This document shows, in pieces, positions 1-64,000 of a stretch of DNA of 64,000 bases. A program made the position numbers and the translations under genes. Source of the DNA: Bolinopsis microptera (lineage: Eukaryota > Ctenophora > Tentaculata > Lobata > Bolinopsidae); NCBI RefSeq assembly GCF_026151205.1, contig NC_087082.1:19120494-19184493 (forward strand), in the 5' to 3' direction. Every line of letters starts with the position of its first letter. Position 1 is the stretch's first letter. The notes under the pieces were generated by a model that searched no databases, was not told the origin of the DNA, and saw nothing but the letters and a program-made list of their open reading frames with translations.

Positions 1-3000
1 AGTTTTTGTATTGAGCACTTTTTAGAGCCCTTTTAGATTTAAGTGCAAGGTTACATTCATATCGATTATAGATGCACTTATCTTTACATTTTTACAGCAC
101 TAACGTGAAAGAAGGCGGAAGTAAAGGATTTTATGTAGTCACGCGTGAATGGTCACCCATTTTCAGCAGCCAATTTTAAGGGCTGACAAATCTAATAACC
201 AGTGTACCCCTTTTAGTATATTCTATAAGTTAACAGGTAAGTTCAATCAATCAAGTAACGGAGAATTTGATTTAATGTAAAGTGATAATATTAGGTAGCG
301 AGCACTACATTATTCGCCCAGATTATTCAGACATTCTTTTCAATTCAATTTTAGTATTTAGACATTTTTCAGTGAGACACACTTCTCACCATTAAAGTTT
401 ATTGTTGAAGCTAGTAAGGCACACTCAATTCCAACCTACTCAATTTACTTGATCTGACCAGGAGAATTACTGTATGCAGAAATTATGATTCATACACGTT
501 AAAATCAGGGGGATATGTGTGTAGGGCCGCAGTCCCGAATCAACAGAACAAATTAGGTTTTGATTATGATTGATTTGGAGTCGGCAAAAACGTCTGCAAT
601 AAAGTCCATGATATCCTAATAGCATATCATAACTGGGCAAACAACTTAAACAGGGTCTAGCTCTAATGAATAAAAATTAACAATGGTAACGATTGCTCTG
701 AAGTAAAATGATTCCTTGCTAATATATCTCGTGAGAACCAGCACATATAATATAAATTATGTTCGGTGACATGATATTTCTTTTCCCATTACTAATTGAA
801 TACTGATATCGTGTATCACAGCTCGATTTTACTTTTTTGATGAATTAATGTATTATAAACTTCTTAATGATCCTTAACAGCAATAAATTTGTCATTTGTA
901 TGACGATGTGATGACGTGAGTGCTGCTTGCATACATAGTGGCCCGTGAGTGTCAGGGCTTTTGGAGAGTGGGACGTCATGAGAAGTCGGATGAAAGAAAT
1001 AAATTGCATGAGATAGAGGCCGTGATTTGAGAGATTCTAGGCGATTGGGATTCATGAGAAGTCGGACAAAAGAGATATATTGCAGAGAAATAGGCTTTGT
1101 TAGTGAGAGATCAGGGCGAATGGGGAAGACGGCGAGAATTTAAGAGATGCCGTGAAGTGTAAAAGCAAAAGAAAAAAAACTTTATAAAAAGGGCTTAAAA
1201 TGATTGTTAATTTACCATTAATAAAAATATAAATTTCGTACGTTTTTTGGTACTTTTTGGTGAGTTTGGCAGGCGTGCATCAGACAACTGGCATCGAGTG
1301 CGTCCTCCTCCAACTCAGCATTGAGTTAATCGTTTGTCGGAGTGTAGCCCGGAACCGTTGGCGTGTCCTGGTACAGTTCCATGGAACTTCCTCGACCAAC
1401 TTTTGAAAACTGTCTAGCAATGTTGGTACTCCGGAAGCTCCGATGGGAGCACGTTGAAGATCTGAGCTGCTCTAAAACTCTATAGCTGTTGTCGAAATCT
1501 GTTCTTATACCGACAATGTGCTCATTTGTTCATGGCTGGGATCTCTGCCTTAATACATGCCTTTGAGATGGAGACCCTTGAACTCGAAACCCGTATCTGT
1601 TCGAGCAAGTTCATTAAAGAATTTCCATACATGAATATATAGAATTAACATTAACTGCTCTCGTCCCCACTGAAGAGACATCAACTTAAAAGCTTCTTCA
1701 AACCTGTCCAGTTACTGGAGATCCACGGCAGCCAGATATCATTAATGTAAGGATCTTGTACAGTCACCAGCTTTTTGTATCCCTGTGGACTTTTGCAGGG
1801 TTTCAGACCTGGACAGCAGTACTCTAGCTTGGGCGAACATGCTTTTTGTATAAAGTCCAGCATGACTAATTGTACCGGTCTCTAAAAGCACCACAAAGTC
1901 AAAGCCCGCCATTTTCATAGCTCCTTGAAACTGTCTTCACAATGTGAGGACACCCCATGATCTACTGCTGCAAACAACGCTCCCAACGTCCTCTGACAGT
2001 TTCCCTGTGGTGATATTGCGTGTCCTTTTGGATGTATTATACTCAACAGTTTTCTGGGTATGAACAGGAGCTCTCTTAGAGCTTTTGATCATTCAGGGGT
2101 AGTTTACAACCTCAAAACTTCTGTTCGGTGTAGCTCCATGTAATGGGGTTAACAAGTGACCACTCAGATGACTATTTTGAGATCAATCTAGCAGTAACTC
2201 TACACTACTCATTCTTGGATAGCCCCAATCAGCTTTGTTCGTCTGCAAAAGCTGAATCCGTTTACTATAGCTAATATGTTCAACAGATCCTTGATGTACA
2301 GAATAAACAGGATCGGTCCTAGACCTGTTTTTGTTTTAAGTTTCTTAACTTCTAACTTCACATCAGAAAGAGATACAAAAGCCCTGTCTTCAAAATCATT
2401 CCTAGTTTATCTTCTAGGCTAATGATCATCCAATCACATTCAACACTTCTGCTTTTTCTGCTTTTTGCCAAAAGCGAATAAAAGGCCCCTTCTGTGTCCC
2501 ACAGTCTTGACGATTCTCAAGTAGAACATACATGAGACTATATAGTTTGACGTTAATGGTGTTTAAAACGCACAAATCCCCAGTCTCACAGAGTTAACGG
2601 GCTCCACCAATCGCTCACGAAAACCAACTAGACCTCTCGAAATGAAAAAAATGAGAACACAAGTTACGATAAAACAGATTAATCAAAATGATTGGAAATA
2701 GAAGGATACTATTCCCAAGATTATAGCAACGAAAGATCATGTCGATGATCTTTAGCAATTGCTCATTTGTATTTACATCATTTGTACAAGACTAGATGGT
2801 AGCCATGTTCTGATGTCCAAACCTAACTTTAGTGTTCATGTTATCTATTTTTTGTTTGGTTCTCGAGTTTAAAAAAAAAAAACCTTGAAAAAGCCATTGA
2901 ATATGTTTTGCCACTACTGCTTCTACACTGATCAAAATAATAGTTAAAAAAAATAGGGTCAGTGTCTTGACCATTTGTTTGTTGTATTAGATGAAGCAAG

Positions 3001-4797
3001 GTCATGAAACCCCCATCACGGTGAAAGGATTAGGCCGGTTATTCTAGCAAAGATCCTGTCACTATAACTTTTTGGTGTTGTTGCTTTCAGTAATCATTAT
3101 TAAATCATCAATGAAGATTGTGTGTGCATACACAACAACTTTAATATTAAGGTAAATTGTTAGACAGAGTGTTATTTTCGCGAAATACATCTCCCAAAAG
3201 CAAAACAAATATTACCACAGCTTCAGTTCAATCCTTGATATCTTAATAAAATATAAATAAAACGATGACCCTGTCAAACAATTTAAAATAAAATTAAAAA
3301 AAAAAAAAAAACTTTCTCTGTAATTTTTTTTCTTTTCATAGTATGGCGTTATAGAAAAGGAAAATCGATAAAATAAGGCTTTATTTAAAATGATATGTTT
3401 CGCGGGGTCGTCGTTTCGTTCGTTTCGCGGCGGGTTTCTGTGGCGGGTTCGGGCGCGCGGGGTCGGGCGGGGGCGGTAGACCTATTTTAGCTCAAAAAAC
3501 AATCAATCTGACACGACGAGAACCCTCATAGAGTGATTGAACTGCAAGGGACAATTTGAGGGGCGAACGAAATAATACAGTTTTCAAGTTAAGTTTAAAT
3601 ATAATAACGAATTGAAATAATAAACCAATGAATTTATACAGGTTGTCCAGTATAACGTACACACGCCACAGAAATTAAAACTTCGGCCTGATCGAGCTGG
3701 TATCTCATGGGTAAGGCGCTGAACGTTTTGCGGAGTTACCAATCGCGAGCTCAAACGCGAAACTTTCCACCTCATTTCCCCAAAGAGGCATGCCGGCTTA
3801 TAGGTAAAATTAAAAAATTAGCTTCAACTATAATTACTTATAAAAAATTGTTGTAATTCAAGTACACATTTTTTATTTATAATTGTAAATAGATATAATT
3901 AAAATTCAAAACAATAAGCAACAAAATCAAAGAAACAATAAACATTCGAAAGCTAATTTTTTAATTTTACTAATAAGCCGCGCAACCTATGGTGTAAAGT
4001 AAAATTCAGGAATATCGCGTTGGTTTATGCTTGCTGATTTTAAAAAAAAAACCTCCTCCGCAAACGTTCCAGCTCATCAGTGGCAAGTGGCAGCTCGAAT
4101 CAGAACGTTTCTACTCCTTCCTTATTTCTGTTGGCTGTGAACGTACAACCTGTAAATTCATTCGTTATTATATTAATACATATTATATATAAACTTAACT
4201 TGAAACTGCTAATTCGTTAGCCCCTCAAATTGTCCTTGGCAGTTAATCACTCCTACTGGTCTCGTGATTGAGCTAAAAGGTCGCCGGAACATATCATTTT
4301 TACAAAAGCCTTATCGATTTACATAACGCATACTGAAATGAAATACAGAAGTTTTAAAATTGTTTGACCAGGGTCATCGTTAAGATATCAAGATTGATGA
4401 AGCTGATAATATTAGTGCTGGGATAAAATCGAATAACATGTCTAAACATTTCTTAAGGACACTTTTTTTTTAAAGTGTGGTGAAAATGTACTTTGAGTGC
4501 CATGACCATTTGACAGTGAGGAGTGACATGACTGTAACTAGAAAGTGTTGCACATGATATGCCATCATCTTAACGCCCTGTAAGGAACAACATTCTTAGA
4601 TAATATTTATAATTATAGTACATCAAAGGGGCAGTGCCATTTTTTCCAGCATTTTGGAACTATAATGTTGAAAACCGTCCCTTTACAAACTGAATTTTGC
4701 CGACTTTTTTCTGTTCAAAATTCAGATTATGTCTCAGAATAAATCAAAAGAATATATTGGATATTGGTAAGGAATATTTGAACTGTGCTCAAAATAA
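1..4797. repeat. Indel-rich direct duplicate of 5655-10005 (probable unpolished sequence)
   Basis: Line by line this stretch matches 5655-10005 in the same order and orientation, but with a small insertion or deletion every few tens of bases, mostly extra bases and stretched homopolymers. It is therefore about 450 bp longer than its partner. Around 3400-3480 there is a burst of GC-rich junk absent from the partner. The copy contains a degraded LINE fragment (about 1255-2335, minus strand), one arm of the inner palindrome and the left end of the TTAA element (about 4452). The match stops near 4797, inside that element. The error pattern is what raw single-molecule reads give, so I read this as low-quality assembly and not an old paralogue. 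A diverged true duplicate is less likely, because intact reading frames and point substitutions are not what distinguishes the copies. Confidence 0.75.
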
Positions 4798-5153
4798 GAG
4801 TTTTGCCTGATGCCGTAGCGTTTGGCTTTAGCTAGAAGAATGTTGTTCTACATGTCAACGCTTTGGCGTAATCGGTATTAAATCACTTCAAATTGGGGTT
4901 TCTTTAGATCATGTTATTTGCAGGGCCCATATGATGTCATGATGACATTAAACAGTTCTTCTTGAAGCAAACACCTTGCTACTAAATCAGTAATCTTGCT
5001 TATAAGCTTCGTGTCATCAGCATTCAGCAAAGAACTTTCCAAGAGCAGTTAATAACGTGGCCAGTTGGTCATCTATATACAGAATCCAAGCGAACACCGA
5101 ACATGCACGAGATTAATCTTATTATTAAGTCTGAACGTGTAGAGTTTAGAAAA

Positions 5154-5317
5154 GAGTCGTCCACATATTACGTAATTAGCCGAGGGTTGGGGGGGGGGGG
5201 GGATTCCAAATGATTGTGCTAGTGTAATTCTGACACGACAGCTATGTGTAGAACTGATTAAGGAGTGGTGGGTGTAAAATTTGTCTAAAAAGTGATTACG
5301 TAATATGTGAACGACCC
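5154..5317. mobile_element. MITE with TIR of GGGTCGTTCAC type (left-arm copy)
   Basis: A 164-bp element whose ends are inverted copies of a sequence starting GAGTCGTCCACATATTACGT on the left and ending in its complement on the right, with a G run of about 12 inside. The same element lies reverse-complemented in the other palindrome arm at 13898-14059. TIRs starting GGGTCGT and containing TACGTAAT are familiar from PIF/Harbinger-ISL2EU-like MITEs of invertebrates. That family assignment is from memory and tentative. It carries no coding capacity. The 113-codon frame across it is incidental. Confidence 0.6.
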
Positions 5318-6525
5318 TAAACGTGAACACCGAGGATGAACTTTCTAACAGCATAATAATGCCCATAAATAGTTCAGTAGCTGGTTCACATCTTTCAGGT
5401 GCCAGGCCTCCCAAACTGCCTTACTTTGAAACTGGGTAGAATTTCATCAGATTTGCCAGGCGATTTAAGCATTTGATTCTGTGTGCGGGAATAGCGGTCA
5501 GCGGAGGATACTTACTAACTTCGTTTTGTAGTAAAGTAGGATCAGGGTCAAATTATTAGGGTCAAGTGTTATTGTGTTAAGTTTGATTTTTAGCACAGTT
5601 TTCATTATAGTTAAATAGTTACTTCATTACATAGTCCACAAGGGTAAAGTAATTTCGTAGGTTTTGTATTGAGCATCTTTTAGAGCCCTTTTAGTGCAAG
5701 GTTACATTCATATAGATTTTAGTTGCACTTATCTTTACATTTTACAGCACTACGTGTAAGTAGGCGGAAGTAAAGGATTTTATGTAGTCACGCGTGAATG
5801 AGTCACCCATTTCAGCAGCCTATTTAAGGGCTGACAAGCTTATTACCAGGGTCCCCTTTTAGTATATTCTTATGAAGTTTTCAGTACGTTCAATCAAGCA
5901 AGTATCGAGAATTTGGATTTATTGTAAAGTGATATTATTATACGACACTACATTTATTCGCCCAGATTATTCAGACATTCTTTTCAATTCTATTTAAGTA
6001 TTTAGACATTTTCAGTGAGACACACTTCTCACCTTTATAAGTTTATTGTTGAAGTCTAGTAAGGCACACTCATTTCACCTACTCATTTACTTGATCGTGA
6101 CCAGGAGAATTACTGTATGCAGAAATTAGGATCATACACGTTAAAACAGTCCGCAGTCCGAATCAACAGATCATATTAGGTGATTATGATTGATTGAGTC
6201 GGCAAAAACGTCTGCAATAAAGTCCAGTGATATCCTAATAGCATATCATAACTGGGCAAACAACTTAACAGGGTCTAGCTCTAATGAATAAAATAACAAT
6301 GGTTACGATTGCTCTGAAGTAAAATGATTCCTTGCTAATATATCATCGTGAGAACCAGCACATATAATATAAATTATGTGCTGGTGACATGATATGCTTT
6401 CCATTACTAATTGAATACTGATAATCGTGTTCACAGCTCGATTTTACTTTTTTGATGAATTATGTTTATAACTTCTTTATGATTCTTAACAGCTATAAAT
6501 TGTCATTTGTATGACGATGTGAGAC

Positions 6526-6801
6526 GTGAGTGCTGCTTGCATACATAGTGGCCGTGAGTGTCAGGGCTTTTGGAGAGTGGGACGTCATGAGAAGTCGGAT
6601 AAAGAAATATATTGCAGAGATAGAGGCCGTGAGTATGAGAGATCTAGGCGATTGGGAAGTCATGAGAAGTCGGACAAAGAGATATATTGCAGAGAAATAG
6701 GCTGTGTTAGTGAGAGATCAGGGCGAATGGGAAGACGGCGAGAATTTAAGAGATGCCGTGAAGGTAAAAGCAAAAGAAAAAAACTTTATAAAAGGGCTTA
6801 A
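6526..6801 (+). CDS. Short basic repeat-containing ORF in palindrome arm (hypothetical)
   Basis: A 91-codon frame, nearly identical in the mirrored arm at 12414-12689 (minus). It contains an internal repeat of roughly 25 residues, with HEKSDKEIYCR occurring twice, and ends in a lysine/arginine-rich tail. The nucleotide sequence itself is a degenerate tandem repeat of roughly 75 bp (AGAAGTCGGA blocks), so the open frame may simply reflect the repeat. In the indel-rich copy (about 930-1190) the frame is broken. I do not recognise the protein. It could be a remnant of a transposon ORF or non-coding. Confidence 0.2.
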   Translation: MSAACIHSGRECQGFWRVGRHEKSDKEIYCRDRGREYERSRRLGSHEKSDKEIYCREIGCVSERSGRMGRRREFKRCREGKSKRKKLYKRA

Positions 6802-6837
6802 CAAGGATTGTTAATTAACTCATTAATAAAAATATAA

Positions 6838-7898
6838 AGTTACGTACGTTTTTGGTACGTTTTGGTGAGTTTGGCAGGGCGTGCTCAGGACAACTGCATC
6901 GAGTGCGTCCTCCTCCAGCTCAGCATTGAGTTATCGTTTGTCGGAGTGTAGCCCGGAACCGGTGGCGTGTCTGGGTACTGTTCCATGGAACTTCCTAGAC
7001 CAACTTTGAAACTGTCTAGCAATGTGGTACTCCGGAGCTCCGATGGGAGCACGTTGAAGAGCTGAGCTGCTCTAACTCTATAGCTGTTGTCGTAATCTGT
7101 TCTTACCGACAATTGTGCGCTTTTGTTCATGGCTGGGATCTCTGCCTTAATACCATGCCTTTGATGAGACTTGAACTCGAAACCCGTATCGTTCGGAGCA
7201 TGTTCATTAAGAATTTTCCATACATGAATAATAGAATAACATTAACGCTCTCTCCGCCTCTGAAGAGACATCAACTTAAGCTTCTTCAACCTGTCCCAGT
7301 ACTGGAGATCACGGCAGCCAGATATCTTTATAGTAAAGGATCTTTGTACAGTCTCCAGCTTTTGTATCTCTGTGACTTTTGCAGGGTTTCAGACTGGACA
7401 GCAGTACTCTAGCTTGGAGCGAACCATGCTTTTGTATAAAGTCAGCATGACTAATTGTGACCGGTCTCTAAAAGCACTCAAAGTCAAAGCCGCCATTTTT
7501 CTAGCTCCTTGAACTGTCTTCTCAATGTGAGGACCCCATGATCTACTGCTGCTAACATACGCTCCAACGTCTCTGACAGTTTCCTGTGGTGATATTGCGT
7601 GTCCTTTTGGTGTAGTATACTCAACAGTTTCTGGGTAGAACAGGAGCTCTCTTAGAGCTTTTGATCCATTCAGGGGGTAGTTTACAACCTCAAACTTCTG
7701 TTCGTGTAGCTCCATGTTGTTAACACGTGACCACTCGATGACTATGTTGAGATCATCTTGCAGTAACTCTACACTACTCATTCCTTGGATAGCCCCAATC
7801 AGCTTTGTGTCGTCTGCAAAGCTGAATCCGTTACTATAGCTAATACTGTTCAACAGATCCTTGATGTACAGAATAAACAGGATCGGTCCTAGGACTGT
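6838..7898 (-). mobile_element. LINE retrotransposon fragment, 3' part of reverse transcriptase
   Basis: The minus strand encodes the C-terminal half of a non-LTR (Jockey/CR1/L2-like) polymerase. The 7389-7853 frame contains FADDTKL, the catalytic YxDD-type box, and ends in SKLEYCCPV, the conserved thumb/connection motif of these elements. The rest continues with frameshifts through a WDRLKKL/LQRRRER region to a terminal frame at 6885-7130 ending near LSWRR. The N-terminal endonuclease and most of the RT are absent, so it is 5'-truncated and dead. The mirrored arm lacks exactly this segment (junction near 12383), so it is either a late insertion on the left or a deletion on the right. Confidence 0.8.
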
Positions 7899-8626
7899 TT
7901 TAAGTTTCTAACTCACATCAGAAAGAGAACAAAAGCCCTGTGCTTCAAAATCATTCCTAGTTTATCTAGGCTAATGATCATCAATCAACATTCAACACTT
8001 CTGCTTTTTGCCAAAAGCGAATAAAAGGCCCCTTCTGTGTCCACTGTCTTGACGATTCTCAGTATGATCATACATGAGTCTATATAGTTTGACGTTATGT
8101 GTTTAACGCACAAATCCCCAGTCTCACAGAGTTACGGGCTCCAGCAATCGCTCACAAACCAACTAGACCTCTCGAAATGAAAAAAATGAGAACAAGGTTA
8201 CGATAAAAACAGATTATCAAAATTGATTGGAAATAGAAGGATACTATTCCAAGATTATAGCAACGAAGTTCATGTCGATGATCTTTAGCTTGCTCATTTG
8301 TATTTACATCATTTGTACAAGACTAGATGGTAGCCATGTTCTGTGTCCTAAACCTAACTTTAGTGTGCATGTTATCTATTTTGTTGGTCTCAGTTTAAAC
8401 CTGAAAGCCATTGAATATGTTTGCCACTGCTTCTCAGCTGATCATAAATAATTTAAAATAGGGTTCAGTGTTCTGACCATTTGTGTATGTAGATGAAGCA
8501 AGGTCAGGAACCCAGCACGGTGAAGGATTAGGCCGGTTATCTAGCAAAGATCTCTGTCACTATACTTTTGTTGCTCAGTATCATTAGTATCATCATTGAA
8601 GATTGTGCATACACAACTTTATTAAG

Positions 8627-9672
8627 GTAAATGTTAGACAGTGTTATTTCGAATACATCCCAGCACAAATATTACCAGCTTCATCAATCTTGATATCTTA
8701 ACGATGACCCTGGTCAAACAATTTAAAACTTCTGTAATTTCATTTCTAGTATGCGTATAGGAAATCGATAAGGCTTTAAAATGATATGTTCGGCGACCTT
8801 TTAGCTCAATCACGAGACTCAGTAGGAGTGATTGAACTGCAAGGGACAATTGAGGCTAACGAATTAGCAGTTTCAAGTTAAGTTTAATATAATAACGAAT
8901 TAATTATAATAACCAATGAATTATACAGGTTGTCAGTACGTACACGCCACAGAATTAAAAACGTTCGGCCTGATCGAGCTGGTATCTCATGGGTAAGGCG
9001 CTGAACGTTTGCGGAGTTACAATCGCGAGCTACAAACGCGAAACTTTCAAGAGGCAGTTGCGCGGCTTATAGGTAAAATTAAAAATTAGCTTCAGACTAT
9101 AATTAGCTTATAAAAAATTGTTGTATTCAGTACACATTTTATTTATAAATTGTAAATTAGATATAATTTAATTCAAAACAATATGCAACAAAATCAAAAT
9201 AAACAATAAACATTCGAAAGCTAATTTTTAATTTTACTAATAAGCCGCGCAACTATATTCGGAAGTATCGCGTTGGTAGCTTGCGATTTTAACTCCGCAA
9301 ACGTTCAGCTCATCAGTGCAAGTGCAGCTCGATCAGAACGTTTCTAATTCTGTGGCGTGTACGTACAACCTGTATAATTCATTCGTTATTATAATTAATT
9401 CGATATTATATTAAACTTAACTTGAAACTGCTAATTCGTTAGCCTCAATTGTCCCTTGCAGTTCAATCACTCCTACTGAGTCTCGTGATTGAGCTAAAAG
9501 GTCGCCGAACATATCATTTTAAAGCCTTATCGATTTCCTATACGCATACTAGAAATGAAATTACAGAAGTTTTAAATTGTTTGACCAGGGTCATCGTTAA
9601 GATATCAAGATTGATGAAGCTGATAATATTTGTGCTGGGATATATTCGAAATAACACTGTCTAACATTTACC
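8627..9672. repeat. Inner palindrome with roughly 120-bp loop
   Basis: The frame at 8634-8849 (minus) and the frame at 9449-9664 (plus) encode almost the same 71 residues, which shows that the two halves are inverted copies. The arms run in to about 9092 and 9215. The loop between them is AT-rich. The small frames are by-products of the repeat and I do not call them genes. Confidence 0.8.
8976..9050 (+). repeat. tRNA-like segment (possible SINE head)
   Basis: TATCTCATGGGTAAGGCGCT resembles a tRNA D-arm/A-box, and about 35 bases later GCGAGCTACAAACGCG sits where a T-arm/B-box would be. A cleaner version is in the indel-rich copy at about 3690-3765. The acceptor stem is not convincing and the B-box is imperfect. 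I therefore suggest a decayed tRNA-derived SINE promoter and not a tRNA gene. Confidence 0.25.
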
Positions 9673-9676
9673 TTAA

Positions 9677-11485
9677 GGACACGTTTTTTTTAAGTGTGGT
9701 GAAAATGACTTTGAGTGCCATGACACTTTTGACAGTGAAAGTGAAATGACTAGTAACTAGAAAGTGTTGCACAGATATGCCTTCAATCTTAACTGCCCCT
9801 GTAAGGAAAATCCATTACTTAGATAATATGTTATAATATAGTACCAAGGCAGTGCCAGTTTTCAGCATTTTGGACTATAATGTTGAAAACGCCCTTTAAA
9901 AACTGAATTTTGCGACTTTTCTGTTCAAAATTCAGATTATGTCTCAGAATTATTCAAAGAATATTTGGATTTTGGTAGGAATACTTGAACTGTGCTCAAA
10001 ATAAGCAAACAGTCATTTGTTTGGTGAAATTTCTAGTTTGGTTGAATTGGGGTTGTACAAGGCCCATACTCTTGATCAGCTTGTGAATGAACTGTAACAA
10101 CTTTCAAGAAACGTTGGTCTGTAATAATGTAACCTAGGAAAAACCTATTGTGTACCTGTATTCAGTAAAAATTCACTCACAAAATTACAATTGATTTTTT
10201 TACATTGCAGTAGCTAGACAGCAACAAATTAGAACGTTTTTCAATCATACTGTCGAGATTAAGTCTGCTCAACAGCATTCTGTTCGAAAATCAAATTAAG
10301 AGTGTTTCAGTTTTCAGTAAAAAGTCATTTTTAGGTCAAATTCATCACGATTAAAAATTCAAAAGAAATGACTCTTTGCTGAATATTGGCACTATACAAT
10401 TGATGTCTGACAGCATAGGCAGGTTCATCAAGATGATTCTTTACAAAATCTAACGATATTGTGTGTTCTAATTCAGCTAAAAGTCATTTTATAAATAATA
10501 TTTTTAGCTTAAAATCTTCATAGAAATGACTTTTTGCTGATTATTGGCACGATAAAGTAGATTTCTGACAACAATATTATGTTCATCATGGAAATTGGTA
10601 CATACTATTGATGTTTGAAGTTCATTGTGCCAGTTTTAAGTTAATTATAGCAGGTTATCACAACACTGTTTACAAAGCAAAATTTGTATGTGATTTACCA
10701 TTGGTATATGCCTTTAGAGAAAGAAGTCATTTTAAGCTGAATAATGGCACACAGTGCAACAAAATTGTGCCAGATTTAAAAAAAAAGGCACACCGCTCTC
10801 TCAAACAATATTTTGAACTTAAAAGAGTGCCATTTAGCAGTAAGAATGACTATTTCTGTCAAATAAGTCACTTATTACTGATTTTCAGGACACATATGCT
10901 GTTCAAACTATCAGGATATAACTAAACTAAGATTCGTATCTGAAACATAAACAATTCGGTGGTTTGAGATGATTAATAATGCTGATATTGACTTACAATA
11001 GTTGGTAATTCCCACGTTGGCTGCAGCAGTCACTACAGCTGATTAGTGGCACTCTAATAGTATTATCTGTTTTTGACCCCTTTATGAACACATTACTTTT
11101 CGAAATAGATGCTTAAACTAACAATAATACACCCATGGATCAAGAAATAGACAATTTTTGTCTTTAAACAGTTACTCACTCCAATCTACTAGTGTAATGT
11201 GAACAATATTTGAGCAAAATATGTCGAAATCAATGGAATTAGTCAATTGGAGGTTAAATTGGTTTGCTGATTTTTGGCACTCAGTTTAATTGCTCATAAG
11301 TCATATTCTGCTTGAGCCTGGCACTTCGTTTTTTCAAATCACAACTGCTGAATATTTTCACTTCATCTTATGTACAAATTTATGGTTGCACTTTAAAAAG
11401 CATTGCGACTTTTTCCTCATTTTGTGCACTCTACTTTAAAAAAGGTGAAATCAGCAACTCACCACACTTTAAAAAAAACGTGTCC
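9677..11485. mobile_element. Non-autonomous DNA transposon with TTAA target duplication
   Basis: An 1809-bp element. The left end starts GGACACG and runs through a T-rich stretch to AAGTGTGGT. The right end is the inverted copy ending CGTGTCC. Both are flanked by TTAA (9673-9676 and 11486-11489). The unoccupied site, with a single TTAA, is preserved in the left palindrome half (about 8623-8626), which proves insertion. TTAA duplication is typical of piggyBac and Kolobok elements. No transposase is present. The interior has degenerate subrepeats containing GCTGATTATTGGCAC-like blocks. The frames at 10608-10925 and 11312-11518 look like nothing I know. Confidence 0.8.
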
Positions 11486-13897
11486 TTAATAAAGTTGTGT
11501 ATGCACAATCTTCAATGATGATACTAATGATACTGAGCAACAAAAGTATAGTGACAGAGATCTTTGCTAGATAACCGGCCTAATCCTTCACCGTGCTGGG
11601 TTCCTGACCTTGCTTCATCTACATACACAAATGGTCAGAACACTGAACCCTATTTTAAATTATTTATGATCAGCTGAGAAGCAGTGACAAACATATTCAA
11701 TGGCTTTCAGGTTTAAACTGAGACCAACATAAAAGATAACATGCACACTAAAGTTAGGTTTAGAACACAGAACATGCCTACCATCTAGTCTTGTACAAAT
11801 GATGTAAATACAAAATGAGCAAGCTAAAGACTGAAAGTATAGACGCTCGCAACTACCATGAAAGAAACAACTGCAAAGATTGGATGCCTAAGTAATGTAA
11901 TAAAGCAACCCAAGTAAGTGCCTTTAATAAATACCTTCGTGATGTGTACAAGCAGAGCAGGTGGTATACTATTTAAAATGTCAAAAGATTATCGACATGA
12001 ACTTCGTTGCTATAATCTTGGAATAGAATCCTTCTTTTTCCAAAAAATTTTGATAATCTGTTTTTATCGTAACCTTGTTCCCATTTCTTTCATTTCGAGA
12101 GGTCTAGTTGGTTTGTGAGCGATTGCTGGAGCCCGTAACTCTGTGAGACTGGGGATTTGTGCGTTAAACACATAACGTCAAACTACATAGACTCATGTAT
12201 GATCATACTGAGAATCGTCAAGACAGTGGACACAGAAGGGGCCTTTTATTCGCTTTTGGCAAAAAGCAGAAGTGTTGAATGTTGATTGATGATCATAAGC
12301 TTAGATAAACTAGGAATGATTTTGAATCACAGGGCGTTTGTTCTCTTTCTGATGTGAGTTAGAAACTTAAAACTTTATATTTATATTATTAATGCGTTAA
12401 TTAACAATCCTTGTTAAGCCCTTTTATAAAGTTTTTTTCTTTTGCTTTTACTTTCACGGCATCTCTTAAATTCTCGCCGTCTTCCCATTTGCCCTGATCT
12501 CTCACTAACACAGCCTATTTCTCTGCAATATATCTCTTTGTCCGACTTCTCATGACTTCCCAATCGCCTAGATCTCTCATACTCACGGCCTCTATCTCTG
12601 CAATATATTTCTTTATCCGACTTCTCATGACGTCCCACTCTCCAAAAGCCCTGACACTCACGGCCACTATGTATGCAAGCAGCACTCACGTCTCACATCG
12701 TCATACAAATGACAATTTATAGCTGTTAAGAATCATAAAGAAGTTATAAACATAATTCATCAAAAAAGTAAAATCGAGCTGTGAACACGATTATCAGTAT
12801 TCAATTAGTAATGGAAAGCATATCATGTCACCAGCACATAATTTATATTATATGTGCTGGTTCTCACGATGATATATTAGCAAGGAATCATTTTACTTCA
12901 GAGCAATCGTAACCATTGTTATTTTATTCATTAGAGCTAGACCCTGTTAAGTTGTTTGCCCAGTTATGATATGCTATTAGGATATCACTGGACTTTATTG
13001 CAGACGTTTTTGCCGACTCAATCAATCATAATCACCTAATATGATCTGTTGATTCGGACTGCGGACTGTTTTAACGTGTATGATCCTAATTTCTGCATAC
13101 AGTAATTCTCCTGGTCACGATCAAGTAAATGAGTAGGTGAAATGAGTGTGCCTTACTAGACTTCAACAATAAACTTATAAAGGTGAGAAGTGTGTCTCAC
13201 TGAAAATGTCTAAATACTTAAATAGAATTGAAAAGAATGTCTGAATAATCTGGGCGAATAAATGTAGTGTCGTATAATAATATCACTTTACAATAAATCC
13301 AAATTCTCGATACTTGCTTGATTGAACGTACTGAAAACTTCATAAGAATATACTAAAAGGGGACCCTGGTAATAAGCTTGTCAGCCCTTAAATAGGCTGC
13401 TGAAATGGGTGACTCATTCACGCGTGACTACATAAAATCCTTTACTTCCGCCTACTTACACGTAGTGCTGTAAAATGTAAAGATAAGTGCAACTAAAATC
13501 TATATGAATGTAACCTTGCACTAAAAGGGCTCTAAAAGATGCTCAATACAAAACCTACGAAATTACTTTACCCTTGTGGACTATGTAATGAAGTAACTAT
13601 TTAACTATAATGAAAACTGTGCTAAAAATCAAACTTAACACAATAACACTTGACCCTAATAATTTGACCCTGATCCTACTTTACTACAAAACGAAGTTAG
13701 TAAGTATCCTCCGCTGACCGCTATTCCCGCACACAGAATCAAATGCTTAAATCGCCTGGCAAATCTGATGAAATTCTACCCAGTTTCAAAGTAAGGCAGT
13801 TTGGGAGGCCTGGCACCTGAAAGATGTGAACCAGCTACTGAACTATTTATGGGCATTATTATGCTGTTAGAAAGTTCATCCTCGGTGTTCACGTTTA

Positions 13898-14059
13898 GGG
13901 TCGTTCACATATTACGTAATCACTTTTTAGACAAATTTTACACCCACCACTCCTTAATCAGTTCTACACATAGCTGTCGTGTCAGAATTACACTAGCACA
14001 ATCATTTGGAATCCCCCCCCCCCCAACCCTCGGCTAATTACGTAATATGTGGACGACTC
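13898..14059. mobile_element. MITE with TIR of GGGTCGTTCAC type (right-arm copy)
   Basis: The mirror copy of the 5154-5317 MITE. It starts GGGTCGTTCACATATTACGT and ends in the near-complement, with a C run inside. It was evidently present before the inverted duplication. Confidence 0.6.
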
Positions 14060-14159
14060 TTTTCTAAACTCTACACGTTCAGACTTAATAATAAGATTAA
14101 TCTCGTGCATGTTCGGTGTTCGCTTGGATTCTGTATATAGATGACCAACTGGCCACGTT

Positions 14160-15124
14160 ATTAACTGCTCTTGGAAAGTTCTTTGCTGAATGCTGATGAC
14201 ACGAAGCTTATAAGCAAGATTACTGATTTAGTAGCAAGGTGTTTGCTTCAAGAAGAACTGTTTAATGTCATCATGACATCATATGGGCCCTGCAAAATAA
14301 CATGCAGCTAAACGAAACCAAATTTGAAGTGATCAACTACAAGCTGAATAAATCCCTGCTATTGAGAGAACTTCCCTTCTCCAACGAAGACTACAGGCTA
14401 CAGCTACAGCTGAACAAACGGGGAAACTATCGAACCAACGCAAACAGTCAGAGACCTTGGAGTACTACTCTCAAATGACTGCTCATGGACGCCCCATATC
14501 CATCAGATGCTAAAAACTGCTAAGAAAATGGCATCGTGGGTCTTCAGTGTCTTCAGTGACAGATCACCTTTCCTGATGCTCACCCATTTCAAAACAATGG
14601 TAAGAAGCAGGCTAGAATACTGTTGCCCGGTCTGGAACCCCAGCAAAATCACCGATATAGAAGCAATTGAAAATGTTCAGAGGAACTACACTCGCCGTAT
14701 CTTAGGTTGTCAGCAATTGGATTATTGGGACCGTCTTAAGAAGCTGGACCTGCTCTCCCTGCAGAGGCGGAGAGAGCGATACATCCTGATCCATACATGG
14801 AAGATGGCAAACGACCTTGCTCCAAATGACATCAACATGGTATTCAAGGAAAACGCTCGACATGGCATAAAAGCCATAGTCCATCCACTGAACAACAAAT
14901 CGTAACGATCAGTGGCCACTCATTACGAGAATTCCTTTGGAGTGAATGTAGCGAGACTATGGAACCTCCTCCCACGACAAGTGAACAGTTTAACTGCTCT
15001 AGGACCTTTCAAGGTATCACTTGCTCTATTTTTGGAGACGTTTCCCGATACCCCGCCAACCAAAAGATACACCGCCATCACCAACAACTCACTCTTGGAA
15101 TGGAATCTACAGAAAGATCTGTAA
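14160..15124 (+). mobile_element. LINE retrotransposon 3' end, degraded RT
   Basis: The plus strand carries the 3' portion of a second, related non-LTR polymerase. ADDTKL (the catalytic box) is at about 14197, followed after frame breaks by a 132-codon frame at 14507-14905 with RSRLEYCCPVWNPS and WDRLKKL/LQRRRER. A final frame at 14912-15124 ends with the LARLWNLLP-type and PDTPP motifs of the C-terminus. At least three frameshifts make it non-functional. Its first 180 bp overlap the right end of the palindrome, and the mirrored left end (4870-5070) contains the same LINE piece. The duplication breakpoint therefore lies within a LINE. Confidence 0.8.
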
Positions 15125-15202
15125 CACGCCAAAACCAAAGTATTAAAGCTCTTTGGCAAGCATCGAGTACGATACGACGCGCAATTGTGCTTGAAGTGAC
15201 GA

Positions 15203-15271
15203 CGCGCACGAGCGATAAGGAGCTACTTATCGCTCGGTCGACCGAGCCATAAGTCTTATCGCTCGTGCGCG
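15203..15271. repeat. Perfect 17-bp stem-loop with inner palindrome
   Basis: CGCGCACGAGCGATAAG at 15203-15219 pairs perfectly with 15255-15271. Inside the loop GCTCGGTCGACCGAGC (15232-15247) is a perfect 16-bp palindrome. It is GC-rich against AT-rich surroundings, just downstream of the LINE end. It may be a small fold-back element. Confidence 0.6.
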
Positions 15272-15473
15272 CCACCCGACTACCATGAGCCTAATAGTGA
15301 TAAAATTTAGAAATTGATCGAATATCCGGCTATAATTATAGTAAGTAGTTTAGAAGGTACTTGGCCGGATATCATAACAATGATTTCGGCTCATCATGAT
15401 AGCATGATCAGGGTAGCATGAAACGTAATGAAAAAAGTAAGGGGGGGGGGGGGGGGGGTTGGATCTTGATAAC

Positions 15474-15649
15474 GGTTGATTACGGGGGGGGGGGGGGGGG
15501 TAATCACTTTTTGGCCAATGTTTAATCCCACCTGGCCCTCCCCCTTCCCTAATTAATTTTACACATAGCTGTTGTGTCAAAATTACACTATAGCGTGATC
15601 ATTTGGAAACCCCCTCCCCCTCGATTGATTACGTAATAGTAACGACCCC
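15474..15649. mobile_element. Diverged MITE copy with long G run
   Basis: It shares ACACATAGCTG, the TCATTTGGAA block and the terminal ATTACGTAAT...ACGACCCC with the MITE at 13898-14059. Its left end is replaced by two G runs (about 15440-15457 and 15485-15501). Confidence 0.45.
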
Positions 15650-15913
15650 TTATAAACACACAGTAGGAACAGTGTGCACACTTTGTAAATTACACAGACA
15701 AGAGATGCAATGTAAACTGGCTCCGTCTGGAAACCAAAACAGGAGCTAATTAACTAATTAACTAATTAATTAATTAAAAAACTCACGGGATAGCAAGCGT
15801 GTTGAGATAAGCTTTTATTCCCGGTTTGAGTTTTGAGATTCCACCCGCACTGTGAAGTCCTTTACCGGTGATTACAGTCAGCGTCCGGGGAAACTCCGGC
15901 TCTTGCCCTGCCA

Positions 15914-17937
15914 TTAATATGTCATTAATATGTCATTAATAAGTCATTAGTATGTCATTAATATGTCATTAATAAGTCATTAATAAGTCATTAATATGTC
16001 ATTAGTATGTCATTAATAAGTCATTAATAAGTCATTAATATGTCATTAGTATGTCATTAATAAGCCATTAATAAGTCATTAATATGTCATTAGTATGTCA
16101 TTAATATGTCATTAATATGTCATTAATAAGTCATTAATAAGTCATTAATATGTCATTAATAAGTCATTAATAGGTCATTAATATGTCATTAATATGTCAT
16201 TAGTATGTCATTAATAAGTCATTAATAAGTCATTAATATGTCATTAGTATGTCATTAATAAGCCATTAATAAGTCATTAATATGTCATTAGTATGTCATT
16301 AATATGTCATTAATATGTCATTAATAAGTCATTAATAAGTCATTAATATGTCATTAATAAGTCATTAATAGGTCATTAATATGTCATTAATAAGTCATTA
16401 ATATGTCATTAGTATGTCATTAATATGTCATTAATATGTCATTAATAAGTCATTAATAAGTCATTAATATGTCATTAATATGTCATTAATATGTCATTAA
16501 TAAGTCATTAATATGTCATTAGTATGTCATTAATAAGTCATTAATAAGTCATTAATATGTCATTAGTATGTCATTAATAAGCCATTAATAAGTCATTAAT
16601 ATGTCATTAGTATGTCATTAATATGTCATTAATATGTCATTAATAAGTCATTAATAAGTCATTAATATGTCATTAATAAGTCATTAATAGGTCATTAATA
16701 TGTCATTAATAAGTCATTAATATGTCATTAATACGTCATTAATATGTCATTAGTATGTCATTAATAAGTCATTAATAAGTCATTAATATGTCATTATATA
16801 TGTCATTATATATGTCATTAATATGTCATTAATAAGTCATTAATAAGTCATTAATAAGTCATTAATACGTCATTAATATGTCATTAGTATGTCATTAATA
16901 AGTCATTAATATGTCATTAGTATGTCATTAATAAGTCATTAATATGTCATTATATATGTCATTATATATGTCATTAATATGTCATTAATATGTCATTAAT
17001 ATGTCATTAATATGTCATTAATATGTCATTAATATGTCATTATATATGTCATTATATATGTCATTAATATGTCATTAATAAGTCATTAATATGTCATTAA
17101 TATGTCATTAATAAGTCATTAATACGTCATTAATAAGTCATTAATATGTCATTAATACGTCATTAATATGTCATTAGTATGTCATTAATAAGTCATTAAT
17201 AAGTCATTAATATGTCATTATATATGTCATTAATATGTCATTAATAAGTCATTAATAAGTCATTAATAAGTAATTAATACGTCATTAATATGTCATTGGT
17301 ATGTCATTAATACGTCATTAATAAGTCATTAATATGTCATTAGTATGTCATTAATAAGTCATTAATAAGTCATTAATATGTCATTATATATGTCATTATA
17401 TATGTCATTAATATGTCATTAATAAGTCATTAATAAGTCATTAGTATGTCATTAGTATGTCATTATATATGTCATTAATATGTCATTAATAAGTCATTAA
17501 TAAGTCATTAATACGTCATTAATATGTCATTAGTATGTCATTAATAAGTCATTAATAAGTCATTAATATGTCATTATATATGTTATTATATATGTCATTA
17601 ATATGTCATTAATAAGTCATTAATAAGTCATTAGTATGTCATTAATATGTCATTAATATGTCATTATATATGTCATTAATATGTCATTAATAAGTCATTA
17701 ATAAGTCATTAATATGTCATTATATATGTCATTAATATGTCATTAATAAGTCATTAGTATGTCATTAATATGGCATTAATATGTCATTATATATGTCATT
17801 ATATATGTCATTAATATGTCATTAATAAGTCATTAATATGTCATTAATAAGTCATTAATAAGTCATTAATAAGTCATTAGTATGTCATTAATATGTCATT
17901 AATATGTCATTAATATGTCATTAATATGTCATTAGTA
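15914..17937. repeat. 11-bp minisatellite, about 184 copies
   Basis: About 2 kb of head-to-tail TCATTAATATG and variants (ending AAG, ACG, AGG; TCATTAGTATG; a TCATTATATATG 12-mer). Blocks of variants recur in the same order at least three times between 15940 and 16720, so the array also grew by higher-order duplication. There is no coding potential: ATTAAT and TAATAA give stops in all frames. Confidence 0.95.
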
Positions 17938-18260
17938 AGTGCTGTTCATATACAGGATCTTTTTCACTGTTAACTTTCAGTATGTCTTTTGATCCAGTGA
18001 TCATTGCAATAAATTGTTCGTTGTATTGGCCTTGGTTAGGAGTGTCATAATGTCAATATAATATGAACATACTTGTCATAATGTCAATATAATATGAACA
18101 TACTTAACCTATTAAACTATCTAAAAGAAATCGTTACCTATCTTTTGGTTGTAGTGATCGAGTGTCTTGTTTAGGAGGTACTTGCTTTGACTCAAGGTGA
18201 AACCGTGTAGATCTAGCACTGGATTCAACTTCAGATCTCGTAACCTGGAGGTTAGGGTTA
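17938..18260. other. Unique spacer between arrays
   Basis: AT-rich sequence with one tandem repeat of 33 bp (CATACTTGTCATAATGTCAA block at about 18040-18100). I see no gene. Confidence 0.5.
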
Positions 18261-18264
18261 AATA

Positions 18265-18770
<506 letters not shown>

Positions 18771-19052
18771 ATTTTATTGTAGGTTTCTAAATACGGGATT
18801 AAAGAATCGGGATAAAGATATGATGATGCGGCAGACATCACAGAGTGAGACTAATTTTCTTAAAATATACAAATTAAATTTATATCGTTAAGTATGTTAT
18901 ATGGAACCTGACGAACCTATCTTTCACGACGGTTCCTTCAAACAGCTTCATTTCAGCTTCTTCTGCTAGTTCTCTGTATTTAGCTCCCTGGGTTGGGGTT
19001 TGTATTCAGTCAACATTTAAAAGAAAATTCCTTGGTAGAAAATACATTGTGA

Positions 19053-19550
19053 GGGGGGGGTTCAGCCTGAAATTTTGGTGAAACTTGATTCTGACATTGC
19101 AATTGACCAGCAAACTAGGACCCGTGACCAAACTTTTGAGGGGGTCCCGGCCCCAACCGCCCACCGGTGCCTGCGTTGAAGCCGCGCCCATATTTGAGCC
19201 CAATTTGGTAGCTAGTGGTCGCTTCAACTCGTATATGAATCTCCATCCAGATTGGTGCATATTTTTGTGCATATTATTTTTGTCTCATAACTCAGTCATT
19301 TTTTGTCCAATCTGGATGAAAATTCATATACGACTTCAGGGGACCACTAGAAATTTGGGTCTTGGGCAGGTTAAGAATAAGTTGATTTGGCCTAAATTGG
19401 CCAAATCGGGCTCAAATATGGGTGCGGCTGCACTGCGGGCCCCGGTGGGCGGTTGGGGTCACGGGTCCTAGTATTGGTCACGGGTCCTAGTTTGTATGTC
19501 AGAATCAAGTTTTATAAACATTTTAGGCTGAACACCCCCCCCCCCCCCCC
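19053..19550. mobile_element. MITE-like element with ~150-bp inverted ends and G/C-run termini
   Basis: The left end (G run then TTCAGCCTGAAAT, ACTTGATTCTGACA, GACCCGTGACC, CCAACCGCCCACC, ATATTTGAGCC) is mirrored at the right (GGCTCAAATATGG, GGGCGGTTGGGG, GGTCACGGGTCC, TGTCAGAATCAAGT, AGGCTGAACA then C run). The arms are imperfect. GGTCACGGGTCCTAGT is duplicated on the right. There is no transposase. The frames of 88 and 128 codons are incidental. Confidence 0.6.
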
Positions 19551-20413
19551 TTCACCAGAAATTGAAACTGTAAGATAACCTGTTTGGCATAGTGCCCAGC
19601 TACACCCCCCCCCCCCTTCACCAGAAATTGAAACTGTAAGATAACCTGTTTGGCATAGTGCCCAGCTACAATGTAAGATAACCTGTTTGGCATAGTGCCC
19701 AGTAAGATAACCTGTTTGGCATAGTGCCCAGTAAGATAACCTGTTTGGCATAGTGCCCAGTAAGATAACCTGTTTGGCATAGTGCCCAGTAAGATAACCT
19801 GTTTGGCATAGTGCCCAGCTACAATGTAAGATAACCTGTTTGGCATAGTGCCCAGTAAGATAACCTGTTTGGCATAGTGCCCAGTAAGATAACCTGTTTG
19901 GCATAGTGCCCAGTAAGATAACCTGTTTGGCATAGTGCCCAGTAAGATAACCTGTTTGGCATAGTGCCCAGTAAGATAACCTGTTTGGCATAGTGCCCAG
20001 TAAGATAACCTGTTTGGCATAGTGCCCAGTAAGATAACCTGTTTGGCATAGTGCCCAGCAACCTGTTTGGCATAGTGCCCAGCTACCTGTTTGGCATAGT
20101 GCCCAGCTACCTGTTTGGCATAGTGCCCAGCTACCTGTTTGGCATAGTGCCCAGTAAGATAACCCGTTTGGCATAGTGCCCAGTAAGATAACCTGTTTGG
20201 CATAGTGCCCAGTAAGATAACCTGTTTGGCATAGTGCCCAGTAAGATAACCTGTTTGGCATAGTGCCCAGTAAGATAACCTGTTTGGCATAGTGCCCAGT
20301 AAGATAACCTGTTTGGCATAGTGCCCAGTAAGATAACCTGTTTGGCATAGTGCCCAGTAAGATAACCTGTTTGGCATAGTGCCCAGTAAGATAACCTGTT
20401 TGGCATAGTGCCC
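19551..20413. repeat. 29-bp minisatellite, about 29 copies
   Basis: The unit combines GTAAGATAACC, TGTTTGGCATAG and TGCCCA. Shorter variants lacking the GTAAGATAA part occur at 20056-20145. The first two units are separated by C runs shared with the end of the adjacent MITE. Because 29 is not a multiple of 3, frames drift through the array and stay open on the minus strand (about 280 codons). That is a repeat effect, not a protein. Confidence 0.95.
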
Positions 20414-20499
20414 AGCTACAATGCCCTTCTTTTTAGAGTGCCATAGTTTCGCCTGGTTCAGGTTGTGTCCCGAGAGCTCTCTGTACGCTTCAGCTTGTT

Positions 20500-21065
20500 C
20501 AATCAGAGTTCCTGAGTAGTATAATAATTATACGGATACCTAGAGGTCACGTGTTAAGTTGTTAGTCACGTGTTAAGTTCTTAATCACGTGTTAAGTTGT
20601 AAGTCACGTGTTAAGTTGTTAGTCACGTGTTAAGTTGTTAGTCACGTGTTAAGTTGTTAGTCACGTGTTAAGTTGTAAGTCACGTGTTAAGTTGTAAGTC
20701 ACGTGTTAAGTTGTTAGTCACGTGTTAAGTTGTTAGTCACGTGTTAAGTTGTTAGTCACGTGTTAAGTTGTTAGTCAATGTTTCCGAATAAGTTACTCAG
20801 TTTGTAGAAAGTAATCTCGAGTGTAAGATTATGTTTCATTGATTTCTTAAAAAGGGAACCATGAAGTAATCAGTGTAACTTAAAAACTCAACAAAGAGAG
20901 CGACCGATTTCATTCTCGGTATCATTTTGCATTTGCGGACGGTTATTCACATTAATATCATTTTCTTTTGTTTGGGAAAGAGAGACACTGGCAGCGGTCC
21001 AATCTTCCCATGATTATAGGTTTTGGTCAAATTTAATAACGTATATATATATATACATAATATAT
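20500..21065. repeat. First copy of a tandem segmental duplication with a CACGTG array
   Basis: A unit beginning AGAGTTCCTGAGTAGTATAA. It contains a 19-bp array (AGTCACGTGTTAAGTTGTT type, about 12 units, 20546-20774) and a unique 280-bp tail ending in a TATA/AT stretch. It is repeated at 21070-21740. Confidence 0.9.
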
Positions 21066-21069
21066 AATC

Positions 21070-21740
21070 AGAGTTCCTGAGTAGTATAATAATTATACGG
21101 ATACCTAGAGGTCACGTGTTAAGTTGTTAGTCACGTGTTAAGTTGTTAATCACGTGTTAAGTTGTTAATCACGTGTTAAGTTGTTAGTCACGTGTTAAGT
21201 TGTTAGTCACGTGTTAAGTTGTTAGTCACGTGTTAAGTTGTTAGTCACGTGTTAAGTTGTTAGTCACGTGTTAAGTTGTTAATCACGTGTTAAGTTGTTA
21301 GTCACGTGTTAAGTTGTTAGTCACGTGTTAAGTTGTTAGTCACGTGTTAAGTTGTTAGTCACGTGTTAAGTTGTTAGTCACGTGTTAAGTTAATAGTCAT
21401 GTGTTAAGTTGTTAGTCACGTGTTACCTAGAGGTCAAATTACCAATATATTCAATGTTTCCGAATAAGTTACTCAGTTTGTAGAAAGTAATCTCGAGTGT
21501 AAGATTATGTTTCATTGATTTCTTAAAAAGGGAACCATGAAGTAATCAGTGTAACTTAAAAGCTCAACAAAGAGAGCGACCGATTTCATTCTCGGTATCA
21601 TTTTGCATTTGCGGACGGTTATTCACATTAATATCATTTTCTTATGTTTGGGAAAGAGAGACACTGGCAGCGGTCCAATCTTCCCATGATTATAGGTTTT
21701 GGTCAAATTTAATAACGTATATATATATATACATAATAAC
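21070..21740. repeat. Second copy of the segmental duplication, longer CACGTG array
   Basis: Nearly identical to 20500-21065, but the 19-bp array has expanded to about 16 units (21111-21425). Each unit holds one palindromic E-box CACGTG. Confidence 0.9.
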
Positions 21741-22378
21741 TTATATATTGCTTTAAACAGTTAAAGCTTTAAATGATCCATCCCTTGATAGAGCGCCACA
21801 TTTTTCTTTATAATCAGTAATCAAGCACGAATTGGTGTGCAAGAGAGAAATTTATCGTGCTGAATGAAACTTTTTTAAAAAAGATATGAACTGTATACTG
21901 TGCAAACTGTAGCTAAAACTCAAGACTTTGATTATATGCAGTGCATGTCATTTTAAACTGTTTGATTTAATAAGAGGGCCGTGTAGCGTTGAGGATACAA
22001 ATATGAAGTACTGTTTTCGAATTTGTTAGATGCATTAATCTTTTTCCTGAAATTTAGACTTTTTTATGTTCTAGAAACCCCCTCGGCGCGACCATCGCAT
22101 CCTTTATACTATTACTCCCTTTCCTATTTTTATTCAGACTCATCAGAAGTCGTTCGACAGGTTAATGGAAGATAAGAGGAAACCCGTGCACTGAATACCT
22201 TAATAGGCAGTTTTACACGAGACGCAATTATTGATGCTACGCGAATCTAAATGCTAAAGACTATCTGCATATAGTATATCTGCATAATATTTTTACTTGT
22301 TTGAATGAAAAGCACTAATATCTCAATCTGCATATAGTATATCTGCATAATATAGTATATATAATATACAGTTGTATA
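21741..22378. other. AT-rich spacer
   Basis: I see no gene. ATCTGCATATAGTATATCTG occurs twice (about 22262 and 22327). Confidence 0.5.
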
Positions 22379-23697
22379 TTATGATACTACTAGAAAGCCC
22401 GTGGTAACAGGGATGAAGCTAGTAGTATACTCTGAAAGTTTTAATTGCATCAAAAAATATCCATACCAACCTAAGACACAGCCGATTTAAATGTTAAACA
22501 CTTTAAACACAACTTAATTACCATAAAACCAATAAAGCGATAAAAATGCTGTTCCAACAATCATTCATGCACGTGCGCGTTCAACGCTTTTACCATGGTT
22601 ACTTTGCAACTACATATTTCTCATATATTTGCACGTGGGCGGTACTACATACAAAAATAATCTTTTGAATTATAATATAGAAGTTACTGCAGAAACCTGG
22701 GTGGATAATGATGTGGTTGTGTGTGTAGGTATTAGCCCGGGGAGGCTGTGTGAGCTGTGCATACTCCACATGCTCTTCTTTTGGGCGCTCTGCAGATCAG
22801 GGAGAGTGGGTTAACGTTAATTAACACTGTAATTAACAGTAATTAATGGTAATTAACACTGTAATTAACAGTAATTAATGGTAATTAACAGTAATTAATG
22901 GTAATTAACACTGATCAGCGAACCTATCACCCTAGAGTCTTACCGGGAGTATACTCTGTCTTGGAACTGTATAGCTTTTCCTCGTCATCCTGAAAGGGAA
23001 CAAATATTGAGATTATCAAATAGACTACCTAAATAGCTGGGTAATAATAGAGTGTAACGAGGTTTGTATCCTGACTGGGGGCTTACCAGATATTTTAACC
23101 TTGGTAACGAGGTTTGTATCCTGACTGGGGGCTTACCAGATATTTTAACCTTGGTAACGAGGTTTGTATCCTGACTGGGGGCTTACCAGATATTTTAACC
23201 TTGGTAACGAGGTTTGTATCCTGACTGGGGGCTTACCAGATATTGTAACCTTGGTAACGAGGTTTGTATCCTGACTGGGGGCTTACCAGATATTTTAACC
23301 TTGGTAACGAGGTTTGTATCCTGACTGGGGGCTTACCAGATATTTTAACCTTGGTAACGAGGTTTGTATCCTGACTGGGGGCTTACCAGATATTGTAACC
23401 TTGGTAACGAGGTTTGTATCCTGACTGGGGGCTTACCAGATATTTTAACCTTGGTAACGAGGTTTGTATCCTGACTGGGGGCTTACCAGATATTTTAACC
23501 TTGGTAACGAGGTTTGTATCCTGACTGGGGGCTTACCAGATATTTTAACCTTGGTAACGAGGTTTGTATCCTGACTGGGGGCTTACCAGATATTTTAACC
23601 TTGGTAACGAGGTTTGTATCCTGACTGGGGGCTTACCAGATATTGTAACCGGACACTTTCAGTCGACAAAGCGCTCATAGCTAGTTGTAGTTCGTTT
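22379..23697 (-). CDS. 3' exons of a split gene; tyrosine-rich tail with ITIM-like motif
   Basis: Four minus-strand exons join in phase: 23637-23697, 22944-22989, 22697-22789 and 22379-22431 (stop TAA). Borders are TTTTCAG|A..CTG|GTAAGC, CTTTCAG|G..CCG|GTAAGA, CTGCAG|A..CAG|GTTTCT and CTTTCAG|A. A possible further upstream exon is 24042-24076 (donor GTAAGT, phase fits). The joined C-terminus is charged and tyrosine-rich: DDEEKLYSSKTEYTP, then EEHVEYAQLTQPP, ending FLVVS. VEYAQL fits the ITIM pattern [SIVL]xYxx[IVL], so this could be the cytoplasmic tail of a receptor. No transmembrane or extracellular exon was found, so the gene's identity is unknown. A second frame is also open through the last three exons but looks less protein-like. 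The first intron shown is almost wholly a 50-bp minisatellite. Confidence 0.5.
22815..22916. repeat. AT-rich GTAATTAACAGTAATTAATG repeats in intron
   Basis: About five short units of GGTAATTAACA and GTAATTAATG, lying between two exons of the minus-strand gene. Confidence 0.8.
23053..23650. repeat. 50-bp minisatellite, 12 copies, starting at a 5' splice site
   Basis: Nearly perfect 50-bp units (GGTAACGAGGTTTGTATCC, TGACTGGGGGCTTACCAG, then ATATTTTAACCTT). On the minus strand each unit contains ATATCTG|GTAAGC. This is the same string that ends exon 23637-23697 and begins its intron, so the exon tail is effectively the first unit. Confidence 0.95.
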
Positions 23698-24520
23698 CTG
23701 AAAAGCAACTTATATTATAGTGAACATCATGGAAATAATATATAACAAATCATAACTTTAATAGATATCTACCATTGTGCTATCAGGAAGTACAATTTGA
23801 GTCTAAAACCATCATACACTCAATGGATTTACGAAGTACGAACAAATCATTATCCCAGCTCTTTCTCATAGATCAGTGGTATATACTGGACTCCAAAATA
23901 TGCGCTACTAACTTGCTCAAATAGGTTCAACAATGAGCTCTACTCCTCACTAACCTTCCTCCTTTAGACCTTAGTGTTCATTGCATTGCTATTGAGACTT
24001 TCCTCAGACTTTAAATCATCTCGTTCTCCACTATGACTTACGGATTAAGAGACGGAAAGCTGTCCTTCTCTCCGACCTAATCAGGAATTGTCTCCATCCA
24101 CTCAATCTTCTAGATATAGCCCCGGCTTAACTCAACCTTTCGATTGTTCATTACGGATTTCTTGAACTTTCTGTAACCCTAGAACAGACCACTCTTCTCC
24201 ATAGTTACATAATCGTATTTAATATAACTATGTATATGAATATGAGGCTCAGCTCCGCGTCTCCCGATAGAACATTGGCCTGGTTATTTATTGATTTGAT
24301 CTGACATTTTCAAGTAGTGTAACTATGGTAACTAGTAGTGTAACTATGGTAACTAGTGGTAGCACAATCCCTCTTGTTTCTACACTCTACAGTTGCAAGT
24401 TGCGGAATCTTGTTCGGTGGAGTCACCTTGGTGTTGTTTAACTTAGGGGGTGCAAACCTCACACTAACCACCTTTGAATACTTTACTGTAAATACGACAA
24501 CAACATAAGATACCTTATCG
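23698..24520. other. Mostly unassigned; short GTAACTATGGTAACTAGTAG repeat
   Basis: Apart from the tentative exon 24042-24076 (minus) I see no gene. At 24314-24362 AGTAGTGTAACTATGGTAAC is repeated. The same motif recurs inverted in an intron at 44385-44520. Confidence 0.4.
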
Positions 24521-26662
24521 GACCTTATTTGGACGGACATTAAATGAACGGACATAATTATGAACGGACATTAATATGAACGCTAGAAGGCATTCAAAAC
24601 CATCAAAATTCCGAATCTTTTTCATTTTTTGACGTTTTTTTATTTCAGCAAATGATTTTTAAATCCATTTTTATACAGTAAGTAAGAAAAGCAATCGTTA
24701 AGCAGTAAAATTTTTAAAATATGTGTACATGATCAGTGTCTAATATCACATATCACCTTCATCAAATGGGCTTTTTTTTCATTACCTCCCCTGAGTAATA
24801 TGAACTATAACAACGTCGGACAATGTCCTTGGCAACACGATTTACCGTATTATCTAGAGGCTGGAACAAGTTTGTCATGTTGGCGGGGACTAGCTCATGA
24901 ACTATGTTGTTGAGTGCCATAATTTCGGTGACTTTTCCGCCAAGTGACCCTTGAAAACATCATATACTAGTAGTTATATTTTTTTAGAGAATATTTTATG
25001 TGTACAGTGTAAAGATAGTTCAAAAATGTCTCTATTGCCAAATTGCTTCCAGGCGTTTTGCACGAGCAAAATGTTCAAAAATGTTTGCCTTCGGCAAACT
25101 TTAACTGTACGGTACTATACTACTATAGTATTGAAATTTATAAAACCTTTGAAATTCTAACTGTGGCGCACAGAAAATCATTCCTACACCCCTGAATTAT
25201 CTGCTATTACATGTGAACATTGCGAGGTATCTAGGGGTGGGACAGGAGGAATTATTTTAGTTTTACGGGAAATTGAATAAAAATTGAATCAAGTAATCAA
25301 GCTTTCTTGGAAACGCGTAGCTCCAGTATAGACATGGGTTTAAGTATAAGTATAACTTACAAGTCATTATCAGGGTACCAACTACCACATCACGATTGAG
25401 AAATTTAATTATATCTCCCCACGAATTTTACCTGGGGACCTCGAGGCTTCTCTGTTCATAAACAGATTGAATATATATTGGAATAACAATTGATAGGCCG
25501 AGCGCCGCCCAGTAACAAGAATTTTGATAGTATTAGTTTGTTTATAATTATATGCTCTCTCGTACCACAATTAGAAAGTCTATTATTTTACTCTTAGTTC
25601 CTAAAAATTATTTCATGTTCAATTCCATTGGAAATAGTTTTCAACCAAAACCCAAAATTGGGTAATAATATAAAGTGCATGGAACGTAGCAAAAGTTTCC
25701 TTTTTCCAAATAAAAGGAAATGATATCAATTTAAATTACCGTTTCTGTACTAATAACTAAACGCGAAATGTTGCCGAGAATGAAATCGGCCGTGAATGAA
25801 TCAGAATAAGAAAAGTGAACGACCAATATAAACTGAAGTGTTTTTTCACATTATCTGGCATCCTGAGGATAGAAATAGCCGCAGAGATATACTGTATGTT
25901 TATCTTAGAAACATAGTATGTCCGCAGGCTGGGTTATCGTCAAGGGAAGCATTACCTTACCGTATATGTTTACTTAACGGCTAGGAAAGATTCTTAGACT
26001 CCTCTACTGGGTTAACTTCCGGTTACCTGATTAAGATTTGTATATGAAGTCTTGACCCCCATACCATTGTCGTGACCCCCATACCATCATGTCGTGACCC
26101 CCATACCATTGTCGGTCCACTTGGTGTCGGGGTGCAAACGTGAGGTAAAGTAAGATCATTTCCAGAAATTCCAGAAATCCTCCATAAATTGCAGAATGTT
26201 TAAGGGCTGTAATTCCACACCAATTATACAGTCTTAAAATATTTCTTGTTTCATTGAATCATTCAGTCGGCTAAGCTAATTAATCATTCGATCCCACCGC
26301 CAGCTCGTTTCCGGACTTGTGTCTTATTTTCAATTTTCAATTTTCTTCGTCCATCAAGTTTTCCTGAACGTCACTTATTTTTGACTTTTTCCGCCAAGTG
26401 ACCCTTGAAAACATGATATACTAGTAGAGTTTTCTGTGCCTCCGGCAGACCAAGGAGAACCTTTCCGTCGTTAGCTTATGGCACAATAAAGTTCTAATAG
26501 TTTTCATATTCTGGACAAAAAGTTCGAAGTGGAAAAATGTTTGAAAAAAATTCAACGGACTTTAACTTGGACGGACCTTAAATTAAGGGACTTTATTTTA
26601 ACAGACATTAAGACGAAGGTTAGGGCCTCCAGCGCTCAATTAATGTCCGTCCAAATAAGGTC
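24521..26662. mobile_element. Possible 2.1-kb TIR element
   Basis: A 23-bp sequence containing CCTTATTTGGACGGACAT (24521-24543) is found perfectly inverted at 26640-26662. GACGGAC-type motifs are repeated inside both ends. TTTCCGCCAAGTGACCC with its following TTGAAAACA also occurs twice in direct orientation (24938 and 26389). No transposase is visible and no target duplication is clear. It may be two related small elements and not one. Confidence 0.35.
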
Positions 26663-27360
26663 AATTAATGTGACGTCAAATATGGGCATTCCTGTCTCCA
26701 CGCTCCTCAGTGAGTGTTGCTTGCTATGCAAACACAGTGTTTGTGTGTACAGTTTTCGGTTGTTTACTTTAGGGTTTACTTAAATTGCACCGTGTCGGAC
26801 ATGTTGAATAGTTAAGTGTCTTAATTTGATAATATCACACGTCCTTAACCTTCTGTTATGAGAAGTCGTTGTTTGTATTTATACTTTTCGTTTCATATTT
26901 TTTGCGTGACCTCTAGAATCTTGGTCGCCGTTTTCGTAATTTTAATTGAAAGCTTGAACTAACTGATATCCTGAAAAGCTATACTTAAAGTCGATATATA
27001 TAACGGTCACTAGACGTCTAGTTACCACTTACTGGCTACTAGGCGGTCGCTAGCCGGCTAGTGACAGGCCTACATTAATGTGCCCATTCCGGTTATTTTG
27101 AGTGGTCGATTTAAGGGCTTCTTTGGATTTGAATGGTAACAAGGATTTCTCAACGGAATATAGTAGTTAGGACCACTACAAACATAATTAGACTTGTCGG
27201 CAATTATGTATGTCACGGCAACAGCCACTTTTTGCTACTTTTGCCACTTTTTACCACCTTTCTTGTTTGTCAAATATCTTTGATTGTGAACATTGTAGAA
27301 GGTTGAAAATTAATCGAGGGTGTTTATCTTATCGAGTAGAAATTCTTTTGTACAGAAACT
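26663..27360. other. Spacer
   Basis: No gene recognised. A CTAG-rich run (GGTCACTAGACGTCTAGTTA, GGTCGCTAGCCGGCTAGTGA) at about 27005-27065 looks like diverged short repeats. Confidence 0.4.
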
Positions 27361-27363
27361 TTT

Positions 27364-27364
27364 A

Positions 27365-27402
<38 letters not shown>

Positions 27403-27710
27403 CGGCGGGGGGTAATCGTCGTTTGAATGTGGGACAATTTTGAAAAACTTTTTTAGAGATTTTACCGGCATACCCTCTAGAATCACCTAATTTGTTCAAT
27501 TTTAGGGAGGGGGTCGCCAACAGGGGGGCGCTTTTTCGGGGGGGGGGGGGGGGGGGGGGGGTAAACAGGCTGGTAATTAGATTACCAGGGGGGGGGGGGG
27601 GGCAATCGTCGTTTGAATGTGGGACAATTTTGAAAAACTTTTTTAGAGATTTTACCGGCATACCCTCTAGAATCACCTAATTTGTTCAATTTTAGGGAAG
27701 GGGTCGCAGA
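27364..27710. repeat. Direct duplication of ~105 bp separated by long G runs
   Basis: G runs at 27365-27415 (37 Gs, then GCGGCGGGGGG), 27538-27561 and 27588-27602 alternate with a sequence starting AATCGTCGTTTGAATGTGGG that occurs at 27415-27525 and again at 27604-27705. The poly-Gly/poly-Pro frames are artefacts of the G runs. Confidence 0.85.
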
Positions 27711-28315
27711 CCAATTAGATTGTCTGCTATTTCATATTTCGTTTCTGGTTCCCTAGATAACTGCTAGCTCTTCTCGTGATTGGTGAGTGGTGACGTGTCT
27801 TTAGCTACTATACCAGTACCGATGAAGACAAATTTTACTCCTTGATTGATCTTCTCGCTTGTTTTTGTTTGTTTGTTTGTTTGGGGACCGGTTTTTGGTA
27901 CACCGGCCAATGTTTACAAAATCATATGATACATAACAATATAATTTTATTTAAATATAAGTGAAAATTAGAGTTAAAAATTATGATGTAACCTTTATCG
28001 TTTATTCTTTAAACCAAAAACTTTAAAACTAAAACTTGCATATCATGAACAATAATTTGATTTGATACGACAGATGATCACACGCACTGTTTTATAAGCT
28101 ACTTGTGTTGGTGATTAACGATTAGTGGGCAGCGCAGAGTCGATAGTATAGTGCTCTGTATAGTGCTTTGTTTGAACCGTAGTTAAAATAAATAAAAGTA
28201 AATGAGCCCATGTTATATGGTTGATAGTGACTAGTGTGCTAATCGTGTAGTTTTACTTATTCCTAAGGTATTCGCGGTAGGTTGTGTGTCTGATTGTATG
28301 GTACAGCACCAGTTT
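27711..28315. other. Spacer with GTTT microsatellite
   Basis: A short GTTT run at 27858-27882. No gene recognised. Confidence 0.4.
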
Positions 28316-28317
28316 GT

Positions 28318-28522
28318 CGGGCACGTGGTAACCGAGTGACGCAGTCACGTGGTAACGGAGTGACGCAGTTACGTGGTAACGGAGTGACGCAGTCACGTGG
28401 TAACGGAGTGACGCAGTCACGTGGTAACGGAGTGACGCAGTCACGTGGTAACCGAGTGACGCAGTCACGTGGTAACGGAGTGACGCAGTCACGTGGTAAC
28501 GGAGTGACGCAGTCACGTGGTA
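28318..28522. repeat. 24-bp minisatellite, about 8 copies
   Basis: The unit is GCAGTCACGTGGTAAC plus GGAGTGAC. It carries a CACGTG E-box and a GGTAAC core. Since 24 is a multiple of 3, it gives periodic open frames on both strands, which I do not take as genes. Confidence 0.95.
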
Positions 28523-29134
28523 CAGTCGCTTAGATGACGTGACCTATACTAGCCAGCGAGAAGGGATGGATTTCATGCTCAAGCAAAATTAGATTCACAA
28601 TTCACATCCTAATAGTTTGAGAGAACAGCAAGGGTTGAGTCTTTGTGTCGGAAGTAGATACAGTAATATAATAATTTTCCCGTATGTATCATATCTTTAT
28701 TATATTAATATACACGTGTTGAGAAATTCCAAAACTTCCTTAAATGGACCATTCAACTCATCCAATGCTGGGATTAGGACAGCCTATTCGTTTCCTTTAT
28801 CTGTGAATTTCGTTCCCTTTATCTGTACAATTATTTAATATTTTCTGATTTTCTCAACTGCCCTCAATTCTACCTTTTGTTTGCATCCTGTTTAGTAGTG
28901 TTGATGAAAGTATTATCTCTTTATACAATCACTAATGGTTTTTATTTCGTTTGCTATCTTTCACCTTAATGTTTTGAATACAAATATTCCCAACATTTTT
29001 TATTGTACACTACCATATTTTTAATAACACATCAACAATTCATTATACCTCAATAGGAACACAGACCTATCTGGGCTGATAAGTGACAAGACCTTCACTT
29101 GGTAAACCCTCAGAGTTCCTAATAAAGTAATAAT
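28523..29134. promoter_or_regulatory. Upstream region of the sulfotransferase gene
   Basis: About 600 bp of AT-rich sequence without a convincing exon. I could not identify a TATA box or transcription start. Confidence 0.3.
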
Positions 29135-30397
29135 ATGCCGCGAAATTTATCTGCCAACTGTCGGCGAATAATCATCGCCGTTTCCACCATAGCGACTTTC
29201 CTCGTCTTCGTGCCCATCCCCGAGTTCAACTCCAACTCCAAACTAGAGGCCACTCCAGAGATCATCCCCGAGTTTAACTCAAACTCTAAACTAGAGGTCA
29301 CTCCAACTACTACTACTACTACTACTAAGGTGACTCCAGAGATCAGTTACTCCCGGAACTCTGCTAACTACACCAAGTATGTAGACCGGTCTAATTACAT
29401 CAAGAACCTCTGCTCCACCAACCACCCCGTCAATCACGTGACAAGCCCACAAGATATCATCAACATGAGTCCCGAACTAGATGTGTTCTGGTGTCCGCTC
29501 TTCAAAGTGGGCAGCAGTCAGTGGGTCAAACTATTCTGTGGAGTTGCAGACTTGTCACAACCAGAACATATCAACCCCGGAGTGCATGAGCCGTTGTTAC
29601 ACGAACAGCTACCTTGTAACATACATGTTCTGAGGGCCCACAACGGGCACTGCAAGGAGCAGGCTTGTGTGGGCTCACAAACTTCCTTCATGGTGGTCAG
29701 GGACCCAGTGGCTAGGTTCCTCAGCGCTTTCCGTAGCAAGTGGGAACTGGCAAATGAGAACACTGGGTTTTATTGGAATGAGAGGGGTGGTCGTCAAGCA
29801 GTCTCCGCATTCCGACACGTTAATACCTTACTTTATAACAAGAACCCTCACGAACTGATGCAGGAAGCTAATACTGTTATCAAGAATAACCGACATAACC
29901 TTCATATGATAGTGGAGAACACGCGCCGTAACAAGAGTTACATCCTCACCCCAGAGGAACACTACCTGATCCACAACCAGAGTAACCCTTATCTTAACCC
30001 ACCGGGACCTACCCTGCGGGAGCTGGTTAAATGGGTGCTATCAGGAGGGAGAGATAACCACATCACACCCTTCTATAAATACTGTGCACCTTGTACTCTC
30101 GACTACGTTATACTTAAACTGGACAAGTTTCCCGATGAAGCGTTTGATTTGTTGGATATGATCGGGCATCCAGCCCTGAAGCCGGAGATGATGGTTCAGT
30201 CTGAGACACGGCAGGTGCCTTGGAAGACTGAGGAATGTATGATAAGATACTACAGAACACTTCCTGTTGAGGATTTTAAGAAGATGTATGAGACTATGTG
30301 GAGAGTTGACTGTGAGTTGTATCAGTATCCTTGTCAGGAGTTCTATGATAAAGTTATTGAGATGGGACCAAGTGATGAAGATTTTGTGCTTTGTTGA
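29135..30397 (+). CDS. Carbohydrate sulfotransferase (sulfotransferase family 2, CHST/HNK-1 ST-like)
   Basis: A single uninterrupted 420-codon frame. Golgi enzymes of this family transfer sulfate from PAPS to a glycan hydroxyl. Residues 11-27 (IIIAVSTIATFLVFVPI) form a type II signal anchor after a basic start, followed by a stem with a tandem PEFNSNSKLE duplication and a threonine run. The 5'-phosphosulfate loop is CPLFKVGSSQW (about 120-130), and the 3'-phosphate loop VVRDPVARFLSAFRSK lies at about 187-202, with the expected Arg and Ser. The C-terminus contains the usual aromatic/Cys-rich block (YETMWRVDCELYQYP). The length fits the family. The gene has no introns, unlike its neighbours, so it may be a retrocopy or an expanded intronless subfamily. 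Its last 73 bp, stop included, are duplicated just downstream at 30487-30559. The exact acceptor glycan cannot be told. Confidence 0.92.
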   Translation: MPRNLSANCRRIIIAVSTIATFLVFVPIPEFNSNSKLEATPEIIPEFNSNSKLEVTPTTTTTTTKVTPEISYSRNSANYTKYVDRSNYIKNLCSTNHPVNHVTSPQDIINMSPELDVFWCPLFKVGSSQWVKLFCGVADLSQPEHINPGVHEPLLHEQLPCNIHVLRAHNGHCKEQACVGSQTSFMVVRDPVARFLSAFRSKWELANENTGFYWNERGGRQAVSAFRHVNTLLYNKNPHELMQEANTVIKNNRHNLHMIVENTRRNKSYILTPEEHYLIHNQSNPYLNPPGPTLRELVKWVLSGGRDNHITPFYKYCAPCTLDYVILKLDKFPDEAFDLLDMIGHPALKPEMMVQSETRQVPWKTEECMIRYYRTLPVEDFKKMYETMWRVDCELYQYPCQEFYDKVIEMGPSDEDFVLC

Positions 30398-30563
30398 GAC
30401 TATGGTAACTATGGTAACTATGGTAACTATGGTAACTATGGTAACTATGGTAACTATGGTAACTATGGTAACTATGGTAACTATGGTATCCTTGTCAGGA
30501 GTTCTATGATAAAGTTATTGAGATGGGACCAAGTGATGAAGATTTTGTGCTTTGTTGAGACTT
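30398..30563 (+). repeat. TATGGTAAC array plus duplicated tail of the sulfotransferase CDS
   Basis: After the stop codon come about ten 9-bp TATGGTAAC units (30401-30487), then a near-exact second copy of the last 73 coding bases, stop included (30487-30559). The array sits between two copies of the CDS tail. Confidence 0.9.
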
Positions 30564-30753
30564 TGCTATACATTATTTCCTGATGCTATTTCTTGTTATT
30601 TTTAAGCTTCAGAAAACGTCCAAAATGCAGAAAATTGTCTTATCTGTTCGAAGCATGAACTGAAAGAAGCCCGTACATTCAACTACACGAATAATTCCTC
30701 TTTCCTCAGAATCACTCAAATTAAGGCTACCCAAATCGCACTCCCACGTGTCT

Positions 30754-30791
<38 letters not shown>

Positions 30792-31320
30792 CGTTATTAA
30801 AACTTGACTAGACGAGCCACATGAGTGTGATCAGTAAGTGGTAGACTCTATTATCACACGTTTAGCAAGTAAACACACAAGAGTAGGCCTACTCTTGTGT
30901 GTGTACTTGTTAACTGTTGAATTTGCTTGTCAATACCTACTGGTTGTAACTTGTAAGTGGTGACTAAGTTATAATCTTACTGTGACACATCTACAAATAT
31001 TGGTGATATTAGAATTCCCTTAACGAAAAGTTTTCAAATTTTTTATATGAAAAGCATTTTTCGCCACGTTTCATGCAATTTGATCACTTTTGGCGGAAAA
31101 AAATCTTCGAAATTTTTCTAGAAACTGTATTTCTCCGTGTTTCAAGCTATTCTGATCATTTTGAGCCAATAACAATTAATCAAATTTTTGGTAATTAACT
31201 CCAATTAACTGATTGTCTGACGTACAATTTTCTGTACAAAGTTAATTTGGAAAAGTTGGCTAGCCTTAAAGGGCACCTAATGGGACTCAAAAACGTCAAA
31301 ATTCCTGTGTAAGCTTCTTT
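30564..31320. other. Spacer with (GA)n
   Basis: A GA microsatellite at 30758-30786. No gene recognised. Confidence 0.4.
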
Positions 31321-31323
31321 TGT

Positions 31324-31440
31324 CGGTATGGTAACTATGGTAACTATGGTAACTATGGTAACTATGGTAACTATGGTAACTATGGTAACTATGGTAACTA
31401 TGGTAACTATGGTAACTATGGTAACTATGGTAACTATGGT
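31324..31440. repeat. TATGGTAAC array 2
   Basis: About 13 perfect 9-bp units, same orientation as the array after the sulfotransferase. Confidence 0.95.
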
Positions 31441-31726
31441 GCTATCTAGCTGTATTATACCGTGATATTGTAACGCGGCTAATGAGACTAATGAGACTAA
31501 TGAGACTGGCTTGTTAGCACTGTATAGGCTTATTTCAATAAATAGTTTCTGCTTGGTTTCCCAAAGAGAGTGCTCGACTGCAGCTAAGATCACAGTTCAA
31601 TAATGAATTCTGCTCTCTCAATTACAGTTTATGGCATGCTACCTTTAGCTTCTTCTTTGAGAGAACTATAAAAATGTTCGTATCTTACATATTCTAACAC
31701 GTCTATAATCCCACGGTTAGCAATAT

Positions 31727-31921
31727 ATGGTAACTATGGTAACTATGGTAACTATGGTAACTATGGTAACTATGGTAACTATGGTAACTATGGTAACTAT
31801 GGTAACTATGGTAACTATGGAGGAGTTTGGTAACTATGGTAACTATGGTAACTATGATAATTATGGTAACTAAGGTAACTATGGTAACTATGGTAACTAT
31901 GGTAACTATGGTAACTATATG
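31727..31921. repeat. TATGGTAAC array 3
   Basis: About 20 units with one AGGAGTTT interruption near 31821 and a few variants (TATGATAAT, TAAGGTAAC). Confidence 0.95.
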
Positions 31922-32039
31922 GCGGAAACAGAAGAAGTCAGTCCAACATCCAGGGGATCATTCCTGTTCACTTCGCTCGAGAGTCAATACTAATATATGC
32001 CAACTTGAAAATATATGCCAACCATCAGATAAACTGTGA

Positions 32040-32380
32040 TCCTGTTGATGTTCAGTTTGTAGCTGATGAAATATTACAATGATGAACTATTACAAGAATG
32101 AACTTTTACACAAGAACGAGTTGAAGATAACGCGATAGTACGAGTTTGCACGCTGCAATGATGTTGAAGTGGGATGGGAATGAAGTAAAGGTTGTAGCAG
32201 ATGAAATATTAAACACCAGAATAAGTTTAATACATACTGTAATGATGTCGAAGTGGGAAGGAAATGAAGTAAAGGTTGTAGCAGATGAACTTTAACGATA
32301 AACATAAAGTGAAACGTACAATAAATAACGAACATTCCGAGGAAACGTAAAACAAAACGGTTTCCTCGGGGGGGGAACGT

Positions 32381-32440
<60 letters not shown>

Positions 32441-32775
32441 TTTACCCGATAACGTTGGGTTAGGATAATAAGACTGGTGACTAGGTTGCAGCAGATGAAC
32501 TAAAACCACAATAAACACTTAATTACTCTCGTCTGAATTTTCAACGGTGTATTATGTCGAAATCCATCCATGGATTAAGAAGATGGCGAAGATGGAGACT
32601 GGTGCGTGCATATAGACTTATTATTCTAGTGCCAGCTTGTAGCAGATGAAGTAGAATGGAGACATCAATCAACTTGATAAATAATGCTCATTGGTGATTG
32701 TCCCGTCATTGTTGTGTTAGGACATCTGAAGGGGCTAATGATGTTCAGTTTGTAGCAGATGAAATTATGTGATAT
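32040..32775. repeat. Dispersed TTGTAGCAGATGAA repeat family with poly-C tract
   Basis: TTGTAGCAGATGAA or a close variant occurs at about 32058, 32195, 32276, 32487, 32637 and 32748. It is preceded in several copies by GATGTTGAAGTGGGA or GATGTTCAG and followed by AAACACAATAAAC-like sequence, giving a diverged unit of about 80-110 bp. Stops occur in every frame, so it is not coding as it stands. A C run of about 57 bases (32384-32440) interrupts it. Confidence 0.6.
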
Positions 32776-33060
32776 TCAAGATATTCTGTACACTGGAAAA
32801 AAACTTATGTCAGGAAAATAGCAATAATATTATTTGTCAGGTGAATGGTAGAACAGAGAACAATTTAATATGTGAATATCAATATTTAAGAAATATTATT
32901 GATTCGGTTTACACGTCACTTGCTTGCTCTTCTTAATTATATATTGTTTACTAGATTATATTCAACTAATGACTTGCTAGATGAAATGAAGTAGAATATT
33001 TTGGTTATTCATCTAAACATCTGAATTTAAAGTAGATCTTGCGTCAAAAGTCAAGTGTAA

Positions 33061-33678
33061 TTATGGTAACTATGGTAACTATGGTAACAAGTGTAATTAT
33101 GTTCCAACGGTAACATTTTACTATACACTATACGTGATCTTAAATGGCAATTTATTGCGTGTGTGCATTGTTCTAATTGTAATTAAATAATTGCATAATA
33201 GTAGTAATTAACTAATTACTACTCTAGTAATTATTATTATTGCATGTGTGCATTATTCTAATTGCAATTAAATAATTGTATAATAATAGTAATTAACTTA
33301 TTGCATAATAATAGTAATTAACTAATTACTCTAGACGGCACACTCTGACTAATAAAACAATGAGGTACTCGTAGTTTCCAGTTTCACTTGTCCGCAGTCT
33401 TGATCAAGACAAATTAACATGGAATGAGTCACCATGAGACCACCGCTCATCAGCAGAAACCCAATTAAAGTGACAAGGAATTTGGTCATGTGACTTGAAA
33501 ATGGCGAAATTTTGGGGGAAAAAAAACCTCGTTCGTATATTATAGATAACGCAGCGATAATATTAGTTATGCTATTCTTTAAAAACGTTCGGAAATATAA
33601 ACATTTTACAGGACAGTTTACTGACCTCAGGGTGTAGTGCTCAGTAGTTTATCTACCATTTCACGGTGTCTCCACACA

Positions 33679-33754
<76 letters not shown>

Positions 33755-33850
33755 AGCGTTCACCAATGCATCACAATTAGATATTCTCGCTAAGATATCA
33801 TTTATTCTTCAAGATATTCCCACCTTATTCAGGTGTTGGGAAGGTTTTAC
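33061..33850. other. Short repeats, poly-C tract, no certain gene
   Basis: Three TATGGTAAC units at 33063-33090. A duplicated block with GTAATTAACTAATTACT-like runs lies at 33170-33335. An uninterrupted C run of about 75 bases lies at 33680-33754. The final exon(s) of the N4BP2-like gene may lie here: a minus-strand stretch at about 33340-33445 is open to a stop and phase-compatible, but it has no recognisable similarity. Confidence 0.45.
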
Positions 33851-36800
33851 CCATTTTCTAGCTTCGAGATAATTTTATCTTTAAAACTCCCGTCTATTCC
33901 ACTAGAGTTGGAAAAATTCGAAATATCAGAATTCAAAAACCTCTAATTCTGATTGAGATAATATCATACCCGCAAGATAAGAGAACACTCTCCAGAAAAT
34001 GTTCGTCCATTCCAGGGTACGCAGCAACCAGCTTCTTTATCTTCCCCTTCCGTTCTGGCAGCTGGCCAAACAAATGGTGGTCATTAAACACATATAATCT
34101 ACTTCTGTGTTCTTGTAGAATACGCAGTGGAATATTTAGAATATTTAGTTCCTGTTTTTAAAACTAAGAAATGGGAGTCGGAATACATTTCGGATTATCC
34201 ACTGTTGTCAGGTATACCTTGCTCTGATATTGAACTATTTCGCTGAAAGGAACTGACGATGCTGTAGGAACCACTAGAGGTAGGTTCCTTTTCTGTAATT
34301 TCATCGGTCTCATTTTCTCCTTCCCTAGAAAATCATATCAACCATTATTTTAATGTAGCAAATTTGTTTCAATGGACGTACCAGAGTGAAAATACGCGCG
34401 TGCCACGAATGCTGCTATAATACAACTTATTGATCCGCGCGTTACAAATAAAGCAGTTACCACGTGTTCATTACCACACATGAGAACTTGTCGCAATATT
34501 ACATATCGTAATTTTAATTGTAAGTTAAATTCTCTGACAATAGCACTAACTTAGAACAATGTAAATGTGTAAATTGATACCTTTATTCGCATTAGTGATC
34601 TTTCCGTCGATGTGCGCGAACTGAAAATTCATTTTGAAGTTATAGTAATCCGTAACAAAAACGTAGGTTTTTAATTCCTTTCTATGGATTTAAATGTTTT
34701 CGGTAAACTTCTGACAAGAAATTAGAGCTACTCAGTTTAAAGTTCTATACATAAAGTGCAGAATGCAGCAGAGAAGCGAGCTCAGAGTTGACCGGGATCT
34801 TAGTATTCTTGTCACTGGGTAAACCTGAAAAAAATGTGTCCTGTTCACAATTAAAAAATCTAAAATGTTCTAATCGTTATCAGGTTATCAGAATGATTTT
34901 ATCAATCCAGCAAAAAGCTTACTTGCAATTAATTTCTTAGCTCTCAAAGAATCAAAGACAAGATATTATTCTTTTGAAGAATGATGAAAATTAATGATTA
35001 TTCAAACAGCGTTACCGGAAATTGAAAATGAGCATCTAAAAAACTGGAATACAGAATAACTTAAAAAGAGTCTGAAATAGGACGAACTAAATTGATACCG
35101 TAAACAATCTGATTTAGATCCGAGAGGTTTAAGATGTGAAAATCGTGAAGACTTATCTAATCTAAAGTTCTTAGAGATATTGAAAATGACAGGAAAGAGT
35201 AAAAAGGATTAATAAGTGTTTAATAATTTAATTGTGTAGTGGATCTGATAATGATTTTGCTTTGTTTTTATTCAGTGTTTGTTCAATAATTACTAAATTT
35301 TGACTGTTGACGGATCACCAGACAACGAATCGAATTGCCAAAGGAATACTTAACAAGATGATTAGCTTACCGACGATTTGTCCGAACATGTCCGTCAATG
35401 TTTTGATAACTTTTGGTGGTAGAACCAGCGTTGTGACCTCCGTGTCGTCTTTACTGTCGTATCTAGTTTTACTAGCAGTGCTGAAAGTTAATAAAGTTAA
35501 ACTAATTTCACAACTACAATTAAGCAATTAAATACATTTATGTTGAGAATTATGTAATGTAACTATGAAAATATTTTAAACGGGTCATATCCTGTCCAAA
35601 CCCAGGATGCATAACATGAAGAATTCGTTGTAACTTTGTATGAAAAGCATTAATAATGATACAAATTCGTGTTACAAATTCGTGTTACAAATTCGCACTA
35701 ATAGTGTAACATAAACCTGTTGCTTGATATCTCGCTCTCATCCCCTCTGTCAGATCCACTTTGTACTGTCTCTCCCAGATTCAACAACGTCCTGTAGTAA
35801 GAGTTACCTTGTAATACAGTGTTAGTTAATAACTAATTGTTAATAACTAATAGTTAATAACTTAGTTAATAACTTAGTTAATAACTAATAGTTAATAACT
35901 TAGTTAATAACTTAGTTAATAACTTAGTTAATAACTTAGTTATAAACTAACTAAGTTATTATTAACTACGTCCTTTAGTAAGATAGCTTACCTTGTAATA
36001 TGGATAGTTAATTACTTTTCTAAGCCACTCGAGAAAATAATTTGAATCTTCAAATTCCGATTCTAGAAGTAAAACGTAAGAGTATAATTCGAGTCCAAGT
36101 AAAAACAAAGGAGAGTTAAACTCATTAATAAATATAAACTAAATTTATTGACTACCTTACTCGGGAATATTATAGCGGGTTAATTTATGACTGGGAAAAT
36201 TAATGACCGGGAAAAATATGGCGGAATTTTCCAAAACCCACCAAGCATCAAAATGTATTACTATTAGTTTACCTTACTCGGGAACATTATAGCGGGTTAA
36301 TTTATGACTGGGAAAATTGATGACCGGGAAAAATATGGCGGAATTTTCCAAAACCCACCACTTTATCCCAGTCATAATATTCCCGAGTAAGGTATATAAT
36401 AAACCACAGCTGTAACCTTATGGAGGGTGGTTCGTTTTGAATCAACTTGTTCAAGTTGGCACTTTCCTCTTTTATCGTCTCTACTGTTATTTCTCTCAAA
36501 CTCTCCTGTAAAGCATTAAATTAGATATGTTTCAAAATCAAGCACTCTTCATGTTTATCAATAAAAAAAGGGATTTGTGAACCTTCTTACCAATTATAAA
36601 GGGTTTCACAAACAAAAGGCAAATAAGTGATTATTGTCAATACGTCAAGAACAGTTTGATAACGTAATTTATCATTTTCAGTGGCTGTAGGCCGTATGTT
36701 ATGATTTCCGAAAGCTGTTAAAAATGTTCAGCCTCATGATTTTTTCAAATTTGTCAATATCAGAGCTTTCAAAACAAAGAGGAATTATTTGAAATTATAT

Positions 36801-39800
36801 AAAATTGAAATTGGAATAGGTTAACATTCTTATAGTCTTATACAGGCTGTTAATCTACCTTGAGAAGAATACATTCCAGAATGTCATCTTCGTCCCAGTC
36901 ACATTCCTCGCATATCGAGACCAGTCTCTCCTTCTCCATCGGACCTGGATATCCCTCAACATGAATAAAGTGTAAACTATATTTTCTAAACATCTGCTAT
37001 AAACTGTTAAGAAGCATGTTTTATCATGTCGAGCTGTTAAACAAGTAAACTAAAGCTTAGATTCTACAAAGCACATTTAGAGTTTATGCACATGTGAAAC
37101 TGAATTTGAGTCCCACATATCAGAATATGCGTGATTAAATTACTCAGAGTTAAATAGAACATGCTAACCAATGATGGCCTCCACTTTATTAATGGTTTCC
37201 AGCTCTCTCAAACTGAATACTCTCTCCTCTGAAGTTGTTGGCTCTGGTTTCTCTGTTTCAGGCTCCTTTTCTGGCTCTTCTCCGTGTAACATTATTTCTG
37301 CTAACTTTTTTACACACTGCGTCTTTTTACGTACAACTGGTTCTGAAATAATGTTAAATTTCTCAAGATTATTGTCAAAATATGATGTGAAGTTAAGTTT
37401 GGTGAAGAAAATAATATCATGTATCTTAATACTAGTACTACGATATACATTATTATATTATGTAGCTAGTAATAAACTTACTAGGAGGAGACACATGGTC
37501 CTTTGTCACGTGGTCCTCAGTCACGTGGCCCTGAGTCACGTGGTCCTCATAGACAACAACATAAGGCTCTAGGAGATGAGGAGAGATGACATGTTGGTTG
37601 GGTGATGTGATCTCCTGATCAGGTTGTGGTGATGGTAGGGGTAGCTCTTTATCACATCTCAGTGCTGTTAGCTTCTTTGCTTCAGTGTGAGCACTCTGGG
37701 GTAAGAAGTTGTTAAAATAAAACTGAAATATTAAGGTATTAAGAAATTACCAGGAACTAACAACACAGGTTAGTATGACGGTATTGTGGTCTAACTAAAG
37801 GATTTAATCAATTATTTAACATGAAGTATACTGTTAGTTACCCAATATTCTGCTGAATTGTGATATGAAACTTTCAACAACGTCTTTAGCTTCCTTCGGC
37901 ATATCTCCACCAAGCTGAATACTTCAGACACATATCTTATCATTGTAGGCTCACTGGAGACCCTCCCCAGATCTCTCTCCATTTCTATTTCCTCATCAGA
38001 ATCCTCCAACTCCGGAATGTCTATATCGTAACCAGATAAATCCACAGGAATGTCTCTGTCAGGCCTATCATTGGACACAACATTCCTCATGCTAGCGTTA
38101 TTGCATCCCTGGGGTACCCCTGTTTTTATATATTTCTCATTATCCCAAGTGGACAGCTTCTTAACACTATCCTCTCTCAGTTTATGAATGTCGATTACCA
38201 CACTGAAATCCTCTTCTATTTCTGTGGATTGCTGTTTTTCCAATTTATCTAGCAACTCATCCTCCATCTCCCTGGCTGCTATGTCTTCTAGCCACACACT
38301 CATGTCTTGGTCCCAGTCCTCATTTTCGTCAGACTCCGCATTTCTTAAACCCCAAGTAGTGTCATCTTGTTTTAGACAACTAAACTGAGATATATTTTCC
38401 TTGGATTTTTTTCCCGACATCCCTAAATCGCCAGATCCCGAGTCCCATACTGCCCTTGGAACTGGGGATTGAGTTCTTACTTTAGGGCATTTACTATTGT
38501 TATTGTATTCCCTATTCTTAACACTTGTACCCTCATTTTGAGGGGTACCACGTTTTTCAGAACCCTTATCTCGATCTGCTGGGTCGTCAGAAGAGTCTGA
38601 TAAAATATACGGGACAAGAGAACCCTCAGTAGATTTCCCATTCTTTCCTCTTTTATCATTGTTCTTATTCCTATCATTGTTCTTATTCTTATCATTCTTA
38701 TCATTCTTATCATTCCTATCATTCTTCACAGTGGTGAAAGGAACGTATCCTGCAGCATCGCTGTTCTCTCCTGCACAGTGGGAATGCTTTAGTTTTGACA
38801 TGTAGGCTGGCCCAATGACTTTTTCTACAGTTGGATTTTTCTCGTATCGTTTGAGTGCAGCCACCAACTGACCCTTGTTTAGACCATGTTTAGATTTCCT
38901 GAAAAAAGAAACTGGAATGTATACAGTCATACCTCGAGGGAGGAGAAATCCAAAGCAAAAAAAACGAGTAGAAAGAGTAAAGCCACTGATATTTTAAGAC
39001 TATTCCTGTTTTCACTACATAAAAAGCTCTTTTAAATAAAGCATTGGCACATTGCCAACTTGAACGATATACACCAAACAGTATCGCAAGCGCTAACCTG
39101 CAGTAATTAGTAAAGAGCTAACCTGTAGTAATTAGTAAAGAGCTAACCTGTAGTAATTAGTAAAAAGCTAACCTGTAGTAATTAGTAAATAGCTAACCTG
39201 TAGTAATTAGTAAAGAGCTAACCTGTAGTAATTAGTAATGAGCTAACCTGTAGTAATTAGTAAAGGGCTAACCTGTAGTAATTAGTAAAGAGCTAACCTG
39301 TAGTAATTAGTAAAGAGCTAACCTGTAGTAATTAGTAAAGAGCTAACCTGTAGTAATTAGTAAAGAGCTAACCTGTAGTAATTAGTAAAGAGCTAACCTG
39401 TAGTAATTATTAAAGAGCTAACCTGTAGTAATTAGTAAAGAGCTAACCTGTACTAATTAGTAAAGAGCTAACCTGTAGTAATTATTAAAGAGCTAACCTG
39501 TAGTAATTATTAAAGAGCTAACCTGTAGTAATTAGTAAAGAGCTAACCTGTACTAATTAGTAAAGAGCTAACCTGTAGTAATTATTAAAGAGCTAACCTG
39601 TAGTAATTAGTAAAGAGCTAACCTGTAGTAATTAGTAAAGAGCTAACCTGTAGTAATTAGTAAAGAGCTAACCTGTAGTAATTATTAAAGAGCTAACCTG
39701 TAGTAATTAGTAAAGGGCTAACCTGTAGTAATTAGTAAAGGGCTAACCTGTAGTAATTAGTAAAGAGCTAACCTGTAGTAATTAGTAAAGAGCTAACCTG

Positions 39801-42800
39801 TAGTAATTAGTAAAGGGCTAACCTGTAGTAACTAGTAAAGAGCTAACCTGTAGTAATTATTAAAGAGCTAACCTGTAGTAATTAGTAAAGGGCTAACCTG
39901 TAGTAATTAGTAAAGGGCTAACCTGTAGTAATTAGTAAAGAGCTAACCTGTAGTAATTATTAAAGAGCTAACCTGTAGTAATTAGTAAAGAGCTAACCTG
40001 TAGTAATTAGTAAAGAGCTAACCTGTAGTAATTATTAAAGAGCTAACCTGTAGTAATTAGTAAAGGGCTAACCTGTAGTAATTAGTAAAGGGCTAACCTG
40101 TAGTAATTAGTAAAGAGCTAACCTGTAGTAATCATTAAAGAGCTAACCTGTAGTAATTAGTAAAGAGCTAACCTGTAGTAACTAGTAAAGAGCTAACCTG
40201 TAGTAACTAGTAAAGAGCTAACCTGTAGTAATTAGTAAAGGGCTAACCTGTAGTAATTAGTAAAGGGCTAACCTGTAGTAATTAGTAAAGAGCTAACCTG
40301 TAGTAATTAGTAAAGGGCTAACCTGTAGTAATTAGTAAAGGGCTAACCTGTAGTAATTAGTAAAGAGCTAACCTGTAGTAATTAGTAAAGAGCTAACCTG
40401 TAGTAATTAGTAAAGGGCTAACCTGTAGTAATTAGTAAAGAGCTAACCTGTAGTAACTAGTAAAGAGCTAACCTGTAGTAATTAGTAAAGGGCTAACCTG
40501 TAGTAATTAGTAAAGAGCTAACCTGTAGTAACTAGTAAAGAGCTAACCTGTAGTAATTAGTAAAGAGCTAACCTGTAGTAATTAGTAAATAGCTAACCTG
40601 TAGTTATTAGTAAATAGCTAACCTGTAGTTATTAGTAAAGAGCTAACCTGTAGTAATTAGTAAAGGGCTAACCTGTAGTAATTAGTAAAGGGCTAACCTG
40701 AAGTAATTAGTAAAGAGCTAACCTGTAGTAATTAGTAAAGAGCTAACCTGTAGTAATTAGTAAAGAGCTAACCTGTAGTAATTAGTAAAGAGCTAACCTG
40801 TAGTAATTATTAAAGAGCTAACCTGTAGTAATTAGTAAAGGGCTAACCTGTAGTAATTAGTAAAGGGCTAACCTGTAGTAATTAGTAAAGAGCTAACCTG
40901 TAGTAATTAGTAAAGAGCTAACCTGTAGTAATTAGTAAAGGGCTAACCTGTAGTAATTAGTAAAGAGCTAACCTGTAGTAACTAGTAAAGAGCTAACCTG
41001 TAGTAACTAGTAAAGAGCTAACCTGTAGTAATTAGTAAAGGGCTAACCTGTAGTAATTAGTAAAGGGCTAACCTGTAGTAATTAGTAAAGAGCTAACCTG
41101 TAGTAATTAGTAAAGGGCTAACCTGTAGTAATTAGTAAAGGGCTAACCTGTAGTAATTAGTAAAGAGCTAACCTGTAGTAATTAGTAAAGAGCTAACCTG
41201 TAGTAATTAGTAAAGGGCTAACCTGTAGTAATTAGTAATGAGCTAACCTGTAGTAACTAGTAAAGAGCTAACCTGTAGTAATTAGTAAAGGGCTAACCTG
41301 TAGTAATTAGTAAAGAGCTAACCTGTAGTAACTAGTAAAGAGCTAACCTGTAGTAATTAGTAAAGAGCTAACCTGTAGTAATTAGTAAATAGCTAACCTG
41401 TAGTTATTAGTAAATAGCTAACCTGTAGTTATTAGTAAAGAGCTAACCTGTAGTAATTAGTAAAGAGCTAACCTGTAGTAATTAGTAAAGAGCTAACCTG
41501 TAGTAATTAGTAAAGGGCTAACATGTAGCAATTAGTAAAGCGCTAACCTGAACAGTTGATTAATTTTGAACTTCCATTCTGTGGGAGGCTCAATGAAATA
41601 GCAGTTGTACCCTTGCTCTACTCCCTGCAGGGTCATATTAGCATCATCCCTCATCGAATTACATTATAACTACCAATACTATTAATGCTTAATACTAGTA
41701 GACGTGCATCCTGGGTTTTGACAGGATATGCCAGCTTGATATGTATTGTAAGTAAAGTAAGTAAGTTATGTGTACTTAGTAATACTTAATGTACAATAAT
41801 TACTACTTTATTAAAAAGTTGTTCTACTTTATTATTTATTTTTATTAGAATCTGTCTTCACTGAGTCTATTCAGAAACAATCAGAAATTTTAATGAAAGA
41901 ACTATCAAATCATGAGACTCAATAACACTACACGAATCCACCAGATTACTTTACTAAACTTACAGCAATACAAACTTTACTTTACTACTTTACTAAACTT
42001 ACTGCAATACAAACTTTACTTTACTACTTTACTAAACTTACAGCAATACAAACTTTACTTTACTACTTTATTAAACTTACAGCAATACAAACTTTAATAT
42101 ACTACTTTACTAAACTTACAGCAATACAAACTTTACTTTACTACTTTACTTAACTTACAGCAATACAAACTTTACTTTACTACTTTACTTAACTTACAGC
42201 AATACAAACTTTACTTTACTACTTTACTAAACTTACAGCAATACAAACTTTAATATACTACTTTACTTAACTTACAGCAATACAAACTTTACTTTACTAC
42301 TTTACTTAACTTACAGCAATACAAACTTTACTTTACTACTTTACTAAACTTACAGCAATTATACAAACTTTACTTTACTACTTTACTAAACTTACAGCAA
42401 TACAACCTTTAATATACTACTTTACTAAACTTACAGCAATACAAACTTTACTTTACTACTTTACTTAACTTACAGCAATACAAACTTTACTTTACTACTT
42501 TACTAAACTTACAGCAATTATACAAACTTTAATATACTACTTTACTAAACTTACAGCACTACAAACTTTACTTTACTACTTTACTAAACTTACAGCAATA
42601 CAAATTTTACTTTACTACTTTACTAAACTTACAGCAATACAAACTTTAATATACTACTTTACTAAACTTACAGCAATACAAACTTTACTTTACTACTTTA
42701 CTAAACTTACAGCAATACAAACTTTACTTTACTACTTTACTAAACTTACAGCAATACAAACTTTAATATACTACTTTACTAAACTTACAGCAATACAAAC

Positions 42801-45800
42801 TTTACTTTACTACTTTACTAAACTTACAGCAATACAAACTTTACTTTACTACTTTACTAAACTTACAGCAATACAAACTTTACTTTACTACTTTACTTAA
42901 CTTACAGCAATACAAACTTTACTTTACTACTTTACTAAACTTACAGCAATACAAACTTTACTTTACTACTTTACTAAACTTACAGCAATACAAACTTTAA
43001 TATACTACTTTACTAAACTTACAGCAATACAAACTTTACTTTACTACTTTACTAAACTTACAGCAATACAAACTTTACTTTACTACTTTACTTAACTTAC
43101 AGCAATAACATAAGGTCTCATCTCCCAGAACTGAGTGTTAGTGTTGTCCACTATTACTGGAGACAATCCTTCAGACAACGCTCCCTCCACTAATTGGAAT
43201 GTGTGATAGTTAATAGTTCAGTTAATAAATTAGTATCTGGGAATCCATTAGTGAACAGTGATATGCTATTATAAAGAAGAAACCTATCAAAATACTACAG
43301 TAGTATGTCTGTACCACGTTGTTGATTCCACGTGTGAGCTATCTGTAGATCAGCATGAACAAACCGGTACCTGGGCGATGGTTCAATAAGTTAATGAGAT
43401 ATGAACAAAATACATGTTCAGTTATTGTTATTCTCCTTATAAATCTAAACAAGATTTTAAAGCTGAACATATTTGAAACCACACGCTGAAGCCAATGTTG
43501 AAACAGTAAAATATGATTTTAGTGTTTGCAAAAGTCTAAAAAAACTGGTAGACTTACTCATTAGCTTCATTAAGCATAAAAAAGTCATCAGAGGAGAAAA
43601 TGTCTCCACTACCAAGTTCACTGATTATCTTTCTGAAATGGTAAAAGCGTTGATCATATCTTTTGTGAAGTATCTGGTGTCAAATTACAATGTACATTGT
43701 ACAATTGCTATAACTATGATGAAATGAAGGCTAGCAATATCCCTTCTAAAATACTACTACAGTAAAACCCCGATTTATCGCCCCTCTGATTTACCGCAGC
43801 CACCTCTTTCCCCCAAATATAGGGCTTAACATGACGTATAATGTAAAGAAACAAAGCCCCGATTTACCGCAGATGTTTTCTTTCTCCCAAACTCTGCGGT
43901 AGATCGGGGTTTTACTGTACTGCTTGGTATGCTATTTAAGTATATACTTCGCATAAGTCGTCTTTCCACTGCCTGACAATCCTCTCATGATGTACAGAGC
44001 TTTTTTGTCGTGATATCCTGATGAAGATAAAGTTACTGAGAGCTACAAATACAGCTTGAACTGATTACCAGTAGTGTCTATGATATGTGAAATGATCTGG
44101 TATCAAACTTTATCCCCAAAATCTACAATAATTTCATAGACAATATTATAATTATATTATATATGGTTCAAACCTTCAAAAGAATAAGAAATTTAATTTA
44201 AAATAATTAGTCAACCGGAAGGGAGCAAGTTCCAAATACCTGGTATTTTTACTTTATCTGGATTAAGTCGCCTAGTATCTCTAACCCTGTTTGACACTGT
44301 AAAGTTTGTCCCTTGAGCCGTAAGATTTGATTTTTGACTCCAGGTCCCTCTATTATTCTGTACTGTCCTGGTTGGCAGAGAGTTACTATAGTTACACTAC
44401 TAGTTACCATAGTTACACTACTAAACAGGTATATTATTCTGTACTGTCCTTGTGTTGAGTTACTATAGTTACACTACTAGTTACCATAGTTACACTACTA
44501 GTTACCATAGTTACACTACTAAACAGGTATATTATTCTGTACTGTCCTTGTGTTGAGTTGTCTGCAATAAAATTGATGCGATATCTTAATCTCTCTATAT
44601 TATATACTAATTAGTTTAGTTAGCAAGATTCAAATTATAATTTTCTTTAATTAATTTTACACTGTGTGTTATTAAGCCAACACAAATTTTAATTGAATTT
44701 TGTTCTTTGCATTCCACTTTTAATTACCGATCAGGAGTAGGTTGAGAATTTTGAACTCCCATGCTGTCTTGAAGTTGGCGCAGTATCTGAATGGCTTCTC
44801 CTCCTGGGGATGCAAATTATAAGTCATTCCATATCTCTTAATTAACAGAAAAATTGACTAGCTAGCTGTTTCCATTTTGTATTAGATCTGTCTTATTTTA
44901 ACTGCATTTTATTGACATACCATTTCCATGCATGTCATGAAACACCCCTGAAACAACATTTTCTTCAAGTGTGCCTTGAAAGATGTCAATAAGCTCCCTC
45001 AAGTTAGGATTGAACGCCATCTCTAAAGGATAAAGTTATGGTAAATGAGAAAAGACAATTTTTTGAGAAAAGACAATTCTATTATTTATAACCAATTAAA
45101 TATGCTCGCTATACACTTAACTTTTAGATACCGCATATATATGTACAAATTAACTCATTTAAATACCAAATACCAATAATAAATAAAATATAAGCATGAA
45201 GAATGAAGAGGTCCAAAACCAACCCAAGCATAATACCAGATTAAAACCAACATTGAACACATTGTCATCGGAAGCTGCAAGCTTATTATCGTATGATTAA
45301 ACTGATATTTAATAAATAATTAAAAGAACCAATTTTAAAGTTGCTATACTGAAGCCTTTAGCTCCAAAAATACACCCATTATGCTCACTTAAAAACAACT
45401 CTAAATCAGTAGGCGGGCACAAAAAAGCACTACTAGCAATTGTGTCCTTTACCCTCCTACATAATTTGAACATTTTTGTGGCTAACTCATTGAACAACAT
45501 TTGAATTAAAATGTGTCTAGTATTAAAAGATTCAGTAAGTTTTTTTTTTCATGTACGCTGTTCACTGTAGTAAGTAAATGCAAACCAAACTTTTTCGATC
45601 AGCTGCGCGCCGAACCAGTGTTGTACTAGGTAAAAATTGTGTATATTTTGTTCATTTTTGAGTGTAAATTAATTTATAAATTTATCACAAATTATTTTAT
45701 TATAATATAACCACTTATGTGAAATGTTTATTTCGACATTAAATATAAATTGATTGTGGGTATAAAATAAAATTTGTTTTACTATTAATGCACCACACCG

Positions 45801-46477
45801 CTACTTCCACTGCACTAATAGTTATACAATAAATTCTACAATCCTAATTTTGTATCGTGATGGAGACCGGTGCCCATAAAAAACATTTACTAGGTTGCCG
45901 TTTGGTGTGAGCAATAGTGAACAGCACGCACACTCCTTTGCCCCGTCAACCTATATCTAATCTATTTAAAGAGTGACAACCATACTACACATTGATTTAG
46001 GATTCCTTTAAATATCAAATCGATTTATTGTAAACTTGTTTAATCTGTAATAAATGGCATAAAATTGAAACTTTTGTTAAACTGAAATTTTTGTTTAACT
46101 GATTCCATCTTGATCCTTTATTATGCAGTCACCTTCAGTTGGTGTCGACAGATCAAGGGTTTTTGACAGGCTGTGTCTTCATCAAAATTTTTAATTCGAT
46201 TTTGAAATTCTTGGACCTCTAAAAATTAAGGTCCAAGAATTTCAAAATCGAATTAAAAATCTTTAAAGGCCTATCTCAAAATTCCTATCATAAATTTAAA
46301 ACAATGACGATATTTTGGTAAATTTCTAGCTTTCTGCCAGAAAATAAATTTTCGGTTTCTATAGGGGTTTAATTAGTATAAACTACAGTACAGCTATACT
46401 TACACCCACATTCACATGCATGCAAGCTCACCTGGTCCAATGAGCGGGAAACGGAGAGGAAGGTCTGGTGACGTCAT
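33851..46477 (-). CDS. N4BP2-like protein: CUE domain, P-loop (polynucleotide kinase-type) ATPase, second CUE
   Basis: Twenty minus-strand coding exons join in phase: 46432-46477, 44921-45022, 44728-44803, 44240-44367, 43948-44017, 43558-43632, 43315-43370, 43101-43189, 41548-41624, 37842-38898, 37482-37695, 37169-37342, 36859-36944, 36417-36505, 35717-35791, 35371-35480, 34751-34824, 34218-34292, 33970-34061, 33851-33901 (about 938 codons, 3' end unresolved). Order: CUE-like NLRELIDIFQGTLEENVV (about 20-60); Walker A LYIMRGLSGSGKTT (about 125-138); SSDDFF; HTWNQQR; VIVDNTNTQFWEM; EPPTEWKF; KHGL. This is the signature series of the N4BP2/N4BP2L kinase domain. A long acidic middle with an Asn/Asp/Lys microsatellite follows, and a second CUE (LVAAYPGMDEHFLESVLLSC, about 900-940). 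Family members bind ubiquitin and nucleotides, and N4BP2 has polynucleotide kinase activity. The Smr nuclease domain of N4BP2 was not seen. The second Met (45020) is an alternative start. Confidence 0.85.
35822..35960. repeat. TTAATAACTTAG microsatellite in intron
   Basis: Repeats of GTTAATAACTTA/TAACTAATA. Immediately right of exon 35717-35791 and again after the array (about 35965-36000), the sequence ACGTCCT.TAGTAAGA..TTACCTTGTAATA is duplicated. A second, decayed 3' splice site therefore lies upstream of the real one. Confidence 0.8.
36153..36394. mobile_element. 242-bp MITE with 21-bp perfect TIR, in intron
   Basis: It starts TACCTTACTCGGGAATATTA and ends in the exact complement (36374-36394). 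Inside, a block of about 85 bp (AGCGGGTTAATTTATGACTG onward) is present twice (36152-36236, 36271-36360). It lies between coding exons 36417-36505 and 35717-35791. TA at the ends may be the target duplication. Confidence 0.75.
37497..37548 (-). repeat. Coding minisatellite with CACGTG in an exon of the N4BP2-like gene
   Basis: Inside exon 37482-37695 a unit of about 18 bp (GTCACGTGGTCCTC type) occurs four times, encoding EDHVT, QGHVT, EDHVT and KDHVS. It has kept the reading frame. The same AGTCACGTG core builds two unrelated non-coding arrays in this window. Confidence 0.85.
39095..41547. repeat. 25-bp intronic minisatellite, about 98 copies, each with an AG|GT splice motif
   Basis: It fills most of the intron between exons 41548-41624 and 37842-38898. 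On the minus (sense) strand each unit is CTTTACTAATTACTACAG followed by GTTAGCT. The host exon ends TTCAG|GTTAGC, so the array begins at the real 5' splice site and repeats it. Each unit also has TACTAAT (branch-point-like) 10 bases before TACAG|GTTAG, a back-to-back 3'ss/5'ss. Variants are limited to a few positions (AGTAAAGGG/AGTAAAGAG, ATTATTAAAG, ACTAG) and recur in blocks of several hundred bp. Confidence 0.95.
41942..43110. repeat. 39-bp intronic minisatellite, about 30 copies, each with a 5' splice site
   Basis: It fills the intron between exons 43101-43189 and 41548-41624. On the sense strand each unit contains TATTGCTGTAAGTTTAG, then AGTAAAGTAGTAAAGTAAAG. The host exon ends TTATTGCT|GTAAGTTAAG, so the last exonic bases and the donor form the first unit. 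Variants include TATATTAAAG in place of TAAAGTAAAG and a CAATTATA insertion. Confidence 0.95.
43760..43917. mobile_element. 158-bp MITE, TA target site, CAGTAAAACCCC terminal repeats
   Basis: The left end is CAGTAAAACCCCGATTTATC and the right end is its near-complement, closing with GGGGTTTTACTG, flanked by TA on both sides. CAGT ends with TA duplication are typical of pogo/Tigger-type (Tc1-mariner) MITEs. It sits in an intron between the Walker A exon and the SSDDFF exon. Confidence 0.75.
44385..44565. repeat. Duplicated 3' splice site region with GTTACACTACTAGTTACCAT repeats
   Basis: The first bases of exon 44240-44367 and its acceptor (TATTATTCTGTACTGTCCT on the plus strand) occur again at about 44432-44452 and 44530-44551. 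The copies are separated by GTTACTATAGTTACACTACT repeats. The copies lie upstream of the real exon in transcription order. Confidence 0.85.
45023..46431. other. First intron of the N4BP2-like gene
   Basis: About 1.4 kb. It contains the hairpin at 46187-46260. The 63-codon frame at 45309-45500 shows no recognisable domain. Nothing else was supported. Confidence 0.55.
46187..46260. ncRNA. Perfect 32-bp hairpin with 10-nt loop (possible small-RNA precursor or fold-back)
   Basis: 46187-46218 (starts ATTTTTAATTCGATTTTGAA) pairs without mismatch with 46229-46260. The loop is CTAAAAATTA. It lies in the first intron of the N4BP2-like gene. Size and loop are compatible with a miRNA precursor, but perfect pairing is more usual for a young fold-back or MITE remnant. 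Nearby sequence (TTTAAAGGCC..AACTCAAAATTC) belongs to a repeat seen again at 46958 and, more weakly, near 60940. Confidence 0.4.
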
Positions 46478-46510
46478 AGTCACGTGACCTCAGGCTCATA
46501 ATCACGTGAC
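46469..46510 (-). promoter_or_regulatory. CRE and two CACGTG boxes at the start of the N4BP2-like gene
   Basis: TGACGTCA (46469-46476, perfect cAMP response element) overlaps the proposed start codon at 46475-46477. GTCACGTGAC (46479-46488) matches the MiT/TFE CLEAR-type E-box exactly, and ATCACGTGAC (46501-46510) nearly so. Binding is an inference from consensus only. Confidence 0.45.
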
Positions 46511-46519
46511 CTCAGACCC

Positions 46520-48180
46520 AATCAATTGGGTTCTGGCCTGGTCAGCCCCCTGTCACCCGATCTTGAGGTGACGTACGACACCTCGTTAACCCAATCAATG
46601 TCTGGAAGGCTGCAAATTTTCACATGCCAAATCCACAAGATTCTTAAAGAGTTGTGCAAGATGACGACACATAGAGGCCGCAGAATTATGAGGACTACCA
46701 GATCCTGGTGGAACCTAAGCGATCCATGATATCACGACAGGCCCTAGGGGGCCATATACCCGTAATGAGTAAAATCTTTAATTTTACTAGTTAAAAAGCT
46801 TTCATGCACTCATTTAGTAGGGATCTTAACTAAATACTTAAATAAGATTGAAGGAGTGTCCCTAGATATGATTGAGGGGGGCTGTTTTTATCTGTATCAA
46901 TACAATGTGCACCTCAATGACTGTAAATCAGACATTTTTGGCCGCCAAATTTTTTTAAAGGCCTAACTCAAAATTCTGTCCCAAAACTTAAGGTCATGAG
47001 ACAATTCTACGTTGATTCTGAAAATTTCATGTGAAAATATTGAAACCCTATTGAGTTCTATTGTTTTGAGCGAAGTCAGTTTGAGATATGGGCGATTTTG
47101 TTCATTTTTTGCGATTATTTGAACACAGAATCCACAGTTAGGTAGATATTGAGCTGATAATCATAGAGAATGTGTAATATATGCTTACCTTCCATATAAA
47201 GTTGGTTTCATTCAAAAATATTGATATTTGACCAATTTATGGACCAAAATCGATCAAATTTGGTGCGTATGCCCAAATATGGGCATATGGTTTTTGTTTT
47301 TATCCCATAACTCGGCCAATTTTTATCCAATTTTGATAAAACTTGATATGTGGGTTCAGGAGACTAGTAGCTACAAGTAGAGCATCCCAAAGCATGGTTT
47401 TGGGCATGTTCAGGGTTTTTGACCAACCTATATTCTGGGGGTCGTATAGACCTATATTCGGGGGGCCCGTAAAATTGTGGTGGCCATAACTTTTTTCCAA
47501 ATTGTCAGTTTGCAGATGTCTTGATGAAAAGATAGCTTAAAATAATACTTATACTCATACCAGTAGTCTTAATGGCATGTGTTGGACAGATTTTTGTCAT
47601 GACAATTTTTCGCCATATTTACCCCTCTAGAAAATGACAACATCGTTTAAATCTTTCGCTGTCATGACCAAATATACCAAAATACCTCATGTAGGTCCAA
47701 AATTTTTATCCAGAAACATTAGTTACATGTTTTACTCCAACATAGCAGTAACAGATCCCATTAGTATCGCTTATCTTGGTTAGAACTGTATCCACTAACA
47801 TGACCTATATTTTGGGGGCCACCTATATTCTGGGGGCCATATACCCGTAAAACAAAATTAAATAAAACAAAATTTAAATTGTATTGCCATGTTACAATGA
47901 ATAATAATATCATAATACACATAGTTGAACTTGAACATCCGATAATAAACTCATGAAAATTATGAATTAGATTAATTGCTATCTCAATCATAAATTTTTA
48001 TCAGTGTGGCGCGGTGCAAGTCATTAATTGTAATGACGGCGCTGAGCCTAAACTAATGAATTCAAAAATAAATAAAAACTCCAATGCAGATGTAAAAGTT
48101 ATTTTTAAATATTTCATACTGACTTGTATTCTTAATGTTTAAATTTCATAAATCGATAGTTTATAATGTTTTGTTCCACG
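46520..48180. repeat. Diverged repeat-rich intergenic region
   Basis: GGGGGCCATATACCCGTAA occurs at about 46748 and 47826 in direct orientation. A block with TTTGGCCGCCAAAT, AAAACTTAAGGTC and ACAATTCTA (46935-47040) recurs at 60935-61010. No gene was found before 48207. Confidence 0.5.
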
Positions 48181-48206
48181 TTGTAGCCCTGCCGCGCACG
48201 AGCGGA

Positions 48207-49064
48207 ATGACAGAGGGTCACGACGTGATACAAATAATTCAACGCTGGCATAAAAACAGTTTAGTTGCGCACGTTCTGAGACCAGAAATGGGACAGTACT
48301 TGGACAAAAAAACGGCTGGCAAAAGGATCCAGTTGCCTGTAAGAGCTTTACTAGTACCCGAAATACCGCTTCGAAAGCACCGCCCCAAGCTGAGCACAAA
48401 AGTATAAATTGTTTCTGGATTTTCACAACAAATCAGCTTGTACATGATACTATTGACTATAATTGTGCATAATATTAGGATGTAAAAGTTTTAATACATA
48501 ATAAATAATATAATAGTAATACACGTTAAAAAGTTAAGTGTCTAGTATTTGTGTTTCTTATTATTTGAATTAGAATTATTAGAATTAGAATCAAATTTAC
48601 ACAGCAATACAATAATAATAGTAAATAATTTAGAGATGCTTCGATCTGCTATGCAGGCAGCAGGATATTCAAATCAGTCAAAAACTTTTAATAGAGTACC
48701 CTTCTAAGGACTAGGAATCAAAACATTATATAGTAAATCGATAGTAAGTTAATGAGTATAAAGTATGTTATATTGGTATGGTTGGTTAAAACATTGAACT
48801 ATGGGCATGAAGATTGAAGCTAACCATTTAATTATTACGAAAATTACATAGATACCCACTTTGTCATTTCATCAGAATTATTTACAGTTATATACAAGTT
48901 ACTTAAGACAGTATTGATTGCAGAAAGCAATACCTGTTGACGAACTGGACCTAAATCTTGCACACACCACCAACGATGAAGACAGGGGTGATGATGTTAA
49001 TGATGAAGATGATGAAGTTGATGATAAGGTTGAGAATGTAGAGGAAGAGGTTTCAGAAGAGTGA
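48207..49064 (+). CDS. Small two-exon protein with acidic C-terminus (hypothetical)
   Basis: Exon 1 48207-48401 starts at ATG in GGAATGACAG. A preceding TTGTAG at 48186 could be the acceptor of a 5'UTR intron. Exon 2 48924-49064 follows GATTGCAG. The donor AAAA|GTATAA and the acceptor join in phase 0, giving about 111 residues: a basic first half (EGHDVIQIIQRWHKNSLVAH, PLRKHRPKLSTK) and an Asp/Glu-rich tail ending VEEEVSEE. AATAAA at 49118-49123 follows the TGA by 54 bases and is a plausible poly(A) signal. No membrane segment is seen. I do not recognise the family. The basic/acidic layout suggests a nuclear or chaperone-like protein, which is only a guess. If unspliced, the frame ends at 48407. 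Confidence 0.5.
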
Positions 49065-49199
49065 GCTGAATAGAAGACAAGATTATATTCTAATTTAGTG
49101 ATTATTATATTTATTGCAATAAACATTTAATACCCATTACTCCAAGAGTGATGACAGGATATACGTTACATACAAGTAACAATTTGGAGAAGTATAGAA

Positions 49200-52100
49200 C
49201 CATTTTAGAATAAAGGAAAACAGGTTATTAAACGGTTTTTAAATTTTGCCCCTTTACCCTCCCACAGAGGGAGAAAAATCCCCCTGAAAAAAATTTTTTT
49301 AAAATGAAAAAAAATTTTTGGGGGGGAAAAAAAATGGGCATTTGGAAAAAGGGGGAAAAAGGCATTTTGTGGGTTTTTTAAAACCCAAATCTTTAAAACC
49401 AATGCAAAAATTTAAATTGTTTTGGTTTTAAAAATTTTTCCTTTTTTCTTATTATTTTTTTAAATTGGCAATTTTTAGGTTTTAAAATTAAAAATTTTTT
49501 TTAAAAAAATTATGGGTAAAAAAGTTAAAAGGGGAAAATAGTGTTTTTATTTTAAAAATTTTAAATTGTTTTAAATTTTTCCCCTCTTTAATATAGTATT
49601 TTTAAATTTTTTGTTGGGGCGAGGTTTTTCAATAAAAAATTTTTAAAGTTTTTGGCGGAAAAAAACATTTTTTAAAAATTAAAGGGGGATTTTTAAAAGT
49701 TTTTTATTTTTAAAAAAAATTGGGCATGGTTAAAAACCCTTTTTAAATTTTAAAAATTTTCAAATTTACCCATTGGGGCTTTCATCAAAATTTTAAGAAA
49801 AAGTTTTTTTAAAAAAAGGGGTTTTTGGAAAATCCCTTTGCAAAACGGAAAATTTTGCCCCCCAAAGGAAACTTGTTTTAAAAAAAAAGAGAAAAGTTGG
49901 ATAAGGTTAATTTAGGGATTTAAAAAAACCAAAAAATTTTTTTTTTTTAAAAAAATTTTACAAAAAATTTAAACCCTTTAAAAAGTTTTGAACGGATTTT
50001 TTAAAACAAGAACTTTGGGGAAAAAATAGGAATTTTTAAAAAAAAGGTTTTTTGTTGAAAAAAAATTTTCCTTTTTCCCCCCTTGTCGAAAAAAATTTTT
50101 AAAAACGAGGGGCCAGAAGGAAAAAAACACTCACAGGAAAAAAATTTGTTTTATTGCGGGACTTTTTTTTTTTCAGGGTTTTGTTCAAAAAAAAAGGGGA
50201 ATATCTTTAAGTAAGGGGCCCCCCCAAGGGGAAAACTGGGGTAAAAAGAGAAAAATTTTTTTTTAAAGAGAAAAAGGGAAAAATTTTAAAAGAGAGGGGA
50301 ATGGGGGGGGGGTTTTTTAAGGAGAAAAAAGGGGGGAAAAAAGTAAAAGAAAAGAAATTTAATGAAAAAAAAAAAAAAATTTGAGGGGGAGAGAACAAAA
50401 GAGAATTTTGAGGGAACCCCAAAAGTGGGGAAATTTTTAAAAAAAAAAAAAGATGAAAAAAATTTTAAGAGAATTAAAAGGGAAGAAAATTTTTTAAGAA
50501 AAGGGGAAAAAAAAGAAAGGGGGGGGGGAAAAGGTTTTTTGAGGGGGGGGGGGGGGTTTTAATTTTACTTGGAAAAAGGGTAGAGAAGGAAAGGGGGGGA
50601 TGTGAAAAAAATTTAAAAAAATTTTTTTTTAAAAAAGGGGGGGGATTGGGGGGGGAGGCCCCGGAAAATTTTTTAGATTTTTTGAAGGAAAAGAAAGAAA
50701 AGAGAAAAGATTTTTTTGGGAAAAAAAGAAGAATTTTGAAAGATTTTTGGGAAAATTTTGGTTAAAGAAAAGAGGGGACCCGTAACAAAATAGCCGCCGG
50801 GGGGGTTTTTTAAAAGAGAATTTTTAAAAGAGGGGAAGGGGGGGCCCCAAAAAACCCGAAAGGAGAGGGGAGAAAAGGAAAAAAGTGAAAAAAAAAACCG
50901 AGGGAAAAAAGAGGAAAAAAATTTTTAAAAAAAAAAGGGAGGGGGGAGAAAAGTTTGAAGCTAGGGGGAAGGAGGTGAGGGGGGGGGGGGGAGAAGGAAA
51001 GGGTTTGGGGGGAAAAAGTGAAGGGTAGAAGGAGGGGGGAGAGGAGGGAGAAGTGAGGGGGGGCGAAGGAGGGGATTTGGGGGGAAATTTTTTAAAAAAG
51101 AGGAAGAAACCGAGGGGGTTTAAAGGGGGAAAGAAAATAGGAGATGAAAACCCCCGAGAGGTTTTAAATTTTTTTGGGGGGGGGGGGGAAAAAATTTAAA
51201 GAAAAAAAAAAAAAAAAAGGAAAAAAAAAGAGAAATTTTGGAAAAATTTTTAGGAAAAGGAGAAAAGGAAAAATTTAAAGGGGAAAAAAAGGGGGGGGTT
51301 TGGAAAGGGAAAGAGAAGGGAAAAAGGGGGGGTTTTTAGAAAAAAAAAGAAAAAAGGAGGGAGGGCGAAAAGTTGAGGGGAGGTAATGGGGGTTTGGGGG
51401 GAAAAGAAAGAGATTTTTAAAAAGGGAAAGTGGGGTGGAGGAAGGGAAAAAGGAAAAAAAAAAATTGAGGATGTTGAAAAAAGGTACCCTTTAAGAAAGG
51501 AAAGGCAAAATTTAAAGGAATAAAAAAATAGGAAAAAGGGTTTTTGGGGGGAAAATTTAAAAAAGGGGGAGGGGAAAAAAAATTGCGGGGGGAAATTTTT
51601 TGGGAATTTTTGGGGGAGGGGAAAAAAAATTTTTTTTTTTGGGGGGAAAAAAAGGGTTTTGGGAGGCCAATTTTTTGGGGGGTTTTGGAAAAAAGAGCGT
51701 AAAAGGGTTTTTTGAAAAATAAATTTTAAAATTTTTGGTTTTTTTTGGGGAAAAAGAAAAGAGAAGGGGAAGGGGAAGGGTTTTAAAAGGGGGGAAAAGG
51801 TGGAAAGGAGTTGTATGGACGGGGGCAAAAGGAGGAAAAGGGGGAAAGGGGGGGAAAAAGGGGGAAAGGGGATTTAAGAGGGGGAAAATTTTTTTGGGGG
51901 AAGGGGGGGCAAGGAAAAAATTTTTTTGAGAAAGGGGGGGGGAAAAGGAAAAAAAAAAGGGGGGGAGGAGGGGGAAAAAAAATTAAAATTTTTCCGGGAA
52001 AAAGGGAGGAAGGGGAAGGGGGGAAAGGGGAGGGAAAAAAAAGAAAAAAGAAAAAAAAAATTTTTTTGGTTTTTTAGGAAAAGGGGAAAAAAAAAAAGCA

Positions 52101-53250
52101 AAAGGGAAAAAGGGGGAAGGGGAAAAACCCTTTTTTTAAAAAAGGAGGAGAAAAGGAGGAAGGAAAAAAAAGGGGGGGGGAAAAAAAAAATTTTTAAAGG
52201 GGGAAAGGAAAGGGGAAAGGGGGAAAGGGGAAAAAGGGGAAATTTTTGGATTTTAAAGAAGAAAAATGGAAAAAGGGGATTTGAGAAAAAAAAGGGGGGG
52301 TTTGATGGGAGCCCGGGGGGGGGAAAAGAAAAGGAGGGGGGAGGGGGGGGAAACCCCCAAAAGGGGGGGGGAGGGTTTTTTAAAAAGGAAAAAAGGGAGG
52401 GGGGAGAGAGGAGTTGACTGGGGGGGGGGAAATTTTAAAGAAAAGGAAAAAGGAAGAAAGGGGGGGGGGAAAAAGAGAGAGGAGAGAGAGGGAGGGGGGA
52501 GAGGGGGGGAGGAGGGGGGGAGGAGGAGAGGGGGGGGGAAAAGAGGAGGGGGGGAGAGGGGGAGAGAGGGAGGAGGAGGGGGGGGGGGGGGGAGAGGAGG
52601 AGGGAGAAAAAGGAAGGGGAGAGGAGGGGAAGAGGAGAGAGGGGGGGGAGGAGGAGAGAGGAGAGGAGAGGGGAGAGGGAGGGGGGGGAAAGGAGGAGAA
52701 GAGAGGATGGGGGGGAAAAGGGGGAAAGAAAAAGAGGGGAGGGGGGGAGGGGAAAGGGGAGGGAAGGGGGGAGAGAGAGGGAGGGAGAGGAGTGGAGAGG
52801 GGGAGAGAGAGGGGGGGAGAGGGAGAAAAGGGGAAAGGGGGAGGAGGAGGGGGGAGGAGAGAGGAGAAAAGGGGGGGAAGGAAAAAGGGGGAAGGGGGAG
52901 GGGAGAGGGGGAGAGAGGGGGGGAAAAAAAGGGGCAAAATTTATGGGCTCCGGCGGCCCCGGGGCGAAAGTTAGAGTAAGAGGGGGAAGCGTCCCGGCGG
53001 GAAGCAGGAGCAGCATGGCGCAGAGCGGTTTTTCCTTTATTTTTGGGGGGGGGCCCCATTAAATTTTTTTGGTTTTTGGCCAAAAATTTTCCCCAAAAAA
53101 TTTTTTAAAAAAAAAATTATTTAATTTTTTAAATTTGGGTTTTTAAAAATTTTTTTTTTTTTTTAAAAAATTTTTTTTGGGCCAATTTTCGGGTCAAAAT
53201 TTGGGGTTTAAAACAAAATTTTTTTTTTTTTTGCCTTTTTAATTTTTTTT
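49200..53250. other. Homopolymer-inflated, probably corrupt consensus (severe)
   Basis: From about 49200 the sequence turns into runs of A, T and G (AAAAATTTTT, GGGGGGAAAA) with almost no ordinary dinucleotide mix. 50200-52940 is nearly pure purine on the plus strand. A small GC-rich island (52945-53030) stands out. The long Lys/Gly/Arg and Pro/Ser/Phe frames here are consequences of the composition. I support no gene. Real GGAA-type satellite DNA may underlie it. Confidence 0.7.
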
Positions 53251-55879
53251 TAATCCATCCTTTTTCCCCAACTAATTGGTTCGGGTTTTAGTATGTTGAA
53301 AGCTGATTTATGTTGGGAAACCCAAGATTGACCAAATAATAAAAAATCAAGAATTTCGTAAAATTTAAAGCAACTTTTAAACAATTTTATTTTGCCCAAA
53401 AGCCGCGCCCAAAAATATGGGGCCCTAGGCGAAACTCATGATATAAAAGTTTTAGGAAATTTTATTTGTTTGTACTTCGAAGAGAAAATTTATATTGGAT
53501 TTTGTTTTTGGGGGCAAGTGATTTCAAGTTTAATATATTAAATATTAAACTATAAATAAAGGGCTTTTCAAAATTTGCTCGCCCAAAAATTATCACGTGT
53601 CTTTGGTTTTTTCGGGTTTTTTAGCGAAAAAAAAGCGGGTTTTAATAAAAACCCCGTCCGGTCCCAACTTGATCTAACCCTAAACATACCCCAAGTATCC
53701 ACAACCCTAACGGGCCCTAAAAAATCGATTTTGTGTTTAACTGCGTCACGTGCCCCAAAAAAGTTTTTTTCCCTTTAATCTCCGGGCCGGGGGGAAGCAT
53801 TTTAATTTTTTAATAGGGGGTGGTTCGGAATCAGCGTCCAAAAAAAAAACTGAACAAAGTCTTTCATATCCCCATATCAAGGCCTTTTTCAAGAATTTTC
53901 TTAAAATTTGGGCAAGCGATTTAAGGGGGGCGTAATTAAATGGTTGATCAAGACAAAAATTTTGTTCCCTGCATCAAACAATATCACTCGATCAAATTTG
54001 AAACTTGTTATTTTTCCGTAAGGGTTTCATGCTTTGATAAAAATTTACAAATCTAAATTTTCTGCACGAGAAAGTTTGATTAAAAAATTTCCTGAGGATG
54101 AATCGATCTACAGTTCACAATACTTTTCATGATCAAATTTTCAAAAAAAATCCCATGATTCGAAAAAACGGTCAATACCATTCAAAGTTATAGCCGTGGG
54201 TGATAAAATCAATATTTATTTTAAATTTGAGGGACTTTTCCGTGAACATAAAGGTGCTAACTCCGGGGGGTTCCCTTTCTGTTAAATTTAAGAGAGGGGC
54301 CGGTCTTACCTAAAAAAAACGACCCCTATTAAAATTTTTTGTATTTGGACTTTTGGAAAATATTTGGATCAGAAGGATAATTAAAAAACAGGATCATAAA
54401 GTCAGGAATCATAAAAAATTCCCGGGTATAAATACCCCGGGTCTAAAAACGGAAAGGGAAAAGGCCGCATTTGTTTTTAATGAGATTGTGGTTTAATGTG
54501 ATAGTGGTTTTTTGAGGTGTGAGGGTTCATAATGATTAATGAAATGTGGTTTCTAAAGTAACTGACAGACGGTCAGAAGCCTACAATCTACATCGACAAT
54601 TTTTAAAAAATTTAAACGAAATATTTAAAGAAAAGTCAAAATGTAAATCCAAACGTCCATAGCTAATAGATTGGACCACCGTGAGATCAAAATGTACCCC
54701 CATGCAGATAAACTCGCGAACATGCAACTTTAATTGGCACTCTGTCTGTCCCTAATGTATGCAAAAAGGAAATTTTTAAAAATTTTGCTTTATCGAACTT
54801 TTCGTGAATCGTTTCGGTTGTCCCGAAAAAATTAGATTTTTAGATAAAATAGCTATCCCCATCCGATGTTATGTGTGAACTATTGGGGTAAAACATAAAA
54901 AACTTTACAAAGCGGGTCATTAATATGATTGGAATTTAACCAAATTTTAATTAATTAACAAAAATAATGGTCTAAATTAAAAAAAAATTACCCTAATAGA
55001 AGGCATAATGTAGCGACGAAGATTGCGCTGGTATTGTAAGCAATTGATCGCAAACTGGCAGGTTTCCTGAATGTTGATATGAAAATTTATCGGATCAAAT
55101 TTGGGAAAGGGATGCGATTTAAAGACATACCAAATATTTTTCACAGGATTTTTTGAACGAACCCCTTTGGGAGGTATTTTTAATTTTGCCTTTTGTTTAA
55201 TTTCTGTCGTCGGTTTTTAAACTATATTTTCATTTTTTGCTTTTACGTGCTTTCTTGTTTTTGTATTACGTAAATTATGTATAAAAAAAAACTATCAAAA
55301 AAAAATTTTACTAAATGTAAAAAAAAAATTTGGAAAAAAAAAAAGCCCCAAAAAAATTTTCTGATTTTTAAGGTTTTGAATGCCTTCGCGTTAGTTGTAA
55401 TGTCCCCTTTTAAAAAATTTTAAACCGCTCTCGCAGTTCCCGTAAAGTCCGTAGGTATATCAAGCGCTCCTTTAACTTAAAAACTATACACAAATCGTCG
55501 GATGATATCATCTCTACACTCGGCGACTGTCACGGGACTTTTTAACCGTTCTCTGTAGTCCTGAAAGACTATTAAAATGGTCCCCCAGGAGAAACGGGGG
55601 AAAAACGTTCCCATACGTGATATTTTCAATTTTAAAAAAGTTTGGGCTAAATTTTGTTAGGGTAAGGGTTTCAGCATATCAATATGCTTCGTTGGTTTAG
55701 GGGTTTGGGTTGGGGGTAGGAATTGGGGTTTGGGTTTGAATAGGCTTCAATTTTTGAGACTAGGGCGTGTTAAAAAATTTTTCGGGACGTCGAGGGGTTT
55801 TGAGTGATTAAACGTCATTTTTTTTGGGAGGTATAGGGACAAATGTTTATATTCATTATTTGGCTACTAGCAGTATTTT

Positions 55880-56316
55880 ATCTTGGATTTCCCTACTTGA
55901 GAAAGCCCACTCTTTTTACCGTCGCACCGGCGGGTTTTCCAGTCTTTTTTTTTTCCCAATTTTTCCCCTCGAATCCCGTGCCCTGGTTGGAAGGTTGAAA
56001 AGTATCGTAAACCCTCGTTGCAAGTGTATTCAAACCCTAATTCCCTGGTTTTTACTTTGAAGATCCCAAAACTCTTTTCTTTAAAAAGGGGAAATCAACA
56101 AAAAAGGTCTAAACCTGGTGGGTGTATTTTGTCATAACCCAAGGAAATTATATTTTGGTGGGTCTGAGAACAGTTCGAAACCCCCCGCTTCATTTAGTCT
56201 TTGTCCAAAAAGTTTTTCTCAAAATTTTCGCTTTTAAAACGTAGTCAGTCTTTTTAAAACCGCTTTGGTTGGGAAATTTTAATATTTTGTGCCCCTATTT
56301 GGCCCCTTTCCTTGAT
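55880..56316 (-). pseudogene. Corrupted domain exon 5 of the tandem-domain secreted gene
   Basis: The plus strand shows TACTTTGAAGAT, ATATTTTGGTGGG and TCTGAGAAC, the diagnostic blocks of exons 57882-58331 and 58442-58918. An acceptor-like ATCTGAAAATGTGG lies at the right edge, as in its neighbours. The frame is broken by run-length errors, so this is more likely a sequencing problem than true decay. Confidence 0.5.
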
Positions 56317-56740
56317 CTGAAAATGTGGGTTTTTTAAAAAAACATATGACAATTAAATTTGGGACTTCTAAGTTTTCAGTCGTTTTGAAATATTTTAAAA
56401 ACGGGGTTTTTAAATTTCCTGGGAAAATATTATCTTCCCCATCGTCCCCAGCATCAAATTTGTCTGGAAGAAGACCCCATGGAAATTAACGTTGCCTGAA
56501 AAGAAAATTTTTAATTGGTCGATTTTTCAAAAAAAAACAAAATTAAAAACTAAATTAAAAATTTTGTGTACGGGTTTACAAAGTGGTTCAAGGTGATGTT
56601 AAGTATAAATGGGCTGAATTTAAAATTAATTCAATTGACATCAAAATTTTTAAATGTAGTTGCGTTAGGGATTGATAAGAGGTCTAGATCGCAAAAGGTT
56701 TTGGTTTCCCGAAAAGTTGGTAAAAATCAGTATTTCTTAC

Positions 56741-57190
56741 CTTCGGAAATTCCGAACTTTGGGAAATTTTTATTTGTTATCCCTCTCAAGCTAAAGTTAT
56801 CACCTTTGTTGTTTTCCAGATCTTCCAAAACGCGTGCCCTCCCGTGCCCTGCGTTGGGAAAGGGTTTGAAAATGATCAGTAAAACATCGTTAAAACTGTC
56901 TTCAAAACCCTTTTTTTCGTGCGTTTTTACTTTGAAGATTCTAAAGCCTCATCATTTTAGGGGGGCAAAACAACAGGAAGGTCTAAATTTGTTCGGTTAA
57001 ATTTGTACAATAGAGGAAACCCTATTTTTGGGGGTTTTTGGGGGAACGTTTTTGAAAGCCCCTGCCTTTTTGCCCCACGTTTTAAGTTGTTTCAAAAAAA
57101 TTTGCGCTTCCCCAAAGTGTCGTCTTCATTAAACATCCTTTTATTGGGGGAAATTTTTATCTCCATGAACGGTTTTTTTCCCCCATTTAT
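56741..57190 (-). pseudogene. Corrupted domain exon 4 of the tandem-domain secreted gene
   Basis: Bounded by TTTCTTAC| on the left (donor) and |CTGAAAAGTG on the right (acceptor). It is 450 bp long, exactly the length of exon 57882-58331, and shares its blocks (GATCAGTAAAACATCGTTAA, TACTTTGAAGATTC). Frame breaks coincide with stretched homopolymers. Confidence 0.55.
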
Positions 57191-57299
57191 CTGAAAAGTG
57201 ATGTTTAAAAGAATATGACAGTTAAAAATTTTATTTTCAGCGAGTTGAAAAATATTGCGAAAACTAGTTATAAGTAAAAATATTACCTGTAAAATATTA

Positions 57300-57540
57300 T
57301 CATCCCCATCGACCCCAACATCTTTCCCATCGACCCAACATCAACCGCATGTCCCCCGCATCGTCTGCAGATCGTCTGCAGCATCAAACCGTCGTCACCG
57401 CCGTTGCGCATCAACCCCATCGTCCACCGGTTGTTGCGCATGTCTGCGCATCAACCGCATGTCCACGGATGTCTGCTGCATGTCTGCGCATCAGCCCCTG
57501 TCACGGCATCGTCTGTGCATGTTTGCTGCATCCCAAATCG
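57300..57540. repeat. CATC/TGTCTGC-rich minisatellite
   Basis: Irregular repeats of GCGCATCAACCGCATGTC, CATCGTCTGCA and TGTCTGCTGCA. It lies in the intron between domain exons 3 and 4. Confidence 0.7.
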
Positions 57541-57881
57541 GGGGAAGGAAAAAACCCATTGAAATTACCATTTACCCCTTTACTTTTATACCCCCTTTAC
57601 TATTATACCCCCTTTACTTTTATACCCCTCATTGCGGGAAATGAATTAGGAACTGAGTTGATTTGTCAAACAAACAAAGTTAATAAACTAAATTAAAGCA
57701 ATTTTGTGTACAGGTTCACAATGACGTGGTTCAAGGTGATGTTAAGTATAACTGACTGAACTAAAGTTAATTCAATCTGACATCAATTTTAAATGCAGTT
57801 GCAGTTAGGTATTGATAAGCAGGTCTAGATCGCAAACTGGTAGCGTTTCCTGAAAAGTTGGTAAATATCAGTATTTCTTAC

Positions 57882-59690
57882 CTTTGGATTCCGTACTTGA
57901 AAATTTGTACTTTGTTACTCCGTAGTCAGACTGAAAGTCTATCCTTTCTTTGTTGGATTCCCACACCATTCTCCAAAAACTAAATCCTGTGCACATTGCG
58001 TCTGAAGGTTCGAAAGTGATCAGCAACTCATCGTTGCAACTGATCTTCAAACCCATTGCTCCGTGCGTTTCTACTTTGAAGATCCTAAAACCATCATCAT
58101 CTTTAGCGGGCAAATCAACCCGAAGGCGTCGATTTGTTGTACAAGAGAGGAATTCATATTTTGGTGGATTTGAGAACTGTAATTTGAAACCCCCTGCATT
58201 TTTGCCGGCATTGTTGTTATAGTTTATTACCAAATTGATGCCACTTCCGATCGTCATATCAGTCTTCAGATAAACAACTCCTTCGGGAATTTCAATATCC
58301 TCCGGCCAGAGCGGTTTGTCCTTCCATTGCTCTGAAAATGTGGTGTTTTAAAAGACATATGACATTGACAGTTAAAAATTGTACTTCTCAGCCAAGTAGA
58401 AAATATTGCAGAATCTAGCTTATAAGCTAGATAAATATTACCTGCACTGGAGCCTGCGGATTCCAAACTTGAGATTTTGAACACGTTTACTCCTCTGTCA
58501 AAGTCAAAGTTTATCAGCTCTTTGTTTTTTTCCCACGTATTTACCCACAATGTCGACCATCCCGTGCACGCTGCGTCTGAAGGTTCGAAAGTGATCAGCA
58601 ACTCATCGTTGCAACTGATCTTCAAACCATTTGTTCCGTGCATTTCTACTTTGAAGATCCTATAGCCATAATCATCTTTAGCGGGCAAATCAGCAGGAAG
58701 GTCTTGACTTGGATTCATAAAGTCTGTACACTTAAGGAAACCATACTTTGGTGGAGATGAGAATCTTAATACGAAAGATCCTGTCGTGTCACCGGCATTG
58801 TTTTTATAGTTGATTCTCAAATCTGTGCCACTTCCAATCGTCAGATCAGTCTTCATATAAACATTCTTTTGGTTGGGAAGGTTGATATCTGTCAAAAACG
58901 GTGTCTCGTGCCATTCATCTGAAATATTGGTGTTTTTAAGACACATGCCAAAAACATGTTGACATATAGCCTAGTCAGTGCGATATTTATAGCGAAGGAA
59001 TAAATATATCCACCCAACGCGTGTATATTTGTGGTAAACTGATTTATGAATAAATATACCACGAAATACAGAATATACACATAATATAATATAATTGTGT
59101 ATAAATAATTGTGCAATAAGCATTTTAAAAGTTAAGCCGCGCCGCCCTTCGTGTGTTCGTCGTTATTTTATTTTTAACAGGTTTTGGATTGTTTAATTTG
59201 TAGAGTCCTTTTTATTTTTGTAGGTGATAAATCACTTTACACTAAAATAACATGTTCTCTAGATTAAAATGGCCCTGGATAGAAAGATTATGCAAAACCC
59301 TAAACCTCTGATCTACTCTGACCCCAACGTAACCCTAACTCTAACCCTAACACAATCCGTATTTGAAGCATATGCTAAAACCCTAACGAGAAATTCGACC
59401 AACTTCCTTATATGATCATGTCACGCGATATCGGCGATAGCGCAATAAAATTAAAGGAAATAAATTAAAGGTCATTATAATTGGTACGCTAAATTTTTAT
59501 ACTTCATTGCATTTGTCATTGTATAAAATTGTATAAAATTTGATTCTTATTCCGCTAAATATTAAATAAAGTGCATATGTCGTATATATGTCATATTTTA
59601 ACCTGGTTCGACTGTGATGGGATCCGCTCGCGCTGTATCACTGACAACCAGACAGAAAGCTGCGAAAACCAAAAACGAGAGGCTCTGCAT
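57882..59690 (-). CDS. Secreted protein of tandem exon-encoded ~150-residue domains (5' part)
   Basis: Exon 1 59603-59690 encodes a signal peptide (MQSLSFLVFAAFCLVVSDTA). Exon 2 58442-58918 and exon 3 57882-58331 each encode one complete domain bounded by phase-1 introns, the arrangement expected of shuffled extracellular modules. The two domains align throughout: MKTDLTIGSG / LKTDMTIGSG, INYKNNAGDT / INYNNNAGKN, FSSPPKYGFL / FSNPPKYEFL, DLPAKDD, RIFKVE, GLKISCNDELLITFEPSDA, then CTG. Three cysteines recur in each. No catalytic motif is evident, and a ligand-binding or matrix role is only inferred. At least two more domain exons lie to the left in corrupt sequence (56741-57190, 55880-56316), so the gene continues beyond this model. 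I do not recognise the family. Confidence 0.75.
59330..59395. repeat. Telomere-like CCCTAA repeats in intron
   Basis: CGTAACCCTAACTCTAACCC and nearby AAACCCTAACG (59340-59390) are degenerate copies of the TTAGGG-type telomere repeat. The array is too short to be a telomere. It lies in intron 1 of the tandem-domain gene. Confidence 0.5.
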
Positions 59691-60236
59691 CTTTATGTCG
59701 TCATGAGCCTACTGAAAAAGAAGAGGAATGAATACGAATTCATATTTTAAATTTACCTTTTATATTGGGTCAAACTTTAACGAGGATTTCAAAGGATTTC
59801 AAGGATTTCAAGGATTTCAAAATAAAATGATCATTACAATAAACATTGTGTCGGATCTAAATTTTAGAAAATAAAGATAAAATGAAAGTCAAAAACGAAA
59901 AAACCGAAACCTGTCCTGAAAAATGCACAGTTGACGGTTATAGTCTAAAGAGTTTAAATACCGAGCTATTCTAATATGGAATGTTCATGACGCGAACAAC
60001 CAGTCCTTTGGGTCCATGCTTAAGATCCACACATAAATTCCACACTAAAGCAAAAGTGTGAAACGCACACGAAAAATAACACACTGTCGGATCCACGTTT
60101 CGCATGTTGATTCCATGAGTCATGGTGTTAGTCCTTCCTTTTCTTTTCTGTCACAACGATGTAATTTGAATTTTGAATAATGGGTTTTGGTCAAATTATT
60201 ACCTATTTAATTCGCCTTTCTGACACCTGGAGGGTT
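59691..60236. promoter_or_regulatory. Upstream region of the tandem-domain gene
   Basis: AAGGATTTCA is repeated three to four times at 59790-59820. A short upstream ATG with an immediate stop precedes the start codon. No core promoter element could be assigned. Confidence 0.3.
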
Positions 60237-60509
60237 CCGTACCATTTTACTGACACCACGGCATCAACTTTAACGAGACTTTCCGCAAAAACCGTAAAAG
60301 ATATACAATTGAAACGTTTTTGACTGGGTCAAATGCTTTAATGGCCTCCAAATCAGCATGAAAAAATAAAAAATTGGCCAAGAAATAGGAGTTTTAGACC
60401 CCAAAATTTGGACTCCCAAGTGGCGTCAAAAACGCGAATTAAATAGGTAATAATTATTTTAGTCTCTTGAGTCTTGACACCATTTTAGGGATATACGGGT
60501 TCCTGCAAG
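60237..60509. repeat. Inverted repeat, left arm (partner 61820-62081)
   Basis: It reads CCGTACCATTTTACTGACAC ... ACGGGTTCCTGC, and its reverse complement is at 61820-62081 with about 90 percent agreement by eye. Within it, GCGAATTAAATAGGTAATAA pairs with ATTACCTATTTAATTCGC at 60198, suggesting a smaller MITE nested here. Confidence 0.75.
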
Positions 60510-61819
60510 CCCGAGTTACCTCATATAAGTGTGAATCATTGATAATTCATAATGCAAATTCATCGTGTAGCACGATTAGTTCGAGCTGTATGTACGAAAA
60601 AAAAAAGTTATTTCTTGCTTGCGTAAAATGCATATAACTCCTGAAATATCAAATATTTTGAAATAAATTTTACAGGATCGTAATAAGCTTAGTCAAACGC
60701 AACTTTTGGTATCAAAATCATAATTTTAATATTAACAAAATACCAATCATACAAGCCTGGTTCGAGAACATGCAACTTGTGCCTGACATGACAGAAAAGC
60801 TCGTCATCATCAAAAGCTCCAAATCCATCAACAGCAGGACCGAAAAAATCTCAAAATACAGGCACTCAAGGAAATTCCTAATAATGCACTACAAAATTTT
60901 GAAAAATGCCCAGCAAAATTAAATTTCAGAATTTGGCCGCCAAATTCCACTCCAAAACTTAAGGTCGACATGCAATTCTACAATGATTCTGAAACCAAAG
61001 CTTCATGAACGAGGTAAACGAGTAAAAAAGGATAGGGATCTGAGATAGGCTATAACATTTTTAGAATTTCGATTTGTGATTATAAAGGCTTTAGATTTTC
61101 TATAATTTAAATTAACGTTGTCCATTGTTATTGTTAATCTAATGGACTACTTCGAAGAAATTTAGACGAGCAACATCCATCAATAATTAACGTCGGAAGT
61201 AAGGTAAAATAAACGTTATATTTTATAATAATGGTGGTTATATTTTAGCAAAGGTTAATTGCGTCGTTGCTTATATTAATTATTATTAGCAACATCAAGA
61301 AATTGCACGTGCGCGAGCAAGAACAAACTAAATTAGCAAGTGCGCACGTTGCCATGCTTTGTGTAATACGTCATAGACATAACTTCATAACTAGCTCACA
61401 TTTACGCTCACGCTATGACTATATTCATAACTTTGGTTGTGATTGAATTTGATATTTTTCGATGCGATGGAAAGTATCGTTTAGGGAATCTGAATACTTT
61501 CAACTTTGTGCAATATAACTATAACAGAGCTATATGATGAATAGAAATTAAAAAACAACTGATTTTTAAAATTTCTTCGAAGAAAGGATGATGAATAATC
61601 ACTCTACAATTGACTGTCACGTGACTTTTTCAACCCGTCCTCTAGCTGGCGTCCGAAAATACATCGATAGAAGTTGGTTTCAACTGTGATCGCGGGCCAT
61701 TTTAGAACAATTGGTGGGTCATTTTGATACCGTACAGGTTCGGGAGCTAGAACCTGTTAAGGTGAGGTCGTTCAGTTAGGTAGCTGGTTATAGTGCAGTG
61801 GTTAGTATAACTAGCAGGA
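60510..61819. other. Spacer between inverted repeats
   Basis: A shared dispersed repeat at 60930-61010 (see 46935-47040). No coding region was recognised. Confidence 0.45.
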
Positions 61820-62081
61820 ACCCGTATAACCCTAAAATGGTGTCAAGACTCAAGAGACCAAAATAATTATTACCTATTTAATTCGCGTTTTGGGGTACCA
61901 AATTTTGGGCTCTAAATTCTAAAACTCCTACCTCTTGGCCAATTTTTTATTATTTCATGCTGATTTGGAGGCCATTAAAGCATTTGACCCAGTCAAAAAA
62001 GTTTCAGTTGTATATATTTTACGATTTTTGCGGAAATTTGCGTTAAAGTTGATGCCGTGGTGTCAGTAAAATGGCACGGAC
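61820..62081. repeat. Inverted repeat, right arm
   Basis: Reverse complement of 60237-60509. It ends exactly where the retroelement begins. Confidence 0.75.
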
Positions 62082-63693
62082 AAATATATATATGTATGTT
62101 GTTGGGAAAGGAGGTTATACATGTTGCCATCGATATATCTAACATGTTTACCAACATTCCTAGGGATATGGGGATCCAACAATGCACTAAGCACCTGAAT
62201 AAAAGGAGTAGTGGTGATCAATTGTTTAGTACAGAATGCATTATTAGTGCACTAGAAATTACTCTTGATTACAACATTGCTTCATTTAACGGTATAACAT
62301 ACCGCCAGGAGCGTGGAGCAGCGATGGGTCCTAAGAACTCATGTGAGTATGCTGATTGTGCTATGGATAAGATTGATATTTTAGTTAACGAAGGAGATCT
62401 AGAATATGGCCCGCCTCATAGACCAGCATTCTGGGGTAGATTACGTGATGACATTTATATGGCTTGGCCCGGTACTGTTGAGGAACTATTACAATTCATG
62501 GAATGGCTCAATAGTATCCACCCAAACCTTTTGTTTACTTACGACTACTCTAGGGACGGCGTTGAGTTTCTAGACACCTATGTCTATGCTGTTGGTGATG
62601 TTGTCCACACCAAACTCTACTCTAAACCTAGTGACACCCACTGCTACCTTATCCCCACGTCATGCCATAGGAACCATGTTGTAAAAAACATACCTTTTGG
62701 AGTGGCGAGGCGGGTGAGACAGAACAACAGTGAAGACACTAACTTCTTGGAGCAGAGAGAGGTCTATACACGTTACCTTCTAGCCCGAGGTTATCATTCC
62801 AGTATTATAGAAGATGCCTTTAACAAATTTAGTGATATAGCTAATAGGAAAAACTTGTATACCCTTAAAGACAAGGATGAGTCGACTGCCTCTTTAATAC
62901 CCATGGTGATGGATCAAAATCCAGCACTTCCCAACATGGGGGCATTATCCATAAGTATAAGCACCTTCTCAACCTTGATCCGGCCCTGAAGAAGCTGGTA
63001 CGTGCGGACAGTGTATTCGTGAGTCATCGAAAGAATCAAACTATCGGTGGCATGCTTGTACACAATAAGTACCGTGCCAGTGGAACTTTAAACTGTGATA
63101 ATGAGAGAAAAACAACTGCAAGTCAGATCCAGGAACCAGACTCCGAAAGTCTAAGGGCGGTTCCCGGGGCTGTCGACCCAGGGTGCCATGCTTGTGGTAA
63201 ATGCTATGTTTGTAAGCAAAATTTCCTGTCCCCCTGTTCCAATTTTAGTAGTCACCATTCTAAACAAGTTTTCCCTATAACTAAGTATATATCTTGTCAG
63301 AGTTATAACCTCATTTATTTAATGGAGTGTAAGACTTGTAAACAGTCGTATGTCGGTTATACTACCTCAAATCTCCCTAAGAGATTCTCTAACCATAAGA
63401 GTCACATAAAGAAAGGTATAAGAAGTTGTAAATTAGTTAACCATTTTTTAGATATTGATCATGATTTAGATTTTAGTACCATAGCCTCCTATAATTCCTC
63501 ACTTAGTAAGCACCTTTCTGTAATTATAGTAGACGCTTTAGTATTTGAGCCTAATATTAGTAAAGCAGACAAAGAAAAGGCTATGGAAGCTAGAGAGGGG
63601 TTCTACCAGACCCAATTGAAAACCCTTGAACAGTTTGGGGGTATGAACACCCTTGATAGTAACCATATACTTTTTAAATCTGCCGGAGCTTAG
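62082..63693 (+). mobile_element. Penelope-like retroelement, 5'-truncated (RT + GIY-YIG endonuclease)
   Basis: The first frame (to 62989) carries RT motif A (VAIDISNMFTNIP), motif B (RQERGAAMGPKNS), motif C as LRDDIYMAW, then EFLDTYVY and LYSKPSDTHCYL, all typical of Penelope-like polymerases. The second frame continues with HKYKHLL..LVRADS and RKNQTIGGMLV, then a Cys-rich linker (CHACGKCYVCKQ) and the GIY-YIG nuclease core (NLIYLMECKTCKQSYVGYTT, LPKRFSNHKSHIK). It ends with stop TAG at 63691-63693. The two frames are separated by one missing base in the G run at 62938-62942. The N-terminal RT part before motif A is absent, so the copy is dead on arrival or cut by the inverted repeat. It probably inserts by nicking with the GIY-YIG domain, as known for this class. 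Confidence 0.85.
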
Positions 63694-64000
63694 TTTTAGT
63701 TTTAGTATATTTTGTAGATTTTATTTAGTTATACCATTATTCCAGAGACGTGCATATTACATTTTTTACTTAAGTATACATTTTACAGGTTTTTTGTTGT
63801 GATTTTAAGTGATTTTCCGAGAATCAGTTATCAGTATTTAGATAAGAGATAAGATAAGAGTACATTTTTAACGGCTTTCGGTTTCTTTTTTAATTTTCAG
63901 TTCATCAGATTTTCCCACTGCTTTTAGTTTGTATTTATTCTCAATTGTATATGATTCGTATTTGATGTAGTTACTTTAATGATATAATTTCTCAGAATTG
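63694..64000. other. 3' flank of the Penelope-like element
   Basis: T-rich sequence with TTTAGTTTTAGTATATTTTG just after the stop. The element's 3' border cannot be fixed. Confidence 0.4.

Follow-up and report, generated by a model that had tools for sequence, protein, structure and literature searches.

A 98-unit minisatellite carrying splice donors at an exon end in the ctenophore Bolinopsis microptera, probably a large array of the mirage type

Introduction

The original paper on the mirage minisatellite of amphioxus Adh3 is said to have appeared in NAR in 2002. Another gene, 6-16/IFI6, reportedly contains (according to the title of the paper on it) a minisatellite made of splice-donor units, several of which are used. 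The arrays described here also have units that are splice donors, but their internal donors bring stop codons into the frame. In general, mirage minisatellites, known from Adh3 and the globin genes BflGb6 and BflGb9 of amphioxus, are tandem repeats that span exon–intron boundaries. Their units measure from 10 to about 160 bp, many carry AG/GT splice signals, and the interior of the arrays is homogenised while the edge units differ. BflGb6 has 6 and 3 units in its two haplotypes, and the arrays reportedly do not interfere with regular splicing (PMC3087553).

The window analysed here is a stretch of 64,000 nt of Bolinopsis microptera (assembly GCF_026151205.1, contig NC_087082.1, positions 19,120,494–19,184,493, forward strand), and all positions given below are window positions. 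Its arrays resemble those of amphioxus in being boundary-spanning tandem repeats with splice signals and different edge units. In contrast to amphioxus, where mirage arrays are described at both 5′ and 3′ boundaries (PMC3087553), the arrays found here have 12 to 98 units, and three of them lie at donors within one 64-kb window. Dual-specific AGGT sites are also found in the tandem units of UBC; these units are coding, 228 nt long and frame-neutral (PMC10809524), whereas those of the largest array here are 25 nt long, intronic and frame-breaking. Finally, tandem duplication can supply splice signals in intron gain, once across an intron–exon boundary (PMC4974935 and PMC2812944). Those cases make new introns, while here an existing intron is expanded and nothing points to a new one. 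The class of array is already known, and what is gained is scale and recurrence.

The 25-bp array and its intron

The features of the locus are as follows.

39088..41550, minus strand: tandem array of 98.5 copies of a 25-bp unit, sense GTTAGCTCTTTACTAATTACTACAG (Tandem Repeats Finder, 96% matches)
38899..41547, minus strand: host intron of 2649 bp, about 2457 bp of them array, delimited by predicted exons
41542..41547, minus strand: first GTTAGC, the putative productive 5′ splice site of the upstream exon, judged from the frame
41548..41624, minus strand: upstream exon, translation GVEQGYNCYFIEPPTEWKFKINQLF(R), predicted de novo and partly covered by a Pfam AAA_33 match
37842..38898, minus strand: downstream exon, predicted de novo, with acceptor TTTTTTCAG|G (97th percentile)

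A first-pass annotation of this DNA had described an intron built of about 98 tandem units, each with a zero-length-exon (AG|GT) motif, and Tandem Repeats Finder bears out the array, which has 98 full units. When units are cut at a fixed step from the first donor, all 98 begin with GTTAGC and 97 end with CAG, so the motif holds for nearly every unit. The sole exception is unit 1, which ends with CAT; the array's second site consequently reads CAT|GT and offers no acceptor. The unit also contains TACTAAT, a putative branch-point-like box.

The consensus is matched exactly by 38 of the 98 units. In the 264.65-Mb genome the exact 25-mer occurs 42 times, always within this array, and a 23-base version with up to three mismatches gives 99 matches, 98 in the array and one, with three mismatches, on contig C12. 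A mobile element of the Introner type was rejected as a source; related copies were not found, this last match being the only one outside the array, and the units of the other arrays are unrelated. The sequence CAG|GTTAGCGCTT stands at each end of the array and is absent from its interior, as if the original donor might now be the last copy. When the string of units is compared by eye, a block of 20 units is repeated 32 units away with one difference; a search of the string found no exact repeated runs of at least 12 units. The edge of the array reaches 3 bp into the upstream exon, which makes it a tandem repeat with a unit of at least 10 bp spanning an exon–intron boundary. These 3 bp, CAG, are all that the exon end and the unit have in common; evidence of exon-end duplication is therefore far slighter than at the other array junctions, which counts against the mirage reading favoured below.

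Similar arrays at other exon ends

The same arrangement is present at three other coding junctions, two of which lie in the window.

41947..43107, minus strand: array of 29.6 copies of a 39-bp unit in the preceding intron of the host gene; the unit includes the exon's final 7 nt and the donor GTAAGT
43101..43189, minus strand: exon that ends in PYVIA at unit 1 of the 39-bp array (de novo prediction, Pfam)
23054..23650, minus strand: array of 11.9 copies of a 50-bp unit at another exon end; the unit carries GGTTA(A/C)AATATCTG plus the donor GTAAGC
23637..23697, minus strand: exon (NELQLAMSALSTESVRLQYL) with its final 14 nt repeated in the 50-bp array (de novo prediction, sequence comparison)

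The third, L030, lies on another contig and likewise starts at the end of a coding exon, 13 nt of which are contained in its unit together with the donor. In the 50-bp array, nine of the 11 full units have 8 nt in common with the exon end (13 of 14 nt if one mismatch is allowed), and two of the 11 have all 14 nt. At least two other genes of this genome have the same type of array as the host gene.

The 39-bp and 50-bp units end in GCT|GTAAGT and CTG|GTAAGC; neither has an AG before the GT, and therefore they cannot be zero-length exons. AG|GT is present in the units of the L029 and L030 arrays, but their acceptors are weaker (12th, 18th and 36th percentile). The feature common to the arrays is a duplicated 5′ splice site and not a zero-length exon, which is not supported as a general explanation; this does not bear on the use of the motif in the 25-bp array.

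Site strength, reading frame and donor-core variation

Splice sites were scored with matrices that started from general ones and whose retraining used the exons predicted in about 330 kb of the genome. On this scale CAG|GTTAGC is at the 86th percentile among 176 predicted donors and the unit acceptor, CTTTACTAATTACTACAG|G, at the 78th among predicted acceptors, in agreement with the earlier reading of splice-site motifs in the unit. Outside repeats, equally high scores are reached by 0.3% of 32,568 GTs and 1.1% of 33,435 AGs. Chance therefore does not account for the motif.

Exons are predicted de novo at all four array junctions (25-bp, 39-bp, 50-bp and L030), and at each of them the exon stays open with the first donor and with no internal one. 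An in-frame stop is added by all internal donors: 98 of 98 in the 25-bp array, 29 of 29 in the 39-bp array, 11 of 11 in the 50-bp array, and 14 of 14 in the part of the L030 array that was read. The frame supports the proposal that the array's first member, where the exon ends TTCAG|GTTAGC, is the true donor; many equivalent donors, also proposed in the first-pass annotation, could not give the same protein. The gene finder was run with an exon penalty of 14, at which it still links weak exons into chains and predicts pseudo-exons within the 50-bp array. Introns predicted between confident exons have a median of 214 nt and a 5th percentile of about 50 (n = 111; gene-finder floor, 40). The frame analysis fits undisturbed regular splicing of the intron with the 25-bp array.

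In units 2–98 of the 25-bp array, none of the 873 cells of the donor core is variant, compared with 62 of 1552 in the rest of the unit (P 0.006 by columns, 0.017 when unit 1 is included). A variant-free core is not required of a purely passive array and is a point against the reading favoured below. The 39-bp, 57-bp and B1 20-bp arrays show no significant sparing of the core (P 0.39, 0.68 and 0.98). By cells, which are not independent, the core is less variable in the 57-bp array (42/1005 against 213/2174) and in the 39-bp array (1/243 against 23/810, excluding two units of 42 bp and the final partial one), and more variable in the B1 array (21/288 against 15/345). The units of the 57-bp array were cut independently of the donor, as cutting at the donor hides mutated donors.

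Origin of the array and alternative explanations

It is likely that the 25-bp array is a mirage-type minisatellite, that is, a junction tract that was duplicated in tandem, expanded in the intron and was tolerated through its outermost donor. We infer both the origin by junction duplication and the use of the first donor. A short tract where exon and intron meet, essentially the 5′ splice site, would have been tandemly duplicated and would then have expanded to about 98 copies, partly via block duplication. The array may be tolerated because its outermost donor still adjoins the exon; joining to the strong acceptor at 38899 would yield a normal mRNA, while products of internal donors would carry stop codons. 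Probably the array is a large case of the mirage oddity already known, which the cell would cope with by using the first copy.

Alternatively, the units could be dual-specific AG|GT sites from which the intron is taken out stepwise, from the first donor to later units, by recursive (ratchet) splicing. Going by its sequence, such removal is possible for the 25-bp unit, with its good donor, usable acceptor and TACTAAT upstream; the intron, at 2.6 kb, is long against the median, two or three units could suffice for a minimal step, and AGGT sites in UBC repeats are spliced stochastically (PMC10809524). Nevertheless, we consider recursion improbable, as GT is not preceded by AG in the arrays at the neighbouring and the third junction, the acceptors of L029 and L030 are weaker, the first internal site is CAT|GT, and the terminal acceptor beats that of the unit (97th against 78th percentile). 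An ordinary intronic minisatellite with coincidental AG|GT and exon contact seems even less probable. Arrays are indeed common (74 with at least three copies and a period of 9–200 in 324 kb) and cluster weakly at donors, but three other arrays match exon ends, arrays occupy two successive introns of one gene, and the same donor context is found at both ends of the 25-bp array.

Somewhat less unlikely, though tentative, is a process linked to splice donors, whereby minisatellites are born at 5′ splice sites or retained owing to them; for instance, U1 binding sites in tandem may help a long intron. On contig C1, CAGGTRAG forms eight arrays of spaced copies, counted by word irrespective of exon ends, against 4, 3, 1, 0 and 1 for five control words, and after allowing for word frequency the excess remains (P 0.005 against all five, P 0.001 against the acceptor word TTTTCAGG). 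Total spaced matches are also higher for donor words (939 for CAGGTRAG, 1343 for AAGGTRAG) than for controls (158, 185, 218 and 234), and both edges read in two further C1 arrays start at exon-like ends. By contrast, the excess of arrays is not significant against the two nearest words, CAGGARAG and CAGCTRAG (8 against 7, P 0.16), which exceed their own reversed controls as strongly as the donor words do (234 against 18 and 185 against 0), and two of the eight donor arrays may not be independent of each other, their units being similar. Array edges fall at predicted donors four times, one of these being the B2 array at 73329–73464, placed by program alone, against 1.2 expected at random (P 0.03), or 1.8 with a laxer exon set (P 0.10), which is a weak excess. 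Only higher-scoring exons were counted, those more than 40% covered by repeats were dropped, and the donor-edge count also dropped exons opposite long ORFs, a step aimed at the spurious B2 donor case at 48297–48408. Arrays occur close to acceptors too, with an array 11 bp upstream of three predicted exons, and the lack of significant sparing of donor cores in the 39-bp, 57-bp and B1 arrays also argues against a donor-linked process. That 5′ splice sites are birthplaces of minisatellites, with poly-donor introns of tens to hundreds of U1-type sites across many genes and an AG|GT subset perhaps shortened stepwise, is a rather doubtful extension. We rejected the idea that arrays spread to exon edges in general: among 254 exons, arrays of at least two copies cover junctions less (donor 4/254, acceptor 1/254) than positions 300 bases into introns (16/254 on each side).

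Should arrays of this kind be common in the genome, they would serve as natural experiments on how the spliceosome settles on a single donor out of dozens that are nearly identical, the choice being reported by the protein frame; they would also bear on whether repeat expansion is seeded by splice junctions. The question of stepwise removal can be put cleanly to the 25-bp array, almost all of whose units have both a usable acceptor and a usable donor.

The host gene

The last two exons by themselves gave no match in Pfam, and a first PDB query gave matches at chance level, one of them at E 0.89. The joined domain exons match Pfam AAA_33 (4.9e-14), the match crossing the junction of the 39-bp array; a second PDB query gave eight weak matches, including TsaE and nucleoside kinases (best E 0.001). 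A search for related genes elsewhere in the genome found none, all six matches being at the host locus. We tentatively take the gene to be an N4BP2-type P-loop kinase. The host gene is of an animal type.

The 25-bp array and its host intron

On the minus strand, the 25-bp array does consist, as the first-pass annotation had proposed, of some 98 tandem AG|GT units within an intron: GTTAGC starts all 98 full units and CAG ends 97/98 of them, with 38/98 identical to the consensus. That observation is correct, and the arrangement is striking. The unit is also private to its own locus. Across 264.65 Mb in 232 contigs, the window being on contig C11, it has 42 exact matches, every one within the array, and 99 matches at up to 3 mismatches, 98 of them inside it.

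Arrays and adjoining exons in the window
41548-41624, minus: exon preceding the 25-bp array, also called by a gene finder trained on this genome
41547-38899, minus: intron hosting the 25-bp array, 2649 bp
39088-41550, minus: 25-bp unit array, 98.5 copies, from tandem repeat detection
37842-38898, minus: exon following the 25-bp array, also called by the same gene finder
Start of the host gene's preceding intron, minus: 39-bp array, 29.6 copies, after an exon end GTTATTGCT|GTAAGT
23637-23697, minus: exon ending GGTTACAATATCTG|GTAAGC, with a 50-bp array directly after

The joined translation of the upstream minus-strand exons matches Pfam AAA_33 (4.9e-14, residues 8-115). This match spans the junction of the preceding intron and ends about 8 residues short of that of the 25-bp array, so the latter is based on frame, splice scores and background on N4BP2 proteins rather than on a database match.

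Arrays beginning at exon ends

What these arrays have in common is a 5′ splice site, which may or may not be accompanied by the end of its exon. For instance, the 39-bp units end in GTATTGCT|GTAAGT and have 7 bases in common with the exon end GTTATTGCT, while full units of the 50-bp array end in GGTTAAAATATCTG (9/11) or exactly in GGTTACAATATCTG (2/11), followed by GTAAGC. A genome-wide search with three spaced CAGGTRAG words gave, among the first matches listed, two arrays on contig C1, whose upstream edges were both read. One (locus L030) starts where a long open exon ends in TCACTGCTACCAG|GTGAGC; these 13 exon bases recur in the array's unit. The other (locus L029) starts at a short, putatively coding, exon-like stretch ending AATGCCAG|GT, with 8 bases in common. 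In B1, another sampled block, one more array is separated by some 100 bp from a similar donor above it, which is only suggestive of a further case.

The L029 array, which also takes in L031 (G000:C1:6658081-6664434 and beyond), has 57-bp units over more than 6 kb, with two CAGGTAAG-type donors in each. A long C1 array with 38-bp spacing (G000:C1:1105103-1109104) has AAGGTRAG in nearly every unit and contains all 100 matches listed for that word. By eye, an array of 52-bp units at B1 41039-41353 (C1:5041039-5041353) lies beside the apparent acceptor side of a minus-strand exon, in a gene that is presumably gelsolin-like.

Donor choice and known systems

Extending the exon to an internal donor brings an in-frame stop in every case: 98/98 in the 25-bp array, 29/29 in the 39-bp array, 11/11 in the 50-bp array and 14/14 in the fetched part of L030. 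Thus, the productive donor must be the first one, unless stepwise removal gives an identical product. Such recursive removal of the intron is an option for the 25-bp array in particular, whose unit holds the TACTAAT box noticed earlier and a fair acceptor, an exception among the arrays compared. The AG required for a zero-length exon is absent from the 39-bp and 50-bp units, and the unit acceptors of L029 and L030 lie at the 12th, 18th and 36th percentiles. Conservation of the donor core is not counted as functional evidence. In units 2-98 of the 25-bp array, CAG|GTTAGC shows variants in 0/873 cells (single bases of the unit alignment) vs 62/1552 elsewhere (P 0.006 by columns; 0.017 counting unit 1). 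By columns this sparing is not general (39-bp, P 0.39; 57-bp, P 0.68; B1 20-bp, P 0.98), and GT is gone from 5/56 copies of one donor in the 57-bp array. By cells, the core varies less than the rest of the unit in the 39-bp and 57-bp arrays; in the B1 array it varies more.

The best reading is that the 25-bp array is a very large mirage, a minisatellite spanning an exon-intron boundary, that uses its outermost donor. A minisatellite in an interferon-induced transcript reportedly yields multiple splice donor sites. Mirages are described as minisatellite-like duplications of exon-intron boundaries in amphioxus globin and Adh3 genes, many with AG/GT signals, and regular splicing is reportedly undisturbed (PMC3087553). 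Dual-specific AGGT sites occur in a tandem array in UBC (PMC10809524). No array of comparable copy number was found in the open-access literature, which carries little weight as subscription papers were mostly outside the search.

Donor-word arrays in the genome

Spaced-triple matches were counted for each word vs its reversed form: CAGGTRAG 939 v 97, AAGGTRAG 1343 v 147, TTTTCAGG 158 v 84, CAAGGRTG 218 v 182, CAGCTRAG 185 v 0 and CAGGARAG 234 v 18. The last two make the reversed word an uneven yardstick. Since such matches also count units, the listed places were grouped into arrays on C1 only, the first contig in each word's list; AAGGTRAG was left out because its 100 matches listed all fall within one array.

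Arrays on C1 among the matches listed, and non-repeat words in 324 kb
CAGGTRAG: 8 arrays; 18 words
CAGGARAG: 4 arrays; 19 words
CAGCTRAG: 3 arrays; 11 words
GARTGGAC: 1 array; 8 words
CAAGGRTG: 0 arrays; 10 words
TTTTCAGG: 1 array; 35 words

The excess of donor-word arrays on C1 depends on the control (P 0.005 vs all five controls, 0.001 vs the acceptor word, 0.04 vs the four non-splice words) and is not significant vs the two nearest words, CAGGARAG and CAGCTRAG (P 0.16). When the sample's 74 arrays were placed at random 2000 times, 4 array edges at donors were observed vs 1.2 expected (P 0.03), or vs 1.8 with a laxer exon set (P 0.10), 3/4 of these cases being within the window, itself selected on account of one. 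Edges at acceptors showed no clear excess (2 vs 1.2; 3 vs 1.9 with the laxer set). A link between minisatellite birth and splice donors is therefore possible, not established.

Other observations in the window

At 50001-54000 there are runs of G and A, rich in purines and with a marked GC skew (0.79 and 0.58); the sequence is either of low complexity or poorly resolved in the assembly. The same 75-bp repeat occurs in opposite orientations at 6537-6734 and 12481-12678, and a nearby ORF (7392-7907) has an RVT_1 match under the Pfam cut-off. Finally, the minisatellites at 30399-30488, 31327-31440, 31726-31918 and 44381-44521 have GGTAACT-type words in common, a weak donor-like word.
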